Assembly (NCBI RefSeq): GCF_900215215.1
Contig: NZ_OBDR01000001.1
Coordinates: forward strand, 124,001 to 188,000
Reading direction: 5' to 3'
Length of the DNA stretch: 64,000 bases
Source of the DNA: Methanohalophilus euhalobius
Lineage (GTDB): Archaea; Halobacteriota; Methanosarcinia; Methanosarcinales; Methanosarcinaceae
A program made the position numbers and the translations under genes. Positions 1-64,000 of this stretch are shown here, piece by piece (position 1 is the first letter of the stretch; the number at the start of each line of letters is the position of its first letter). Under the pieces are notes generated by a model that had not been told where the DNA came from, did no database searches, and saw only the letters and a program-made list of their open reading frames with translations.

Positions 1-1
1 C

Positions 2-181
2 GGGTCACGCACCTATCTTATTAAAGCGACAACACCGGATGAGAAATCCTATGAACTTATGCTTGCAGCAGGAATGTTCTCTCCGTGCACAGGTTGCAGG
101 CTTGCGTGTCACCCCGAACATTGCGAAGCTCTTACTGAATGGATATTAAGACTTGTCAAGGAAAAACAAAATCAGACCTGA
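2..181 (+). CDS. C-terminal end of an unrecognised Cys-rich protein (5' truncated by window)
   Basis: An open frame enters from the left edge and ends at TGA 179-181, giving about 59 residues. The visible part has a compact cysteine cluster (CTGCRLACHPEHC) followed by an amphipathic C-terminal helix. The Cys spacing suggests a metal or Fe-S site. I do not recognise the family, and most of the gene lies outside the window. It is followed after about 60 bp by a tRNA gene with its own promoter. Confidence 0.55.
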   Translation, partial: GSRTYLIKATTPDEKSYELMLAAGMFSPCTGCRLACHPEHCEALTEWILRLVKEKQNQT

Positions 182-186
182 CAAAA

Positions 187-196
187 ACTATATATA
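187..196 (+). promoter_or_regulatory. TATA box for tRNA-Glu
   Basis: CTATATATAA-type archaeal TATA element about 45-50 bp before the tRNA 5' end. No other gene start lies between it and the tRNA, so it most likely drives the tRNA with a short 5' leader. Confidence 0.55.
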
Positions 197-240
197 ATAG
201 TAACGTATAGTAGGGTCGCTTTTAGATAGCGGTCAACTGT

Positions 241-318
241 GCTCCGATAGTGTAGTCCGGCCAATCATTCCGGCCTTTCGAGCCGAAGACTCGGGTTCGA
301 ATCCCGATCGGAGCACCA
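241..318 (+). tRNA. tRNA-Glu (anticodon TTC)
   Basis: The acceptor stem GCTCCGA/TCGGAGC closes perfectly. The anticodon loop reads CTTTCGA, giving anticodon TTC (Glu). The T arm has the GGTTCGAAT core. Discriminator A315 is followed by an encoded CCA at 316-318. The first anticodon-stem pair appears to be C-A. A T-run at about 325-331 may be the terminator. Confidence 0.93.
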
Positions 319-475
319 TACATCTCTTTTTTTGTAATATACTATTTCATAACTATGGATAAGAAGCAAGGACTCCTATTCACATTTCCCAAAAAGAAAA
401 TTCTGCATATTCCATACAGAAATTGAAAATGGCTCAACTGCAATTATTTTACTTCTAAATTAAATAAAAACAAAA

Positions 476-748
476 TTATTTATCTGTAATTTCCATATAC
501 TTTATAACTTTAGTACCCTTCAAATCCCCTTTAAGTAATTCCACTCCCTGCATTTTCAGTATTTTTGGCACATTTTCCGAAAGGGATTTCATGTAAGAAG
601 GCGGAATCTGGGCTGCTTTGAGGTTTGGACAATTTTTGAGTATTTCCAGAATATCTATGTCACTTGGCCTAAACGAAAAGTGGATGAAATTTTCATCTTT
701 GCCCAGTCTGTTAATTTCATTTCTTGAATTCAACATTCTTATTTTCAA
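476..748 (-). CDS. DUF1699 family protein
   Basis: Encodes 90 residues resembling DUF1699, a short family I know from Methanosarcinales: an N-terminal beta strand with K-I-R, a FRPSDIDILE segment, and a CPNLKAAQIPPSY segment. Function is unknown. I chose the TTG at 748-746 as start because a GGGGGT ribosome binding site lies 7 nt before it and the family begins directly with the K-I-R strand. The in-frame ATG at 763 overlaps that ribosome binding site. Single gene on the minus strand, not obviously in an operon. Confidence 0.7.
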   Translation of the reverse strand: MKIRMLNSRNEINRLGKDENFIHFSFRPSDIDILEILKNCPNLKAAQIPPSYMKSLSENVPKILKMQGVELLKGDLKGTKVIKYMEITDK

Positions 749-932
749 ATTATATACCCCCATTTGCAATTTTACAGCATAGATTATAAACTTTATTATT
801 ACAATTCCCGAAAACAAAGTTACTTTTTATGAATAATTGTATTGAGGAATCAGTAAAAATAGTTAGCATTACCGTCAATACGATAGCAATGATCAATAAA
901 TTTAATAATTGTAAATTTGACCTAAAGTTATT

Positions 933-1181
933 TCAACAGGTTGGTGCTTCTAACACCTCTCTGACATCACTCATTTTCTGGAGATAACCTGCCCCCAGAT
1001 TTGTAATTAAATAGCGATTTGATGCCTTTGTGATAGGTCCCTGATCTATAAGAGCTTCAAGGTAATTATCAGCACGATTAAAATTCAGATTTGCCTTATA
1101 TACGATAGAAGTTTTTGTTGCTTCTGTTCTCTGTACAATTTTAAGTATGTCTATCATAATTTCGAGTTTACCACGTCTCAT
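933..1181 (-). CDS. Small winged-helix DNA-binding protein
   Basis: Encodes 82 residues. The arrangement (MRRGKLEIMIDILKIV, then a helix pair and an LIDQGPI turn, then a beta hairpin NRYLIT) matches the archaeal single-domain winged-helix proteins of the HTH_45 type, which are presumed transcription regulators. Start chosen at ATG 1181, 7 nt after a GTGAT ribosome binding site; ATG 1190 and TTG 1199 lie too close to that site. Its target is not visible. It is divergent from the downstream aldo/keto reductase, so it could regulate that gene, but this is only an inference from position. Confidence 0.7.
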   Translation of the reverse strand: MRRGKLEIMIDILKIVQRTEATKTSIVYKANLNFNRADNYLEALIDQGPITKASNRYLITNLGAGYLQKMSDVREVLEAPTC

Positions 1182-1378
1182 GTGTACCATCACTTGCAAT
1201 CCATAATGAATATGAATTTGCTTGCAAAATACTATCTGTGCAAAAATACCATAAATAACTTGTAAATTCTTACAAATGTAGTACTCATAATTATTATGTA
1301 CTACAGGTTCGTAAGAATAATCAGAACCTAATAGTCAGAATACCAAAGCTTATTATCACCGAAATACCACATTTTAGC

Positions 1379-2515
1379 ATGTTATACCGTACACTTGGAA
1401 AAACAGGTGAGAAAATTTCATCCCTTGGGCTGGGTTGTATGCGGCTGCCCATAATGAACGGCGATCCAGGGCACATTGATGAGAAAAGAGCTTGCGAGAT
1501 AATTCACTATGCCATTGACCAGGGGATAAATTATCTTGATACCGCATACCCTTACCACGAAAGTAAAAGTGAACCTCTGCTGGCTAAAGCGTTACAAAAT
1601 GGTTACAGGGATAAAGTAAATATCGCCACCAAAATGCCATCATGGAACATTGAAAGCCGGGAAGATATGGATCACTACTTTGATGAACAACTTGAAAGAC
1701 TTGGTACGGATCACGTTGATTTTTATCTAATTCATACTCTCAACCGGGACTTTTGGCCAAAACTTGTGGAACTTGGACTATTTGATTTCCTTGATCAGAT
1801 TAAAAAAGATGGAAGAGCCCGTTATGTGGGTTTTTCTTTTCACGATGAAGTCTCTTTGTTCAAAGAAATCGTTGATGCCTACCCATGGGATGTCTGTCAG
1901 ATCCAGTACAACTATCTTGACATCGATTATCAGGCAGGCCACGAAGGTTTACTGTATGCAGCATCAAGAAACCTTGGAGTAATAATTATGGAGCCTTTGA
2001 GGGGAGGCTGCCTGGCCGATATGGTACCAGATGACATAATGAAAATCTGGGATAAAAGCGAAGTCAAACGTACACCGGCAGAATGGGGATTGAGATATAT
2101 CTGGGATCTTGAGCAGGTAAGTATGGTCTTAAGCGGTATGAGCAATCTCGAGCAACTGAAAGAAAATCTAGCAACAGCAAATAAAGCATTGCCACATTCC
2201 CTGACTGAAAAAGACCACTCACTGATACGTGAGGTACAGGAAATCTACCGTGATAGACTTGTTGTTGATTGCACAGGTTGCAGGTATTGCCTGCCATGTC
2301 CTGCAGGTGTGCAGATTCCCCTCAACTTCAAGTACCTCAATAATGCTATGCTTTATGAAAATATAGAAGATGCCAGCAGGGCCTATGCATCCCACGTAGG
2401 AGATGAACGAATGGCATCCAACTGTATAGATTGCGGACAATGTGCAGAGCGCTGCCCTCAGGAAATACCCATACCGGAAATGCTTGCAGAAGTCACAAGG
2501 TTACTGGAAAAATAA
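1379..2515 (+). CDS. Aldo/keto reductase with C-terminal 4Fe-4S domain
   Basis: Encodes 378 residues. Residues 1-270 form an aldo/keto reductase TIM barrel with the usual Asp (YLDTAYPYH), Tyr, Lys (ATKMP) and His (LIHT) positions. Residues 285-375 carry ferredoxin-like Cys motifs (CTGCRYCLPCP and CIDCGQCAERCP). This fused architecture is common in anaerobes and methanogens; the substrate is unknown, and the fusion suggests electron exchange with ferredoxin in place of, or in addition to, NADPH. The ATG at 1379 has no clear ribosome binding site. The gene stands alone, just before the IS relic. Confidence 0.88.
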   Translation: MLYRTLGKTGEKISSLGLGCMRLPIMNGDPGHIDEKRACEIIHYAIDQGINYLDTAYPYHESKSEPLLAKALQNGYRDKVNIATKMPSWNIESREDMDHYFDEQLERLGTDHVDFYLIHTLNRDFWPKLVELGLFDFLDQIKKDGRARYVGFSFHDEVSLFKEIVDAYPWDVCQIQYNYLDIDYQAGHEGLLYAASRNLGVIIMEPLRGGCLADMVPDDIMKIWDKSEVKRTPAEWGLRYIWDLEQVSMVLSGMSNLEQLKENLATANKALPHSLTEKDHSLIREVQEIYRDRLVVDCTGCRYCLPCPAGVQIPLNFKYLNNAMLYENIEDASRAYASHVGDERMASNCIDCGQCAERCPQEIPIPEMLAEVTRLLEK

Positions 2516-2532
2516 GTTATGCTCTTTTGAGC

Positions 2533-3289
2533 GGCACTGTTACAGTTAAGAAATAAATAGGGGGGATTCATCCCTTATTTAAAGGGGATGAAAAAATGGA
2601 ACAGAATGTATTATTAAATCTAATACCGGTAGACATTAAATCTTTCGTGCAAAGGAAAAGAAGAAATCTAAAAGCCATAGCATTATCCATACTTGTGTAC
2701 CAGCAGGGACTTAAGTTTGAGGAAAACCTCAGAACTATTATCATATCTTGGTGAATCGATAAGTTACAGGGGAGTACATTACCGGGTACAGAAATTCGAC
2801 TTGTGCGTACAGCTTTATGCTGGTAAATTACCAGACACCATAGTAGTTGAAAGTACAGTTTGCAAGCCAGTACTGGTTCTTATACGCGGCTATAAATCCC
2901 GATTCTAAAAGAATAATCTATGCCAAGATATACCCTACAAGGAACCACTTAACTACGAAATCTTTCTTTAAGGATTTGAAACGAATATATGGAGAAATGC
3001 CAAAGAGGGCAGTTGTAGTGGGGGCCATGGTACACTGCTACAGCGAAACCCGGGATTCAGAGAACTGTAATATCCGGGGATATCAGAAATTATATCGAGC
3101 GATGGTCAAATCTTTTAAAAGGAGGATTAAGATGTTCGATAAATATTTCCCACATAAAGAGGGATTGGTCCAATATATCAATAGTTGGATCAATATGTTT
3201 ATCGCTTACCATAATTACATCAGAAATCATCAAAATCTAAATTCATATACGCCTTATCAATGGGAAAGATGTTTTTACTGAACAGTGTC
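2533..3289 (+). mobile_element. Relic IS6-family insertion sequence
   Basis: A 757 bp element bounded by terminal inverted repeats. The left end is GGCACTGTT (2533-2541) and the right end, read inward on the minus strand, is GACACTGTT (3289-3281); similarity continues for a few more bases. GGCACTGTT is the classic IS6/IS26 terminal sequence. The 8 bp flanks (ttttgagc and gatttcat) do not match, so the target duplication is lost or the ends have recombined. The transposase inside is broken. Confidence 0.75.
2596..3281 (+). pseudogene. IS6-like DDE transposase, frameshifted
   Basis: The transposase is readable only by switching frames. The N-terminal part starts at ATG 2596 and stops at about 2754. 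The middle part (SLRKTSELLSYLGES) is in another frame. The catalytic region from about 2847 (WFLYAAINPDSKRIIYAKIY) and the end (SWINMFIAYHNYIRNHQ) are in a third frame. Around the expected catalytic positions, the first Asp segment reads VESTVCK, the second reads VVVGAMV in place of a VVDGA-like segment, and the Glu segment (YIERW) has fallen out of frame. At least two frameshifts plus active-site losses mean it is dead. Confidence 0.8.
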
Positions 3290-3340
3290 GATTTCATTAT
3301 AGGAAAAGGTTATATGTCACAACTGACCAACATATTCATT

Positions 3341-3991
3341 ATGTCATTGAAAGCGCTCTTTTTAAACTGTACACTGAAAAAATCACCTGAAGTATCGCAT
3401 ACAAAAGCCCTTATTGATAAAGCAGTTGAACTGTTTCAGGACCTTGGTGTAGATAGTGAGGTAATACGCATTGTAGACCACAACATAGCTTTTGGGGTTT
3501 CCTCGGATGAAGGAGGCGATGATGAATGGCCACAGATTCTCGAAAAAATAAAAGCCTGTGATATACTCGTAATAGGATCCCCAATATGGTTTGGAGTAAG
3601 ATCTGCAGTGGCACAGATGGTACTTGAAAGATTGGATGGATCTTATGGAGATGCTGAACCCCTAACAGGGCAATATCCACTTTATGGCAAGGTAGCCGGA
3701 GTTATTGTGACGGGCAATGAGGATGGAGCACACAATGTTTCTGCAAACACACTTTTCAATCTGACCCATCTTGGTTGTACAATTCCTCCGAATGCTGATT
3801 GTTACTGGGTGGGTGATGCAGGTCCGGGTCCAAGCTATATTGATGCAGGAGGAGACAAACACCTCTACACAAACAGGACTGTCAGGTATATGGTAAACAA
3901 TCTTGCTTATATGGCAAAACTTCTGAGGGACAATCCCATCCCTACAAAACTAAAGGAACTGGATGAAGCTGCAAAAATGGTAAGTGACTGA
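3341..3991 (+). CDS. NADPH-dependent FMN reductase / flavodoxin-family protein
   Basis: Encodes 216 residues with a flavodoxin-like fold: beta-1 KALFLNCTL, then a phosphate-loop region, GSPIWFGVRSAVAQMVLERLDG for FMN contact, and VIVTGNEDGAH. These proteins bind FMN and reduce flavin, quinone, metal or Fe-S substrates; the physiological substrate is not evident. I chose ATG 3341 because family members begin right before the first strand. ATG 3314 is an alternative with a better purine-rich upstream stretch (AGGAAAAGG). The gene begins about 50 bp after the IS relic, so its original promoter may have been replaced. Confidence 0.85.
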   Translation: MSLKALFLNCTLKKSPEVSHTKALIDKAVELFQDLGVDSEVIRIVDHNIAFGVSSDEGGDDEWPQILEKIKACDILVIGSPIWFGVRSAVAQMVLERLDGSYGDAEPLTGQYPLYGKVAGVIVTGNEDGAHNVSANTLFNLTHLGCTIPPNADCYWVGDAGPGPSYIDAGGDKHLYTNRTVRYMVNNLAYMAKLLRDNPIPTKLKELDEAAKMVSD

Positions 3992-4024
3992 TCTGAAAAT
4001 AGAGAATATGTGATGCCTATTGCA

Positions 4025-5248
4025 TCACATTGCACTTTTGCCAATCTGTGCGATTGTTTCATCAATATCTTTCTGGAGCTCATCCGGGATCCCGGAGATA
4101 CCTACATCAAGGAAACCGCGCACTATCATTCCTACAGCCTCTTCTTCAGAAAGACCACGCGCCATAAGGTATTCTACCTGTTCCCTTGCAATCCTGCCAA
4201 CCGCTGCTTCGTGTGTCAGTTCAATATCATCCACGTTTGCTTCAAGGATGGGGATTGCCCTCTGTGTTCCCTTACTGTTCAGGACAAGTCCGTGGCATTC
4301 TAAATGCCCCTTTGACTGGACTGCATTTCCTATCATTTCTCCTCTTGCAATAACAGTCCCACCGGTTGTGATCGTTCTGGAGACAAGCTCTGCTTTTGTG
4401 TCGGGTGCATCAAATATAACACGACTACCAAGATCCAATTCAGAACCGGGATGTGCCACAGCAATGGTATTGAATCTGGCAAAGGCTCCCTTGCCTGTAA
4501 GGCGGGCTGTCGGATAGCTCTGGATGGATTTTACGGCTTTGAGCGTAACATAATTGTTGATGAAGGTAGCACCCTCTTCCAGATGAATTACTGTTCTGGG
4601 ACGTACACCGATTTGCTCTGCCCAATTATGGATCATGGTAAAATTCAGGGTACCCCCCTTCTTTACATACATTTCCGAAATGCCCAGATGCATAGCTTTA
4701 TCCACATCGCTGCTTGTGGAGCAACCTGTAATTACATCCAGCCTGGCATTTTCTTCTACAATCACAATGTTGTGGACTGTCTGAGAAACGTCTTTTGAAC
4801 CCATTAGCAGACAGGTTTGGATGGGTAATTTTGTTTTGACTCCCTCAGGAGCTCTTATAAAATAACCATTGGCGTTCTCCAGATAACTGGTCGCAGTGTA
4901 TTTATCTGCATCCACAGGTACCAGATTCCAGGAATAATCTTTAAGCCAATCATGCTTTTGCATTGCAAAGTGAAGAGGCATCAATTCAATTTCTCTATCG
5001 GAAACTGAGGAATGAGATATGGCATTATCAACCATTACAAGGCTGCCACCTCTGCCTTCCCCGCTGGGAACAACTCCTACATTGAGAAGAGTTCTCTGGG
5101 ATTTCTCATCGAGTTCATTCAGGTTATCAGTGTATTTAGTTTCTTTTGGAGCAATCGAATACTCATCCAGATCAAATTTCTCTCCGTATGCAGCTTCCTT
5201 TCGTAGTGCTGCTTTAGCCCTTTTTTTCAGGCTTTCTTCAGTTTGCAT
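4025..5248 (-). CDS. sufB: SufB/SufD-family Fe-S cluster scaffold protein
   Basis: Encodes 407 residues of the SufB/SufD beta-helix family, the scaffold on which Fe-S clusters are built with the SufC ATPase. The C-terminal region with GRIAREQVEYLMARGLSEEEA is typical of the family. Archaea commonly have this minimal SufCB system. Start ATG 5248 has GAGGAGTG 6 nt upstream, whereas the GTG at 5257 lies inside that site. It overlaps the end of sufC by 22 bp, so the two are translationally coupled. Fe-S demand is high in a methanogen, consistent with the ferredoxins at the right end of the window. Confidence 0.9.
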   Translation of the reverse strand: MQTEESLKKRAKAALRKEAAYGEKFDLDEYSIAPKETKYTDNLNELDEKSQRTLLNVGVVPSGEGRGGSLVMVDNAISHSSVSDREIELMPLHFAMQKHDWLKDYSWNLVPVDADKYTATSYLENANGYFIRAPEGVKTKLPIQTCLLMGSKDVSQTVHNIVIVEENARLDVITGCSTSSDVDKAMHLGISEMYVKKGGTLNFTMIHNWAEQIGVRPRTVIHLEEGATFINNYVTLKAVKSIQSYPTARLTGKGAFARFNTIAVAHPGSELDLGSRVIFDAPDTKAELVSRTITTGGTVIARGEMIGNAVQSKGHLECHGLVLNSKGTQRAIPILEANVDDIELTHEAAVGRIAREQVEYLMARGLSEEEAVGMIVRGFLDVGISGIPDELQKDIDETIAQIGKSAM

Positions 5249-5970
5249 GTAATACACTCCTCATAACCGTTTTCTTTGATTTCCTGAAGCATCTCCCTGG
5301 GATTCCCCTCGCACATTATTGTTCCGTTGCAGAGGACATAAGCACGGTCTGCTTCGATGTAATCCAAAATCTTACCTGTATGTGTAATTATTAAAGCTGA
5401 CTTTCCATGACCTTTACGGTCACCCGGGCAGGTTGAATCACCATGGACCAGATCATTTATTGTGCTTCCGATAATGTCAATGCTCATAAGGTCTACACCA
5501 GATTCGGGTTCATCAAACAAATAGATACATGGACTTTGTGCAGCAAGTTGTAATAATTCGGATCTTTTGATTTCTCCGCCTGAAAATCCCACGTTGATAT
5601 CTCTTTCCATGAATCTAATCATATCAAGGGATTCAGCCATCTGCTCCATATCTTTATCCCCTGCTATCAGTTTTAAGAGATTTTTCAGTTTGACTCCAGT
5701 CATGTTTGGGGGGCGCTGGGTCATAATTCCAATTCCCCTTGTTGCCCTTTCATCAATAGACATATGAGTTATGTCCTCACCTTTGAATAATATCTGCCCG
5801 CTTACTATCTTGTAACCACTAAATCCCATCAATGTCATCAAAAGAGCAGTTTTTCCTGCACCATTTGGCCCCAGAATGATATTTGTATAACCCTTTTCCA
5901 CTTTGAGGTTGACATCTTTTAGCAGCTCTTTTCCACCAACCTCAACAGTAAGGTCCTTTACTTCTAACAT
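5227..5970 (-). CDS. sufC: SufC-type ABC ATPase for Fe-S assembly
   Basis: Encodes 247 residues. Walker A GPNGAGKTALL is near residue 37, the ABC signature FSGGEIKRSELLQL is at mid-length, and Walker B is YLFDEPESGVD. The signature and length fit SufC, the soluble ATPase partner of SufB. ATG 5970 is the start, with GGAGG 5 nt upstream. Two oddities are visible: an inserted loop DSTCPGDRKGHGKS before the last strand, and a C-terminal CITCKLKKA tail with a CxxC pair. First gene of the sufCB operon. Confidence 0.92.
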   Translation of the reverse strand: MLEVKDLTVEVGGKELLKDVNLKVEKGYTNIILGPNGAGKTALLMTLMGFSGYKIVSGQILFKGEDITHMSIDERATRGIGIMTQRPPNMTGVKLKNLLKLIAGDKDMEQMAESLDMIRFMERDINVGFSGGEIKRSELLQLAAQSPCIYLFDEPESGVDLMSIDIIGSTINDLVHGDSTCPGDRKGHGKSALIITHTGKILDYIEADRAYVLCNGTIMCEGNPREMLQEIKENGYEECITCKLKKA

Positions 5971-6142
5971 GTAATCCTCCACTTAGTATTCATATTAACT
6001 ATTTCCAGCTAGGTGATGCTCTAACTATCTATATCTATCCAGACGCTTAAAAAGTTATTTGTTATGGCTGGATTGGAAGCTTAAACAGAATACACTGCCC
6101 TGCTTCCTGATTTACTAATAAGTATGTATTTCTTTTAAATTA
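5971..6142 (-). promoter_or_regulatory. sufCB promoter region
   Basis: A 172 bp gap holding the sufC upstream region and the 3' end of the ATP-grasp gene. It is AT-rich. No conserved operator could be picked out by eye. Confidence 0.35.
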
Positions 6143-7423
6143 TTAGATATCCTTCTTTATACTGAAAGTTATCATTTCAATAACCCTGTCATATTTATCC
6201 ACAAGTTCAGACCGTTTATTTGCTCCTATAAAAATATCCGCAAGTTCATAACTATAACTGTCCTGCAACTCCATCTTTGATAGTTGCTGTCCTTCTTTAA
6301 CCAGCACTTTGACTATTGTACCCGGCATTTCATTCATAACCGAAGCAATTTCTTCATCTGACGGAACTGCAACCACTTTACCGGAATCAAATGTCCTGAG
6401 CATGAATTTTGCTGCGTACCGGAATTTGCCCTTATTGCCCAGAGGTTTTGGTTTGTCTCCAAGGGCAAGTTGTAGCATGATTTGATGATGTGAAACACCA
6501 TGGACTTTTTCAAAAAGGTCAGCATGAGACTGGGATATCCTGGTGTTTATTTCCAGTAAATATACCTGTTTATGGAATGGATCATAAAAAAATTCGACAT
6601 TGAAAGCCGAATTATCAAGTCCAATGGATCTTATGAATCGTTTGCAAACTTTCATCATTTTTTTCTGGACCCATTTTGGTAATGATGAAGGATATTCATA
6701 ACGTGAGAATGAAGAAAAATGCTGGTCCCTGATAGAATCCACAACACCATACACCTTTACTTTTCCCTTGTACACATATCCTTCCAGGGTACATTGCCTT
6801 CCGTAAAGAGGTGTTTCTGCGATACAGCTCTCTTTCATTTGAGTTATATCTGCAGGAAGATTCTGGTTCTGTAAAAGTTGCATAAACGGTTTGTGAATGA
6901 AATCAATACTTTCACGTATTTGTTCCAGTGTTGCCTCGAATTGTCCGCGATTTTCTATTTCGAAAGCAAGGAATGAACGGAATGACCTGAAAGGCTTTAT
7001 CCAGAAAGGAAAAGGCAGATTTATAGAATCAAATATATCTTCATCAAAAGGATTAAAGGCACAGAATGCGGGTATGTGTTTTGAGATTACTTTTTGCTGC
7101 TCTAACCGGCTCCAGTATTTGTGTTCACATTTAAGGACACTTTCAAAACTTGGGCCCGGTAAACCCATTCTTGATGCCAGAATTGGAACCATGTCCTGTG
7201 CAGGGAAATCAAAATATGTAATTACACCGGCTGGTCCACCTTCAACAGCCCTCATTCTGTTTTCCGCAACTGATAACAGTTTCTCTACATCAAATTTATC
7301 CACATGCCGCATCTCATCAATGTCAATAGCTGAATGAAATACACATTCTTTGGCGGCCGGCACTTTTCTAAGTTTTTCCAGGTTGAAGGAATCCATTCCT
7401 ACAACAAAAATATTTTTCTTCAT
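6143..7423 (-). CDS. ATP-grasp domain protein (carbamoyl-phosphate synthase L-chain-like)
   Basis: Encodes 426 residues. The segments FPFWIKPFRSFRS (ATP-binding strand), an acidic EINTRISQSHADLF metal-binding motif near residue 300, and the biotin-carboxylase-like layout identify an ATP-grasp ligase. Such enzymes join a carboxylate to an amine or thiol through an acyl-phosphate; the substrates here are unknown. It starts 9 nt after the stop of the CocE-type hydrolase with a GTGAGGAAG ribosome binding site, so the two form an operon and may act on one metabolite, for example peptide or amide formation and hydrolysis. That pairing is inference. Confidence 0.8.
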   Translation of the reverse strand: MKKNIFVVGMDSFNLEKLRKVPAAKECVFHSAIDIDEMRHVDKFDVEKLLSVAENRMRAVEGGPAGVITYFDFPAQDMVPILASRMGLPGPSFESVLKCEHKYWSRLEQQKVISKHIPAFCAFNPFDEDIFDSINLPFPFWIKPFRSFRSFLAFEIENRGQFEATLEQIRESIDFIHKPFMQLLQNQNLPADITQMKESCIAETPLYGRQCTLEGYVYKGKVKVYGVVDSIRDQHFSSFSRYEYPSSLPKWVQKKMMKVCKRFIRSIGLDNSAFNVEFFYDPFHKQVYLLEINTRISQSHADLFEKVHGVSHHQIMLQLALGDKPKPLGNKGKFRYAAKFMLRTFDSGKVVAVPSDEEIASVMNEMPGTIVKVLVKEGQQLSKMELQDSYSYELADIFIGANKRSELVDKYDRVIEMITFSIKKDI

Positions 7424-7432
7424 TTATCTTCC

Positions 7433-9385
7433 TCACATCATATCACGTGGAATCAAATCGTCCCAGCTTTTGCTAAAAATCCGTGTATCACCCTCATAAG
7501 CATCAAGGATTGCCCGAATTTGAAAATGAGTCGGTGTGGATGTAAGTACTGTTCTTGTCAGGGTTTCAATCTTCCAATCTCCACGCGCCAGACTTCTTGT
7601 ACTTTCCACTTCTCCTCTAACTGTATTGTAATTGTTATTCAAATAAGAATAAACTTCAGTTGTCTCTTTTCCAATTTCCAGATTGATATCATCCAGCCGT
7701 AAGAAGGCATCATTATTGATAATCTGTTGTTTCACTTCATTTGTTGCAAGATTATGTTGAACTGTCCATTCTCTCTTTGCAGGCTCCAGAAGTGTGGAGC
7801 GAATTGGTTCTGATAAGACCGGTTCTCCTATATCTGGTAATTTGTCATCTTCTTTGTTTTTTGGTCTTACAGGTAGTATGAGTTTACCCTTGCTCTTTAT
7901 AGTCAAAGCTGCAGGTTCAGGACTTGGCCACGCAAACGGCCAGTACGAAGTTGAAATCGACAGTCGTATTTTATTGCCAGCGGGGAAATTTTGTGCCACA
8001 TAATTCATTTTTATGCAAATCCTGTATGTATTACCAACTTCAAGCACAATAGGATTTTCATTACCATCTCTGTGTGCAAGGTTAAGAAGTCCATAAGTAA
8101 CTCTTGTAGAGGTTCCTTCCCGGCATACGTCGTTTAGGCGCAGGGCAATCATAGCTATAGGCTGGTCTGATTCTAATTCGAGTTCTACTTCCGGAGATCC
8201 AAGTATTTCAATATCTTCCTCTAATTCAGGTGTATCAAAAACAAGAGACCCTCCGTCTTCTTCGCTCTGGTCATGGGGAAGGTCGGTTGACTCTGAGTAG
8301 GAGTACCATTTACCTGCAAAAAGTCCGACACTTAAGGGACTTCTGATCCTCATATCTTCATTTTTGATTTCATCTTCTTCAAGATGGATCCTGCCTTTCG
8401 ATAAGTAAAATTCTTGATTTTCAATTTTGGCAGAAGGCCAATTGTTTTCTGCTATCCATCTGCCAGGACAACTTGAAATCAGGGGAGAGACACTATCCTG
8501 CATCCAGAGGCGTAACCTGGGTTCTTCATCTACTCCATTATCGATCTTTTTAAGCCATCTATCCCACCAGCGTGTGGCTTCTCTTAAAAAGTCAATTCCA
8601 ATCCCCTCCCCCCCAAAATTAGGATATTTATGGCCCCATCCTCCGATAAGGGCCTTGCGTGGGACCTGCAGGTTTTCCATGAGCCTGAATACAGTGTTGG
8701 AATATCCGTCCGCCCACCCACTTACTGCAAAAACAGGGCAGGAAATCGCTTCATAATTTTCTGCAACTGAAGCATGTTTCCAGTATTCATCTCTTCTCTG
8801 GTGCTGAAGCCATTTCTTAAGCCACAGACCGCTTCCTTCCAGTCTGTCCAGCCACATCTCTTTCCATTTATTCCCTACAATAGCAGGGTCTGGTGGAAGA
8901 GAGTTATAGGAAAACATTGTCGAGGCCCATGAAAGGTTGTCCGTTAACATGCAACCTCCCATGTAATGAACATCATCTGCATAACGGTCATCGGATGATG
9001 AAACTGTAATTATCGCTTTTAGATGGGGTGTGTCCTTTGCTGCTATCTGAAGGGCATTGAAACCACCCCAGGAAATCCCTATCATTCCTACATTGCCAGT
9101 GCACCAGGGTTGCGAGGCAATCCATTCGATGATCTCGGCACCATCATTGAGTTCCTGTGGCAGATATTCATCTTCCAGTACCCCATCTGAATCCCCACTG
9201 CCACGCATGTCCACTCTTATAGCAGCGTAACCATTTTGGGCAAAATATCTATGTATTTTGGAATCACGAATCGATTTGAAATCACGTTTCCTATAGGGAA
9301 TATATTCAAGAACAGCAGGTACGGGCTTTTCCTCCGTACCTTCTGGTAACCATATTTTGGCTGCAAGTTTGCAGCCATCAGGCAT
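7433..9385 (-). CDS. CocE/NonD-family hydrolase (X-Pro dipeptidyl-peptidase S15 fold)
   Basis: Encodes 650 residues. An alpha/beta-hydrolase domain carries the nucleophile Ser in GISWGGFNA, the acid in SGWADGYSN and the His in GGWGHKYP. A C-terminal jelly-roll domain (X-Pro dipeptidyl-peptidase C-terminal type) covers roughly residues 300-520. Family members cleave esters or acyl-proline peptides. The start is uncertain: the frame stays open upstream to TAG at 9431 and encodes family-like residues (REIENEW) just before the chosen ATG, but has no ATG, GTG or TTG there. First gene of an operon with the ATP-grasp protein; divergent from ppsA. Confidence 0.85.
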   Translation of the reverse strand: MPDGCKLAAKIWLPEGTEEKPVPAVLEYIPYRKRDFKSIRDSKIHRYFAQNGYAAIRVDMRGSGDSDGVLEDEYLPQELNDGAEIIEWIASQPWCTGNVGMIGISWGGFNALQIAAKDTPHLKAIITVSSSDDRYADDVHYMGGCMLTDNLSWASTMFSYNSLPPDPAIVGNKWKEMWLDRLEGSGLWLKKWLQHQRRDEYWKHASVAENYEAISCPVFAVSGWADGYSNTVFRLMENLQVPRKALIGGWGHKYPNFGGEGIGIDFLREATRWWDRWLKKIDNGVDEEPRLRLWMQDSVSPLISSCPGRWIAENNWPSAKIENQEFYLSKGRIHLEEDEIKNEDMRIRSPLSVGLFAGKWYSYSESTDLPHDQSEEDGGSLVFDTPELEEDIEILGSPEVELELESDQPIAMIALRLNDVCREGTSTRVTYGLLNLAHRDGNENPIVLEVGNTYRICIKMNYVAQNFPAGNKIRLSISTSYWPFAWPSPEPAALTIKSKGKLILPVRPKNKEDDKLPDIGEPVLSEPIRSTLLEPAKREWTVQHNLATNEVKQQIINNDAFLRLDDINLEIGKETTEVYSYLNNNYNTVRGEVESTRSLARGDWKIETLTRTVLTSTPTHFQIRAILDAYEGDTRIFSKSWDDLIPRDMM

Positions 9386-9741
9386 GATTATCCATTCATT
9401 TTCAATTTCTCTGAATGTGGTATTACTGTCCTACACCTTTTCTCTCCTCTTGATGTATAGTTGGATAGGCCCGCCGGGATAACCCAATAAAAATACTTTA
9501 CAGGATTAATTCTTTCTAAGCAGAAACACGTCATAGCAATCAGTTATACCTGTGGTTAACCAGTATGAAATTAATTTGGCCCCCCAGATAATTTAACCTC
9601 ATAACTTCCTTACCTATTTGTTCTTAATAGTTATTAAAAGTATCGCAGTTTGTTCAATTATGGATTTTTAGTATCCACAGGAACATATAATACATTCCGG
9701 AATCATATAACCAACTAATTGAAAATAGTAGTGGGGTTACA
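9386..9741. promoter_or_regulatory. Divergent intergenic region, hydrolase/ppsA
   Basis: A 356 bp gap between divergent genes. For ppsA a TATA element (CATATAAT) sits at 9684-9691, which predicts a transcript start near 9710-9715 and a leader of about 30 nt. On the other strand, purine-rich GAGGAG and AGGTG stretches lie near 9440-9450, before the hydrolase frame. No palindrome was convincing. Confidence 0.5.
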
Positions 9742-12150
9742 ATGAGCGATAACAAATACATACGATGGTTTGAAGAGATTACTATTGATGATGTGTCCCT
9801 GGTGGGAGGGAAAAATGCATCATTGGGTGAAATGTACAGGGAACTTACGGATAAGGACATCTGTATTCCTAATGGTTTTGCTATCACTGCTGAGGCCTAC
9901 TGGCATGTGCTGAATTCGGCAGGTGTGCTGGAAGACCTACGAAGGATTCTGGATGAGTTGGACACGAAGACTCTCAGTAACCTTGCTGATATAGGCAAAA
10001 GGGCACGGCACACAATCCTGGATGCACCTATTCCTGAAGATCTATGGGATGAAATTAAAACTGCATATGACAAACTGTGTGAACAGTATGGTGCAGATAC
10101 CGATGTTGCAGTACGCAGTTCAGCCACTGCTGAAGACCTGCCAAATGCATCTTTTGCAGGCCAGCAGGAAACTTATCTCAACATTCACGGCTATCACGCC
10201 CTGAATGATGCATGCAGCCGCTGTTTTGCCTCTTTGTTCACCGACCGGGCCATTTCCTACAGGATAAATAACAAATTCGATCATTTTGATGTAGGCCTGT
10301 CGATTGGTATAATGAAAATGGTGCGTTCTGACCTTGCATCAAGCGGAGTGATGTTCACCATCGATACAGAAACTGGCTTTGAGGATGTAGTCTTTATCAC
10401 CGGATCATATGGGTTAGGTGAGAATATCGTACAGGGACTGGTAAATCCGGATGAGTTCTACGTATTCAAGCCGACCCTTGAAGAAGGCTATAAGCCCATT
10501 ATCCGCAAAAAGGTCGGCAGCAAAGAGATTAAGATGATCTACGGCCGGGGAGATTCCAGAGTACTTACGCGTAATGTGGATGTTCCTGAAAGTGACAGAA
10601 AAGACTTCTGTATCAACAATGAGGAGGTACTGCAGCTTGCCAGATATGCTGTCACAATTGAGAAACACTATTCCGGGAAATCGAATAAGGCAATGCCTAT
10701 GGATATAGAATGGGCAAAGGATGGTGATACAGGAAAATTATTCATCGTTCAGGCAAGACCGGAGACAGTACAATCCCAGAAAAGGAAGGATGTGCTTGAA
10801 ACCTACTACATGGATGAAAAAGGCAAGGTGCTTGTCACAGGCAGAAGTGTTGGGTCCAGGATAGCCTCGGGCAGGGTGCATGTTATCAAAGATGTCTCTG
10901 GTTTGTCTTCCTTCAAACCCGGGGAAATCCTGGTGGCAGATACAACCACTCCGGATTGGGAACCTGTGATGAAAAATGCAGCAGCCATCATTACCAATAA
11001 AGGAGGCAGGACCTGTCATGCAGCTATTGTCAGTCGTGAGCTTGACATTCCCGCAGTTGTGGGGGCGGATGACAGCACAGAAATCCTTGAAACGGGTAGT
11101 CAAGTTACTGTAAGCTGTGCTGAAGGGGACACAGGCAGGGTCTATGAAGGCCAACTTGCATTCCATAAGGAAACCACAGAGCTGGAAGATGTCAGCAAGA
11201 CCCAAACAGAAATAATGATGAATCTGGGAAATCCTGAAGAGGCTTTTGCACTGTCCCGGATACCAAATGATGGAATCGGGCTGGCTCGACTTGAGTTTAT
11301 CATAAACAGTTATATAGGGATTCATCCGATGGCGCTGGTTCATACGGAAAAAGTCAAAGATCAGGGTGCGGTCAATCAGATTGAAAAATTGACACAGGGT
11401 TATTCAGATAAAGGGGATTACTTTGTGGAAAGGCTTGCTGAAGGTGTCGCGACAATCACAGCTGCATTCTACCCAAAGCCAGTAGTTGTGCGCATGAGCG
11501 ATTTCAAATCCAATGAATATGCAACCCTGCTGGGTGGAGAAGATTTTGAAGTAAAGGAAAATAATCCCATGCTTGGTTTCCGGGGAGCTTCACGTTATTA
11601 TGATGAAAGGTACAGGGAAGGGTTTGCTCTTGAATGCAGGGCGATGAAAAAGGTTAGGGATGAAATGGGGCTTACCAACCTTATTCTAATGATTCCTTTC
11701 TGCAGACGTGTGGAGGAAGCCCGCAAAGTTATCGAAGAAATGGACAAACACGGCCTTAAAAAGGGTGAAAATAACCTGCAGGTATATATGATGTGTGAGA
11801 TTCCCAGTAATGCACTCCTGATCGATGAATTCAGCAAATACTTCGATGGTTTTTCGATCGGGTCCAATGATCTGACACAACTAACATTGGGGGTTGATCG
11901 GGATTCTGAGATCCTGGCTTCAACCTTTGATGAGAGGGATGAGGCTGTAAAAGCGATGGTATCCATGGCAATAAAAGGTGCAAAAAGAAATAATAAGCAC
12001 AGCGGGATCTGTGGTCAGGCCCCAAGTGATTTCCCGGAATTTGCTGAATTCCTTGTGCAAAAAGGCATTGATTCCATTTCTCTGAATCCAGATTCGATAC
12101 TCAAAATATATCTCAAGGTGATGGAAACCGAGAAAAGTATTGGGAAATGA
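9742..12150 (+). CDS. ppsA: Phosphoenolpyruvate synthase
   Basis: Encodes 802 residues, normal for PEP synthase, which converts pyruvate plus ATP to PEP, AMP and phosphate in gluconeogenesis. In order: the pyruvate-phosphate dikinase ATP-binding domain (GGKNASLGEM, VRSSATAEDLPNASFAGQQ), the swivelling phosphohistidine domain with GGRTCHAAIVSREL (active His), and the TIM-barrel PEP-binding domain ending in GICGQAPSD. Methanogens fix carbon to pyruvate and need this step for sugar synthesis. TGGGGT precedes the ATG. Monocistronic, convergent with the histidine kinase. Confidence 0.95.
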   Translation: MSDNKYIRWFEEITIDDVSLVGGKNASLGEMYRELTDKDICIPNGFAITAEAYWHVLNSAGVLEDLRRILDELDTKTLSNLADIGKRARHTILDAPIPEDLWDEIKTAYDKLCEQYGADTDVAVRSSATAEDLPNASFAGQQETYLNIHGYHALNDACSRCFASLFTDRAISYRINNKFDHFDVGLSIGIMKMVRSDLASSGVMFTIDTETGFEDVVFITGSYGLGENIVQGLVNPDEFYVFKPTLEEGYKPIIRKKVGSKEIKMIYGRGDSRVLTRNVDVPESDRKDFCINNEEVLQLARYAVTIEKHYSGKSNKAMPMDIEWAKDGDTGKLFIVQARPETVQSQKRKDVLETYYMDEKGKVLVTGRSVGSRIASGRVHVIKDVSGLSSFKPGEILVADTTTPDWEPVMKNAAAIITNKGGRTCHAAIVSRELDIPAVVGADDSTEILETGSQVTVSCAEGDTGRVYEGQLAFHKETTELEDVSKTQTEIMMNLGNPEEAFALSRIPNDGIGLARLEFIINSYIGIHPMALVHTEKVKDQGAVNQIEKLTQGYSDKGDYFVERLAEGVATITAAFYPKPVVVRMSDFKSNEYATLLGGEDFEVKENNPMLGFRGASRYYDERYREGFALECRAMKKVRDEMGLTNLILMIPFCRRVEEARKVIEEMDKHGLKKGENNLQVYMMCEIPSNALLIDEFSKYFDGFSIGSNDLTQLTLGVDRDSEILASTFDERDEAVKAMVSMAIKGAKRNNKHSGICGQAPSDFPEFAEFLVQKGIDSISLNPDSILKIYLKVMETEKSIGK

Positions 12151-12220
12151 AAACATTTCAGCAACCTTTTCCGGGGTTGCTATCATTACTTTTTAGGTCA
12201 GATATGATTTTTTCCTGTAT

Positions 12221-13381
12221 TCAGAAGTGTATCGTAAAAGTAGTACCTTCAGCTGTGTTCAGGTCTATTGTACCGTCTATCTGGGAAACAAGATTGGTTA
12301 CAAGTTGCAGTCCAAGAGATTCTGTATTCTTGAAATCTATTTCTTTGGGAAAGTCACCACTGTCATGCACAATCAGGCTATAACCACTATTTTCTTTAGC
12401 GAAATGAATTTCGATTACACCATCCTGTCCTTCATTAAAAGCATGTTGCAGGGCATTGGAAACCAGCTCATTGATTATGATTCCAAGGGGTACGGCCCTG
12501 TCCATTTCAAGATGGATTTTATCCACATTGACGTTTACAATCACTTTGTTATTATCAAGATCATAAGAATGCATAAGATATTCCATAAGCTCATTAACAT
12601 AATCCAAAAAGTCGAGGTTTTTGCAGTCGCTGGACTGATATAACTTTTCGTGTATAAGAGCTATCGAACGTACCCGATTTTCACTTTGTTTGAAAGCTTC
12701 TACTACTTCATTATGGTTAAAATTCGTCGATTCAAGATACAGCAGTCCGGAGACAACCTGCAGATTGTTCTTTACCCTGTGATGAATTTCTTTAATCCTC
12801 ATATCTTCAAATTCACGGAGGGACTTTTCAGCACGTTCCCGTTCAGCAATTTCCTTCTGTAGTTGCTGGTTGACAAAGGTTAGTTCAGAAGTACGTTTTT
12901 CTACGATTTCTTCCAGGTTCTTGCGGTAGTTGCTGAGTTCTTTTTCTACACGCATCAGTTCGATGGCGTCTCCTACCCTTTCCGCCAAGGCATCAATCAG
13001 CTTGCGCTCTTCCCTGAGGAACGGCCCCTCCGCTGCTTGTGGCTTATTTTCAAGATAAAAAACCTCGAGGCAACCTGCATTTTTGTTCTCAACAATTAAT
13101 GGGGCGGCCTGTTTCCACTGGCTTTCCTGAAAATGCGGGCTCATAAATGTATTTTCTTCCACGGTAATCCTTGAACAAGCTATGTATGGATATTGCCAGG
13201 CGGAAGGAATGAAGTCGACTATTTCCTGTAAAATTGTGTCCAGATTTCTTTCCTTTTCGACAATTCTGGATATCTGGTAGAGGCAGTCTAGTTCCTTGGC
13301 CCGCTCTTCCAGGTCATGTGTCCGCTTTCTTAATGCAGCTTCGACACATTTTGTATTCGGTTTATCCTCCGTATTCTTGAT
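12221..13381 (-). CDS. GAF-HisKA_2 sensor histidine kinase with no canonical start codon
   Basis: From the C-terminus: a HATPase domain (N box INELVSNALQHAF, G box near ESLGLQLV), a HisKA_2 dimerisation domain with phosphoacceptor His in EIHHRVKNN, a coiled coil, and a GAF domain. The GAF domain needs sequence upstream of GTG 13162: the frame stays open to TAA 13418 and encodes family-typical text (ELDCLYQISRIVEKE, SAWQYPYIAC). No ATG, GTG or TTG exists in that extension. An ATC at 13381-13379 sits 7 nt after a GGAGG, exactly where a start belongs, giving 386 aa. Either a non-AUG start, a recent start-codon mutation, or a sequence error. No transmembrane helix; a cytoplasmic sensor. Confidence 0.7.
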   Translation of the reverse strand: MKNTEDKPNTKCVEAALRKRTHDLEERAKELDCLYQISRIVEKERNLDTILQEIVDFIPSAWQYPYIACSRITVEENTFMSPHFQESQWKQAAPLIVENKNAGCLEVFYLENKPQAAEGPFLREERKLIDALAERVGDAIELMRVEKELSNYRKNLEEIVEKRTSELTFVNQQLQKEIAERERAEKSLREFEDMRIKEIHHRVKNNLQVVSGLLYLESTNFNHNEVVEAFKQSENRVRSIALIHEKLYQSSDCKNLDFLDYVNELMEYLMHSYDLDNNKVIVNVNVDKIHLEMDRAVPLGIIINELVSNALQHAFNEGQDGVIEIHFAKENSGYSLIVHDSGDFPKEIDFKNTESLGLQLVTNLVSQIDGTIDLNTAEGTTFTIHF

Positions 13382-13526
13382 GTTATTGCCTCCAACACAT
13401 CGTATATTGGAGATTACTTACATATCACTAATATTTCAGTATCTATTGTATATATTTATATGTTGCACTTACGATCAGTTATATGGCAATAAACCAAACA
13501 CTTAAAAAATTAGCAAAAAAATTTAG

Positions 13527-13599
13527 TAGCCCGGCACGGATTCGAACCGAGGTTGCAGGATCCAGAGTCCCACATGATTGACCACTACACTACCGGGCT
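13527..13599 (-). tRNA. tRNA-Gln (anticodon CTG)
   Basis: Read on the minus strand, the acceptor stem is AGCCCGG/CCGGGCT with discriminator A. The anticodon loop CTCTGGA gives anticodon CTG (Gln). The T arm contains GGTTCGAATCC. No CCA is encoded. In archaea this tRNA is charged through Glu-tRNA(Gln), amidated by GatDE; gatE lies at 55.9-57.8 kb. Confidence 0.9.
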
Positions 13600-13651
13600 G
13601 CTACGAAAACGTATCCTACATTGGATATTTAGTATATAAAATTATCGGGAT

Positions 13652-14053
13652 TTATAATTCATCCGGGTCTTTATTTAATATAGCAGTAGACCACCAGTTG
13701 GCCATATCTATAAGATCTTTACTGAACTGGCTCGATAAACGGTATTCCTTATTCTTATTAGAAATGAGTCCCGCGCCAAGTAATTTGTTGCGCATTGCAT
13801 AGAAAGATGCTCGACCAACGTCCAGCTCTTTCATTATTGATTCCCATTCACTTGTTTTAACAGCATTGCCACTCTTTTGGCGCTCTTCGATTATAGTCAG
13901 AAATTGCTGTCCGCGTCGTGCAGTAGCATCTTCCTGAAAAAGCCTGCGCATGAGGCTATAGTAAGGATCTCTGGAATGTGTGATTCTGGATCCGGAATCC
14001 GAACGTATTATTAGGGTGGTGGATGTACGTGGAGCATCCTTTATTGCTACCAT
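13652..14053 (-). CDS. Hypothetical protein, probable winged-helix DNA-binding
   Basis: Encodes 133 residues, mostly helical. The central segment (SEWESIMKELDVGRASFYAMRNKLLGAGLISNKNKEYRLS, taken in pieces) has the layout of a winged helix: helix-turn-helix with a recognition helix around GRASFYAMRNKLL, then a short wing around NKEYRLS. I do not recognise a named family. It starts 10 nt after the DUF2551 gene stop, so the two are one operon, probably regulatory. Confidence 0.6.
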   Translation of the reverse strand: MVAIKDAPRTSTTLIIRSDSGSRITHSRDPYYSLMRRLFQEDATARRGQQFLTIIEERQKSGNAVKTSEWESIMKELDVGRASFYAMRNKLLGAGLISNKNKEYRLSSQFSKDLIDMANWWSTAILNKDPDEL

Positions 14054-14063
14054 GAATACTCAT

Positions 14064-14384
14064 TCATGTGGATGGTTTTTCTCGCGCGGTAATGGCATTC
14101 TGTATCAAGTCCACATATTCTTCCTTCAATGAATATGTTGTAGGGGTCTTGTATGACTCCTTATGGGATCTCAGAATACCCAACTTTGAATGTATATAAC
14201 CAACCATAGAGGCTACTACACTTCTGGATGCGTCGAACTGCTTGTTGATCTTTTCGTGAAGATCATCAACCGTAAACTGTTTTACGTTGAGAAGAATAGA
14301 TAGTATATGGGTACGCAGTCCGCTCACGTCAAGTTCTACGAACTTTTTGAGACGGTTTTTTATTTTAGATCTAATAGCTTTCAT
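14064..14384 (-). CDS. DUF2551 family protein
   Basis: Encodes 106 residues. The pattern (IKNRLKKFVELDVSGLRTHIL, then FTVDDLHEKINKQFDASRSVVASMVGYIHSKLGILRSHKE, taken in pieces) matches DUF2551, a methanogen family with a winged-helix-like layout. Role unknown, probably DNA binding. GGGGTAATTCT precedes the ATG. First gene of a two-gene operon. Confidence 0.75.
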   Translation of the reverse strand: MKAIRSKIKNRLKKFVELDVSGLRTHILSILLNVKQFTVDDLHEKINKQFDASRSVVASMVGYIHSKLGILRSHKESYKTPTTYSLKEEYVDLIQNAITAREKPST

Positions 14385-14487
14385 AGAATTACCCCTATCT
14401 ATGTATTAATTCATATATATACAATCAAACTATTTATATGTTTGTAAAGTAATGTTGTTTCTGTAACCTTAATAGAGGCCTAATATA

Positions 14488-14982
14488 ATGAAAGTATCTT
14501 TTGATAAATCAACCTTGCGCTATTCACTACCAAATAAGCTATTGTGCATAGATGATAATAGATTAATTCCTCCTTTTGAAGAAGAGGAAAATGAAATGGG
14601 TGTATGCAGTGAGTGTGAAGGTCTGTTATTTTCCTTCACTTATCACAATTTTCAGGATTATACGGCAGTAGTATGTCGCTGTGGTGATTGTTCTCTTTTA
14701 AGGATAATTCTTTTTGATCCTGCATGGGAATGGGTTGGGGAGTACCCGGTGTCAATTATCGATGACGCCTCACAAAACAGTGTCAATTTAATTGAAAGTA
14801 AATCTATATCAGATATTGAAAACATTGCAGCAGTAAAACTGGAAACTGTTTTTTCGCCCAGGGAAATTGAAGCTATGATTCAAAAATCAAAGGGTGAAAA
14901 CTATGTTCGCCAGTATCTCTATAATGCAAGAAAAAAATACTCGCTGTTCAATGAATTATTTGGTTATTATCTGGAGATTTAA
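14488..14982 (+). CDS. Hypothetical protein with zinc-ribbon-like cysteines
   Basis: Encodes 164 residues. A CSECEG pair near residue 39 and a CRCGDC cluster near residue 68 could form a zinc ribbon. The C-terminal third is helical and basic (YVRQYLYNARKKYSLF). I do not recognise the family. A TATA-like ATTTATAT lies about 55 bp upstream. No operon partner: followed by a 1.1 kb gap. Confidence 0.55.
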   Translation: MKVSFDKSTLRYSLPNKLLCIDDNRLIPPFEEEENEMGVCSECEGLLFSFTYHNFQDYTAVVCRCGDCSLLRIILFDPAWEWVGEYPVSIIDDASQNSVNLIESKSISDIENIAAVKLETVFSPREIEAMIQKSKGENYVRQYLYNARKKYSLFNELFGYYLEI

Positions 14983-16062
14983 ATCTCACTTTTTGCTAAC
15001 TAATTCCTGACAAAATATTTTCTTTTATGTTAGTTGTTAAATTTATGGTGATGTGGGGTTGGCCTACATTGAAATTATTTTGAGGTTGTTTGTTAGAAGT
15101 ATTCACTTAATTTTATAATATGTAATAGATGATAATTACTTGGGATGTTCTCATTTTATGTAATATTTTAAAATGACAATAGTTATTTTTACTTGAAGTT
15201 ACCTTGCAATATTTATTACTAATACATTTATCAAATTTAAGATGTGTTCTTTGAAACAAATCTGAATTTTATTATTATGTATATCTTGTAAAGTGAGTTA
15301 TAATTTAGTGAAGTTTGATATATAATATGCTGGATCGGTGGTTCTGAGTATATTACATATAATATATGAATGAAATGTTGTTTTTTGATAAATATGCGTT
15401 TCTTCTATTTTTCTGTGCACTAAAGGGGGCGGTAGTGGAGTGAAACGGCCATATTCTTATAGTATTTGTAATATTTGTGTTTACTAAATCTGTGCATTAT
15501 ATCAGGCAGACAAATCCGTTCATATATATTATATGAATAAGGAAAATTGTAGGTACATGCAGATACTTTTACCTGAAGGATCTCTCCTTTTGATAAAGGT
15601 GCTTGAAGAGTTATTTTTTTGTGGCGTGCTTTTAATCATTATGGTGAAAAACATACCTATGTTTTATATTGCATTTTATACCTTCTAGGTGTAGGAGTAT
15701 TGGATCAATAATGAATATATAAATATATACTTATAATATTCATCTACTGTTTTCTCTCTCACTTTTCAGGAAGAGGTCGTGGATACTGTAATTTTAAAGT
15801 GAGAATTGCATTTTTTGTTTAGTAATATTGTGTACACAACAACATAAGTTATATATATTATAACATATGTTTTTTATAGTATATAATCCACTATAGTATT
15901 AATGTTTTCTAATAATATATATTATATTATCTATGTCATATAATATATTTAAGATAAATTGTTGCATTATAAATTTTTTAAAAAATTGTACATTGAGTAC
16001 TATATTTTTTTGACTGGTTAATTCAAAAGAATCTTAATAAAGAACCAATAAAAAAAAGAAGG
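14983..16062. other. AT-rich non-coding stretch
   Basis: About 1.08 kb of strongly AT-rich DNA with many TATATAAT-like runs. The only tiny open frame noted (15533-15688, 51 aa) has no ribosome binding site and no recognisable features. It lies directly beside the decayed ABC transporter and may be further eroded gene sequence, but I could read no protein remnant in it. No RNA structure or repeat array was clear. Confidence 0.5.
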
Positions 16063-16315
16063 TTACAAAACTTTACTAAGAAAAGATTTTGTCCGTTCAT
16101 GTCGGGTATTTGTGAAAAGTTCCTCAGGGCTACCTTCTTCCACTACCAATCCATCACCTATGAAGAAGACCCAATTTTGCAATTGCAACTTTCTGTTTTT
16201 GGCCGCCTGAAAGAGAGGCTGGATAGGTATTTGCTTTGTCCGTTAATGCCTTTTGTGAGGGTTTCCATTGCACGAATATTGCTTGTTCTTCGTTCATCTT
16301 CCTTGCAATAACGGG
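16063..16315 (-). pseudogene. Remnant of a polar amino acid ABC transporter ATPase (GlnQ-like)
   Basis: Read on the minus strand, one frame encodes the ABC signature region TDKANTYPASLSGGQKQK followed by VAIAK. A second frame then gives the family C-terminus (GDGLVVEEGSPEELF, NTRHERTKSFLSKVL) ending at TAA 16065-16063. The stretch between them, which should hold Walker B and the switch His, is deleted. The N-terminal Walker A half is also missing, and an earlier frameshift separates the MNEEQA-like helix from the signature. Clearly dead. Confidence 0.8.
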
Positions 16316-16340
16316 AAAAGTGAGGAGAGGGGAAATATTT

Positions 16341-16545
16341 TTAAATGTTCGGGGGTAGTATAATATTTTTCATTGGCTGGCTGTGAATCATACCTAGAGA
16401 CGGTTTTCCTCCCATCTGGCCCCGTTGAATCCTTGCACATACAATCTTTGCAACATAGGTACCACTGTTTATATTATAGACAATGCACCTGCAATAATTG
16501 AACCTATTGGCAAAGAAAGCAGGAGAAGTAAAGTAAAAATAAAAT
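16341..16545 (-). pseudogene. Remnant of a polar amino acid ABC transporter permease (GlnP-like)
   Basis: On the minus strand a frame ending at TAA 16343-16341 encodes INSGTYVAKIVCARIQ, then RGQMGGKPSLGMIHSQPMKN and IILPPNI. This is the conserved EAA-loop region of amino acid permeases (NSGAY..EIV..GIQ...GQ.EAA.SLG...SQ....ILP). Upstream, in another frame, hydrophobic text containing SIIAGALSII fits the preceding membrane helix. Frameshifts and deletions leave about 60 codons. It lies immediately before the ATPase remnant, in the usual permease-ATPase order. Confidence 0.78.
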
Positions 16546-17027
16546 CAATTCAAACTGGAAGCAACTTTCCGTTTATACCTGATATCCATTACCCCGTGGC
16601 TGCAGCTGATTGACTCACTACCTGGGTCAACACTTGCCGGCAGAGTTACGTGTTGTGTCTCAGTGCGTCCAGCATCCGGGAAATGGACCGCAATGTCTAC
16701 TTCATTGTAGCGTGAGGTAATTGACACAAGATCTTCGTCAACTTTAACGTCGACTGTTACGTAAACTTCATCGTCAGTCTTAAATGTCTCAACCAGGGGA
16801 GTTTGGTCTTTTACAAAAACATCCTCTGGTGTATCCTCTGCTGGCGGTGACTGTTCATTGAAGTGGTCATTATTCATGGGATTGTGAGCAATGGAAAACC
16901 CATATACGAAGGGTTTATTGCCATTGCCTTCCCTCATCTTTTCAAAAACATACTGAAGAAGGTCTTCGATGTCTTCAAAAGAGTTATTTTCGTCTCTATT
17001 GTTGTCATCTTTTTTGCGATCATTCAT
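16545..17027 (-). CDS. Hsp20/alpha-crystallin-like (GvpH-type) protein
   Basis: Encodes 160 residues. An acidic N-terminal linker is followed by FEDIEDLLQYVFEKM and KPFVYGFSIAHNP, as in archaeal Hsp20/GvpH-like proteins. The C-terminal alpha-crystallin-like beta sandwich (DDEVYVTVDV, ISTSRYNEVDIAV-like strands, GVMDIRYKR) begins near residue 85. These proteins act as small chaperones. Start ATG 17027 has AAGGTAGAG upstream; the longer frame to 17252 runs into msrA and is not used. The gene is divergent from msrA, and a shared inverted repeat lies between them. Confidence 0.7.
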   Translation of the reverse strand: MNDRKKDDNNRDENNSFEDIEDLLQYVFEKMREGNGNKPFVYGFSIAHNPMNNDHFNEQSPPAEDTPEDVFVKDQTPLVETFKTDDEVYVTVDVKVDEDLVSITSRYNEVDIAVHFPDAGRTETQHVTLPASVDPGSESISCSHGVMDIRYKRKVASSLN

Positions 17028-17060
17028 GTTCTCTACCTTCTGGTGTAGTAAAAAAAGATT

Positions 17061-17090
17061 GTTCGAACATATGCGAACATGATATATAAA
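17061..17090. promoter_or_regulatory. Inverted-repeat operator candidate with msrA TATA box
   Basis: GTTCG (17061-17065) and CGAAC (17074-17078) form an inverted repeat with an 8 bp spacer. GTTCGAAC at 17061-17068 is itself palindromic, giving three half-sites. A TATA element (GATATATAAA, 17081-17090) for msrA follows directly. On the other strand an AT-rich TATA candidate for the Hsp20-like gene lies near 17050-17058. The position between two divergent stress genes suggests a shared regulator; this is inference. Confidence 0.5.
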
Positions 17091-17157
17091 CCATTCCCTA
17101 GAAACTATTGAATAATATATATCTGACAGAAAACCAATGAGGTCATGGGGATTATAA

Positions 17158-17652
17158 ATGAGTTTAAAATCTATGGAAAAAGCGACATTTGCTGCCGGAT
17201 GCTTCTGGAGAATAGAGGCAGCATTTAGGGAAGTCGAAGGCGTTATTAGCACAAGGGTTGGTTACACGGGAGGGAGTACACCCAATCCCTCTTATGAGGA
17301 AGTTTGTACCGGGCGTACAGGCCACGCTGAAGCTGTTGAGATTACCTATCATCCACAAATTGTAAGTTATGAACAAATGCTGGAGATTTTCTGGAATATT
17401 CATGACCCTACAACATCTAATCGACAGGGGCCGGATATTGGAACACAATATCGCTCTGCAATATTTTATCATAACAAAAAACAAAAAGAAATTGCTTTGA
17501 GTTGTCTTCATAAGTTACAGGAATCAGGCAAATCCAAACCTATAGTTACAGAAATAGAGCCCGCTTCTGAATTTTATCCTGCAGAAGATTATCATCAGCA
17601 ATATTTCGAAAAAATGGAGATGTGTAGTTCCGGAAAATGTGGCTGGAAATAA
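17158..17652 (+). CDS. msrA: Peptide methionine sulfoxide reductase A
   Basis: Encodes 164 residues. The catalytic Cys is in AAGCFW, followed by the family motifs [25 protein letters not shown] and the [12 protein letters not shown] segment. It reduces methionine-S-sulfoxide in proteins, with electrons from thioredoxin through C-terminal cysteines (two are present: MCSSGKCGW). One variation: GCFWRIEA in place of the more usual GCFWG(V/P)E. A thioredoxin and its reductase are encoded near 62 kb. Confidence 0.94.
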
Positions 17653-17654
17653 GT

Positions 17655-17840
17655 ATGATCTACAACCATTTAGACAATAAACAAGAATTAATTTCCAATC
17701 TAAAAAAGAAGGCAAACCGATTTACTCCCTCAGATTTTATGAAAATAAGATATCTGATGTTGCAAAGTACTGAAAACCTTCCTCTAAAATACAGGCAGAT
17801 ATATGGCGAGGATTTATTCAGGCATCTTTATAAACCATAG
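17655..17840 (+). CDS. Small hypothetical protein
   Basis: Encodes 61 residues starting 2 nt after the msrA stop, with GGAAAT upstream. Mostly helical and basic (QELISNLKKKANRF, FMKIRYLMLQ). No family recognised. It may be cotranscribed with msrA. It ends in ATAG, and the next open frame begins at that point in another register, so the two may once have been a single protein of about 128 residues broken by a frameshift. Confidence 0.45.
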   Translation: MIYNHLDNKQELISNLKKKANRFTPSDFMKIRYLMLQSTENLPLKYRQIYGEDLFRHLYKP

Positions 17841-18040
17841 AGGAGATAAAAAAATACAACGCAACCCCTCAAATCTCAACTTTTGACAGGGAAGATTGCC
17901 TGGAACTAATTCAGCGTATAGATTTAATGCAAAAAGAGGATAATGAATATTATTGTCTCGCGAAAAACAAACAAAAAGATGTGGAGATTGCATTATGCAA
18001 GTTTTGCATATGCAGAGATATGGATGAAATGACAGAGTGA
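17837..18040 (+). CDS. Small Cys-containing protein, start unresolved
   Basis: The open frame from about 17834 to TGA 18038-18040 encodes TIEEIKKYNATPQISTFD, then DCLELIQRIDLMQKEDNEYY and CLAKNKQKDVEIALCKFCIC near the end. The four clustered cysteines suggest a small metal site. The only ATG is internal (17927) and without a ribosome binding site. The natural N-terminus would be the ATA at 17837, overlapping the TAG stop of the preceding gene. Either a coupled non-AUG start or the second half of a frameshifted gene. Confidence 0.4.
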   Translation: MEEIKKYNATPQISTFDREDCLELIQRIDLMQKEDNEYYCLAKNKQKDVEIALCKFCICRDMDEMTE

Positions 18041-18047
18041 AGATCAC

Positions 18048-18227
18048 TCAGATATTTGCTTCATCAACAAGCCTTTTGAAGAAAGCATCAGAAGCTCCCT
18101 GTCCATCCAGAGGTCCACAGAACTTGATTAATTCCCAACCTTCATTGCCCATTTCATTTAATTCGTCTTTTGTTTTACTCCAGTCATCAGTTCTTATTGG
18201 TTTTATATCATATTCCCAGCAAGGCAT
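18048..18227 (-). CDS. DUF4177-like small protein
   Basis: Encodes 59 residues. The pattern W-E-Y-D-I near the N-terminus and LNEMGNEGWELIKFCG matches the DUF4177 layout, a small alpha-beta protein of unknown function. ATG 18227 has a perfect AGGTGAT ribosome binding site 6 nt upstream, which makes it credible despite its size. The C-terminus (ASDAFFKRLVDEANI) is helical. Confidence 0.65.
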   Translation of the reverse strand: MPCWEYDIKPIRTDDWSKTKDELNEMGNEGWELIKFCGPLDGQGASDAFFKRLVDEANI

Positions 18228-18558
18228 GTATTAATCACCTTTTTATCTTGTAGCTAAAAGTTGCAACTGCATCATATATAACACTTATTAAAAATTATTT
18301 TTTATGAATGAACAAGTAAACTTTAGTAAAACTGGCCAATCTATAGTAGACCCCTTTTGGAAATTAAACTTTCTTGACTATTGAGTTTTTTTAATTTTGC
18401 ATTCTACTCTATTCAAATATTATTTTACTATTAGTTTCTTTGAATTTATACATTTATTATTTTGCCATGTAACTTGAAGCAATGTTAGATATTGATGCAT
18501 TATTAAATATGATGAAATCGTAGTTCCACCGTATTCTACATATCGAGGAGAAATGATT
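18228..18558. promoter_or_regulatory. Divergent intergenic region
   Basis: About 330 bp of AT-rich DNA between the DUF4177-like gene and the ACT gene. It must hold both promoters (a TATATAACAC-like element near 18275 for the minus strand). No gene or clear operator seen. Confidence 0.35.
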
Positions 18559-18837
18559 ATGACATCCACACGTTTTGTTATCACTGTAATTGGAATAGAT
18601 AAAGTTGGGATAGTAGCACATATAACAAATGTACTAGCCCAATTCGAGGTGAACATTGTGGATATAAGCCAGACTATAATGGAAGATCTGTTCACCATGA
18701 TAATGCTGACAGAGACCAAAAAAAAGGGATTTGACATTGATGCGTTCCAGAATGCAATAAATGCTGCTGGAGATGAACTTGGTGTTGAGATCCAGGTACA
18801 GAAAGACGATGTATTCCGCTTCATGCACCGTATCTGA
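18559..18837 (+). CDS. ACT domain protein (UPF0237 family)
   Basis: Encodes 92 residues forming a single ACT domain (FVITVIGIDKVGIVAHITNVLAQ, taken in pieces, then VNIVDISQTIMEDLFTMIM). ACT domains bind small ligands, often amino acids. I chose ATG 18559 because the GAGGAG ribosome binding site is 8 nt away; ATG 18553 is too close. It precedes a UPF0210 gene by 22 bp, a gene pair also common in bacteria, where the two are thought to act together. Confidence 0.88.
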   Translation: MTSTRFVITVIGIDKVGIVAHITNVLAQFEVNIVDISQTIMEDLFTMIMLTETKKKGFDIDAFQNAINAAGDELGVEIQVQKDDVFRFMHRI

Positions 18838-18859
18838 ATTCCCAAAAGAGGTGGTATAA

Positions 18860-20221
18860 ATGTTCATTCATCCTGAAGAAATAATGGAAACCATTCATAT
18901 GATTTCCAGCATGAACCTTGACATACGAACTGTCACAATGGGAATCAACCTGCGAGATTGTGCTCATCCTGATATTGAGACCTTTAACGACAACATTCAT
19001 GAAAAAATGACACGTTGCGCCAGCAAACTGGTTGATGTTGCAGACGAAGTCGAACAAATGTATGGCATACCCATAATCAATAAACGTATATCTGTTACAC
19101 CAATTGCCACAATTGCAGAAACATTCACACAGAAAGAGATAGTTTCCATTGCAAAAACTCTTGACAGAGCAGCCAATGAGATTGGAGTTGATTTCATAGG
19201 TGGTTTCACCGCTCTTGTCCATAAAGGGATGACAGCGGGTGACAGAAGACTTATTAATGCAATCCCTGAGGCTCTTGCAGTTACGGAAAAGGTTTGTTCT
19301 TCTGTTAATGTGGCAACTACGAAAGCCGGCATAAACATGAATGCTGTGAATCTTATGGGAAAAGTGATTAAAGAAACTGCAGATCTTACCAGGGATAGGG
19401 ACGGTATTGGCTGTGCTAAACTCGTAGTTTTTGCAAACGCCCCGGAAGATAATCCTTTTATGGCTGGTGCTTTTCACGGAGTCGGTGAGACTGATTGTGT
19501 CATAAATGTGGGCGTGAGTGGCCCCGGTGTAGTGAATTCTGCTATAAGGGATCTGGATAATCCTGACCTTGGAGAAATTGCTGAGTGTATAAAAAAAACC
19601 GCCTTTAAAATCACAAGAATGGGAGAGATGACCGGCAGGGAAGTATCCCGCAGACTGGAAGCTGATTTTGGAGTTGTGGATCTCTCACTTGCACCCACAC
19701 CTGAAGTTGGTGATAGTGTAGCGGCTATCCTTGAGGCAATGGGTCTGGAAAGCTGTGGCACCCACGGAACCACAGCTGCTCTTGCATTGTTGAATGATGC
19801 GGTAAAGAAAGGTGGTGCAATGGCATCATCTTCTGTAGGCGGACTAAGTGGGGCCTTTATACCTGTAAGCGAGGATGCAGGAATGATAGAAGCCGTGAAA
19901 CGTGGTTCACTGAAACTGGATAAGCTCGAAGCAATGACATCGGTATGTTCGGTTGGATTGGATATGATTGCAGTTCCCGGAGATACTTCATCCTCTACGA
20001 TTTCGGCCATTATGGCCGATGAAATGGCTATAGGAATGATAAACAGGAAAACAACAGCAGTGCGCATCATTCCTGCACCAGGCAAAATGACAGGAGATAT
20101 GGTTGAGTACGGAGGATTGCTTGGAAGCTGTCCGGTCATGCCTGTCCACAAATTCAGTTCTGAAGAGTTTGTTAAAAAGGCAGGGCGTATCCCGGCGCCA
20201 ATACAGGCACTCACAAATTGA
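18860..20221 (+). CDS. UPF0210 (DUF711/PFL) family protein
   Basis: Encodes 453 residues, full length for UPF0210. Typical segments are [11 protein letters not shown] near the start, [22 protein letters not shown] and [12 protein letters not shown]. The fold is related to glycyl radical proteins (PFL-like) but no glycyl radical function is shown, and its role is unknown. GAGGTGGT precedes the ATG. Its 3' end overlaps the convergent shikimate kinase-like gene by 11 bp. Confidence 0.9.
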
Positions 20222-20744
20222 AAGTGTCAAAAGTGGAATTACAGAGTTCTTTACTCTTTTCCACAATATCATCTACAACTTTCTTTTTGTTTGCCATTCC
20301 ATTGATGTCAACAACAATATCTGCATATTTCCGGTACAATTGCCATCTTTCCAAATACAATTCCTTAATTCCTTTTTCCCGGAAACCCACAATCCCCCTT
20401 TTCCAGGGATAGGATATTCTTTTTCTTATATTGGGAAAGGTATCATCAAGAAGTATAATCAAAGATTTTTCAGAAAGAATTTTCATTGCAGTTTCTGAAT
20501 AGATTGCACTACCACCTGTAGAAATCACAATTTTATCCTCTAAATCCAAATCTAGTATGGCATCCTCTTCAACTTTGATAAAAGCTGAATCTCCTTTTTC
20601 GTCAAGATAATCCTGTAAAGGTCCACCTATTCTCTGCTCGATAAGGTCATCCACATCAATAAATTTATAGCCTAAATGGGAGGCAAGGAGTTTACCAATA
20701 GTGCTTTTTCCGACACCGGCCATTCCAATTAGGGTAATGATCAT
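20211..20744 (-). CDS. Shikimate kinase-family protein (bacterial P-loop type)
   Basis: Encodes 177 residues. P-loop GMAGVGKST is at residues 7-15, then [13 protein letters not shown], the central [10 protein letters not shown] motif, and a lid region [11 protein letters not shown]. These match P-loop shikimate kinases (AroK type), which phosphorylate shikimate. Archaea normally use an unrelated GHMP-type enzyme, so this one may act on another small alcohol. Start ATG 20744 follows AGTGATATTT; the GTG at 20753 lies in the ribosome binding site. Confidence 0.72.
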
Positions 20745-20888
20745 AAATATCACTTGGTTTTATTAGGGAATAAATGCAATGTTTGCAAATTAATGAATAT
20801 TTACTAATTAAAAATTTTAATTCATCGGTTAGGTATATACGTTATAGTATCATAATTATTTTCGGGTCTATTCTAGGGAGGTTTCAAT

Positions 20889-21110
20889 ATGAGTGAACTA
20901 AGCAAAGAGACTATAGTTTCGGAAATGATGGAAACAAACGAAAAAAACCCAGTGGGTCACGCTTTAAAGATGTTGACAGACTTCAGTGTGGAAACAAAGA
21001 GAGGAACCGTAAACGGCAAAGCGGGCGATTATATCGTCAAACGTAATAACGGAACCGTTTCTGTACTTAAATCTTCGATGTTCTTCCGAAAATACCGAGT
21101 CCTGCGTTGA
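20889..21110 (+). CDS. Small hypothetical protein (PGDYG-like)
   Basis: Encodes 73 residues with an excellent GGGAGGT ribosome binding site. The C-terminal half (KAGDYIVKRNNGTVSVLKSS, then FFRKYRVL) resembles the PGDYG small-domain family. Function unknown. A TATA candidate (GGTATATAC) lies about 60 bp upstream. Expressed alone, judging from the flanking gaps. Confidence 0.62.
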   Translation: MSELSKETIVSEMMETNEKNPVGHALKMLTDFSVETKRGTVNGKAGDYIVKRNNGTVSVLKSSMFFRKYRVLR

Positions 21111-21269
21111 CAAAGGGCTTATTAATCTAACTTTTTCGAACACATTCTGGCCATCTTGGATATTCATCTTTCTGAGGATTTCTATTTGTTATAATACTTT
21201 CAGATGGCAATAGCAACTGTTATTAATATACTCCTCCATTGTGCAGTCAGTTCAACAGGCGGTATATGA

Positions 21270-22406
21270 ATGGAAAAGGGTAGATTACTTGTTTATTTAT
21301 CTATATTTACTATAATGGGATTGTCCAATGCAGTGATACCTATCCTTCCTGAACTTGCAGGACTTGGATCTGGAAATCATGCAGTCGAATTGTCAAGTCT
21401 TCTTTTTTCTGCCTACTTTATAGGAGCTCTACTTACGATGCTGCCCTTTGGAATACTGGCAGAAAGATATGGCTTTATGAGATTTGTAACAATCAGCCTG
21501 TTGCTAACCTTTTTTTCGGGAGCTATAATGCTTTTTACCAATGAAATTCACCTGCTGATTCTTGCAAGATTGATGGAAGGGACTGCTTGTGGTGCATATT
21601 TCCCTGCGGCATATTCTTATCTTGGTTCATTCAACAAGAAAAAACAGTATATGGGAGAATTTAATTTCCTATTAAATGCAGGACTTGCTGCAGGTGTTGC
21701 TTTAAGTGGTTTTTTGGCTAGCATGGGCTTAAAATATGGTATCATGGCTTTTACAATTATATCTTTCTTGACCCTTATTGCAGGGATGGGATACCTGTAC
21801 AAAAATGGCCGGGATAAAGAAAAATTACAGTCTCCAATTATTGCTGAAATCCGGCAAAAAGTCTCCACAACCTCAGGATTTTTGGTAGACAGATCTTATA
21901 CGGGTATCTGGATAATCGTTTTTGTACTGATAGGTACCAATGGTGTATTACTCGCTTTGTATCCTGATTACAGTACAGGCATGCTTTCCAAAGCCGAACT
22001 GGGAATCGTCATTGCCGTAAGCTATATCAGCACAATGATATCTTCCATTTGGATTTCACATACATCCGTGGAATCAAATAAAATGATCAATATGGGCATT
22101 GTGATAGCAGCTTCAGGAACTCTGGCGACCATATGGTTGCCCTTTGTAGGATTTGCTTTGCTGGGATCCGGGTCAGGACTTGCAATGGTCGGATTGCCAA
22201 CACTGTTGGCGTCTATGAGTAAGAACAAGGGTATCACAATGGGCCTCTACAGCACATGTACTTATGGAGGTCTTGCAATCATGCCTATATTTGCAGGAGC
22301 CCTGTCGGGATTTGTGGGACTGGAAATAATATTTGCGATTTTTGCAATTCTCCTTTTCCTGACTCTTTTTGTTAATTATAAAACAAGGTTAAATGAAAGT
22401 ATATAA
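21270..22406 (+). CDS. MFS transporter
   Basis: Encodes 378 residues with about 12 hydrophobic helices. The loop 2-3 motif (GILAERYGFMRF) is the usual MFS signature, and the first helices contain PILPELAGLG. Substrate cannot be inferred; drug or sugar exporters share this layout. GGCGG lies upstream of the ATG. Monocistronic, convergent with the hydantoinase gene. Confidence 0.87.
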   Translation: MEKGRLLVYLSIFTIMGLSNAVIPILPELAGLGSGNHAVELSSLLFSAYFIGALLTMLPFGILAERYGFMRFVTISLLLTFFSGAIMLFTNEIHLLILARLMEGTACGAYFPAAYSYLGSFNKKKQYMGEFNFLLNAGLAAGVALSGFLASMGLKYGIMAFTIISFLTLIAGMGYLYKNGRDKEKLQSPIIAEIRQKVSTTSGFLVDRSYTGIWIIVFVLIGTNGVLLALYPDYSTGMLSKAELGIVIAVSYISTMISSIWISHTSVESNKMINMGIVIAASGTLATIWLPFVGFALLGSGSGLAMVGLPTLLASMSKNKGITMGLYSTCTYGGLAIMPIFAGALSGFVGLEIIFAIFAILLFLTLFVNYKTRLNESI

Positions 22407-22469
22407 GTTAAAAAGAATATTTTTCATATTGTTAGTCAGTCCCGGCATTCAAGTTAGATAAAAGTTTTA

Positions 22470-24395
22470 TTAAAGTGGGGATGTACCTATTCCCATAATT
22501 GTCAATTGTGTTTCCATGGGAGGATGTTTCCACCCTTCGGGAATTACTTTCTTTTCCTTTATATTGAAAGATATCTGATCTTTTTTGATACCACAACTTT
22601 TCATATATTCAAATAGTACATTTTTGCCGTTATCTATGGAATAATCATAGGCCTGAGTGTAAGTCTGGAAACTCTTTCTTCCATTTTGGGAAAAAACAAG
22701 GAAATCCTGATCGGGTTCGGATAAGGATGCAGGCCTTATAAGGTATTCAAGTCTTTTGATTCCTTTACCATATAGAGCCCCAATTGCATTTCCTACACTT
22801 GCATGGTCGGGGAGAATGATGTCAGCGTCCACAATTTTCCCAAGTGATTTTACATAGGAGGCTACAGGGCCACCAATAAGAACTACAGGTGATTTCATTT
22901 TAAAAGTAGCAGGATAATTACCAGTAAGGGTTTCCATTATACTCTCTTTTTCGATATTAGGGAGGGCGAAGCATATTAGGTCATATGCCATATTGAGAGC
23001 AAATTTTTCTTTCAGTGTTTCACATATTTCAAATTTGCTGCTAAAAGCAAACCTTGCAAGGATGTCAGCCCCTATTGATGCGGCCTCTACATTCCATTGT
23101 TCATAATCTCCCAATACATGTAATACATCTGTCGGAGTAAAACCTATAACCCTTATGAATCGTTTGCTTATAAGTAAGTCCAACATATTTGATGAAATGT
23201 GGCTCCTGGTGAGGGATGTCAGTTCCCTGTAAGACATCGGTTCACTACCAAGTACATCAAGTATTTTTCTTTCACTGTCTGTTAACTCATGTTTGCCAGA
23301 GCCATTTTTTACGAAAAATCTGGCTGGTTGGATATTTTCATCAAAGAGATCCCTTTGTGGATTAGAAGCATTTTTTAATTTCGATATGAATCCCGGGTAC
23401 ATTTCTGCTGCAACACATAGAGGAATTAAGCGTCTGGGTCCTATGAAAAGTTCTCCTTTACGCGTCCAGATTCCACTATCCCCTCCCATTGCAGAGGTCT
23501 CCATATGAATTGCACGTACTCTGGTTTTCCATCCTCCTACAATTCCGCCAGACTCACTTAGTTCAGGGACCCCCTTTGAAATGGATGAAATATCAGTACT
23601 TGTGCCCCCTACATCTATTGTGACACAGGTATGCCTCCCGCTTAAATGAGAAGCTCCGATAAGACTTGCAGCCGGTCCTGAAAATACGGTTTCTATAGGT
23701 TTTTTGAGTGCATCCTCGATACCTGTTACAGAACCATCACATTTAAGCATCAAGAGTCTGGCACTTATCCCTCTTCTTCTGATGTCTTTGATTATAGTTT
23801 CAATAAATTGCTTAATTACAGGAATAAGCCGTGCATTCAGTGTAGCTGTTACAGCTCTTTCATAGGCTCCTATATCCTGAGAGAGCTCATGACCACAAAC
23901 AACTGGCATATCAACAATTGATTGAATCAATTCTCTTGTTTTTATTTCGTGATCCGGATTACGGATGCTGAAATGGGATGAAATTGCAAATGCAGATACT
24001 TTATCCTTTACATCCTTAACAAAGGACTCGATGGGCTTAACATCAAGTTCTTGCATTTCCAGGCCTTCGTGATCATGGCCACCTTTTGCATGAAATATAT
24101 GCTGGGAAGGAAAACCTTCGCTTTCGCTTCCGTGTTCCCCAATAAGTATAAGTGCTACGGGATAGCCGGTATTTTCAAGGACCGTGTTTGTGGCAAGGGT
24201 TGTAGAGACAGAAACGACTGCAATATCTTCAAGATATTGAAAATCAAGTCCGTCAATTGAATTTTCGATGCCTTCAAGTAAATCAGGATATGTTGTAAGT
24301 GCTTTGTTTGAACTGACTACTTTTCCTGAATTGTTTTCAATGATGACTACATCAGTATAAGTTCCACCGGCATCTATGCCCAGACTATATTTCAT
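22470..24395 (-). CDS. Hydantoinase/oxoprolinase-family protein
   Basis: Encodes 641 residues. N-terminal ASKHA ATPase motif DAGGTYTDVVI and central DVGGTSTDISS fit the HyuA/oxoprolinase family. Known members hydrolyse 5-oxoproline, hydantoins or carboxylate substrates with ATP, usually with a HyuB partner; no HyuB is seen here. It starts inside the stop of the CDF-like gene (ATGA overlap), so they are coupled. A related fold is used by corrinoid activation proteins, but this one lacks ferredoxin motifs. Substrate unknown. Confidence 0.82.
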   Translation of the reverse strand: MKYSLGIDAGGTYTDVVIIENNSGKVVSSNKALTTYPDLLEGIENSIDGLDFQYLEDIAVVSVSTTLATNTVLENTGYPVALILIGEHGSESEGFPSQHIFHAKGGHDHEGLEMQELDVKPIESFVKDVKDKVSAFAISSHFSIRNPDHEIKTRELIQSIVDMPVVCGHELSQDIGAYERAVTATLNARLIPVIKQFIETIIKDIRRRGISARLLMLKCDGSVTGIEDALKKPIETVFSGPAASLIGASHLSGRHTCVTIDVGGTSTDISSISKGVPELSESGGIVGGWKTRVRAIHMETSAMGGDSGIWTRKGELFIGPRRLIPLCVAAEMYPGFISKLKNASNPQRDLFDENIQPARFFVKNGSGKHELTDSERKILDVLGSEPMSYRELTSLTRSHISSNMLDLLISKRFIRVIGFTPTDVLHVLGDYEQWNVEAASIGADILARFAFSSKFEICETLKEKFALNMAYDLICFALPNIEKESIMETLTGNYPATFKMKSPVVLIGGPVASYVKSLGKIVDADIILPDHASVGNAIGALYGKGIKRLEYLIRPASLSEPDQDFLVFSQNGRKSFQTYTQAYDYSIDNGKNVLFEYMKSCGIKKDQISFNIKEKKVIPEGWKHPPMETQLTIMGIGTSPL

Positions 24396-25270
24396 ATAAA
24401 GTTCCCCTTCTTTTTTGCAGGTTCAATATGTACGGTAACATCCCTGACTGATGAATAACTTGCTTTTAAGGATGATTCTATTTGTTCAACAATTGGTTTG
24501 GTCTGGATGATCTTTATTTTTGGATCCATACATACATGTAAATCAACATAAAGGTCGGAATCAGTTCCGTGTGCCCTTACATTGTGACATTCACTGGCCC
24601 CATCTATTGAGTTTACAAGATTGCATATTTGCTTTTCATCCAGGCTAAATGTGTCACTCAAAAAACGGCTGCTTTCCCAAATTACAGAAAGGGTTTCTTT
24701 TACCAAAAATGAAAAGAAAAAGATTGAAAGGACAACATCCAGGAAAAAATATCCATGTTCAATACCTACCAGACCTATTAATGTAATAATGGTTAAACCC
24801 ACTTCTTTTTTGATATTGTTAGAATTATTATATTTTTTTTCTTCCTGCAATGAGAATTGAACTTTTTTCATGAAATAAATTAACAAAAGATAAAATATGA
24901 CAGAGAGCAGGACTATAATGTATCCGGACATATCAATAAACGGAACTTTCTGATAACTATATTTGCCTATAAGTGAATGGCCTATTAAAATTAAAGAAAT
25001 TATTCCAATTCCAAGAGCTACCAAAAACTGACCCATTTTTAAATATTTAGAATAACCATAAGGGTGCAGGGAATTAGGTGAAAGGGAAGTGACATAAAAA
25101 CTACCGGCAATAGACACGATTGAAAATCCTCTCAACAGTGAATAATATCCACTGGTCTCCAGGTAGATTATATCATAAAAATATCCATACAATATCTTTG
25201 GTATGGAAATAAAAAAAATCAGGAAAACAAATATGAAAAAATATTTTTCCAGCAATGTTTTCCTGCACAT
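24392..25270 (-). CDS. CDF-like membrane protein with degenerate metal sites
   Basis: Encodes 292 residues: five or six hydrophobic helices and a C-terminal cytoplasmic domain (GASECHNVRAHGTDSDLYVDLHV) like the cation diffusion facilitator dimerisation domain. The HPYGYSKY loop between helices 2 and 3 is CDF-typical. The usual HxxxD zinc site of helix 5 reads HGYFFLD and the helix 2 site is not evident, so metal transport may be lost or changed. ATG 25270 follows GGAGG by 7 nt. Coupled to the hydantoinase-family gene. Confidence 0.7.
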   Translation of the reverse strand: MCRKTLLEKYFFIFVFLIFFISIPKILYGYFYDIIYLETSGYYSLLRGFSIVSIAGSFYVTSLSPNSLHPYGYSKYLKMGQFLVALGIGIISLILIGHSLIGKYSYQKVPFIDMSGYIIVLLSVIFYLLLIYFMKKVQFSLQEEKKYNNSNNIKKEVGLTIITLIGLVGIEHGYFFLDVVLSIFFFSFLVKETLSVIWESSRFLSDTFSLDEKQICNLVNSIDGASECHNVRAHGTDSDLYVDLHVCMDPKIKIIQTKPIVEQIESSLKASYSSVRDVTVHIEPAKKKGNFI

Positions 25271-25318
25271 TTCCATTCCTCCAAAACAAATGACATAAAT
25301 ATATCCCTATATTTTGTT

Positions 25319-25915
25319 TTAAATACCTGGAGCCACAGGTTTCTCACAGATTTCATTCAGTACCATAGCAAGAGCTGTATATAGTGATCCAAATCCCAGG
25401 AGTAATCCATCTATACCTGCAATAACAAGTAAACCGCTCATTCCTGTAGCATTGCTAATTGCAAGCAGGATGAACAGGATAAACAGGGTAAGGAACACAA
25501 ACTGCATGGCTCTGCTGCCATTGCTCATTTTCAAGGTACCTATAAGCATCACAAAGGTGTAAACACCCCATATGAAAAGATAGGCAGCCATTGATATTGG
25601 TTCAGCTGCAGCGGCCAATCCAAGAGCCTGCAGAATAATTAGCCCTGCAAATGAGAACCAGAAAAGCCCGAATGCATTAAAAGCAGTTCCGGCAAATACA
25701 TCTCCTTTCTTCCATGCCATTATTCCTGCAAACACCTGGGCAAATCCTCCCAGGAATATTGCCATTGAGACTATCATTGAATCAAGTGGGAATAAACCTA
25801 CATATGTCAGACTTAGCAAAACTGCTGAAAGCCCAAGACCTGTGAAACCAAGTGGAGCCGGGTTGGCGGTTTTATCGGCTACTTCGGCTTGCACCATTTC
25901 AATATTTCCTTCCAT
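25319..25915 (-). CDS. AceTr-family acetate/succinate transporter (GPR1/FUN34/YaaH)
   Basis: Encodes 198 residues with six hydrophobic helices and the family motif NPAPLGFTGLG near the start. Relatives (SatP, AceP) move acetate and similar monocarboxylates. ATG 25915 follows GAGGTGAT; the upstream GTG lies inside that site. It sits downstream of mtaB1 on the same strand, past a stem-loop region, so some readthrough is possible. A methylotroph could use it for acetate assimilation or export. Confidence 0.88.
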   Translation of the reverse strand: MEGNIEMVQAEVADKTANPAPLGFTGLGLSAVLLSLTYVGLFPLDSMIVSMAIFLGGFAQVFAGIMAWKKGDVFAGTAFNAFGLFWFSFAGLIILQALGLAAAAEPISMAAYLFIWGVYTFVMLIGTLKMSNGSRAMQFVFLTLFILFILLAISNATGMSGLLVIAGIDGLLLGFGSLYTALAMVLNEICEKPVAPGI

Positions 25916-26042
25916 AAATATCACCTCTATTATTTGAGTTAATAGATCGATACAGACTAAAAGTTACAATAACTCACAAATTTAAACTAAAAAAATAGGA
26001 GTAAAGGGAGGTTGTAAGTATTGCATTGCTTTTATATCTCCT

Positions 26043-26109
26043 CCTTGTAGTTAGTTACTATAGAAGATTACAAGGTGATTGGGACTGTGGACCCTTAAAG
26101 AGTCCACAG
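26043..26109 (-). terminator. Two stem-loops downstream of mtaB1
   Basis: CTGTGGAC (26085-26092) pairs with GTCCACAG (26102-26109), an 8 bp stem with a 9 nt loop. CCTTGTA (26043-26049) pairs with TACAAGG (26069-26075). They lie 24-90 nt after the mtaB1 stop and before the transporter gene. They may terminate or stabilise the 3' end of the mtaC1B1 mRNA. Confidence 0.5.
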
Positions 26110-26132
26110 CTAAACTCTGTATGTTTGCCCGC

Positions 26133-27515
26133 TCAGAGACCGTAGTTCTCCGGCCTGAATACCTTGACTTCCTTTTTGTATTGTTCAAGGGAGTCGCTGA
26201 GGAACTTATCTGAATCATCAGTAAGTCCGGCCAGAGCCTTGCTTGCATCGGCAAGTGCATTCTTTTCGAATCTGGTCATCTGTAGTTTGGGATCTGCATT
26301 TTCAAGCAGGTTCACACACTCTACAGCAGCATTCTTTGCACGCAGATAGATATCATCTGAATCCTTGACAATTGCTTCACCAATCTTGTAGGCATTGTCA
26401 TAGGCCAGGATGTATCCCTGTGGATCCCTGTACTTGTCGGAGAGAACCATCATGTCCCTGAGGTTCTTGGATTGACCTGTCTGGAGGGAGACATTCATCA
26501 GTGCACAGTCATATGCAAGGGATTCACTCCAGCACTGTACAGTTGTACCACCGAATTCACCGTGATATTCCACGGATTCATTGGACCAGAGGTCACAGCA
26601 CTGCATTACAAGGTTACCCATTACATCGGAGTGAGCACAGGTAGACGTTTTACCTTCCTGGGCAATCGGCACACCTGCAATGGATTTTACAATGGTGTTC
26701 TCGTAACCACAGTCTTTACCCGGACCAACTGCACCTGCTTCATAGGCGGCAAGGGAACGTGGTGCGGATATGGCCCTGGCAATTATTGCAAGGGTATGGG
26801 CCAGGTTTTTGTCAAGAAGTCCACCTGCAATGAACATTGCAGTGTTTGCCTGTGCACAGTCAGTATCACCAGCTGCGACGACATTGTTCTTCTTGGCAAT
26901 TCCCGCAATGTCCTGCCAGATGTATTCCATGTCCATAGTACCCAGGCAACCAATTGCAAAAAGCATACCCGGTACATCATTTCTTAGAATTGCACGGTCA
27001 AAGACTTCTTTACCACCCATAGTTTCGATGGATAAGAGATCTGCACCGTTTGATGCAACTTCTTCGAAGGATTCCATAAGGGTGTTGTATTTTTCTCCCC
27101 TCAACTGCATATAATCACGGTCTTCACGAATGTCACCAGGAGTGTGTCTCAGAGCGCATTTGATGCCGTATTCATCATGGTAATCTTCCATAATGGCTTT
27201 CTGTGCATTTGCGACCTCTCCACCCCAGGTTGGGTTATTGGTCATCTGCTGAACGTGCTCTGTTTCCAGTACAACTGCCGGGAAACCTACCTGGACCATC
27301 CTTTCCATTATGTCACGGGTAATACGCTCATATTCCTTTACAAGTTTCTCTTTGGTCTCACCGGCTTCTGGCCTTGGTGCATAGTTTACTTCAGGTGTGG
27401 TGTAACCGGCACCAATCTCTAAGTCCAGCCCTGCTTTTACAGGATTGGGGGACTTTCCAAAAATCATATCGTCTGCGCTGGCATATGCCATCTTGGTGTA
27501 TCTGTTTACTGTCAT
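26133..27515 (-). CDS. mtaB: Methanol:corrinoid methyltransferase MtaB (copy 1)
   Basis: Encodes 460 residues, the family's normal length. MtaB binds methanol at a zinc site and methylates the Co(I) corrinoid of MtaC. The zinc ligands known from M. barkeri MtaB, Glu164, Cys220 and Cys269, are present at the same numbers here (LSIE164, GDTDC220, GKDC269). Start ATG 27515 has GAGGTGAG 7 nt upstream; the longer frame to 27605 overlaps mtaC. It follows mtaC1 by 13 bp in the usual mtaCB order. Confidence 0.97.
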   Translation of the reverse strand: MTVNRYTKMAYASADDMIFGKSPNPVKAGLDLEIGAGYTTPEVNYAPRPEAGETKEKLVKEYERITRDIMERMVQVGFPAVVLETEHVQQMTNNPTWGGEVANAQKAIMEDYHDEYGIKCALRHTPGDIREDRDYMQLRGEKYNTLMESFEEVASNGADLLSIETMGGKEVFDRAILRNDVPGMLFAIGCLGTMDMEYIWQDIAGIAKKNNVVAAGDTDCAQANTAMFIAGGLLDKNLAHTLAIIARAISAPRSLAAYEAGAVGPGKDCGYENTIVKSIAGVPIAQEGKTSTCAHSDVMGNLVMQCCDLWSNESVEYHGEFGGTTVQCWSESLAYDCALMNVSLQTGQSKNLRDMMVLSDKYRDPQGYILAYDNAYKIGEAIVKDSDDIYLRAKNAAVECVNLLENADPKLQMTRFEKNALADASKALAGLTDDSDKFLSDSLEQYKKEVKVFRPENYGL

Positions 27516-27528
27516 TTTGCTCACCTCT

Positions 27529-28299
27529 TCAGTGTTGATGGAATTGTTCCTTGAGTTTGCCAAGATCTGCGCCTGCAAGAATTGCCTCTGCCATCTTTGG
27601 TGCATCGGCAGCCTCTTCTCCGTATACTCCTAGTTCATAGGTTGATACGAAGTCCTGGTTTACAGCACCGCCACCACACTGGTATGGAATTTTTATGCCT
27701 GCTTCAAGAAGCCTGTCATTGACAGCCTTGAATGCATACATTGTTGTGGTCATCAAAGCGGTTCCTGTCACCATCATTGGCTTTTCTTTCTTCACAGCTT
27801 CAATTACCTCATCTACCGGTACATCACGTCCAAGATCCACTACATCGAAACCATTTGCTCTCAGGAGGGCTGAGACAATGGATTTACCGATATCATGCAC
27901 GTCACCTTCTGCAACATGGCATACGATCTTACCTTTGGATACAGGTGCTTCCTTGGCTTGGGATTTACAAAAATCAATACCATCAAGCATTGCATCTGCA
28001 GACATCATTACGTTTGGCAGGAAAATTATTCCTTCATCGTAGAGTTTTGTTACCACTCCCATTCCTACCATCAGGGCATCATCTATTAAGGCAATTGGAT
28101 CCTTACCGGCATCAATTGCTTTCTGGAGGCCCTCTACTGTGTCATCTTCTTCTCCCTCATAGATTGCTTCTGCAATAGGGCGAATCAGATCGTCTTTTGG
28201 ATAAAGTTCTGCTGCCGCGTCATCCGGCGTCATTGCTTTTTCCATTTTGACGTTATATCTTTCCAGAATTTCACTGGGATCTACGTCCAAACTGGTCAT
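27529..28299 (-). CDS. mtaC: Methanol corrinoid protein MtaC (copy 1)
   Basis: Encodes 256 residues: an N-terminal helical cap (1-110) and a B12-binding Rossmann domain with the lower-ligand His135 in GDVHDIGKSIV, followed by the conserved GTALMTTTM segment. It carries the methyl group between MtaB and MtaA in the cytoplasm. GGAAGGAAGTG precedes the ATG. First gene of the mtaC1B1 operon, with a TATA box and a start-site hairpin upstream. Confidence 0.97.
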   Translation of the reverse strand: MTSLDVDPSEILERYNVKMEKAMTPDDAAAELYPKDDLIRPIAEAIYEGEEDDTVEGLQKAIDAGKDPIALIDDALMVGMGVVTKLYDEGIIFLPNVMMSADAMLDGIDFCKSQAKEAPVSKGKIVCHVAEGDVHDIGKSIVSALLRANGFDVVDLGRDVPVDEVIEAVKKEKPMMVTGTALMTTTMYAFKAVNDRLLEAGIKIPYQCGGGAVNQDFVSTYELGVYGEEAADAPKMAEAILAGADLGKLKEQFHQH

Positions 28300-28379
28300 T
28301 CTACACTTCCTTCCATATTTGTTTCAAATATATTCAGGGTCAATGCCTGATGGCGATTGGCCCTACTCCAATCTTTTGT

Positions 28380-28427
28380 GAGGTTTAATCAAACCTCATC
28401 TTAAAGTGAGATTCTATACTATATAAA
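28380..28427 (-). promoter_or_regulatory. mtaC1B1 promoter with start-site hairpin
   Basis: On the minus strand a TATA box TTTATAT lies at 28427-28421. About 25 nt downstream, where transcription should begin, a perfect hairpin GAGGTTT/AAACCTC with a 4 nt loop occupies 28397-28380. It would form the extreme 5' end of the mRNA, or act as a palindromic operator at the start site. The leader to the ATG is about 100 nt. Confidence 0.55.
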
Positions 28428-28795
28428 CATTTCTATTGTTCAATGGTTGTATATAAATGTTGTCCATTATTTTTAATTCAAATTAACTATTTTCTATAGT
28501 AAGAAATACATTGCTTGATTGCTTTTTTTTGAGTATATTTGCACAAATTCAAAAAATAGGGATTATTAGTTATACTAATAATTATATACTATAATGAAAT
28601 GAACTGGCTGAATAGATAATATAAATAGATACCTACAATCGAATAAACATAAAATATAATTGGAAGTATACATGATTTGCTGCATAGCGTTTTTAATATG
28701 AAATTAAAAACAATTAAATTATTAGGTGGTAGATAGAAATAACTATATATAGGAAAAATCTGGAAACACCAAACTAGTAGTTAAAATTATAGAAA
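28428..28795. other. AT-rich gap between the two mtaCB operons
   Basis: About 370 bp between the mtaC1 promoter and the mtaB2 stop. It holds the 3' untranslated region of mtaC2B2 and any upstream activator sites of mtaC1. Very AT-rich; no gene or convincing palindrome seen. Confidence 0.4.
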
Positions 28796-30181
28796 TTAAA
28801 GGCCATAATTTGATGGATCAAAAGTATCCACTTCAGATGAATAGATATCCAGACAATTACAAATAAAAGATTCCATATTTTCGTCTAATGATTTCAGGTC
28901 ATTCCGGGCCTTTTTTATTGTAGCTTTTTCAAACTTGGATAACTCCAGAAATCCTTCGGAACCACTTTCGATTAGTTCACAAGCTTTCATGCCTGCCTCT
29001 TTTGCCCTCAGGTACATGTCATCCGGATGGGCAGTTATTACTTCTCCAATACGGTAGGCATTATCATAAGATAGTATAAATGCCTGTGGATCCCTGTATC
29101 TGTCCGAAACCATTAGCACATCACGCAAGGTTTTGCCAACTCCGGCTTCCAGTGCGGTATTCATCATGCTGCAATCGTAAGAAAGAGTTTCTCCCCAACA
29201 TTGCACAGTGGTTCCTCCAAAATCTCCCCGGTATTCCACGGATTCATTTGACCAAAGATCGCAACACTGCATGGCCATGTTGCCCATCAAATCAGAGTGG
29301 GCGCATGTAGAACCTTTGCCTTCCTGGGAAATGGGGTAACCGGTAATTGCCTTAATAATATTATTCTCATATCCACAATCCTTACCCGGACCAACTGCCC
29401 CTGCTTCATATGCAGCAAGGGATCTTGATGCAGAAATTGCCCTTACAACAGATGCCACGCTATGGGATAATTTGAAGTCAAGCAGACCACCTGCAACAAA
29501 CATTGCAGTGTTTGCCTGTGCACAGGCCGTATCGCCTGCAGGTACTACTTTATTTTTTTTTGCAATACTGCAGATATCCTTCCATATATATTCAACATCA
29601 AGAGCGCCAAGTATACCAACTGAAAAGACAACTCCCCGCATGTCATTCCTCAGGATTGAATGATCAAATACTTCTTTACCCCCCAGGGATTCAATCGACA
29701 ACATATCCGCTCCTGAAGAAGCGATTTGCTCAAACGATTCAAGTATCCGGGAATAAGCATCCCCCCGCAGATCAATTCTTTCCCTGTCTCCCCGGACATC
29801 ACCAACTGTATGCCTGAGGGCACATTTGATGCCATATTCATCATGATACTCTTCCATGATTGCTTTTTGGGCAGTTGCAATATCAGCCCCCCATTCAGGG
29901 TTGTGTGTCATCTGTTGCACATGTTCGGTTTCAAGTACAATTGAAGGGAAACCAACCTGAACCATCCTTTCCATTATGTCACGGGTAATACGCTCATATT
30001 CGTTCACAAGCGTTGCCTTATTTTCAGCCGCATCCGGACGGGGGGCATAATTGATTTCAGCAGTGGTATACCCAGCACCAATTTCCAGATTAAGACCGGT
30101 TTTCACAGGATATTTTGAGTGGCCAAAAAGAAGGTCTTCAAAATTATCATATTCCATGGAAGAATAACGTTTAACAGACAT
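28796..30181 (-). CDS. mtaB: Methanol:corrinoid methyltransferase MtaB (copy 2)
   Basis: Encodes 461 residues, closely related to copy 1 but clearly diverged (for example AIGCLG in copy 1 is SVGILG here). Zinc ligands Glu164 (LSIE), Cys220 (GDTAC) and Cys269 (GKDC) are all kept, so it should be active. GGAGATCC precedes the ATG. It lies 13 bp after mtaC2. Methanosarcina species carry several mtaCB copies expressed under different conditions; this is a second such isozyme. Confidence 0.96.
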   Translation of the reverse strand: MSVKRYSSMEYDNFEDLLFGHSKYPVKTGLNLEIGAGYTTAEINYAPRPDAAENKATLVNEYERITRDIMERMVQVGFPSIVLETEHVQQMTHNPEWGADIATAQKAIMEEYHDEYGIKCALRHTVGDVRGDRERIDLRGDAYSRILESFEQIASSGADMLSIESLGGKEVFDHSILRNDMRGVVFSVGILGALDVEYIWKDICSIAKKNKVVPAGDTACAQANTAMFVAGGLLDFKLSHSVASVVRAISASRSLAAYEAGAVGPGKDCGYENNIIKAITGYPISQEGKGSTCAHSDLMGNMAMQCCDLWSNESVEYRGDFGGTTVQCWGETLSYDCSMMNTALEAGVGKTLRDVLMVSDRYRDPQAFILSYDNAYRIGEVITAHPDDMYLRAKEAGMKACELIESGSEGFLELSKFEKATIKKARNDLKSLDENMESFICNCLDIYSSEVDTFDPSNYGL

Positions 30182-30194
30182 AATACGGATCTCC

Positions 30195-30959
30195 TTAGTG
30201 TTTATGGAAAGTATCCCTTAGTTTCCTTATATCCAACCCTTGCAGGATGGAATCTGCAATTTTTGGTACGTCTGCAGCTTCCTCACAATATACTCCCAGA
30301 TCATAATCAGAAACAAAGTCCTGGGTAACAGCACCCCCGCCACAGACCACAGGTACATTTATGTCACTTGCAAGCAATCGCGAATTCACGTCTTTGAAAG
30401 CATGCATTGTCGTGGTCATCAGCGCGGTTCCTGAGAGCATGATAGGTTTTTCTCTTTTGACTGCGGCCACAACCTCTTCAACAGGGACATCTTTTCCAAG
30501 ATCAATAACCTCATAACCATTGGCACGTAAAAGAACAGTTACAATCTTTTTCCCGATGTCATGAATGTCACCCTCTACAACATAAGAAATGATCTTGCCT
30601 TTTGATTCATGAACCTGTTTGGATTGCTCCTTGCAGTATTCTATACCTTCGATCATTGCCTGGGCAGAGATAATAACATCCGGCAGGTACAGCAAGCCGT
30701 AATCATAGAGAGTAGACACCACTTCCATTCCTGCCATTAGGGCATCATTTATAAGTGAAAGGGGGTCTACTCCTGAATCAATTGTATTTTGTAAAGCAGC
30801 GACAACTTCATCCTCATCGCCTTCAAAAACAGCTTTGGCTATCTGACGAATATAGGGATCTGTGGGGAACAGCTGTTCTGCCACCTCTTCTGGAGTCATA
30901 TCACTTTCAACCAATATGTTGTAGCGTATCAAGATGTTTTTAGGATTTATATCTATCAT
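30195..30959 (-). CDS. mtaC: Methanol corrinoid protein MtaC (copy 2)
   Basis: Encodes 254 residues. Corrinoid ligand His133 is in GDIHDIGKKIV and the B12 domain contains LSGTALMTTTM and CGGGAVTQDF. It functions as the methyl carrier for MtaB2. GTGGGGAAAAG precedes the ATG. The PAS/GAF sensor gene ends only 68 bp upstream on the same strand, so mtaC2B2 may be part of one transcript with it, or have a short promoter of its own (TTATGAATTTAT-like on the complementary strand). Confidence 0.96.
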   Translation of the reverse strand: MIDINPKNILIRYNILVESDMTPEEVAEQLFPTDPYIRQIAKAVFEGDEDEVVAALQNTIDSGVDPLSLINDALMAGMEVVSTLYDYGLLYLPDVIISAQAMIEGIEYCKEQSKQVHESKGKIISYVVEGDIHDIGKKIVTVLLRANGYEVIDLGKDVPVEEVVAAVKREKPIMLSGTALMTTTMHAFKDVNSRLLASDINVPVVCGGGAVTQDFVSDYDLGVYCEEAADVPKIADSILQGLDIRKLRDTFHKH

Positions 30960-31027
30960 CTTTTCCCCACTGTAAATGCATTAATGATTTTCTATGACTC
31001 TGTAGTAATAATTTATGAATTTATCTG

Positions 31028-34000
31028 TTATTCAACAATTCTATTGACAACTACGACTACATCACTACCGTTCCATTCCCCCTTTTGCATTGTAGTATCA
31101 ACATTTATTAGATTATTATTTTTGTCCATCAAAGTGAACAAGTGTTTCTGCTTGTTGCCATTGAGTGCTTCGTTGAAAGCGTTTGCAGCATCAAGTACCT
31201 GAGTATGTGAATGAATTTTTATGAAATTCATACCTGTTATTTCCTGTTTGGAATATTTCAGGGTTTTTGCGACATTGAGATTGGTGTAAAGGATGCAACC
31301 TTCCGAATCCACTACAAAAATCAGCTCAGATATTGTGTCAAAGAGCACTTGTAGATCATACTGGCTTTTCTGGATACCTGCCTCTTTTTCAATCCTGTCA
31401 AGCACAGAACCTATCTGGTTTGCCACAGTTTCAAGCGAGTTACGTATAGAAAATGGAATTTCATAATTTTTATGGGATGCCAAAAACAGTACTGCAGATA
31501 AATTATCATTGGTTATTACAGGAATAATGGCTGTTGCCAGGAGGCTATCCTTGCCTTTCTTGGATTTAGAGAAAGGATAGATCTCAGAATAGAGTTTGTA
31601 TACGGGATATTGTACTGACAGGAATCTTCCTCTAAGTGAATCCTTTTCAATTGTAGAATTATCTTCAACAAATTCATCGGAAATATTGCGATGAGAGACA
31701 ATATTTAAGTCTTTACTGGATTTGTCAACAATATAGAGAGCACCTGCATCCACACCTTCGATATGAAGGGCCAGCTCGAGTAGCTGATCAAACATTTCTT
31801 GCAGATCACCGGTGGGTGTCAGGAAATTCCCAATATCCATATCTATATCCAAAAAGCGATTTACTCTTTTTCTTTCAGTGATATCAAGGATTATACCTTG
31901 GTAATGGCTTATTTTATTATTTTCATATTGTATGGAACCTCGTTCTTCAACCCAGCGCACGTCTCCCTTTTTTGTGATTATGCGGTATTCCAGATTGTAA
32001 TCCGACATTCCTTCATCTGAATATTTTGCAAGTTTCTGATGGACATAATCGAGGTCAGAGGGATGTATTATATCTCCATATTGTAATTTTCCGGACGTAA
32101 ATTCATCGGTCCTGTAACCAAAATTCTCAATGTTTTCAGATACAAATTCCACCGGCCAATCTTCCTCCGGGGCCCAAAAGAAAACTATTGCAGGACTGGT
32201 ACGAATTACAGATTGAAGTACTTTCAGGACTTCAAATGTTTCAAGAAGTTTATTTTCTTTTTCTTTTTGTTGTGTAATGTCACTTATAAATGCCATTACT
32301 GCGGGTTTGCCTTCATGGTCGATTACAGATGTGCTTATGATTACAGGTATTTTCTTGCCTTTTTTTGTAACAAGTTCAATTTCATCCCTGGAATGAGACA
32401 TCTCCTTTTGCTGCATATACTGCTGGATTTTTTTTGTCATCATACGACGATATTCTTCAGCAACATAATTCCTAAAATCCGTGTTAAGTATTGAATCACA
32501 ATCTTTGCCCACAAATTCACAAAACTTCGAATTTGCAAATTTAAGTTTACCATCCTGAACTACTACTATTGCATCATTGCCGTTTTCTACAATGGAAGAA
32601 TATTTGGTTTCAGAGTCACGTAATGATTTCTCGGCCATTTTCTGTTTGATTGTAGTCCATATATCCTGTACAAAAAGTTCTAATTGATTTATTTCCATTT
32701 CCTTGAAGGCTATATTCCTGCTAAAACCTGCAACAATTACAAGCTGTTCATTTTCAAAAAGAGGTATTTCAATGGTTTTTCCCGCATCCATAACATTGGA
32801 CTTTCGATCTTTGAAATCAAGATTTTCAAATCTTCCAGATACAAATGATTCCAGATTTTCTGTATCAGGAGTATACAGTATTTTTTCAGGGTTGCTATCC
32901 TTTCCCATCCTGCAAAGGTAGCCGCAATCGCTGTCTGTAAGTTCAACTGTAAGTTCAAGGGCAAAACGAGCTATTTCATCGAAAGAAAAAACTTCCAGCC
33001 GATTTAATTTTACAAGGGCCTCAAGTCGGGATTTGTTCATTAGAAGAGTGGCTTCAGCACTTTTTTGCAGGGAAATGTCTTCAAAGATACCTATTCCACC
33101 CTGTAAAACTCCATCCAGAAGCAAGGAATTGCATGTAATTTTTATAGATTTGGATGAATATTGAGTGTTAACCTCGTATTCTCCCCTGTAAGAAAGAGCG
33201 TTTCCGGAAAGCACCTTTTTTATCTGGCCAGACACATCCTTATCGGGAATATAATCAAGAATTTCAGGTTCTTTCTTTTCATCAATAATAGTCTTAAATA
33301 TAGAATTGAAGGCTTCATTAGAGTTGCTTATTCTGCCTTTCCTGTCAAAATAAACAATCCCAATAGGTGTCTTTTCAAATATTGACCTGTATTTCTTTTC
33401 AGCCTCTTTGAGATGTTCTTCTGCTTCCTTTTTAGCCGAAATATCCCGAAATACGACCATTAATGCAGGCCGATTGCCATACTCAACGAGTGAGGATGAA
33501 AGTTCGAAAGGAGTGACTTTACCTGATGTTGACAGTAATTCGACCTCATATGTCATTTCCCTGTATGTTTTTTTTTCAATATCTTTGGTATATTTTTTGT
33601 ACAACATTCGCCGATATTGAATCGGAAAATAATCCAAAAAATGTGTGCCTTTTATTTCATCCCACTTTTTACCAACAATTTTTCCGAATTTGCGGTTTGC
33701 AAACTGGATTTTCTCATCTTGAATTATGATTATTCCTTCAGAAATACCCGATGCGAAAATGGAGAGCAAGTTTTTATATTTTTCAGATTCGTTTTCAGAA
33801 AAGGGATGTTTTTCTAGTGTGAGCATAAATGCAGGTGTATCAGACGAATCAGGATTCAAGTAATGAGCTGTGAATTTGTAGGCTTCACCTGCGCTATCTT
33901 CAATGGAATGAATCGTTGGTTTATTTTGTGAGGGGATACTTTTGAGGGACTGGACAATTTCTTTTTTGGTAAAGGGCCATATTCCAATATCAAAAACTGA

Positions 34001-34159
34001 TTTTCCATAAGGGTTTTCTGGAATTCCTAAATAACTGCTGATTTTGGAATTTGCATATATTATATTGTATTTTCTATCAAGTAAAAGAATACCAGTGTCC
34101 AGAAAATCTAATGCGGGCTCCAGATTAATTTGCCCTTCTTTTAAAGTAGGTTTTTCCAT
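31028..34159 (-). CDS. Multi-PAS/GAF sensory protein without a visible kinase domain
   Basis: Encodes 1043 residues. Approximate order: PAS (15-115), PAS (125-245), PAS (255-370), GAF (375-510), PAS (515-635), PAS (640-765), GAF (770-915), PAS (920-1040). PAS 2 and PAS 4 look like internal duplicates (FANRKFGKIVGK against FANSKFCEFVGK). The protein ends after the last PAS with VVVVVNRIVE; I see no HisKA, HATPase, GGDEF or DNA-binding domain and no membrane helix. It would need a partner for output. Upstream of mtaC2B2, so a role in sensing methylotrophic substrate or redox state is plausible but inferred. Confidence 0.82.
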   Translation of the reverse strand: MEKPTLKEGQINLEPALDFLDTGILLLDRKYNIIYANSKISSYLGIPENPYGKSVFDIGIWPFTKKEIVQSLKSIPSQNKPTIHSIEDSAGEAYKFTAHYLNPDSSDTPAFMLTLEKHPFSENESEKYKNLLSIFASGISEGIIIIQDEKIQFANRKFGKIVGKKWDEIKGTHFLDYFPIQYRRMLYKKYTKDIEKKTYREMTYEVELLSTSGKVTPFELSSSLVEYGNRPALMVVFRDISAKKEAEEHLKEAEKKYRSIFEKTPIGIVYFDRKGRISNSNEAFNSIFKTIIDEKKEPEILDYIPDKDVSGQIKKVLSGNALSYRGEYEVNTQYSSKSIKITCNSLLLDGVLQGGIGIFEDISLQKSAEATLLMNKSRLEALVKLNRLEVFSFDEIARFALELTVELTDSDCGYLCRMGKDSNPEKILYTPDTENLESFVSGRFENLDFKDRKSNVMDAGKTIEIPLFENEQLVIVAGFSRNIAFKEMEINQLELFVQDIWTTIKQKMAEKSLRDSETKYSSIVENGNDAIVVVQDGKLKFANSKFCEFVGKDCDSILNTDFRNYVAEEYRRMMTKKIQQYMQQKEMSHSRDEIELVTKKGKKIPVIISTSVIDHEGKPAVMAFISDITQQKEKENKLLETFEVLKVLQSVIRTSPAIVFFWAPEEDWPVEFVSENIENFGYRTDEFTSGKLQYGDIIHPSDLDYVHQKLAKYSDEGMSDYNLEYRIITKKGDVRWVEERGSIQYENNKISHYQGIILDITERKRVNRFLDIDMDIGNFLTPTGDLQEMFDQLLELALHIEGVDAGALYIVDKSSKDLNIVSHRNISDEFVEDNSTIEKDSLRGRFLSVQYPVYKLYSEIYPFSKSKKGKDSLLATAIIPVITNDNLSAVLFLASHKNYEIPFSIRNSLETVANQIGSVLDRIEKEAGIQKSQYDLQVLFDTISELIFVVDSEGCILYTNLNVAKTLKYSKQEITGMNFIKIHSHTQVLDAANAFNEALNGNKQKHLFTLMDKNNNLINVDTTMQKGEWNGSDVVVVVNRIVE

Positions 34160-34268
34160 AATGTTCCTGCTAATATATTGACAATTAATACTATATAATG
34201 CAAATTAATCTCATGTTTATAAGGGTATTGCGTAACTAATATATGTATCCTCTTTCAATGGTAACGAT

Positions 34269-34330
34269 GCTCACACCTAAGACTCGCTTCCTTCACTCCA
34301 ATCGATGATTCGTGTTCATAAGGTGTGAGC
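34269..34330. repeat. Inverted repeat between CobW-like and PAS genes
   Basis: GCTCACACCT (34269-34278) and AGGTGTGAGC (34321-34330) are perfect 10 bp inverted copies enclosing 42 bp. It lies 25 bp after the CobW-like stop codon and just before the PAS gene promoter region. It could be a terminator stem, an operator or the relic of a small mobile element; no T-run follows directly. Confidence 0.6.
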
Positions 34331-34354
34331 GTATCTTTTAGCAACAGTTACATC

Positions 34355-35446
34355 TTACACACCTTCTGAGTGGTTGTGATTGTCGTGGTTGTGCTGATGG
34401 ACAGCAGTTTTCACTATTTTAATACCATGATTTGTGAAAATTTCCTTGACAAAGAAATCCACAAGTTCCATTAATTCTGAACGAGAAACATTTGAAACGG
34501 CAGAGAGAATCTTTATGGATGGCTGATGAGAAAACGATTCAACCATTTCGGTTTGAGGTGATTCACAGGCACCTGTAACACTGGAACGGATCTTTACCAT
34601 ACCGGTTTGGAAAATGATTTTCAAGTGGCCAACGAATTCCGGATTCATCTTTACAATTTCTTCCTTTAGCCCATTCATCAAAATTGATGCAATTGAGCGT
34701 GCTCTGGAAGTTTCAAGAAAACCATTATTTAATGTAAATTCAGATGCATAAGTGGCCATGTTAGAACACTGTATAGAATTCATCTTTCTCTCAGCATTTA
34801 TTTTTCTCTCAGCATTTATTTTTCTCTCAGCAAGCCTTGGATAAACTACATCACCCAGTAAATGCTCAATAAACCCGGATAATTCACCATAATCTGCTTT
34901 TGCTGAAAAACGCAAAATTTCTGCTTCTGGATTCAATTGCTTTATTGATGACTCAACTACGGGTATGTATAGTTCTTCAATTAAATCGATCTTATTTATT
35001 GCGAGGATTTCAGCATCAATAATTTGCCTCTGGGAAAACTGTTTTGTTTCTTTCATCACCTGTTTGAACCTGCTTCCGTCGACCAGTGTGACCAGAGGAG
35101 CAAAATCCACATCATCCAGATTCATCAGCATAATTTCATCCCTGATTGTAGCAGGAAAAGCTATGCCTGTAGGCTCAATGATCAATATCTGTGGATCAAA
35201 GTCTTTTTTAATCTGTGATACTGTATATTTCAAATCTCGTTTTAGGGTACAACAAATACATCCATTTGTAAGTTCTACTGAGTCAAAACCGTAACTGGAA
35301 ATAACATCGCCATCAACTCCTATTTCCCCTATTTCATTTACTATTATAGCAGCTTTTTGGCCTTTTTCTCCAAGATATTTTCCAATGCGGAGAATTGTAG
35401 TGGTTTTCCCACTTCCTAAAAATCCTCCCACCACGAGTACTTTCAT
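34355..35446 (-). CDS. CobW/COG0523 G3E-family GTPase with His-rich tail
   Basis: Encodes 363 residues. P-loop GGFLGSGKTTT (7-17), switch and Walker B region IIEPTGIAFP, base-recognition NKID, and the family metal motif CICC near residue 64. The C-terminus is His-rich (HQHNHDNHNH), a metal reservoir typical of zinc or nickel chaperones. The family inserts metals, often zinc, into client enzymes, or serves cobalamin synthesis. Lying 20 bp after the corrinoid activator and near mtaA and mtaB, all coding for or serving zinc enzymes, it may be their zinc chaperone. A KINAER tandem repeat lies near residue 210. Confidence 0.85.
   Translation of the reverse strand: MKVLVVGGFLGSGKTTTILRIGKYLGEKGQKAAIIVNEIGEIGVDGDVISSYGFDSVELTNGCICCTLKRDLKYTVSQIKKDFDPQILIIEPTGIAFPATIRDEIMLMNLDDVDFAPLVTLVDGSRFKQVMKETKQFSQRQIIDAEILAINKIDLIEELYIPVVESSIKQLNPEAEILRFSAKADYGELSGFIEHLLGDVVYPRLAERKINAERKINAERKMNSIQCSNMATYASEFTLNNGFLETSRARSIASILMNGLKEEIVKMNPEFVGHLKIIFQTGMVKIRSSVTGACESPQTEMVESFSHQPSIKILSAVSNVSRSELMELVDFFVKEIFTNHGIKIVKTAVHQHNHDNHNHSEGV
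34785..34832 (-). repeat. 18 bp in-frame tandem repeat in the CobW-like gene
   Basis: The unit TTTCTCTCAGCATTTATT (plus-strand reading) occurs at 34785-34802 and 34803-34820, then a partial third copy at 34821-34832. On the coding strand it encodes repeated I-N-A-E-R-K. The 18 bp period keeps the frame, so copy number can change without breaking the protein. It sits in a linker between the GTPase and C-terminal domains. Confidence 0.85.
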
Positions 35447-35465
35447 CCGTTAAACCTTCTCTAGA

Positions 35466-37103
35466 TTATTGTTCCATTGATGATTCCTGCATCATAATAT
35501 CCAGATTTTCCCATTTAAACAGATCATGGGGACAGGCATGGATGCATTTCTGGCAATGAGCACCATCGCATAAATCAGTACGTATCATTACTCTGTTGTC
35601 TTCGTCCTCCATTGTAAGGGCATCATTAGGACAGACCTTGACACACTTATGACAGGCTTCACAGCCTTCAATGATCATCGTAAGATAGGTTCCAACCTTG
35701 TCAAGAACGTGAAGACCTTCTTCCCCCAGTACAGGAATATCTTTCACTACACGCTTTTCAATAGCAGGGACCGATTTTACAGCATCTATTGTAGGTAGTT
35801 TCTTTTTCTTCAGGTATTTTTTGAGGACTTTGAAAGGCATGCCTTCTCCCCAATAGGAAAGTTCGAGAATATAGGCTTCCTTAAATGCATCATCCATAGC
35901 AAACATGACATGTGTTCCAACGATTTCCTCTGCAATTTTCTGTAATTCCCATAACCTGTCCTCTGATAGCAAAATTTCTCTGGCAACTATCAAGGATGTG
36001 TTCCCAATTTGGCTAATTTGGTCTACATCATAAGGGATCATACCAATATTGTGCGCCTTAATAGCATCCATATAGGTTCCTGCAGCACCTGACATATATG
36101 CAGTTTTTATATCCTCCATTGCTATTTTGGCAGCATTACAAAGAGTTATGTGACCTGCCCTGATAGCCCCAATCGCCCTGCCAGCTTCTACAAGATCATG
36201 TTCGTTAAACTTTATTCCATCCTGCAATTGGATGATGCTGTTTTTCAGGTTTATCTTTGGGAGTACTACAAGACCATTATTGATAGATTCATCAATTAAA
36301 GAAATTACACCTGTTCCTGTAATACCATATGCTTCTATGTCTCCCTTATCTATTACCGTACCATCATCGGGTTTTACGAGGTCACCCTGTACAGTATCCA
36401 TATTATCATTAAGGACATAATTACGCAGTGCTTTATCTTCAAAGGACACGTCGGATATAGCATGAGGGCGGGCAATCGTACCATTTGAAATTTCCTGTCC
36501 TTCCAGGGCCGGTCCGGCTGCAGCTGAACCTGTATATATTACATTTCCTACTTTCAAAGCCATCTCTGCATTTGTTCCGTAATCCGTTGCAATTGAAATG
36601 TCTTCATTGTCCAGCATACCGGATTTAACAATAAGTGCAAGAGCATCAGCTCCCACTTCATGTTTGATTGCAGGAGGAATAACGACACTGCAATTATCGA
36701 GATTTTCAAGACCCGGGATAAAAATACTTTTTACAACAGCAGCTTTGCGTTCCTGTTCTTTTATGTTATATTTTGCTTTTTTTCTCTGTCCCGCATATGC
36801 AAGGTCATCAATTGGTATGCCCTGAAAAAGGGATAGCTGGATAGGATTTCCACAAATTGCGATTCTATCAGGAGATGAATGAATCCCAAGTTTTTCAAGA
36901 ATATTCCGGAAAGCACCTATTACTAGTTCGTGGGCAAGATCCTGTCCATAATTCATGGCAAAATCCAAATGATCCATGACATTGGCTCCCGGAAGAGGGT
37001 TATTCATGGTAATCACGGTTTTATGGATCTCACCACTTTCAATATCTACTTTCTGAGCCCTGAAACCACTGGTTCCAAGATCAATAGCAACTCCCACTTT
37101 CAT
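35466..37103 (-). CDS. RamA-type corrinoid activation protein (reductive activase)
   Basis: Encodes 545 residues. An ASKHA-type ATP-binding domain opens the protein (VAIDLGTSGFRAQKVD) and the DUF4445 region occupies the middle. Two C-terminal 4Fe-4S clusters (CEACHKCVKVCP and CDGAHCQKCIHACP) complete the RamA layout. RamA proteins use ATP to reduce inactive Co(II) corrinoid back to Co(I) so that MtaC can be methylated. ATG 37103 follows AGAGGTGG. It lies 51 bp after mtaA and 19 bp before the CobW-like gene, so all three are probably one operon. Confidence 0.9.
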   Translation of the reverse strand: MKVGVAIDLGTSGFRAQKVDIESGEIHKTVITMNNPLPGANVMDHLDFAMNYGQDLAHELVIGAFRNILEKLGIHSSPDRIAICGNPIQLSLFQGIPIDDLAYAGQRKKAKYNIKEQERKAAVVKSIFIPGLENLDNCSVVIPPAIKHEVGADALALIVKSGMLDNEDISIATDYGTNAEMALKVGNVIYTGSAAAGPALEGQEISNGTIARPHAISDVSFEDKALRNYVLNDNMDTVQGDLVKPDDGTVIDKGDIEAYGITGTGVISLIDESINNGLVVLPKINLKNSIIQLQDGIKFNEHDLVEAGRAIGAIRAGHITLCNAAKIAMEDIKTAYMSGAAGTYMDAIKAHNIGMIPYDVDQISQIGNTSLIVAREILLSEDRLWELQKIAEEIVGTHVMFAMDDAFKEAYILELSYWGEGMPFKVLKKYLKKKKLPTIDAVKSVPAIEKRVVKDIPVLGEEGLHVLDKVGTYLTMIIEGCEACHKCVKVCPNDALTMEDEDNRVMIRTDLCDGAHCQKCIHACPHDLFKWENLDIMMQESSMEQ

Positions 37104-37154
37104 ATAACCACCTCTTTTAGTTAAAAGGGATGTGATCAGGCATCCCTTATACAA

Positions 37155-38174
37155 TCAGGAAAAGTATTCATCTCTTCCTTCAACCAGTGCCTTTACATTC
37201 TCAAGTGGGGAATTTGGAGCAATACCACAGCCAGGGGCAACTACAGATATCCCATCATCCAGGGCCTTTTTCACTTCCTCTTTTACCTTATCAGGAGTTC
37301 CGCTGAGTATTGTGAAAGGACTGGATACATTACCAACAAGTGTAGCGCGTCCTTCAACTGTCTTTTTGGCCTCCTTAACATCCTTTACCTTTTCCTCGAT
37401 ACTCAAGCCTTCAAATTTACAATCTGCCATCATATCAAGGATTGGTGTTACATTTCCACATACATGCAATATTTTTACACAATCAACAGCTTCTGCAAAT
37501 TTTGCAAGACAGGGTTTGAGGGTATCATTGAATGTGGTTGGATTCATAAGGTCAGGAGAAGCCACCGGGTCTGCCACACATATCATATCTACTCCACTAT
37601 CCAGAAGGATATTGGCATATTCGATACACGCGTCAGTGGCAAAATCAAGGATGGCGTTAAAGTCATCGGGCTTTTTGATAGACCATTTCATGAATTTCTT
37701 GACACTGGCAAGATCTGAGGCCAGGGTAACCGGTCCCTCCATTCCTGCTATAATCGGTACATCTTCACCTACACTATCCCTAACAATGCCTGCAGCTTCA
37801 ACTACTGCCGGGACCCTGCCCAGTTCAGCCAGGTTATCAGGCATTTTGAGATCATCAATTCCTTTTTTGTAGGGATGTTCTGTTATTGAGGGTTGCCTGT
37901 TCTGGGTACCCATGTTTACTTCACAACCCATGGCTTCGGCAAGAACCGTCAGGCAAAATGGATATCTTACAGCTTCCAACCCGGCTTCAGTATGGGATGC
38001 CAATGCCAGCTTTGCCATTTTGGAAGCATCTGAATGAGCCTCGGGCCAGGATGCACCGGTCATTTCCATGAGTTCTACTGTTGCGGTCTGTGTAACAGAG
38101 GCAACCGGGGCTTTGTCTACAGACTCGCCCTTTAAAGCATTCGTTAATCTGGTTTTTTGGGTCATTTCTGACAT
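37155..38174 (-). CDS. mtaA: Methylcobalamin:coenzyme M methyltransferase MtaA
   Basis: Encodes 339 residues of the uroporphyrinogen decarboxylase-like fold. Zinc ligands His237 and Cys239 (LHVCG) and Cys316 (APGCG) fit the HXC...C pattern of MtaA, which moves the methyl group from MtaC to coenzyme M thiol. The alternative, MtbA (methylamine pathway), has the same motifs, but the mta genes around it favour MtaA. GGAGTG precedes the ATG. A TATA box and a leader hairpin lie upstream. Confidence 0.92.
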   Translation of the reverse strand: MSEMTQKTRLTNALKGESVDKAPVASVTQTATVELMEMTGASWPEAHSDASKMAKLALASHTEAGLEAVRYPFCLTVLAEAMGCEVNMGTQNRQPSITEHPYKKGIDDLKMPDNLAELGRVPAVVEAAGIVRDSVGEDVPIIAGMEGPVTLASDLASVKKFMKWSIKKPDDFNAILDFATDACIEYANILLDSGVDMICVADPVASPDLMNPTTFNDTLKPCLAKFAEAVDCVKILHVCGNVTPILDMMADCKFEGLSIEEKVKDVKEAKKTVEGRATLVGNVSSPFTILSGTPDKVKEEVKKALDDGISVVAPGCGIAPNSPLENVKALVEGRDEYFS

Positions 38175-38199
38175 ACTTTCAACACTCCAATCTATGAGT

Positions 38200-38258
38200 A
38201 GGTGCCTTATCTAAGGCACCTTATGATCAATTAATTTTGCAATTTTATTATATATAAA
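38200..38258 (-). promoter_or_regulatory. mtaA promoter with palindromic leader
   Basis: On the minus strand, TTTATATATAAT spans 38258-38247. About 25-30 nt downstream lies a perfect palindrome, AGGTGCCTTA and TAAGGCACCT with a 2 bp centre (38200-38221), at or just after the expected transcript start. The leader continues about 25 nt to the ATG. The arrangement parallels the mtaC1 promoter, though the arm sequences differ. Confidence 0.58.
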
Positions 38259-38668
38259 GGTTTTTATCTCTTATATGTTACATATATAGGTTTTGCAAAT
38301 ATCAATTCATAGATGAAGAATTTATATTATCAATAAACATGTTTTTTGCTACTTATTTTTCAATACTATTGTCTGTATATTAGGTACTAATAGATAAAAT
38401 GTAGTAAAAATACTTATATATTATAGTTAAAATCAACGTCTTATAAACTAATATATAAAAATAATTGTAATTACAAATCGACATCATGTAATTGATAAAT
38501 ATAAAATGCTTATTGGTACCGATTATTTATCAAACGAAATATTAAAGTTCAATCTCTTTCAAAGAAGAGGAATATCTTTATATATCAGTAAACTCGAAAG
38601 CAACAATCAACATAAAAATAAAACATCATAGCATAAAATACTAATATGAAACAATATTTTTGTTCTTG
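38259..38668. promoter_or_regulatory. Divergent intergenic region, mtaA/phosphatase
   Basis: About 410 bp of very AT-rich DNA between mtaA and the plus-strand phosphatase gene. Several TATATA runs (for example near 38420 and 38580) could serve as promoters for the plus-strand gene. No gene seen. Confidence 0.4.
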
Positions 38669-40108
38669 ATGATATATTCCAGAAGGCAAATCTGGCAGGT
38701 TGGGAAAATACTTCTCCTCCTATTATTTTTATGCATAACAATAAATCCGGCCGGATGTGCAACATTTATTGAAGCAGGAGATACAAATAATCCTGATGGT
38801 GTAGTGGTACTGATAGTTGATGGTCTTGGCAACGGATACATAAATCCTGAGTTGGATGTAAAAGCAATCGATGGTTCCATTCTCAAAAAACCCGTTTTGT
38901 CAAATCTTCCAAAAATATATAATCAGGCTGCGATTTTCGATTCTGTTTATGTCCCTAAACTGAAAGGTAATAGCGGACACAATGTTATCATGACAGGTAA
39001 CAGGGATGCAGATGACACAATGGTAGGTTATGATAATGCCAGTATTTATGACGTTGTAAAGAAACATGGATACCTGACAGTTGGGGTACTGGAGAGAGGG
39101 GACTCCGAAGAAGTAGTTGCAGAAAATGACCTTGTTCTCCATGACACAACCAATTCCATAAATGAACCTGTAATGCAGATTTCGACATCCGAAAATAAGG
39201 ATATAGATCATCCCCTTCCACTTCTTACAACAGAGTTTGAGACACACGCGTCCCGGGCACTATCCAGGGTGGAAAATACGCCTTCCGGCACAATCCAGAG
39301 ATATTATACCTACAATAAATTAGCCCTGGATGCTGCAATGGATTCTATCAATATCCTTGAAAAGGAAGGCAGGGATAGAAAATACTTCATAACCGTCAAT
39401 ATTGCCGCACTTGACACAGCAGGACTCTACAGGGGCTATGAAGGTTATAGCCAGTGTATTGAAAACCTTGATTCCCTGATCGTGCCCCTTTATGAAACAT
39501 GTCAGGAAAACAATCTGGCACTGGTTATCACGTCTGACCATGGTATGGCATTTCCTGATGCTGAATCAAGAGGTGGGGCAAAATCAGAGAAATATGCCTC
39601 TGCAAATGAGGTTCGCAATGTGCCATTGATAATTTTGTCCCCCAACATTAAACAACAACGAATTCAGGAAACGATTGGCCAGGAAGATGTAGCACCAATT
39701 CTGTTGAGTACGCTTGGCATTGCGGATAGGCCTGCTTTTTGCGAGGGAAAGGAAAAAAACCTGAAAGAATATGCAGTGCTAAAAGTCGTGTCACCGGGAA
39801 TTACCAGCATGAAACTTAGCAGTAGTGGTAAAGAAGTTTGTTCTGGAAGCAATGATTCCATGTACTACATAACCGGTCTGGAGAAAAATAAACAATACAC
39901 CCTGGAAACAGTAATTGATAGCAGTGGTGAGACGTACAAGGATACACTATCTATCGAGAACGATAGGGTAATTGAAATAAAGGAAAAAGATGAAAATCAG
40001 GACTCTACTACTTCTCCGGAAAACAACATGCACCTTGTGGGAGGGATTTTGATAGGAGTTATTAATCTCACAGGTCTGACAATGATTTTCAGGATAATGC
40101 GCAATTGA
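38669..40108 (+). CDS. Membrane-anchored alkaline-phosphatase-superfamily protein
   Basis: Encodes 479 residues. An N-terminal hydrophobic helix (VGKILLLLLFLCITINPAG) acts as signal or anchor, followed by an extracellular phosphatase/sulfatase fold: metal-site segment VVVLIVDGLGNGY, a Gly-Asn-Ser nucleophile region (LKGNSGHNVIMTG) and ITSDHGMAFPD with the metal-binding Asp-His. A C-terminal helix (GGILIGVINLTGLTMIF) anchors it again. Similar proteins hydrolyse phosphate or phosphoglycerol esters outside the cell. ATG 38669 preferred to TTG 38660; no clear ribosome binding site. Confidence 0.78.
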   Translation: MIYSRRQIWQVGKILLLLLFLCITINPAGCATFIEAGDTNNPDGVVVLIVDGLGNGYINPELDVKAIDGSILKKPVLSNLPKIYNQAAIFDSVYVPKLKGNSGHNVIMTGNRDADDTMVGYDNASIYDVVKKHGYLTVGVLERGDSEEVVAENDLVLHDTTNSINEPVMQISTSENKDIDHPLPLLTTEFETHASRALSRVENTPSGTIQRYYTYNKLALDAAMDSINILEKEGRDRKYFITVNIAALDTAGLYRGYEGYSQCIENLDSLIVPLYETCQENNLALVITSDHGMAFPDAESRGGAKSEKYASANEVRNVPLIILSPNIKQQRIQETIGQEDVAPILLSTLGIADRPAFCEGKEKNLKEYAVLKVVSPGITSMKLSSSGKEVCSGSNDSMYYITGLEKNKQYTLETVIDSSGETYKDTLSIENDRVIEIKEKDENQDSTTSPENNMHLVGGILIGVINLTGLTMIFRIMRN

Positions 40109-40192
40109 TGGGTTTTTAAGGGATTTGGAGACATCTATCTATATGCTAGTTTATCACAAATTATTTTAAATATCAGTACTCTATAAAAGTCA

Positions 40193-41029
40193 ATGAAAAT
40201 CGGCATTTTGGGGCCTGAAAGTTCATATTCCGAAAAAGCTGCAAATATATGGAAAGCACATCTTGGAACTAATCCGGATATTTCATATCTGAAGGATATT
40301 TCAGAAGTATTTGAGACCCTTCAGGATAATTCCATAGACTATGGTGTTGTCCCAATAGAAAATTCTATAGAGGGATCTGTCGGTGTTACTCTTGACCTGC
40401 TGCTGGAGCATGAATTTTCAATCATTGGGGAAGTTGTGGTTCATATCCATCACTGCCTGCTTTCAAAGGGGAAGAAAGAGGATATAAGAATAATTCTGTC
40501 CCATCCTCAGGCACTGGCACAATGTCGCCATTTCATCCGGAAGAATTATACGGATGTGGAAATCAGGACTACAGGTAGTACTTCACATGCTGCCAAACTT
40601 GCAACGGAGTTTTCGGAAATGGCTGCCATTGCTTCCAGAAAAGCGTCTGAAAGTTTCGGGCTTGACATTCTTGCAGAAGATATACAGGATTGGAAACCTG
40701 ATCTCACCCGGTTTGTAGTAATTGCCAGAAAGCAAGACAAGCGAATTCAAACCTGTACACATGACTGTAAAACTTCAATTATTGTCTATCTTGACAGGGA
40801 CCACCCGGGTGCTCTCTATGAGATGCTGGGGGAACTTGCTACAAGAGGGATCAACCTGACAAGGATTGAATCACGCCCTTCCAAAATGTCCCTGGGAGAT
40901 TATGTGTTCTACATCGATATGAACGGCAGTACAAAAGATCCCAATGTAAAAGAAGCACTTGATAGCTTGAATCAAAACGTTTATATGTTAAAGAATCTGG
41001 GTTCCTACCAGAGTTACATGGAAGAGTGA
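40193..41029 (+). CDS. pheA: Prephenate dehydratase
   Basis: Encodes 278 residues. The catalytic domain contains GPESSYSEKAA, the VPIENSIEGSVG motif and the TTGSTSHAAKLA segment with active Thr. The C-terminal ACT domain has GALYEMLGELA and ESRPSK, the phenylalanine-sensing motif, so feedback inhibition by Phe is likely. It converts prephenate to phenylpyruvate. The next gene starts 7 nt after the stop, so pheA heads or shares the following operon. Confidence 0.95.
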   Translation: MKIGILGPESSYSEKAANIWKAHLGTNPDISYLKDISEVFETLQDNSIDYGVVPIENSIEGSVGVTLDLLLEHEFSIIGEVVVHIHHCLLSKGKKEDIRIILSHPQALAQCRHFIRKNYTDVEIRTTGSTSHAAKLATEFSEMAAIASRKASESFGLDILAEDIQDWKPDLTRFVVIARKQDKRIQTCTHDCKTSIIVYLDRDHPGALYEMLGELATRGINLTRIESRPSKMSLGDYVFYIDMNGSTKDPNVKEALDSLNQNVYMLKNLGSYQSYMEE

Positions 41030-41035
41030 AATTCA

Positions 41036-41932
41036 ATGACCGGGGCAGAGGATCTTGAACAATTCATTCATCGGCAGGAAAATGCTGTTCGCAAATACCG
41101 GCGGTTGTTTAAACTGGCAGAATTTGTCATCCTGACCCTTGCCATTTATACTATCCTGCTTTTGATAAATATGGAAAACGCATTTGGACTGGTAAGAGCA
41201 CTGGAATTATATGCCGATAAAAGTTATGATGTTGCTTCATTGACAATTTCATTTTCAACTATTGCACTTCTTCTTATTTCAATTGGAATTTCCCTAATAA
41301 TAACTTTGCTGCTCTATAGAAGAGAAAAAAACACTTCAGTTATCTTACTGGCAGAAGAGAAATATCCGATCCTGAAAGAAAGGCTCAGGACAGCCTACGA
41401 TAACCGCAATCTGAACAATGTTATAATCAATGATTTGATTTATTCAGTACTGGAAGGTACAAAGGAAATTCATTCATCTGCTTTTCTTGACAGGAAAAAA
41501 CTCAAGGTCGTATTTATCCTTTTGATTTTCACTATCTCGGCCCTGGGTATAGTTATATATTCGGATTTTCGCACAGACATAACTCCCGAAGGAATGAAAG
41601 AAGTAATCGACAACATCCCCGGGATTCCCGGTAATGATAATACCCCTGAAGATTATTTCCCTTCTGATGGAGAAGGAGATGAGGCGGGAAAGGAAAATAT
41701 TACAGGTGAACCTGTGGTAGTCGTGGTGGAAGGTGAAGAAGTGGACCTGAGTATTCCACCAGGATCGGAATCCGGCTTTACACCTACCGGACAGGAAGAT
41801 GAAAACCAACCGAAATTCAAACCCTCTTCTTCATACGAAGTCGGACAGATGACTGCTCCGGCTTATCGTGAAGAATTTCCGGAAGGGTATGAGCCAATCA
41901 TAAAATCATATTTTGAAGAATTAACCAGATAA
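41036..41932 (+). CDS. Hypothetical membrane protein (MoxR-operon associated)
   Basis: Encodes 298 residues. Two helices lie near residues 28-45 and 70-92 and a third near 155-175. A basic cytoplasmic stretch (KEIHSSAFLDRKKLK) precedes helix 3, and a long acidic, Pro/Gly-rich extracytoplasmic tail follows (PEDYFPSDGEGDEAGKE). No named family recognised; such proteins often accompany archaeal MoxR/DUF58/BatA genes and may anchor the complex. Followed by moxR with a strong AGGAG ribosome binding site. Confidence 0.6.
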   Translation: MTGAEDLEQFIHRQENAVRKYRRLFKLAEFVILTLAIYTILLLINMENAFGLVRALELYADKSYDVASLTISFSTIALLLISIGISLIITLLLYRREKNTSVILLAEEKYPILKERLRTAYDNRNLNNVIINDLIYSVLEGTKEIHSSAFLDRKKLKVVFILLIFTISALGIVIYSDFRTDITPEGMKEVIDNIPGIPGNDNTPEDYFPSDGEGDEAGKENITGEPVVVVVEGEEVDLSIPPGSESGFTPTGQEDENQPKFKPSSSYEVGQMTAPAYREEFPEGYEPIIKSYFEELTR

Positions 41933-41950
41933 TGTAGCAGGAGTAATTAT

Positions 41951-42919
41951 ATGGACAAAAGTTCTCAATCAGGTGAAACGGATATCTACCGTAATACCAG
42001 TGATATTTTTACCAATCTTTTCAATGAGATTTCAAAGGTAATTGTAGGACAGAAAGAAACAGTGGAACAGATTATTGTGTCTATCCTGTGTAATGGGCAT
42101 ACACTTGTGGAAAGTAATCCAGGTCTGGGAAAAACCCTTACAATATCCACAATTGCAAAGGTTATGGATCTGACATTCAGTAGAATCCAGTGTACTCCGG
42201 ATCTGATGCCTGCAGATATTACAGGTACTCATATTATAGAGGAAAGCGGCGGGCACAAGGAATTTAAATTCGAAGCCGGACCTGTTTTTGCCAATATCGT
42301 GCTTGCGGACGAAGTAAACAGGGCATCCCCTAAAACCCAGTCAGCTCTGCTTGAAGCAATGCAGGAAAAACAGGTGACTGTTGGGAATGATACATTTATC
42401 CTGGACAAACCCTTCCTTCTTCTGGCAACCCAGAATCCCATAGAAATGGAAGGTACATTCCCTCTACCCGAAGCCCAGCTGGACAGGTTCTTGCTCAAGA
42501 TCCTGCTGGATTACCCCTCTTTTGATGAGGAAAAGGAAATCGTGCGCCGTTACACCATGGTGGACATACCTGAAGTAAACCGGGTTCTCAAGAAAAGTTC
42601 GGTGCTGGAACTGCAACGCCTGACCCGGGAAGTACCGATTGCTGAGGACATAAAGGCCTATGCTATCAAAGTCGTCATGACAACACGTAATTGGAAAGAA
42701 CACCTCGAATACGGTGCTTCCCCACGTGCCTCTATAGGATTGATACTTGCAGCCAAGGGCCGCGCACTTATTCACGGGCGTAATTATGTAAGCAAGGAAG
42801 ATGTGGATACAATGGCTTATCCAATACTCAGGCATCGTATAATGCTGACATTCGAATCCGAGCGCAGAGGTATTACTCCGGACAAAGTTATTGATGAGAT
42901 CATCAAAAGAACTGAATGA
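41951..42919 (+). CDS. MoxR-family AAA+ ATPase
   Basis: Encodes 322 residues. Walker A NPGLGKT (near 58), Walker B LADEVNRASPKTQSALLEAM, sensor 1 ATQNP and the C-terminal lid domain are all present. MoxR ATPases act as chaperones with von Willebrand factor A partners, as the next three genes provide. AGGAGTAATTAT precedes the ATG. Second or third gene of the operon running to 48141. Confidence 0.93.
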   Translation: MDKSSQSGETDIYRNTSDIFTNLFNEISKVIVGQKETVEQIIVSILCNGHTLVESNPGLGKTLTISTIAKVMDLTFSRIQCTPDLMPADITGTHIIEESGGHKEFKFEAGPVFANIVLADEVNRASPKTQSALLEAMQEKQVTVGNDTFILDKPFLLLATQNPIEMEGTFPLPEAQLDRFLLKILLDYPSFDEEKEIVRRYTMVDIPEVNRVLKKSSVLELQRLTREVPIAEDIKAYAIKVVMTTRNWKEHLEYGASPRASIGLILAAKGRALIHGRNYVSKEDVDTMAYPILRHRIMLTFESERRGITPDKVIDEIIKRTE

Positions 42920-42950
42920 ACTTTCCCAAAAATAACAAAGGGCCTCTTCA

Positions 42951-43835
42951 ATGACTGAAAAAAGACATAGCATTGATGTTAGTTTCCTGAAGGAACTTGA
43001 CAGGTTTTCCTTTATGGTACGCAAGCGCGTATCCAGTGTGTACGCCGGTAGCCGTCGCTCAATTCACAGCGGAAAGGGACTGGATACCAGAGGATACAGG
43101 GAGTATCACTGGGGTGATGAACCAAGGACTATTGACTGGAATGCCTATGCACGTACCGAAAAACTCTATGTAAGGGAATTTGAGGAAAGTAAATCCCTGA
43201 CAAACCATATCCTGCTGGATGCAAGTAACAGCATGGAATATTCATCAGACGGGCCTACCAAATTCGAATATGGGGCGATGCTTGCTATCGGGTTTGCTTA
43301 TCTTGTAACAAAAGATAATGACAAATTCGCAATTTCCACATTTGCCACCAATGTTAGCTTCAGTCAGCCAAAACGTGGCAGGAAATACCTGCTCAGAGCT
43401 ATCGACAGGCTGGCAGAAGCAGAAACCGGTGGCGAGACCTCCATAGAGGAATGCGTGAAACAGTATGAAAAAGCGATACGTTCGCGTTCCCTTGCAATAA
43501 TAATTTCTGACTTTCTGGATGATCCAAAATCCATTGAATCCGCTATATACAGGCTTTCAATCCATGAACTTATTGTAATACAGGTAATGGATAAAACTGA
43601 AAAGGACCTACAAATTGATGGTCTGGCAAAATTGACTGATATGGAAAGTGGTGAAGAATTGCAAACCTATGTCAGCAAGAATTTCCAGAAGAATTATCAG
43701 GAATTGCTCAATGAGCATGTCTACAGGATACAGCAAGCCTGTGATCATGTAGGTGCGGATTTTTACCAGTTTTCAAACGATAAACCAATCTTTGAGGCTT
43801 TCCTTGAAACACTGAGCAGCAGGAGGCGATGGTAA
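42951..43835 (+). CDS. DUF58 protein with VWA-like domain
   Basis: Encodes 294 residues. The DUF58 signature RGYREYHWGDEPRTIDWNAY is near residue 47. A VWA-type MIDAS motif (LLDASNSME) follows, so it may bind a divalent metal and a partner protein. It is cytoplasmic and works with MoxR. Its 3' end overlaps the next gene by 7 bp. Confidence 0.9.
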   Translation: MTEKRHSIDVSFLKELDRFSFMVRKRVSSVYAGSRRSIHSGKGLDTRGYREYHWGDEPRTIDWNAYARTEKLYVREFEESKSLTNHILLDASNSMEYSSDGPTKFEYGAMLAIGFAYLVTKDNDKFAISTFATNVSFSQPKRGRKYLLRAIDRLAEAETGGETSIEECVKQYEKAIRSRSLAIIISDFLDDPKSIESAIYRLSIHELIVIQVMDKTEKDLQIDGLAKLTDMESGEELQTYVSKNFQKNYQELLNEHVYRIQQACDHVGADFYQFSNDKPIFEAFLETLSSRRRW

Positions 43836-45709
43836 TACCCTTTGATAATACAATGGCCCTTGCCGCTCTTGCAAGTGTGATCCCCTTAATAATAATTTAT
43901 CTTCTCAGGCCCAAACCTGTCCAGCTCAGTATACCTTCCCTGATGTTCTTAATGCAGGTGGAAAAGCAGAAAAAACGTTTTTCATCGATCAGGAAATTTC
44001 TGAAGGACCCACTGTTTCTTATCCAGTTACTTGTACTCATACTGCTTTCCACAGCTGCAGCAGCGCCATTTTACACTTCACAGGAAGAGCTGAGTGATGA
44101 ACATACTGTAATTGTCATTGACGCCTCCGCAAGTATGCAGGCAGGCAATCGGTTTGATGATGCAACACGCCTGGCTGAAGGATATCTCAGCAAGAAGAAC
44201 AGTATAATACTGGCCAAAAGCAGTCCGGAAATTGTTGTTGAGAACACTGATTCATCGCAAGCATCCGATGCGCTTGAAAATATCGAGCCCAGCGACACGA
44301 TAGCTGATATTTCTGGGGCAATGTCCGAAGGTATGAGACTCCTTTCGCAGAGAGGCGGTACAATGGTTGTGCTGTCCGATTTTGCCAGCTGGGAGGGAGA
44401 AGATCCGGTATCTACAAAACAGCTTGCCCAGTCCTATGGGATTGACACTGCTTTTGTTGATGTAGGCTCAGCAGTGGGTAATGTGGGAATCATAGATGGT
44501 TGGATAGGCATCGAAGATGGTAATTACGTGTATACCTGTGTTGTCAAGAATTATAATGACTTTACCGAAAGGGTTGATGTAGAAATTGAAAACCCGGCTG
44601 GTTCAGTAAAGCGCTCTCTTAATGTGGGACCCTCGGATACAGCCCAGTTTCGTGTGAATCCCCTTTCTTCGGGGGTTACATCAATATCAATCGCAGATGA
44701 GGATAATTTGCCTGCAGACAATAATGCATATGTTGTAATTCCAACCCAATCGGATACGAAAACTTTGTTTGTTTCGGATGAAGGGAAGTTACCATCAAAA
44801 ATTGCTCTTTCTACACTGGCGTTTGTGGATATTTCTACGGCCGAGGGCATTCCTTCTTCCACTGATGATTACCGGATAATGGTCATCGGGCTGAAAAACC
44901 GCTCCCTTGCATCCAACGAGGTAGAAAGGCTTGACAGTTTCCTGAACAATGGCGGCCGGGTAGTGGTTATAGCCAGCCAGATGCTTGCAGGCGGCAATGC
45001 CACAGACCAGTTCCAGAGCATGCTCCCGGTTATACCCGGTGATGTGGCTGAAACACAGAATATCCTGGGTATCGATCTGGAAGTTGTCCAGTCCTCAAGT
45101 CTTACCGATGATGTCAAATTCAACGAGATTGCCATGTATAAATATCTCAATGCCACACCGCGCAATGATGCAACCGTTCTGGTTGCAACCGAGCAGGGAG
45201 ACCCTTTACTTGCCCACTGGTCTGTGGGAGACGGGACACTGGTATATTTCGGCTTCAATGATGAATTGGGTGAGCCGTGGAACAATTTCCACAACCTGCC
45301 TGAATACCCGGTGCTCTGGGCACGGCTTACAGCCTGGCTCGGTGGCAGTGGGGATATAAGTGATTATAACCTGGAAACCGGAGATGTCACATCCCTTGCC
45401 CGGGAAATGACAGTACAGACACCTACCGGTACAATAACCACCCAGAAGGTATTGTTCGAACAGGTCGGGACATATAATATCGGAGGACGCACCGTGGCGG
45501 TCAACCTGTACAGTGACCGTGAATCGGATACTACCAGGCAAGGATCGGAGGTAATGGAACGTGTTTCAGACCAGAACAGGGACAGTCCAGATATCGTCCG
45601 CCAGGATAGTTATGAGGCAAAGAACTATCTGGACAATTACCTGATTATACTGGCTATCCTACTGGCAATACTTGAAATCCTGATTATACGCAACCGGGGT
45701 GAACTGTGA
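43829..45709 (+). CDS. BatA-like VWA membrane protein
   Basis: Encodes 626 residues. N-terminal aerotolerance (BatA) region with a helix and LRPKPVQLSIPSLMFL, a second helix (LLVLILLSTAAAAPF), then a VWA domain with MIDAS motif VIDASASMQ. A long extracytoplasmic region follows, and a C-terminal helix (YLIILAILLAILEIL) precedes a short basic tail. It is probably a membrane-bound partner of MoxR in envelope assembly or stress. Overlaps the next gene by 4 bp (ATGA-type). Confidence 0.85.
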   Translation: MVIPFDNTMALAALASVIPLIIIYLLRPKPVQLSIPSLMFLMQVEKQKKRFSSIRKFLKDPLFLIQLLVLILLSTAAAAPFYTSQEELSDEHTVIVIDASASMQAGNRFDDATRLAEGYLSKKNSIILAKSSPEIVVENTDSSQASDALENIEPSDTIADISGAMSEGMRLLSQRGGTMVVLSDFASWEGEDPVSTKQLAQSYGIDTAFVDVGSAVGNVGIIDGWIGIEDGNYVYTCVVKNYNDFTERVDVEIENPAGSVKRSLNVGPSDTAQFRVNPLSSGVTSISIADEDNLPADNNAYVVIPTQSDTKTLFVSDEGKLPSKIALSTLAFVDISTAEGIPSSTDDYRIMVIGLKNRSLASNEVERLDSFLNNGGRVVVIASQMLAGGNATDQFQSMLPVIPGDVAETQNILGIDLEVVQSSSLTDDVKFNEIAMYKYLNATPRNDATVLVATEQGDPLLAHWSVGDGTLVYFGFNDELGEPWNNFHNLPEYPVLWARLTAWLGGSGDISDYNLETGDVTSLAREMTVQTPTGTITTQKVLFEQVGTYNIGGRTVAVNLYSDRESDTTRQGSEVMERVSDQNRDSPDIVRQDSYEAKNYLDNYLIILAILLAILEILIIRNRGEL

Positions 45710-48141
45710 TGCTTTCCTTTGAACAACCCATTATACTTGCATTAATATTACCCGTGCTGGCAGGTGCCCTATACCTTATGCTTAAGGGCGGTAACAAAAA
45801 ACTGCTCATTTCCAGGGCAATTGTTCTGTCCCTGTTGATAGTGGCCCTTGCTTCCCCCTTTACTCTGGTAAGCCAGGTAACAGAACAGGAAAACCCGCAG
45901 CTTGTGATAATCTCGGATGAAACCGATAGTATGCAGCTCTTCGAGGAAGGTGTGGCCGATGAACTCTATGAAAGCCTTACCACCAAAACCCCGACCACCC
46001 TTGTCAGGCTGACAGGTGACAAAACCGCTCTGGGAGATGCCATCGTGCAGTATGCCAGCAGTGATAACCAGGTCGTGCTGGTGACTGATGGGAACAATAA
46101 TTACGGCAAGGACCTTGAAGAAGGACTGGATTTTGCACAAAATATAGGATCCACTGTATATGCAGTTACACCGGAAATTGAATCAAACGATCTCAGTATT
46201 CAGGTAAAAGGTGACAAAACCGCAGTAAAAGGGAATGAATACCGGTTTGAAATAATTGTATCCCAGGCTAAAGAAGTACCTGTGGAATATACATTCAACG
46301 CCTATGCGGATGATGAATTGATACGCAGTGGCACCTTCACACAGAGCAGCAGACAACGCAGCTATCAAATCCCTTATAGATTCAATGAGCTCGGTGCACA
46401 TGAGATCAAAATTGAGCTGAGCACACAGGCGGATGAGGCCGATAATATTAATAATAATTTCCTTAAATCGGTCTACGTGGTACCAAAACCCAAAATACAG
46501 TACATAACTGATGAACCGGACTCTCCACTATCCAATATCCTGTACAACCTTTATGATACCTCTACCAACTCCAACATTTCTAATCTGGATTCACAAAAAG
46601 CTGTGGTAATCGATAATATACCCGCCAATAGAATCTCCGAATCAGATGTATCAATTCTGAAACAATATGTATCCAATGGAGGAGGCGTTGTTGTCACCGG
46701 AGGAGAGCGATCTTACGAATATGGTGATTACCTGAATTCTTCAATTGAGGATATCTTACCGGTAACTTCCACACCGACACAATGGAAAGGAGGAAGGGAT
46801 ATTGTCCTTGTACTTGATATTTCTCCTAGTACTGAAAAACACGGCACTCTTCCAGAAATACTGGGTAATGCGATATACCTGGTCCAGAAGGAGGAACTAA
46901 GAGGGGCCTATATGGGAGTTATCGCTTTTGGTAAGGAGGGACATGATGTTTCTGGTGGACTGAAGTATCTTGGTACGGCAGGCAACCGGGAATTTCTGGA
47001 AGAAGAAATACGCCAATTGCGACCAAGTACCACAAGTGAAACATCGCTCCATCAGGGTCTTGAAGTTGCACAGGAATGGCTTAATACAGAAACCGGGACA
47101 TTGGATCTGGTGGTAATTTCTGACGGGGGTATAGAAGATTCCTATGAAGAAAGCCTAAACATGGCCAAAGACCTGAAGAAAGATAATGTGAACTTCTATT
47201 TTGTTCATATTCGGTCTTCAGCTCCCTCCCAGCAAGATGAGTCAGGTAATGTGTATGCTGAAAAACTTGTTGAAAACGTAGAAGGTACAACCAATAATTA
47301 CTTCAAATTGGATGCCGGGCAACGGGCCAATATAATCTCAGATGAATCCATTGAACCACCATTAGATGAAAATGAATCCACTTCATCTTACCAGCTTTTC
47401 GAATTCAATCCCTCTCATTTCATAACCCGGAATTCAAATGTGAAAGCAAATATAACCGGCTACAATGATGTCACTCCAAAACCCGGAGCTAACAGGCTTG
47501 TCGTTGCTTCGAATGGGAAACCTGTTGTAACTACATGGAGATACGGACTTGGAAGAGTTGCTTCGATCACCACAGATAATGGCAAGGATGGAGGCTGGAG
47601 TTCACAGATGTATTCCGGTAACAACTCACAGCTGATATCAGCAACCGTAAATTGGGCCATAGCCAACCCACAACCTGAAGAAGGCGCGGTTGTGGAGGCA
47701 CCGGATACATGGTTCGGGCTACCTGCCACAATCACTCTTACAATGTATGATGAGAAAGTTCCGGAACTTACATACAGGGGTGATGAACTGGAACTGGCTT
47801 TTGTTGGGAAAAACACCTATGAAGCCCAGATATTCCCAAAAACAATAGGGATGCATTATGTGAGTGGTTATCCAATTGCTGTGAATTATGCCATTGAGTA
47901 CAGGGATGTTGGCCTCAATGAAGACTTGCCTTCCCTAATTATCGGAAATGGTGGTAAGGTCTACAGCCAAAAGGAAGCCAGAGCAAATCTCCTCACAGAT
48001 GCCCGGCAGAACTCTCTTCAGAGTCGCATGGAGCCTGTCAGCTGGAAGATGTATTTTATCCTGGCTGCCCTGTTGCTCTTCCTGGGAGAAGTAATGCTTC
48101 GTCGCAGTCTGGAAATAATCGAATCCAGAAAGCAAGAATGA
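45706..48141 (+). CDS. Large VWA-domain membrane protein
   Basis: Encodes 811 residues. Two N-terminal helices, a large extracytoplasmic region of beta-sandwich repeats, and a VWA domain near residue 365 with MIDAS motif LDISPSTE. A glutamine-amidotransferase-like segment (VTGGERSYEYGDY) precedes it, and a C-terminal helix (MYFILAALLLFLGEVML) anchors it. It resembles the YfhF/BatB-type proteins downstream of bacterial and archaeal moxR genes. Last gene of the operon. Confidence 0.82.
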   Translation: MMLSFEQPIILALILPVLAGALYLMLKGGNKKLLISRAIVLSLLIVALASPFTLVSQVTEQENPQLVIISDETDSMQLFEEGVADELYESLTTKTPTTLVRLTGDKTALGDAIVQYASSDNQVVLVTDGNNNYGKDLEEGLDFAQNIGSTVYAVTPEIESNDLSIQVKGDKTAVKGNEYRFEIIVSQAKEVPVEYTFNAYADDELIRSGTFTQSSRQRSYQIPYRFNELGAHEIKIELSTQADEADNINNNFLKSVYVVPKPKIQYITDEPDSPLSNILYNLYDTSTNSNISNLDSQKAVVIDNIPANRISESDVSILKQYVSNGGGVVVTGGERSYEYGDYLNSSIEDILPVTSTPTQWKGGRDIVLVLDISPSTEKHGTLPEILGNAIYLVQKEELRGAYMGVIAFGKEGHDVSGGLKYLGTAGNREFLEEEIRQLRPSTTSETSLHQGLEVAQEWLNTETGTLDLVVISDGGIEDSYEESLNMAKDLKKDNVNFYFVHIRSSAPSQQDESGNVYAEKLVENVEGTTNNYFKLDAGQRANIISDESIEPPLDENESTSSYQLFEFNPSHFITRNSNVKANITGYNDVTPKPGANRLVVASNGKPVVTTWRYGLGRVASITTDNGKDGGWSSQMYSGNNSQLISATVNWAIANPQPEEGAVVEAPDTWFGLPATITLTMYDEKVPELTYRGDELELAFVGKNTYEAQIFPKTIGMHYVSGYPIAVNYAIEYRDVGLNEDLPSLIIGNGGKVYSQKEARANLLTDARQNSLQSRMEPVSWKMYFILAALLLFLGEVMLRRSLEIIESRKQE

Positions 48142-48216
48142 GATTAAGCCTTAATATGGCTTTGAAATTTTTTAACTCTTAAAAAATTTCAGGGTCTTTA
48201 TCCTATTTCAATCCGG

Positions 48217-48382
48217 TTGTGTTATATCTGTCCATGACAATGTAAGAATTGTCCGGGATTTGTGCAGCATTGTTCCGGGCTGTATCAGCCGGGTAGGGGG
48301 ACTACGGCTGATACATGGAGTGGAGGATTAAATGAGAACATGGTTGGGCATCCATGTTCTCAATCTACTTTTGGTTTTTTGC
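48217..48382 (+). ncRNA. Candidate small structured RNA 1
   Basis: A TATA-like GTTATATC near 48219 is followed about 60 nt later by a perfect 11 bp hairpin (TGTATCAGCCG 48281-48291 with CGGCTGATACA 48305-48315). A 10 bp hairpin (GAGAACATGG 48334-48343 with CCATGTTCTC 48352-48361, 8 nt loop) and a T-rich tract at 48369-48380 that could end transcription then follow. The second hairpin overlaps a possible GGAGG-ATG start (48332), so a 69-codon leader ORF is an alternative. No known family matched. Confidence 0.45.
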
Positions 48383-48594
48383 AGGTTAAATATCAACTAT
48401 TATTCACATCCAACTTCTCAAAAATCCAAAATCTTTAAGTGTCGCAGCAATGTTACTGTATATACAATGACAATATCAAAATTGCCTGTAAGCTATTTTC
48501 GGATAAGTATTTCCTACGATGAATTTAATGTCTCTTTGTAATTTTTAACGGGACTATAATATTATATTGATATTTAAAAATCAAGAGAGATTAT

Positions 48595-48745
48595 GCTATA
48601 TAGACAAACATCCTATTAGTTTATGTGGTGATTGGGAGAAACCTTCTCTCAACATAACCTGACGGGGTGGGACCCGAGCGGGTTTATAATCGTGGGGTAC
48701 GATAATGGAGGCATAGGAAAGGATACCTATGCCTTCTCTATTAAT
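48595..48745 (+). ncRNA. Candidate small structured RNA 2
   Basis: A TATA-like GCTATATAG at about 48595-48603 predicts a start near 48621, exactly where a stem begins (TTATGT 48621-48626 with ACATAA 48652-48657; inner GGGAGAA with TTCTCTC). Two further hairpins follow (ACCC/GGGT at 48672-48683; ATCGT/ACGAT at 48689-48703), then an 8 bp terminator-like stem GGCATAGG (48710-48717) with CCTATGCC (48726-48733). The SMR gene downstream appears to have its own TATA box, so this is more likely a free RNA than a riboswitch. Confidence 0.45.
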
Positions 48746-48764
48746 CCTTACTTTGAGGAATATC

Positions 48765-48774
48765 TATTTATAAG
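48765..48774 (+). promoter_or_regulatory. TATA box for the SMR gene (leaderless transcript)
   Basis: TATTTATAAG lies about 26 bp before the ATG at 48796 and no ribosome binding site precedes that ATG. This is the spacing expected for a leaderless archaeal mRNA starting at or next to the start codon. Confidence 0.5.
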
Positions 48775-48795
48775 GTATAACTCCAAAATAGAATT

Positions 48796-49119
48796 ATGAG
48801 TTATATCTATCTGATAGGAGCCATAATATTTGAAGTGTTTGGCACCACATGCATGAAATTATCTGATGGTTTTTCAAATATACTACCCTCTGTTGGAATA
48901 TTCCTATTTTATGGAATCAGCTTTACCTCGTTAACGATTGCATTGAAAGGAATAGACGTAAGCATAGCTTATGCAATCTGGGCCGGAATGGGGACTGCAA
49001 TGATAACGGTTATTGGAATCCTCTGGTTCAAAGAGCCTGCCACAGCAGTAAAAATGATATCTATAGTGTTTGTAGTAATTGGAGTAGTAGGCCTGAATAT
49101 AAGTGGAGGAGGACATTAA
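48796..49119 (+). CDS. Small multidrug resistance (SMR/EmrE-type) transporter
   Basis: Encodes 107 residues with four hydrophobic helices, normal for SMR proteins, which work as dimers and exchange protons for cationic drugs. Glu13 in IIFEVFGTT aligns with the essential Glu14 of EmrE. The helix 3 sequence VSIAYAIWAGMGTA is of the Qac/EmrE subtype and not the guanidine-exporter (Gdx/SugE) subtype. It lies convergent to argG with 14 bp between stops. Confidence 0.9.
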   Translation: MSYIYLIGAIIFEVFGTTCMKLSDGFSNILPSVGIFLFYGISFTSLTIALKGIDVSIAYAIWAGMGTAMITVIGILWFKEPATAVKMISIVFVVIGVVGLNISGGGH

Positions 49120-49133
49120 ATCCTCCACTAAAA

Positions 49134-50318
49134 TTATTTATTGGCAACAAACCTGCGATACAGGCGTGCCTGGAAACCATGGTATTTGGAAAAACCTTCA
49201 GCATCCTGCTGGTCGATGACCTTGCTGTCAAAGGATACAAGGTCCTCTGAATACAAACCATTGGGTGAAGTCCTGGCCATAATGTAGACATTACCTTTGT
49301 ACAACTTCACAGTTACAGTACCTGTAACACGCTGCTGTGTGGAATCTATGAAGGCATTCAGGTCTTCATACAGGGGTTCATCAACAAGACCCAGGTAGGC
49401 AAGTTCGGACCATTCAGCATCCACCATAGCCTTGAACTTGAGTTCAGAGCGGGTAAGCACAAGTTTTTCCAGATCCCTGTGTGCAGTCAGTAAAACTGTT
49501 GCTGCAGGGTGCTCATAATTCTCCCTGGCTTTCAATCCCAGCACACGATCCTCTATCATATCGGTCCTTCCGACACCATGGGACCCGGCGATTTTGTTCA
49601 TCTTTTCGATAAGAGTTACTCCATCCATTGTCTTACCATCAAGGGACACAGGAACTCCGTTCTCAAAACCGATTTCTATGGTCTGTGCATCCGGGGCCTG
49701 CGCCGGGTCCACTGTCCAGTTGTAGATCTCTTCCGGCGGGATATAACCCGGATCTTCCAGTTTGCCACCCTCTATACTGCGGCTCCAGATATTCTCATCG
49801 ATACTCCAGGGTTTGGAAGATGTTACAGAAACAGGAATACCATGTTGTTTTGCATACTCTATCTCCCATTCACGTGTCAGGTTCATGTCACGCATCGGAG
49901 CCACTACTTCCATATCCGTAAGTCTGAACACTGCCTCAAATCTCAACTGGTCATTACCTTTACCGGTACATCCATGGGCAAGCATTGAAGCTCCTTCCTT
50001 TTCTGCGATTTCCACGACCTTTTTAGCAATAAGGGGACGTGCAATGGATGTTCCCATTACATATCCTTCATAATCCCCGTTTGCCTTTATGAGAGGGAAA
50101 ATATAATCATTTACAAATTCTTCCCTGACATCAAGGGTAAAATGCAGATCACTTATATTCTGGGCTTTTTCAGTAGCCTCCTCAACATCTTCCCGCGGCT
50201 GGCCTACATCCACCGCTACGGTTATTACTTCATCACAATCGTACTTTTCTTTAAGTAAAGGAACACATATTGATGTGTCCAGACCACCTGAATAAGCCAG
50301 TACTGCCTTTTTGACCAT
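49134..50318 (-). CDS. argG: Argininosuccinate synthase
   Basis: Encodes 394 residues. The N-terminal PP-loop AYSGGLDTS binds [20 protein letters not shown] and the [12 protein letters not shown] segment are family signatures. It joins citrulline and aspartate in arginine synthesis. The carbamoyl-phosphate synthase genes lie 49 bp upstream on the same strand, giving a carA-carB-argG cluster that supplies the arginine and pyrimidine pathways. Confidence 0.97.
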
Positions 50319-50367
50319 TATTAATACCTCAATCTAAAATAAAAAAGAAATAAAATCAGCCGTAAAC

Positions 50368-53300
50368 TTAATTGTTCCGGCGGATCTCTTCATGATATTC
50401 GTTAATTGATTTAATCGTGCTGCTGCCCTCAGCCATTGCTTTAATGGCTTCAACTGAAGCACGCGCAGCCTGTATGGTTGTAATGTACGGAACCTTGAAA
50501 TCCACTGCTGCCCTGCGTATATGGTAACCATCTTTCCTGGATTGGCGGGATGTCGGGGTATTTATGATAAAGGCAACATCGCCTCTCCTGAGCATATCAA
50601 TGACATTGGGACTGCCTTCATGCACCTTCATGACTGCCTCCATACTGATACCTCTATCGGAAAGATAACGTGCAGTACCTTTTGTACCCATGAGTTCAAG
50701 TCCCATTTCCTGCAACCTGCGGGCAATTTCTACAATCGCCTCCTTATCTCGCTCCCTGATGGACAGGAATACTTTTCCATTCAGGGGAAGGAGATTATCA
50801 GCACTTAGCTGGGCCTTGAAAAATGCTCTTCCAAAGTCATAATCAATACCCATCACTTCACCGGTACTTTTCATTTCAGGGCCAAGCACAGGATCTGCAC
50901 CGGGTAATTTGTCAAACGGAAGGAGGACTTCCTTGACAGAATAATGCTTCAGGGAAGGTTCCCTGTCCTGCAGGTAACCAAGATCCTTAAGACTGTGGCC
51001 GATGATAACCTGTGCAGCGATCTTTGCCAGAGGAAGCCCGGAAGCTTTTGATACAAAGGGAATCGTACGGCTGGACCTTGGATTTGCCTCCAAGACATAA
51101 ACCTCGCCATCTTTTGTTGCCATCTGGATGTTTATAAGACCCTTGACCTCAAGCGCCATAGCAATCTTTCTGGTATAATCCCGAACCGTTTCAAGAATGT
51201 TCTCAGAGAGATCATAAGGAGGAATCACACAGGCAGAATCACCGGAATGTACTCCTGCTTCTTCGATGTGTTCCATGATAGCACCGATCAGGACATCATT
51301 GCCGTCACTCACAGCGTCCACATCGATTTCCACCGCACCCTCAAGGAAATCATCAATAAGGATGGGATGTTCGGGTGATACCCTGACAGCTTCTTTCATA
51401 TAACGCTCCAGATCTGTGGAATCATAAACAATCTCCATTGCCCTTCCCCCAAGTACATAGGAGGGACGGACAAGGACCGGATAACCAATATCATTTGCAA
51501 CCTTAAGGGCTTCTTTTTCGGATGTTGCATAACCTGCATCCGGCTGATTGATTTTCATTTTTGCAAGACGCTGGTTGAATTTTTCCCTGTCTTCTGCCAC
51601 ATCCATATTTTCAGGGGAAGTTCCCATTATCTTCGTCTTCAGGTCTGTGCGCCTGGCAAGTTCCTTCTGCAGGGGGATTGCAAGGTTAACCGAAGTCTGG
51701 CCTCCGAATTGTACGAGCACCCCATCCGGATTTTCCCTTTCAATGACATTCATTACATCTTCAAGGGTCAGAGGTTCGAAGAACAACTTATCCGAAGTAT
51801 CATAGTCAGTAGAAACCGTTTCAGGATTGTTATTGATGATATGGGCTTCTATATCTTCTTCACGTATGGCCTGGACTGCATGCACCGTACAGTAATCAAA
51901 CTCAATTCCCTGCCCGATACGTATGGGACCGGCACCCAGAATCAGGATCTTTTTTTTGTCTGTGGGCTTACATTCACACATCGTTTCATAACATGAATAA
52001 TAATAAGGAGTTGCTGCAGCAAATTCTGCTGCACATGTATCCACCATCTTGTAAGTGGAAGTGATGGCCCCGTCCCTGCGTATATCATTTATTTCTTCCC
52101 GGGTCTTTGAACAACATTTGGCTATTCTGCTGTCAGTAAATCCCATTCTCTTGGCTTTTATAAGGAGATCAATGTCTGTTTCTCCATTTTTGAAAAGTTG
52201 TTCTGCAACCTGTGACTCCATATCTGCAATGTTGGCCATTTTTTGCAGGAAGAAACGGTCGATGCCCGTATATTCAGAGATTTGTTCAATGGAGTAACCT
52301 TTCTTCAGGGCTTCATAGATAACAAAAAGACGCTCACTTGTCGGCGTTTTGAGTAATGTGACAATCTCCGGATCATCCCTGCCCTTAAACTCAAAATCCA
52401 TATCGTTGTCCAGGGAACGGATGGCCTTTAGCATGGACTCTTCAATCGTCCTTCCGATGGCCATAACTTCACCAGTACTCTTCATTGCTGTGGTAAGAGT
52501 CTTGTCTGCAGTTACGAACTTGTCAAAAGGCCATCTGGGTATCTTTGTAACCACATAGTCAATGGTTGGCTCAAAAGATGCAGGGGTTTTCTTTGTGACA
52601 TCATTGAGGATTTCATCAAGTGTCATTCCCACAACAATCTTGGCGGTTACGCGGGCAATCGGATAACCGGTCGCCTTGGAGGCAAGAGCCGAGGAACGGG
52701 ACACACGGGGATTGACCTCCACAACACGATATTCGCCGTCCTTTGTTGCAAACTGGATATTACATCCACCCTCAATACCCAATTCCCGAATTATCTTGAT
52801 AGCTGCGGTCCTGAGCATCTGGTGCTCTTCATCATTAAGTGTCTGGGAAGGGGTAACTACTATTGATTCACCTGTATGGACACCCATGGGGTCAATGTTT
52901 TCCATATTACAGATAACAATGCAGGTATCATTGGAATCACGCATTACTTCATACTCAAATTCTTTCCAGCCCAGGACACTTTCCTCCACGAGTACCTGAT
53001 TAATGCGGCTCAGCCTTATGCCCCTCTCTACGATCTGCAATAATTCTTCCTTTGTATGGGCAATTCCTCCGCCTGCACCTCCCAGGGTATAGGCCGGGCG
53101 GACAATAATGGGAAGACCAAGTTCCTCTATCACTTCTTCTGCTTCCTGCAAAGAGGAAATAGCCTTGCTGCGGGGAACTTTTTCCCCGATGTTTTCCATG
53201 GTCTGCTTGAAAAGTTCCCGGTCCTCGGTATTTGTGATTGCATCAAGAGGCGTACCCAGCATCTCTACGCCGTATTTTTCAAGAATACCCAGCTCTGCAA

Positions 53301-53607
53301 GTTCACTTGTAACATTAAGACCCGTCTGTCCACCCAATCCGGCAATTATACCGTCAGGCCGCTCTTTTTCAATGATTTCACCGATTAGTGGGGCTTCCAG
53401 GGGTTCAATGTAAACAGAATCCGCCATTTCAGGATCTGTCATAATAGTTGCCGGATTGGAATTTACAAGTACGACTTCAAATCCTTCTTCCCGCAGGGAG
53501 CGGCAGGCCTGACTTCCCGAGAAGTCAAATTCTGCAGCCTGTCCTATCATAATTGGACCGGAACCTATGAGCATTATCTTTTTTATGTCAGTCCTTATTG
53601 GCATCAT
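50368..53607 (-). CDS. carB: Carbamoyl-phosphate synthase large subunit
   Basis: Encodes 1079 residues, normal length. Two homologous ATP-grasp halves are visible (SGPIMIGQAAEFDFSG near residue 15 and GAGPIRIGQGIEFDYC near 560). A C-terminal MGS-like allosteric domain (SIRERDKEAIVEIARRLQEM) begins near 940. It makes carbamoyl phosphate from bicarbonate, ammonia from CarA and 2 ATP. Its ATG overlaps the carA stop by 4 bp, with GGGGGCG upstream. Confidence 0.98.
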   Translation of the reverse strand: MMPIRTDIKKIMLIGSGPIMIGQAAEFDFSGSQACRSLREEGFEVVLVNSNPATIMTDPEMADSVYIEPLEAPLIGEIIEKERPDGIIAGLGGQTGLNVTSELAELGILEKYGVEMLGTPLDAITNTEDRELFKQTMENIGEKVPRSKAISSLQEAEEVIEELGLPIIVRPAYTLGGAGGGIAHTKEELLQIVERGIRLSRINQVLVEESVLGWKEFEYEVMRDSNDTCIVICNMENIDPMGVHTGESIVVTPSQTLNDEEHQMLRTAAIKIIRELGIEGGCNIQFATKDGEYRVVEVNPRVSRSSALASKATGYPIARVTAKIVVGMTLDEILNDVTKKTPASFEPTIDYVVTKIPRWPFDKFVTADKTLTTAMKSTGEVMAIGRTIEESMLKAIRSLDNDMDFEFKGRDDPEIVTLLKTPTSERLFVIYEALKKGYSIEQISEYTGIDRFFLQKMANIADMESQVAEQLFKNGETDIDLLIKAKRMGFTDSRIAKCCSKTREEINDIRRDGAITSTYKMVDTCAAEFAAATPYYYSCYETMCECKPTDKKKILILGAGPIRIGQGIEFDYCTVHAVQAIREEDIEAHIINNNPETVSTDYDTSDKLFFEPLTLEDVMNVIERENPDGVLVQFGGQTSVNLAIPLQKELARRTDLKTKIMGTSPENMDVAEDREKFNQRLAKMKINQPDAGYATSEKEALKVANDIGYPVLVRPSYVLGGRAMEIVYDSTDLERYMKEAVRVSPEHPILIDDFLEGAVEIDVDAVSDGNDVLIGAIMEHIEEAGVHSGDSACVIPPYDLSENILETVRDYTRKIAMALEVKGLINIQMATKDGEVYVLEANPRSSRTIPFVSKASGLPLAKIAAQVIIGHSLKDLGYLQDREPSLKHYSVKEVLLPFDKLPGADPVLGPEMKSTGEVMGIDYDFGRAFFKAQLSADNLLPLNGKVFLSIRERDKEAIVEIARRLQEMGLELMGTKGTARYLSDRGISMEAVMKVHEGSPNVIDMLRRGDVAFIINTPTSRQSRKDGYHIRRAAVDFKVPYITTIQAARASVEAIKAMAEGSSTIKSINEYHEEIRRNN

Positions 53608-54701
53608 TTATCGCCCCCTGCCATTTTGTAAATTTTGTCAAAGAATTGTTTTTCAGTATCCATTGGTCCAGGATGCGCATCCGGATGATATTGTACACTC
53701 AGGATATCAAGGTCCCGGTGTGCCACACCTTCGATCGTGTTGTCATTGGTATTGAGCTCGGTAGTGTAGAGATCGGTTGCCTCAAGAGAATCATTATCAA
53801 CAGCAAATCCATGGTTCTGGGAAGTAATATGTACAATTGAGCTTGAAAGGTCCTTTACCGGCTGGTTGGCCCCCCGGTGCCCGAATTTGAGTTTGTATGT
53901 ATCTGCTCCCATAGCCCTTGAAATAACCTGATGACCCAGACATATACCTGCAATGGGTAATTCCGATGCAAAATAGTTCACAGCCTTTGTGGCTTCTATC
54001 GCATTCTGTGGATCTCCCGGACCATTGGAAAGGAAAAGAAGATCAGGTTCATAATCACTTATTGCTGAAGCAGGTGTTGATGCAGGGACTACTGTTACAT
54101 CCATGCCTCTTGCAAGCAGGCTATCCATAATATGGGCTTTCATACCCAGATCAATAAGTACAATATGTTTTTTATCAGAGGTATCAATCTTGCTTTTTAC
54201 ATTATATGCTTCATTACATGTTACTTTGGAAATTAAGTCAATATCTGATATTTTGGGTTGCTCCCTTGCAAGCTGCACGGCTGCTTCGCCGTCATCACTT
54301 CCATTAATAAGGGCAGCTCTCATTGTACCATGCTCCCTGTTATTTAGGGTGAGCATCCGGGTGTCAACCCCGGCAATAGCCGGTTTTCCCTCATCTTCCA
54401 TGAGTCTGTAAATGGTGCGTTTTGAACTGTGATGAAAAGGGTCAGGACATGCTTGTCTGACTACAAGGCCTTCGGCCTTTACACCATCTGATTCAAAACA
54501 TTCATCGCTGACACCATAATTACCAATAAGGGGATAAGTGAACATAAGGATCTGACCCTTATAGGAAGGATCACTTAGTGCCTCCTCGTAACCGGTATAT
54601 TGAGTAGTAAAAACGAGTTCTCCGCAAACTGTACCTTCGGCACCAAAACCGGTGCCTGTGACAATTGTCCCATCTTCCAAACCAATTACTGCACTCATCA
54701 T
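53604..54701 (-). CDS. carA: Carbamoyl-phosphate synthase small subunit (glutaminase)
   Basis: Encodes 365 residues. The N-terminal CPSase domain is followed by a class I glutamine amidotransferase with active Cys in GICLGHQV and the His-Glu region near VQYHPDAHPGP. It releases ammonia from glutamine for CarB. The protein begins ATG-ATG at 54701/54698. First gene of the carAB-argG cluster. Confidence 0.97.
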   Translation of the reverse strand: MMSAVIGLEDGTIVTGTGFGAEGTVCGELVFTTQYTGYEEALSDPSYKGQILMFTYPLIGNYGVSDECFESDGVKAEGLVVRQACPDPFHHSSKRTIYRLMEDEGKPAIAGVDTRMLTLNNREHGTMRAALINGSDDGEAAVQLAREQPKISDIDLISKVTCNEAYNVKSKIDTSDKKHIVLIDLGMKAHIMDSLLARGMDVTVVPASTPASAISDYEPDLLFLSNGPGDPQNAIEATKAVNYFASELPIAGICLGHQVISRAMGADTYKLKFGHRGANQPVKDLSSSIVHITSQNHGFAVDNDSLEATDLYTTELNTNDNTIEGVAHRDLDILSVQYHPDAHPGPMDTEKQFFDKIYKMAGGDK

Positions 54702-54795
54702 CGGAACCTGCCTATAAATGTAAAAAGTAGGCTATAAGTATTTCGATGGATGAAAGAAAAGATTCATTCAAAGTACAAGTAGTTACAAATATAAA

Positions 54796-55893
54796 TTACA
54801 CTTTCCTGAAAATTAATCTGGCTATCAGGAATAAAACTATGCCAAGTACAAGCCCTCCGGCAAACAAAGCAAGATTATTACTTATCTTGCCTAATAGTCC
54901 AATAGAGCCTTCATCCATATCCTGATTGTTTTCGGAGGTTAATACAACATCCTCATTCTCCGTTACATTTACATTAGTATCTTCTACATTAATACCGGAA
55001 ATCTCATCTGTGCCTTCAGGATTTTCCATTTCCAACATCCAGAGATCAAAGGTTCCATTTGCTTTGGTTCCAAAGACTATTTTTTTACCGTAAGGGCTTA
55101 CGGCAGGAGAAAATTCAACTTTCCTGTTGTCGGTAAGTGATTGTCTCTCATCATCCTCAGTATCAATCAACCATAGATTGGTTTCTCCTCCCTGATCAGA
55201 AACAAAGACTATCTTTTCACCTGATGGCAGGAAAAAAGGATCGACATCATTGGAATTACCATGGGTAAGTTGCCAGGATGTATCAAGTTCTACATCTGTC
55301 AGCCATAAATTACCCTTTAAAGAGTAAATTATTTCGCTCCCATCAGGAGACCAGGAAGGCTTACCTTCATCTTCTGAAGTAAAAGTCAACTGCCTATGTG
55401 ATTTGTTTGTTATATCCATTACCCAGATGTCATAATTACCCGCAATATTGGATCGATATGCAAGCATTGAACCATCCGGACTTATTGAAGGTGAGCGGCG
55501 GTCTGCACCATCAGTTAATTGTGTAATATTGGATCCGTTGGCATTCATCTTAAAGAGATTGATGTAGGTAGAAGAACGCGGTTTTCGGGATTCTGACGCG
55601 AAATAAATTTCCTTCCCATCTGCAGAAAAACAGGGATCACCGTCCCATTTCATTCCATCATAAATAATATGTGGATTACTACCATCTACATCCATAATCC
55701 CGATTGCCTGACCATTCATGTAAGTAATCTGCTTTCCATCCGGACTCCATGCAGGATAATGATAGTCACTGCTATAATCATCAGTGAGAGGATATATATC
55801 CGCAACCTCTATTCCGGCAAATACCGGTGTTGCGGAAAAAATGATAAGGACCAGGCAAAAAAAAGCCATTAGTCCTGTTTTCAGCATTTTCAT
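54796..55893 (-). CDS. TolB-like beta-propeller protein with signal peptide and C-terminal anchor
   Basis: Encodes about 365 residues. A signal peptide (LMAFFCLVLIIFSATPVFA) leads into six or more WD40/TolB-type repeats, each with a PxWSPDGxxI-like core (YPAWSPDGKQITY, SISPDGSMLAY, PSWSPDGSEIIY). A Thr/Asn/Glu-rich linker follows, and a C-terminal helix with a basic tail anchors it to the membrane. An extracellular binding or sensing role is likely; the ligand is unknown. The start may be ATG 55893 or ATG 55887, both near a GAGTGAT site. Lies 8 bp after gatE and may be cotranscribed. Confidence 0.8.
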   Translation of the reverse strand: MKMLKTGLMAFFCLVLIIFSATPVFAGIEVADIYPLTDDYSSDYHYPAWSPDGKQITYMNGQAIGIMDVDGSNPHIIYDGMKWDGDPCFSADGKEIYFASESRKPRSSTYINLFKMNANGSNITQLTDGADRRSPSISPDGSMLAYRSNIAGNYDIWVMDITNKSHRQLTFTSEDEGKPSWSPDGSEIIYSLKGNLWLTDVELDTSWQLTHGNSNDVDPFFLPSGEKIVFVSDQGGETNLWLIDTEDDERQSLTDNRKVEFSPAVSPYGKKIVFGTKANGTFDLWMLEMENPEGTDEISGINVEDTNVNVTENEDVVLTSENNQDMDEGSIGLLGKISNNLALFAGGLVLGIVLFLIARLIFRKV

Positions 55894-55901
55894 CACTCTT
55901 A

Positions 55902-57803
55902 TTAACTATTTATGTGTTCTTCAATCTTTTGCTTCAGGATGTTACTTACAACCTTACCATCAACTTTTCCACGGAACTGGCCCATGACAATCCCCATGAG
56001 AGGGCCAACAGCTCCCAATCCCTTTTCATTGACAAAATCAGCCCTTTCCCTGACAAGATTGACTGCAAAGGATTCTATTTCAGAAGTATCTATACCTGAA
56101 AAACCAAGTTCTTTCAAGGCTTCATCTATACTTAAATCCGGTTTTTCAGCAAGCAGGCGCAGTAATTCATCAATACCTTCCTTGGCAATTTTGCCTTCTC
56201 CTATGGCATCAAACAAGGCAATAAAGTGATCATCCTGTAGTTTTTCGACATCAATCCCGTCCCTGCGAAGTTCAGGCAACCTGCCTGTAAAAGTACGGGC
56301 AACCAGAGTAGCACCTATTGAACCATTTAAAGAAAATCTATCCATGATTTTTTCAAAAAGGAGCAGATACTTTGAGTAAACGATTTTTTCAGCAAGTTCA
56401 TCGTTTAAATTGTATTCTTCTGTGAACCGTTTACTTTTATCGATAAGAAGTTCAGGGGTTTCAACGGATTCAAAGTAAGAAGAGGATATATCAATTACGG
56501 GAACATCTGTCTCGGGATACATACGTGAAGCACCCGGCAGTGGTCTCATGTATGCAGTATTTCCATCAGGCAGAGCCCGTCTGGTTTCCTCGGGTACAAA
56601 TTCCAGGGCTTCGCGAGCCCTTATAAGTACACTTTCCATCGCACCGTGTGCCTTTTTGTAAGAATCGGCAACCAGTACAACTGCATCCCCATCAGCAGCT
56701 CCCACAGATGTTCTCAGGGATTCCACTTCATCTGCAGTGATGCCATATTTCGGGAGTTCGTCGGTATGGAAAATTCCACCCACACCGGAAGGTTTTGCCC
56801 TGTCTGAAAACTCCGTGCCAAGCCTTCTTCCAGGCTGCACTTCTTCTCCTATGATACCATCAAAACCGATTAACCTGATAGCAAGGACTTTTCCTTTTTT
56901 AAGTGCACGTTTGATAACCTTGGATTCGGTTTTCTTGAAAACATCAGTTACATCAAATATTTCATTATGTACGCCCGCAGACCTCTGTTGCAGCATTTCA
57001 CGGATACGTAACAGGTTAACCTGTCTTTCGACTTCAAGTTCGACAATGGCTTCGATCATATCCAGGGCCTGTACACCCTTAACCTCGATCCTTGCACCTT
57101 CAGCAATTGAGATATTCACATCCTGGCGGATGGTCCCCTGTCCCCTTTTGACCTTCCCGGTAGAACGCAACAACATACCTATAATCCGGGCTGTTTCCCT
57201 GGCATGGGCAGGGGTTATTATATCGGGAGCAGTCCCGATTTCCACAAGAGGGATTCCCAGCCTGTCAAGGGAATAAACAATGCTATCCTTTTTATCCTCA
57301 ATCTTCTGGGCAGATTCTTCTTCAATACACAGTACATCAACACCCACCTCATTCAGACTTGTGGGTATCGTTCCGTCATTTGCAAGGAAAGCAGTACGTT
57401 GAAAACCGGTTGTGTTGGAACCATCAACAACTATTTTACGCATTACATGAAGTTGCTCCACTGGTCGCATGTTCATCAGTTTTGCAACCACAAGGGCAAT
57501 GTCCAGGGCCTCGGTATTCAGTTTGCGGGGTGGTTCCTCATCATATTCTACAAGACAGGTAGTATCATAGCCCTTGTAAACATACTTACGGTTGACCTTT
57601 GTCTGTTCCACAGCCGCACGGTCTTTTTCACCCATTTCACTTTCAGTGGCCCTCAAATACCTGTAGAATTCTACATTGGACTCTTCAGTATCACGCAATG
57701 TAGTCGGGCACCTGCAAAACAGTTTTTCTTTTGAATCAAGCTGCTGGTGGATCTCCAGTCCGCACTTCAGGCCAAGTTCCCTGTAATAATCATCATTGTT
57801 CAT
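55902..57803 (-). CDS. gatE: Glu-tRNA(Gln) amidotransferase subunit E
   Basis: Encodes 633 residues. The N-terminal GatB-like catalytic domain ([21 protein letters not shown]), an AspRS-like insertion near 280-400 and the C-terminal YqeY tail ([20 protein letters not shown]) are all present; the insertion separates GatE from GatB. With GatD it converts Glu-tRNA(Gln) to Gln-tRNA(Gln), the archaeal route. GatD is not in the window. GGTGATATCC precedes the ATG. Confidence 0.96.
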
Positions 57804-57854
57804 ATGGATATCACCAAGATCTGCTAAACAAGAACATGTAAAGGTATAAAGTAG

Positions 57855-59168
57855 TTATTTTTCGATATCTGAGATTTGCTCTGTACCTTCTTTTCTTTTT
57901 TCCCATTTGCGCCTTAATTTCACATCTTTAAGGGTAGGGCGCAGCTTTTCCATTTTCTCTTTTACCTTTTCCTGCAATTTTTCATCAATTTCCGGGAATT
58001 CGATATCAATGTGCTCTTTTGCCTTTTCTTCAGGCATTTCCAGGACTCTTGAGGTATCCGGTCTTTTACGTTTGCCGCTTACCAGCGCATCAATAGCATC
58101 TTCCCATTGTTTTGACCAGGGGGTATCGGGTATTGGAGAATGGCACACACTATCTCTTTTAACTTCCATTACATTATCAGGACAGGCTTTCTCGCAGGCA
58201 CCACAGAAAGTACAGAGATCATCCCTGGCGGCTATTTTCTGCCCGCTTTCGGGAATATACCAGAGATGGGAAGGGCAGACATTGAAGCAGGCATGGCAAC
58301 CGGTAGGATCACATTTGTTTATGTTTGCATCGATAAGCTTTAACTCACCCTCAAAAGGTTTGGTAATATCCACTGCATCATAGGGACAAACAATATCGCA
58401 CCAACCGCATACCGTGCATTTCTCCGGATCAATCCGGGCACCACCCTCTATTACGGGTGCTTCCCCGCGTCTTGTCCCCTTCACCTCGATAGCATCTTCC
58501 GGACAGAGGTCTGCACACAAGACACAGTAATCACACTGGTCCTCATCCACAAGTAGCTGCTCAAAAGGCATGGGATCGACCGCCCCCGGTTCCTTTTCAA
58601 GCAGCATGAAAGCATCACAAAAACGTGCACAAAGGCCACAAAGTGTACACTTATCCTCATCAATGATGATCTCGCCTTCTTCACCCTCTTTAAACGGGGC
58701 GAGTTCCTCCTTGGTCTGCATTTCAATTTCGAGATCAATTGCATCTTCGGGACAGGTTACTTCACAAAGCAGACACGGAAGACATTTTTCATTTATCGTT
58801 GCCTTTCCTTCCAAAACAGGGAACAGGTCATCTTCCGGGAAATCACCTTCTGCAGACATCCGAAATGCATTTACCGGACAGAAGTTGGCACACATGGAGC
58901 AGAATGTGCATTTATCAAGATCCAGCATTACAGGAGGGGCATCCATTCCAGTTGCGATCTCATGTATAGGGCCGGCTTCAAGGGCCTCAGTGGGACATAT
59001 CCTGACACAAAGACCACAACCAATACACCTTTTGTAATCGTAATCAAGTGTTCTGGTACCCTTATCGGTTTTTTGCCGATACAATATGTGACTGTCTTCC
59101 ACATCCATTTCCTTTTCCACGGAAAGAGATTGTTCTACAGCACATTCTTCTTCCAGCTCCTCACTCAT
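57855..59168 (-). CDS. Polyferredoxin with eight Cys cluster motifs (Hdr-associated)
   Basis: Encodes 437 residues. Eight CxxC-type Fe-S motifs run from CIGCGLCVRICP to CTFCGACEKACP, including one variant CDPTGCHACFNVCP. After residue 350 a charged coiled-coil tail follows (KLQEKVKEKMEKL). It starts inside the hdrA stop (ATGA overlap), so it is coupled to HdrA and probably conducts electrons to or from it. Methanosarcina hdrA loci have a comparable polyferredoxin. Confidence 0.88.
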   Translation of the reverse strand: MSEELEEECAVEQSLSVEKEMDVEDSHILYRQKTDKGTRTLDYDYKRCIGCGLCVRICPTEALEAGPIHEIATGMDAPPVMLDLDKCTFCSMCANFCPVNAFRMSAEGDFPEDDLFPVLEGKATINEKCLPCLLCEVTCPEDAIDLEIEMQTKEELAPFKEGEEGEIIIDEDKCTLCGLCARFCDAFMLLEKEPGAVDPMPFEQLLVDEDQCDYCVLCADLCPEDAIEVKGTRRGEAPVIEGGARIDPEKCTVCGWCDIVCPYDAVDITKPFEGELKLIDANINKCDPTGCHACFNVCPSHLWYIPESGQKIAARDDLCTFCGACEKACPDNVMEVKRDSVCHSPIPDTPWSKQWEDAIDALVSGKRKRPDTSRVLEMPEEKAKEHIDIEFPEIDEKLQEKVKEKMEKLRPTLKDVKLRRKWEKRKEGTEQISDIEK

Positions 59169-61519
59169 CTGTCAGCCCCCTCTAGTTCAGAGCCGATTGG
59201 ACCGATTACTTTCAGGTAATCAACAAAATCTTCAATTATATTGGCAAATTTTTCCCCTTCTGCAGCTGATATCCATTCAACACGCAACCTGCCGGAATCA
59301 AAACCTGATTCCGTAAGAACCTCTCCCAGATTTTCCATCCGAGTTTGTGCATGATAGTTACCATTCACATAATGACATTCCCCGAGACGACAACCAGCAA
59401 CAAGTACGCCGTCTGCACCCATGTCGAAGGCCTCCATCACAAAATCAGGATCTACACGGCCCGCACACATTACCTTTATAATTCTTACATTGGTGGGATA
59501 CTGGATTCGGGATGTTCCGGCAAGGTCTGCTGAAGCATAACTGCACCAGTTGCACAGAAATGCAACAATCAGGGGAAACTCATCTTTTACTTCCAGAGCT
59601 GCCTTTATCTGTGCCCTTACCTGTTCGTCGGTATGCTGATGCATTGAGATAGCATCCACCGGACAGGCTGCACTGCAGGTACCACAACCATGGCAGGAAA
59701 CCTCATCAACAAATGCCTTGCCATTTTCGATTTTGATTGTACCGTAATCACAAACATCAGCACAGATACCGCATCCGATACAGGTATCAGAATCCACATG
59801 AGCGCTTGAGGGCTCCGTGCGAAGCTCACCAGGTTGAAGCAGTCTCATAGCCCGGGATGCAGCCGCACTACCCTGTGCAATGGAAACCTGAATTTCTTTG
59901 GGTCCTGAGGCACAGCCTGCAAGGAAAACACCGTTGATATGTGAATCCACCGGTTTCATCTTGGGATGGGACACAGCAAAGAACCTGTCAGGCCGGCTTG
60001 CCATTTTCAGCATACTCCCAATTGGTTTTGCGGACGTGTCAGCTTCCATGCCGGTGGATAATATGACAAGATCGTACTGTTTTTCTTCTATTCTGGATTC
60101 CAGGGTATTCTCATACCGCAGGGAAAGAGAACCATCGTGTTCCTGCACAATCTCAGCTACTCGGCCCCGTACGAAATCTACCCCCATCGCCTGGGTCTTG
60201 GTGTAATATTCTTCGTACATCTCTCCTGAGGCACGTATGTCAATATAGTGAATAGTTATTCGAATCTCCGGATAGCGCTCTTTTAGCAACTGGGCATTTT
60301 TCATTGCTGACATGCAACAAACCCGGGAACAATAGGGATTTCCCACAGATTCATCCCGCGAACCAACACATTGTATAAATGCCACTTCCTCTGCAACCTC
60401 ACCTGTTGAAGGACAGGTAACCCTGCCCCTGGTGGGTCCTGAAGCATTCAGTAGCCGCTCAAGTTCCATATTTGTCATGACATCGGGATATATGCCATAC
60501 CCGTACTCCTCTTTCCTGGATGCATCAAACAAGCGATATCCTGTGGCGATAATTATTGCTCCAACATTCAGCTGGAATCGGGTGGTCTGCTGCTCAAATT
60601 CCACTGCATCTGCAGGACATGCCTGCGCACAGAGGCCACAGCCAACACAATAATCACTATCAATATATGCAACCTGTGGAACAGCTTGCGGAATAGGAAT
60701 ATTGATTGCCCGGGTTTTACCAAGTCCACTATCAAACCGGGAAGGAATTTCCACAGGACATACCCTTGAACATTCATCCACACAACCCTTGCATTTTTCT
60801 TCGGATACATATCGGGGCTGAGTGGTACCGGTAATCTCAAAGTTACCGACCGAACCTTCAATTGCAGTAATTTCAGAAAGGGTGTGAAGTTCGATGTCAG
60901 GATGGTTAACAACTTCGGTCATCTTTGGGGCAAGGACACAGATGGAACAGTCATTTGTAGGAAATACTTCATTCAACAGAGCCATCTTTCCACCAATCGT
61001 GGGCTCTTTTTCAATCATATGAACTTTATAGCCCGTATCTGCAAGATCCAGAGCTGCTTCAATACCTGCCACGCCCCCACCTATTACAAGTACCTCCTTA
61101 CTAACAGGTGTACTCTGGATCTTGAGGGGTTTCAGAAACTTTAGTTTTGCCACACCCATCTTGATAAGATCAAACGCTTTCTGGGTGGCCATTCTTGGAT
61201 TATCCATATGCACCCAGGAACACTGTTCCCTGATGTTAACTATCTCAAGAAGGAATGGATTGATACCTGATTTTTCCAGTACTTTCCTGAAAGTAGTTTC
61301 ATGAAGTTTAGGAGTACAGGCTGCAACAAGCACACGTTCAACATTATGTTCTTCAATATCATTTGCAATCTTTTCTTGCCCGGAATCCGAACACATGAAC
61401 TGGATATCTGATGCGATCACAACATCATCCAGGGATTCTACCTGTTTTAGAAGAGCTTCAATATCGACTACACCTGCAATATTGAGCCCGCAGTGACAAA
61501 TGTATACTCCTATTCTCAT
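59165..61519 (-). CDS. hdrA: Heterodisulfide reductase subunit A fused to MvhD
   Basis: Encodes 784 residues. An FAD-binding motif GGGVAGIEAALDLADTGY begins near residue 147. Four ferredoxin-type motifs follow (CKGCVDECSRVCP, CVGCGLCAQACP, CIGCGICADVCD, CHGCGTCSAACP). Residues from about 645 form an MvhD domain (FLCNWCSYASADLAG). HdrA is the flavin-based electron-bifurcating subunit; the MvhD fusion, known from Methanosarcina HdrA proteins, links it to an F420-dependent or other donor in place of a hydrogenase. No hdrBC genes follow here. GGGGCAC precedes the ATG. Confidence 0.93.
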   Translation of the reverse strand: MRIGVYICHCGLNIAGVVDIEALLKQVESLDDVVIASDIQFMCSDSGQEKIANDIEEHNVERVLVAACTPKLHETTFRKVLEKSGINPFLLEIVNIREQCSWVHMDNPRMATQKAFDLIKMGVAKLKFLKPLKIQSTPVSKEVLVIGGGVAGIEAALDLADTGYKVHMIEKEPTIGGKMALLNEVFPTNDCSICVLAPKMTEVVNHPDIELHTLSEITAIEGSVGNFEITGTTQPRYVSEEKCKGCVDECSRVCPVEIPSRFDSGLGKTRAINIPIPQAVPQVAYIDSDYCVGCGLCAQACPADAVEFEQQTTRFQLNVGAIIIATGYRLFDASRKEEYGYGIYPDVMTNMELERLLNASGPTRGRVTCPSTGEVAEEVAFIQCVGSRDESVGNPYCSRVCCMSAMKNAQLLKERYPEIRITIHYIDIRASGEMYEEYYTKTQAMGVDFVRGRVAEIVQEHDGSLSLRYENTLESRIEEKQYDLVILSTGMEADTSAKPIGSMLKMASRPDRFFAVSHPKMKPVDSHINGVFLAGCASGPKEIQVSIAQGSAAASRAMRLLQPGELRTEPSSAHVDSDTCIGCGICADVCDYGTIKIENGKAFVDEVSCHGCGTCSAACPVDAISMHQHTDEQVRAQIKAALEVKDEFPLIVAFLCNWCSYASADLAGTSRIQYPTNVRIIKVMCAGRVDPDFVMEAFDMGADGVLVAGCRLGECHYVNGNYHAQTRMENLGEVLTESGFDSGRLRVEWISAAEGEKFANIIEDFVDYLKVIGPIGSELEGADR

Positions 61520-61665
61520 AAAAGTGCCCCTTTGTGGCTCTCTGATTTCATCTTAGACATGATATACCTTTGGATATAAAAAACGGTCGTGTGGATTGTG
61601 TGAACACTGTGCACAAAAGAAATAATATAGAAGGAGAATATAACTAAACCATTGAAAGGTGATCA
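61520..61665. promoter_or_regulatory. Divergent promoter region, hdrA/thioredoxin operon
   Basis: A 146 bp gap between divergent energy-metabolism operons. A TATA candidate for the plus strand (AATAATATAG) lies near 61620-61630. Both operons could share an activator bound here; no clear palindrome was found. Confidence 0.45.
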
Positions 61666-62091
61666 ATGATGGGACTGGGAAATTTTATCAAAGGACTTTT
61701 CGGCAAAGGCGCACCCTCAATGTCAACGTCAGAGCCTGTTACAGAAGCTATAAATACAAATCTCTATAAAGTTAATTCCCTGGCTTTTGAGCAGGAAGTT
61801 GTGAAAGCAGAAACTCCTGTAGTTGTCGATTGTTTTGCAAAATGGTGTGCACCCTGTAAGAAAATGGCCCCTGTGTTCGAAGAAGTCGCTGCCGAATATG
61901 AGAACCAGGTCAAATTTGTAATAATTGACCTCGATCAATCAAAGGATATTGCCAAACAATACCATGTAGTTGGAATCCCGACACTTTTGCTCTTTGACAG
62001 TGGGGAAGTAAAAGAAAAACTGGTAGGCAATACCACAAAAGATAAACTTAGAGCATCAATCGAAGAGGTATTCAAAATCAAATCTGAATGA
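61666..62091 (+). CDS. Thioredoxin with N-terminal extension
   Basis: Encodes 141 residues. The thioredoxin fold covers residues 40-140 with active site WCAPCK and cis-Pro GIPTLLLF. An N-terminal extension of about 35 residues (IKGLFGKGAPSMSTSEP) has no obvious role. AGGTGAT precedes two adjacent ATGs (61666 and 61669); either may start. It precedes a ferredoxin-thioredoxin reductase catalytic subunit by 16 bp, so electrons likely come from ferredoxin. Confidence 0.93.
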   Translation: MMGLGNFIKGLFGKGAPSMSTSEPVTEAINTNLYKVNSLAFEQEVVKAETPVVVDCFAKWCAPCKKMAPVFEEVAAEYENQVKFVIIDLDQSKDIAKQYHVVGIPTLLLFDSGEVKEKLVGNTTKDKLRASIEEVFKIKSE

Positions 62092-62107
62092 TTAAGGTGA
62101 AAAAACT

Positions 62108-62428
62108 ATGGTCAGTCAAGAAGACAAAGCAAAAACAAAAAACTGGGTTACTAAATATGCTCAAAAGAAAGGATACAAACTAAACCCCGATCCTGAAATG
62201 CTGGATCTGGTAATTGAGGGGCTGGCGAACAACAAAATAAAGTACGGCAAAGGTTACTGTCCCTGCAGAATACCTTCAGGGGATAAGAAGGAAGACAGGA
62301 AAATAATATGTCCCTGCATCTACCATAAGGATGAAATTGCAGTTGATGGTTCATGTCACTGTGATCTGTTCTTCCAAAACGAAGACAATGGTATAAAAGA
62401 AGAGCAACAAAATGATTCAGAAGACTAA
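62108..62428 (+). CDS. Ferredoxin-thioredoxin reductase catalytic subunit
   Basis: Encodes 106 residues. The paired cysteines YCPCR, ICPC and GSCHC are the FTR beta-chain signature, ligating a 4Fe-4S cluster next to a redox disulfide. It passes electrons from ferredoxin to thioredoxin. No variable alpha subunit is present, as is usual outside plants and cyanobacteria. AAGGTGAAAA precedes the ATG. In an operon with the thioredoxin before it and the Fe-S protein after it. Confidence 0.93.
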   Translation: MVSQEDKAKTKNWVTKYAQKKGYKLNPDPEMLDLVIEGLANNKIKYGKGYCPCRIPSGDKKEDRKIICPCIYHKDEIAVDGSCHCDLFFQNEDNGIKEEQQNDSED

Positions 62429-62460
62429 GATTTCCTTTTGTCCTCCAGAGTGGTGAAACA

Positions 62461-62922
62461 ATGGCCAATGCGATGGAGATATACCAGCTTCTCCCGAAGA
62501 CTAACTGCAAGAAATGTGGCAAATCCTCATGTATGGCCTTTGCTGCAGCCTTGCTTTCCAGGGAGAATAAACTTGATGAATGTACTCCGATGCTGGAAGA
62601 GGAAAAATACAGTGAAAATTACACAAAACTTAAAGGTCTGATTTCACCTGCAGAAGAGGCGTCAGAAACCGGCATGATTGTACATGAGGAGCTATGCATA
62701 GGTTGTGGCAATTGTGTTGTCGCCTGTCCTGTAAATGTCGCAGAAGACCCAAAAGGTGCAGGTAGTGGAAACGCACCTACTAACGAAAGGGTAATCCTGA
62801 AAGTTGAAGACGGTGTTGTACGTCTATCCAATGTGGAAGATTGCCGCAGATTCGGAGAGAATAAAATACTTTGTAGCGGTTGCATAGTTACCTGCCCCAC
62901 AAAAGCAATTGAATTTGTCTGA
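62461..62922 (+). CDS. Fe-S protein with 4Fe-4S and CFeSP-like domains (formylmethanofuran dehydrogenase associated)
   Basis: Encodes 153 residues. The N-terminal NCKKCGKSSCMAFA motif is the Fe-S domain also found in corrinoid Fe-S proteins. The second half has a ferredoxin-type pair of motifs (CIGCGNCVVACP and CSGCIVTCP). It precedes the formylmethanofuran dehydrogenase subunit B gene by 16 bp, and Methanosarcina fmd/fwd operons start with comparable Fe-S subunits. It probably supplies electrons to that enzyme. The exact subunit letter is not certain. Confidence 0.78.
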   Translation: MANAMEIYQLLPKTNCKKCGKSSCMAFAAALLSRENKLDECTPMLEEEKYSENYTKLKGLISPAEEASETGMIVHEELCIGCGNCVVACPVNVAEDPKGAGSGNAPTNERVILKVEDGVVRLSNVEDCRRFGENKILCSGCIVTCPTKAIEFV

Positions 62923-62938
62923 TTTTAGGAGGGAGCCT

Positions 62939-64000
62939 TTGGAAAGAGAATACCATGTTTGTACAGGATGCGCTCTTTTGTGTGACGATATAGAACTGAG
63001 GGAAGAAGAAAACAAGACCATTATAGATAGTGCCTGTCGCAAAGGGGTTGCGTGGATAAAAAATTGCCAGCATCCTCTAGAGTGTACTGTGGATGCAAAA
63101 GATGCCACATCTCAGGATGCAATTGAAAAGGCAGCTGAAATTCTGAAAAGTGCCAAAAATCCCCTCATATTTGGTATGGGAAATTCGAGTCTTAAAGCCC
63201 AGGAAAAAGCCATTGAACTGGCAAAAAAATCCAATGCCTGCATTGATGACACCTCATCGTTCTGCCAGGGTCCTTTTGTTGAAGCAATTCTCAATGATAA
63301 AATCAAAAGTTGTACACTGGATGAAGTAAGGGACAAGGCTGATGTAATTGTATACTGGGGATGTGATCCTTCAAATTCCCATCCCAGACATCTTTCTAAA
63401 TATTCTTATTTTCCCAGGGGAAGAATGCGCCAGAGGGGGTGGGAAGAAGACAGGACGGCAATAGCAATTGATGTACGCAAATCGGATACAGCAATAATAT
63501 GTGAAGATAATTTTTACCGGATTCCTCCAAAAGCAGACGCCGAATTTGCCCGGGCTCTGACAGAAGCCCTATCAGGAAAAGTACCGAAAGTAACCTTTGG
63601 TATGAAACCAAAAGAAATTCTTGAACTTGCAAACGTGCTGAAAAAAGCAGAATTCGGTGTGATATTTGCAGGATTGGGGCTGGTTTATTCCATGCACGAC
63701 CTATCACCCATGGAAGATCTTCTGGAAGCCCTGAACAAGAAGACAGACTTCCATTTGATGCCTATGGTCGGGCAGTATAACATGCGTGGCTTCAACCATA
63801 CCCTGTTTGACCAAACAGGCTATATTAACAGGGTAAGTTTTGATGGGGAAGATATAGGTCATGGGCCCCAATACTCAGTTGTGGAGGTATTGAAAGAGAA
63901 AAGAGTAGACGCTGCCCTTATCATCGGTTCAGACCCCCTTTCCAGCCTGCCCGGGAGTATAGCTGCAAATCTCAAAGAAATCCCAACCATTGTAATTGAC
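62939..64000 (+). CDS. Formylmethanofuran dehydrogenase subunit B (3' cut by window end)
   Basis: The first 354 codons are present. They start with TTG 62939 after a strong GGAGG, then CTGCALLCDDIEL (4Fe-4S motif) and the metal-ligand Cys in YWGCDPSNSHPRH. This is the catalytic molybdopterin subunit that reduces CO2 to formyl-methanofuran, or runs the reverse oxidation during methylotrophic growth. The ligand residue is Cys (no in-frame UGA), so it is not a selenoprotein. Mo (Fmd) or W (Fwd) form cannot be told from this part. Confidence 0.93.
   Translation, partial: MEREYHVCTGCALLCDDIELREEENKTIIDSACRKGVAWIKNCQHPLECTVDAKDATSQDAIEKAAEILKSAKNPLIFGMGNSSLKAQEKAIELAKKSNACIDDTSSFCQGPFVEAILNDKIKSCTLDEVRDKADVIVYWGCDPSNSHPRHLSKYSYFPRGRMRQRGWEEDRTAIAIDVRKSDTAIICEDNFYRIPPKADAEFARALTEALSGKVPKVTFGMKPKEILELANVLKKAEFGVIFAGLGLVYSMHDLSPMEDLLEALNKKTDFHLMPMVGQYNMRGFNHTLFDQTGYINRVSFDGEDIGHGPQYSVVEVLKEKRVDAALIIGSDPLSSLPGSIAANLKEIPTIVID

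Follow-up and report, generated by a model that had tools for sequence, protein, structure and literature searches.

Methanol is among the substrates of methylotrophic methanogens; the enzymes that process it depend on zinc, on a corrinoid and on an activase. The pairing of a COG0523 GTPase with methanol genes, and the basis of the idea that it handles zinc, were already published by Haas et al. in 2009: the accessible part of that report (PMC2770081) describes a COG0523 "subfamily 13" that clusters with mtaA, mtaB, mtaC and ramM, and predicts zinc control for one of its copies, MA4381. Calculations reported in PMC7895991 give the related GTPases YeiR and YjiA a preference for Zn(II) in cells, and according to the same source CobW itself takes Co(II). 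The portions of PMC4928046 and PMC10684969 at hand contain nothing on this GTPase gene, and a literature search that reached few subscription journals found no subsequent experimental work on COG0523 genes of methanogens. The cobW genes of a chloromethane degrader were considered as a parallel and rejected, since the accessible text of PMC3621897 counts them in the core gene set and places no copy on a plasmid.

The window analysed here (the whole stretch of 64,000 nucleotides from Methanohalophilus euhalobius) carries a comparable locus, with the genes in the following order on the minus strand:

37155..38174, minus strand: mtaA, methylcobamide:CoM methyltransferase, a zinc enzyme (NF040654, 538 bits, cut-off 400; H237, C239, C316; alignment to 4ay7)
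35466..37103, minus strand: RamA-type corrinoid reductive activase of the methanol type, "RamM" (TIGR04270, 776 bits, cut-off 500; RACo and ferredoxin domains; C-terminal cysteines)
34355..35446, minus strand: COG0523/G3E GTPase, cobW-like, with CICC motif and His-rich tail (PF02492, 139 bits, gathering cut-off 20.7; structure model)
31028..34159, minus strand: PAS/GAF sensor-like protein, 195 bp after cobW (domain search)
30195..30959, minus strand: mtaC, methanol corrinoid protein (NF040655, 447 bits)
28796..30181, minus strand: mtaB, methanol:corrinoid methyltransferase, a zinc enzyme (NF040651, 776 bits; E164, C220, C269)
27529..28299, minus strand: second mtaC, putative (translation; homologues of second copies in sister loci are MtaC by BLAST)
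26133..27515, minus strand: second mtaB (alignment to 2i2x; zinc-site residues present, counted from MTVNRY)

The open reading frames, strands and spacings given for mtaA, the activase and the cobW-like gene in the first-pass annotation were borne out, with 51 bp between mtaA and the activase ATG and 19 bp between the ramA stop and the cobW start. The activase likely starts at ATG 37103, upstream of which the open frame extends to TTG 37154. A PAS/GAF gene downstream of cobW was also present in loci of genera g1, g6, g7 and g13, and the recurrence of the gene set across several genera of the family indicates that the arrangement is not due to chance. The alignments of MtaA and MtaB with the solved structures 4ay7 and 2i2x extended over the length of the chains, and the residues listed above, named earlier and which we take to be zinc ligands, were all present in MtaA and in both MtaB copies, presence being the property examined here.

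Membership of the GTPase in COG0523 was supported by its PF02492 domain and its Walker A motif (GGFLGSGKTT). The CICC motif (residues 63-66) and the His-rich C-terminal tail, which ends HQHNHDNHNHSEGV, could both be seen in the translation, as the first-pass annotation had claimed. In a quick tree (SH-aLRT support, no bootstrap), a clade of 65 rows (SH-aLRT 90) held the window GTPase type and both activase-side copies of genome G409, which we take from gene order to be M. acetivorans C2A, its copies presumably corresponding to the MA numbers. All three CxCC cysteines were invariant in this clade (65/65) and at least four His were found within the last 45 residues of 50 of its members. The two marks of subfamily 13, co-localisation with corrinoid methyltransferase genes and a single clade with Methanosarcina members, were thus both found; MA4381/MA4382 (presumably the rows of locus L216) share with the window protein the clade, the mtaA/ramM neighbours and the motif, whereas the window has one copy, no recognisable znuA-type palindrome, and then the PAS/GAF gene and two mtaCB pairs.

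The structure model (pLDDT 82) resembled E. coli YjiA most closely, this protein providing the best three matches of a PDB fold search, two of which carry Zn(II)-bound in their titles, as well as the top PDB match by sequence profile. The G3E GTPase domain and CxCC motif are common to YjiA, to bacterial ZigA-type zinc GTPases and to the window protein, but the latter scored far below the cut-off of the ZigA zinc chaperone profile (NF038288, 90 bits versus 600) and its gene sits in a catabolic operon. The score for the CobW-related selenoprotein profile was also below threshold (NF041053, 115 bits versus 180). MeaB/MMAA, the G-protein of methylmalonyl-CoA mutase, is likewise a GTPase tied to a B12 enzyme, but it gave weaker fold matches than YjiA and, to our knowledge, MeaB has no metal site resembling CICC.

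For these proteins we favour, at about an even chance, a GTP-switched COG0523 carrier of metal, most likely Zn(II), that serves the methanol:coenzyme M methyltransferase system specifically. The GTP-loaded protein would most likely bind Zn(II) at the CICC site, the His tail may serve as a local metal store, and GTP hydrolysis would hand Zn(II) over to newly made MtaA and/or MtaB. Since the GTPase gene is probably co-transcribed with that of the activase, the cell would gain both maturation steps, the loading of metal and the reduction to Co(I), at the time when it makes the methyltransferases.

The distribution of neighbours gave a more nuanced picture. Absence from most mtaA loci, which the first-pass annotation had named as grounds against its proposal, was a borderline matter: a COG0523 gene was present in the examined flanks of 43 of the 80 named mtaA loci, and the 37 loci without one included Methanosarcina loci with a second mtaA, short contigs, and six Methanococcoides loci in which the GTPase gene seems to be located past the examined flank. 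Across 80 Methanosarcinaceae genomes, this GTPase type was the immediate same-strand neighbour of the activase in 52 and adjoined mtaA directly in none. Of the 65 genomes with a GTPase among the matches listed, 64 had an activase no more than 25 kb away, and the pair was intact in genera g5, g6, g9, g10 and g14, where mtaA and the activase are not neighbours. Where the methanol-type activase was missing, no GTPase of this type was found among the matches listed in 13 of 14 genomes. In the remaining genome, G031, the locus is interrupted by a contig end. Conversely, 17 of 82 methanol-type activase copies had no such GTPase within 25 kb among the matches listed, among them 15 second copies from genera g8 and g11. 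In relatives, the gene tends to keep company with the activase rather than with mtaA.

The neighbour comparison covered archaeal loci. In Methanosphaera-like genomes the GTPase gene was placed with mta genes in all four loci, in the order mtaB-mtaA-mtaC-cobW-ramA, cobW preceding ramA in reverse of the window, and the two genes overlapped by 4 bp in three of them. COG0523 genes of other clades were found 39-213 bp after MtaA-type genes (L095, L098, L101, L106), with no activase next to L095, L098 and L106, and two further copies (L100, L111) stood beside a RamA-like gene. The H-x-C...C motif was kept in MtaA-type proteins near such copies (L095, L098, L100, L101, L106, L108) and in 7 of 7 aligned fused corrinoid-MtaA proteins, scored by alignment as a stricter motif search misses fused forms. 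Seven genomes from other families (G218, G243, G252, G260, G269, G290, G355) showed no recognisable mta neighbours of their COG0523 genes, one of the contigs being 3.5 kb long.

Operons without the GTPase also exist. Genome G094 (84% complete) has mtaB-mtaA-mtaC-ramA and G255 combines MtaA and MtaC with a RamA-like gene, both with no COG0523 match; in G097, with MtaA and RamA, the sole match of the COG0523 search was HypB-sized, and loci L222 and L223 hold operons with activase and MtaC but no GTPase. The occurrence of mtaB-mtaA-mtaC-ramA without COG0523 in at least one genome makes a strict requirement unlikely. Genome G007 has kept two MtaA-family genes with a single very weak COG0523 match (E 5.7e-9), so such enzymes seem to acquire zinc without the GTPase. 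The best reading is that the GTPase helps the methanol methyltransferases as an accessory that they can do without.

The main competing explanation, possible but less probable than zinc delivery, is a partnership with the RamA-type activase on MtaC, in which the GTPase would act as a GTP-driven gate or as a cobalt/corrinoid handler during reductive activation or repair, by analogy with MeaB/MMAA and the B12 mutase. It would account for the adjacency and proximity counts, the pairs that hold away from mtaA, the overlapping cobW-ramA genes of Methanosphaera-like genomes and the two other-clade copies beside RamA-like genes. It fits poorly with the invariant CxCC cysteines, the closer fold of YjiA, the other-clade copies that follow MtaA-type genes with no adjoining activase, the 17 activase copies lacking a nearby GTPase and the GTPase-free operons L222 and L223. 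A GTP switch within an activation machine, with the same activase acting on MtaC, activation depending on both ATP and GTP, and zinc as a structural or sensing metal, appears rather unlikely.

No znuA-type palindrome was found before the window mtaA, the best site within 400 bp having 5 mismatches. Over the whole window, six sites matched with 3 mismatches or fewer, where 2.2 were expected; a count of 6 was attained in 2 of 100 shuffles. The best site in the window (63596-63612, 1 mismatch) lies inside a long open frame (62909-64000) that is presumably a formylmethanofuran dehydrogenase subunit. At up to 3 mismatches, the palindrome preceded 6 of 122 COG0523 genes versus 11 of 978 other genes, an enrichment that is partly circular because the motif was first spotted by eye in the same sequences. 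The six genes (L224, L242, L247, L216 and two in L081) are detached or tandem copies: none of the 51 COG0523 genes directly behind an activase had the palindrome, versus 6 of the 71 others (Fisher p 0.04). It was missing in four of the seven Methanolobus loci examined for it (L243-L246) and in four further Methanosarcina copies (L248-L251). Among the 110 genes for MtaA or the activase, five had a site with 3 mismatches in the 400 bp upstream; its sequence was identical each time, and the gene it preceded was that of the activase. A looser half-site search retrieved 9 of 107 COG0523 genes (350 bp) versus 19 of 922 others (300 bp), and two of these nine (L085, L218) do directly follow an activase. 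Whole-genome counts in 13 genomes (up to 2 mismatches) reached 3 to 10 sites each among the matches listed, not clearly higher than the 2 to 10 of a reversed-pattern control, also among the matches listed. Upstream of znuA, full palindromes were found in G024 (0 mismatches), G014 and G407 (1) and G000 (2), and half-sites or weaker sites alone in G409 and G004. In G407 the palindrome also precedes a CbiM/CbiQ/CbiO-type transporter, so that zinc as the sensed metal is not proven.

The palindromes that precede a few COG0523 copies, detached or tandem ones, together with the His-rich tails, would suit a general zinc-reserve or zinc-sparing GTPase merely riding in a strongly expressed operon, a reading made improbable by the joint absence of GTPase and methanol-type activase and by the position of the gene with mta genes in both Methanosarcinaceae and Methanosphaera-like loci. 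A CobW of cobalamin biosynthesis that supplies the corrin ring with Co(II), as the common database name and the Co(II) taken by CobW itself might suggest, is very improbable given a TIGR02475 score of 75 bits (cut-off 332) and the lack of any cobalamin-synthesis enzyme among the six operon proteins scanned. The window protein has the GTPase domain, CxCC and a His stretch in common with CobW.

Zinc delivery is favoured by the invariant CxCC, the His tails, the YjiA-like fold, the Zn(II) preference of YeiR and YjiA and the intact MtaA/MtaB residues, as well as by the other-clade genes that follow MtaA-type genes, the joint absence with the activase, the palindromes and the zinc prediction for MA4381. 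Against it stand the activase, never mtaA, as direct neighbour, the window operon devoid of a palindrome, and genomes G094, G097, G255 and G007, which have MtaA-type genes without a proper COG0523 match. Of the earlier proposal of a zinc chaperone for MtaA/MtaB, two parts are well supported, the assignment to a metal-chaperone GTPase family and the link with methanol use. Zinc is plausible, but the closest neighbour across genera is the activase and not mtaA.

To the 2009 prediction our data add the adjacency counts over 80 genomes, the Methanosphaera-like gene order, the joint absence with the activase, the palindrome distribution and a GTPase-free mta operon. Matches to the window GTPase numbered 1 to 7 per genome in the 71 of 80 genomes that had any, distant GTPases counted, and 8 in G409; such low copy numbers make the prediction amenable to gene deletion. 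If a dedicated GTPase does load zinc or help the activase, metal supply would be a controllable step in methane formation.

The gene order, strand and spacing proposed in the first-pass annotation were supported by coordinates and family models, as follows:

37155-38174, minus strand: mtaA; family models and named residues present
35466-37103, minus strand: activase (RamA-type, methanol type); frame open upstream to TTG 37154, ATG at 37103
34355-35446, minus strand: COG0523 gene (cobW-like GTPase), 19 bp beyond the activase; family models agree

The mtaA-activase gap is 51 bp if the activase starts at ATG 37103, and all residues listed in that annotation were found in the window proteins. Downstream of the COG0523 gene lie, in order, genes for a PAS/GAF protein, mtaC, mtaB, mtaC and mtaB. 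In several genera the PAS/GAF gene (31028-34159) has cobW on one side and mtaC on the other; it was not seen at that place in, for example, Methanolobus and Methanosarcina. The GTPase evolves faster than its neighbours across five Methanohalophilus loci, with identities to the window proteins of 58-84% (MtaA 80-97%, activase 74-94%), and carries a tandem ERKINA repeat in its linker. The window genome is congeneric with G040; genus names used for other genomes are presumptive.

COG0523, MtaA and activase proteins were searched in 80 Methanosarcinaceae genomes, and distances were computed from the coordinates of the matches listed. Among these matches, methanol-type activase (at least 60% identity) and MtaA (at least 57%) were each present in 66 genomes and a window-type COG0523 match in 65; the GTPase gene and the activase were immediate same-strand neighbours in 52/80 genomes and lay within 25 kb of each other in 64/80; the GTPase gene directly adjoined mtaA in none of the 80, and activase and mtaA were adjacent in 36. 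The closest fixed partner of the GTPase gene is the activase, a new point of modest weight. In Methanococcoides the two are 13-20 kb apart, with the GTPase close to the end of the same cluster. Thirteen of the 14 activase-less genomes lacked a window-type GTPase among the matches listed, the exception (G031) having the gene at a contig end; three of the thirteen (G015, G041, G048) held other COG0523 copies, those of G041 being left off the tree. No window-type GTPase was among the matches listed for two activase-bearing genomes (G023, G063). At 80 named mtaA loci, a COG0523 gene was found in 43, the activase (at least 60%) in 42 and both in 34; at L167, a Methanosarcina locus, mtaA and the activase are both present and the ~4 kb of sequence after them holds no GTPase. 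At L060:2293-9146, genes for a DtxR-family regulator and a FeoB iron transporter precede the activase-GTPase pair, with a gap of ~285 bp ahead of the activase; other Methanolobus and Methanomethylovorans loci have similar-sized ORFs in similar order.

In a tree built quickly by maximum likelihood from 107 COG0523 proteins, the window protein fell inside a clade of 65 (SH-aLRT 90), 55 of which, as read off the tree labels, have an activase within 1.3 kb. A further 31 proteins formed another clade (SH-aLRT 99), which held most other Methanosarcinaceae copies on the tree; several of these adjoin MtaA-type genes, or else fused corrinoid-MtaA proteins accompanied by a thermosome-like gene. Methanosphaera-like proteins fell outside both clades; several branches are long, and placements are unsure.

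The Methanosphaera-like genomes belong to a second methanogen family with the same gene set in another order, also a modest new point. MtaA-family matches occurred in 83/392 genomes of the phylum sample, and 22 of these, all from other families, were examined further: 12 had a COG0523-type match (E 1e-8 or better) and seven an activase-type match. Four of the seven (genus g37, inferred, partly from gene content, to be Methanosphaera) show the order mtaB-mtaA-mtaC-cobW-ramA, one with an additional ORF ahead of cobW. The other three had no such GTPase: G094 (84% complete) has mtaB-mtaA-mtaC-ramA and no COG0523 match, G097 has MtaA and RamA at separate places and a sole match that is short and HypB-sized, and G255 has MtaA, MtaC and a RamA-like gene with no COG0523 match. 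Operons without the GTPase gene thus exist (new, again modest), and the GTPase is favoured, not indispensable.

Other COG0523 copies recur beside a group II chaperonin (thermosome) paralogue and a fused corrinoid-MtaA protein, sometimes with a RamA-like or hydantoinase-like gene:

L056:11185-17270: cluster of COG0523, thermosome paralogue and fused corrinoid-MtaA, family models
L100:7704-15176: same cluster, family models
L101:5525-11648: same cluster, BLAST
L111:269-9007: same cluster, family models
L216:12211-18678: same cluster, BLAST

This arrangement resembles a methyltransferase accompanied by helpers of its own for folding and for metal. The window's genome has a second COG0523 gene outside the window (C18:350691-351704; L095:7647-9764), 42 bp downstream of an MtaA-like gene whose product is 41% identical to the window MtaA. 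This neighbour keeps the H-x-C...C triad, and so do the MtaA-type and fused proteins encoded close to other COG0523 copies.

The basis of the zinc hypothesis was already published, in passages of Haas et al. 2009 (PMC2770081): subfamily 13 takes in most archaeal COG0523 members and co-localises with corrinoid-dependent methyltransferases, its genes clustering in Methanococcus maripaludis and three species of Methanosarcina with mtaA, mtaB, mtaC and ramM; the zinc dependence of MtaA and MtaB is pointed out, MA4382 is reported in methanol-grown cells, and MA4381 is predicted to share control by the regulator ZntR with znuABC. Subject to the three cautions given below, our data agree with this last prediction and extend it. 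A palindrome, TTTGGYAT-N-ATRCCAAA, lies upstream of znuA in G024, G014, G407 and, with two mismatches, the window genome (G000). It also stands upstream of a few detached or tandem COG0523 copies, perfect at L224 and L242, with one mismatch at L247 and with two at L216 and at each of the L081 genes; none was found at a further four Methanolobus loci (L243-L246). It was missing upstream of 51/51 copies directly behind an activase and from the promoter of the window operon; a looser half-site search gave single sites at two activase-linked copies. The znuA-type site is carried by some of the copies that are detached or tandem and not by the one in the operon (new and modest). The motif was spotted by eye in the same data, and its genome-wide counts are not clearly above control. 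Reading the regulator's metal as zinc calls for caution, since two perfect palindromes precede a CbiM/CbiQ/CbiO-type metal transporter in G407 (L254:5755-8841).

All three cysteines of the CxCC motif are invariant in the 65 window-clade members, and 50/65 have at least four His within the last 45 residues, so that the His tail is common, not universal. The AlphaFold model of the GTPase (mean pLDDT 82) has its minima at residues 63-67 (CICC loop) and 352-363 (tail). Its top fold matches were three E. coli YjiA entries, two with Zn(II)-bound titles; overall superposition was poor (TM 0.36, rmsd near 20), and a different placement of the domains is the probable cause.

The first-pass annotation had thus observed the operon correctly, and its proposal of a dedicated zinc chaperone loading MtaA and MtaB is reasonable, on ground already published. 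A direct part of the GTPase in activation is the main alternative, though less likely. All new points on the GTPase are modest; delivery of zinc is the favoured reading, at roughly even chances.
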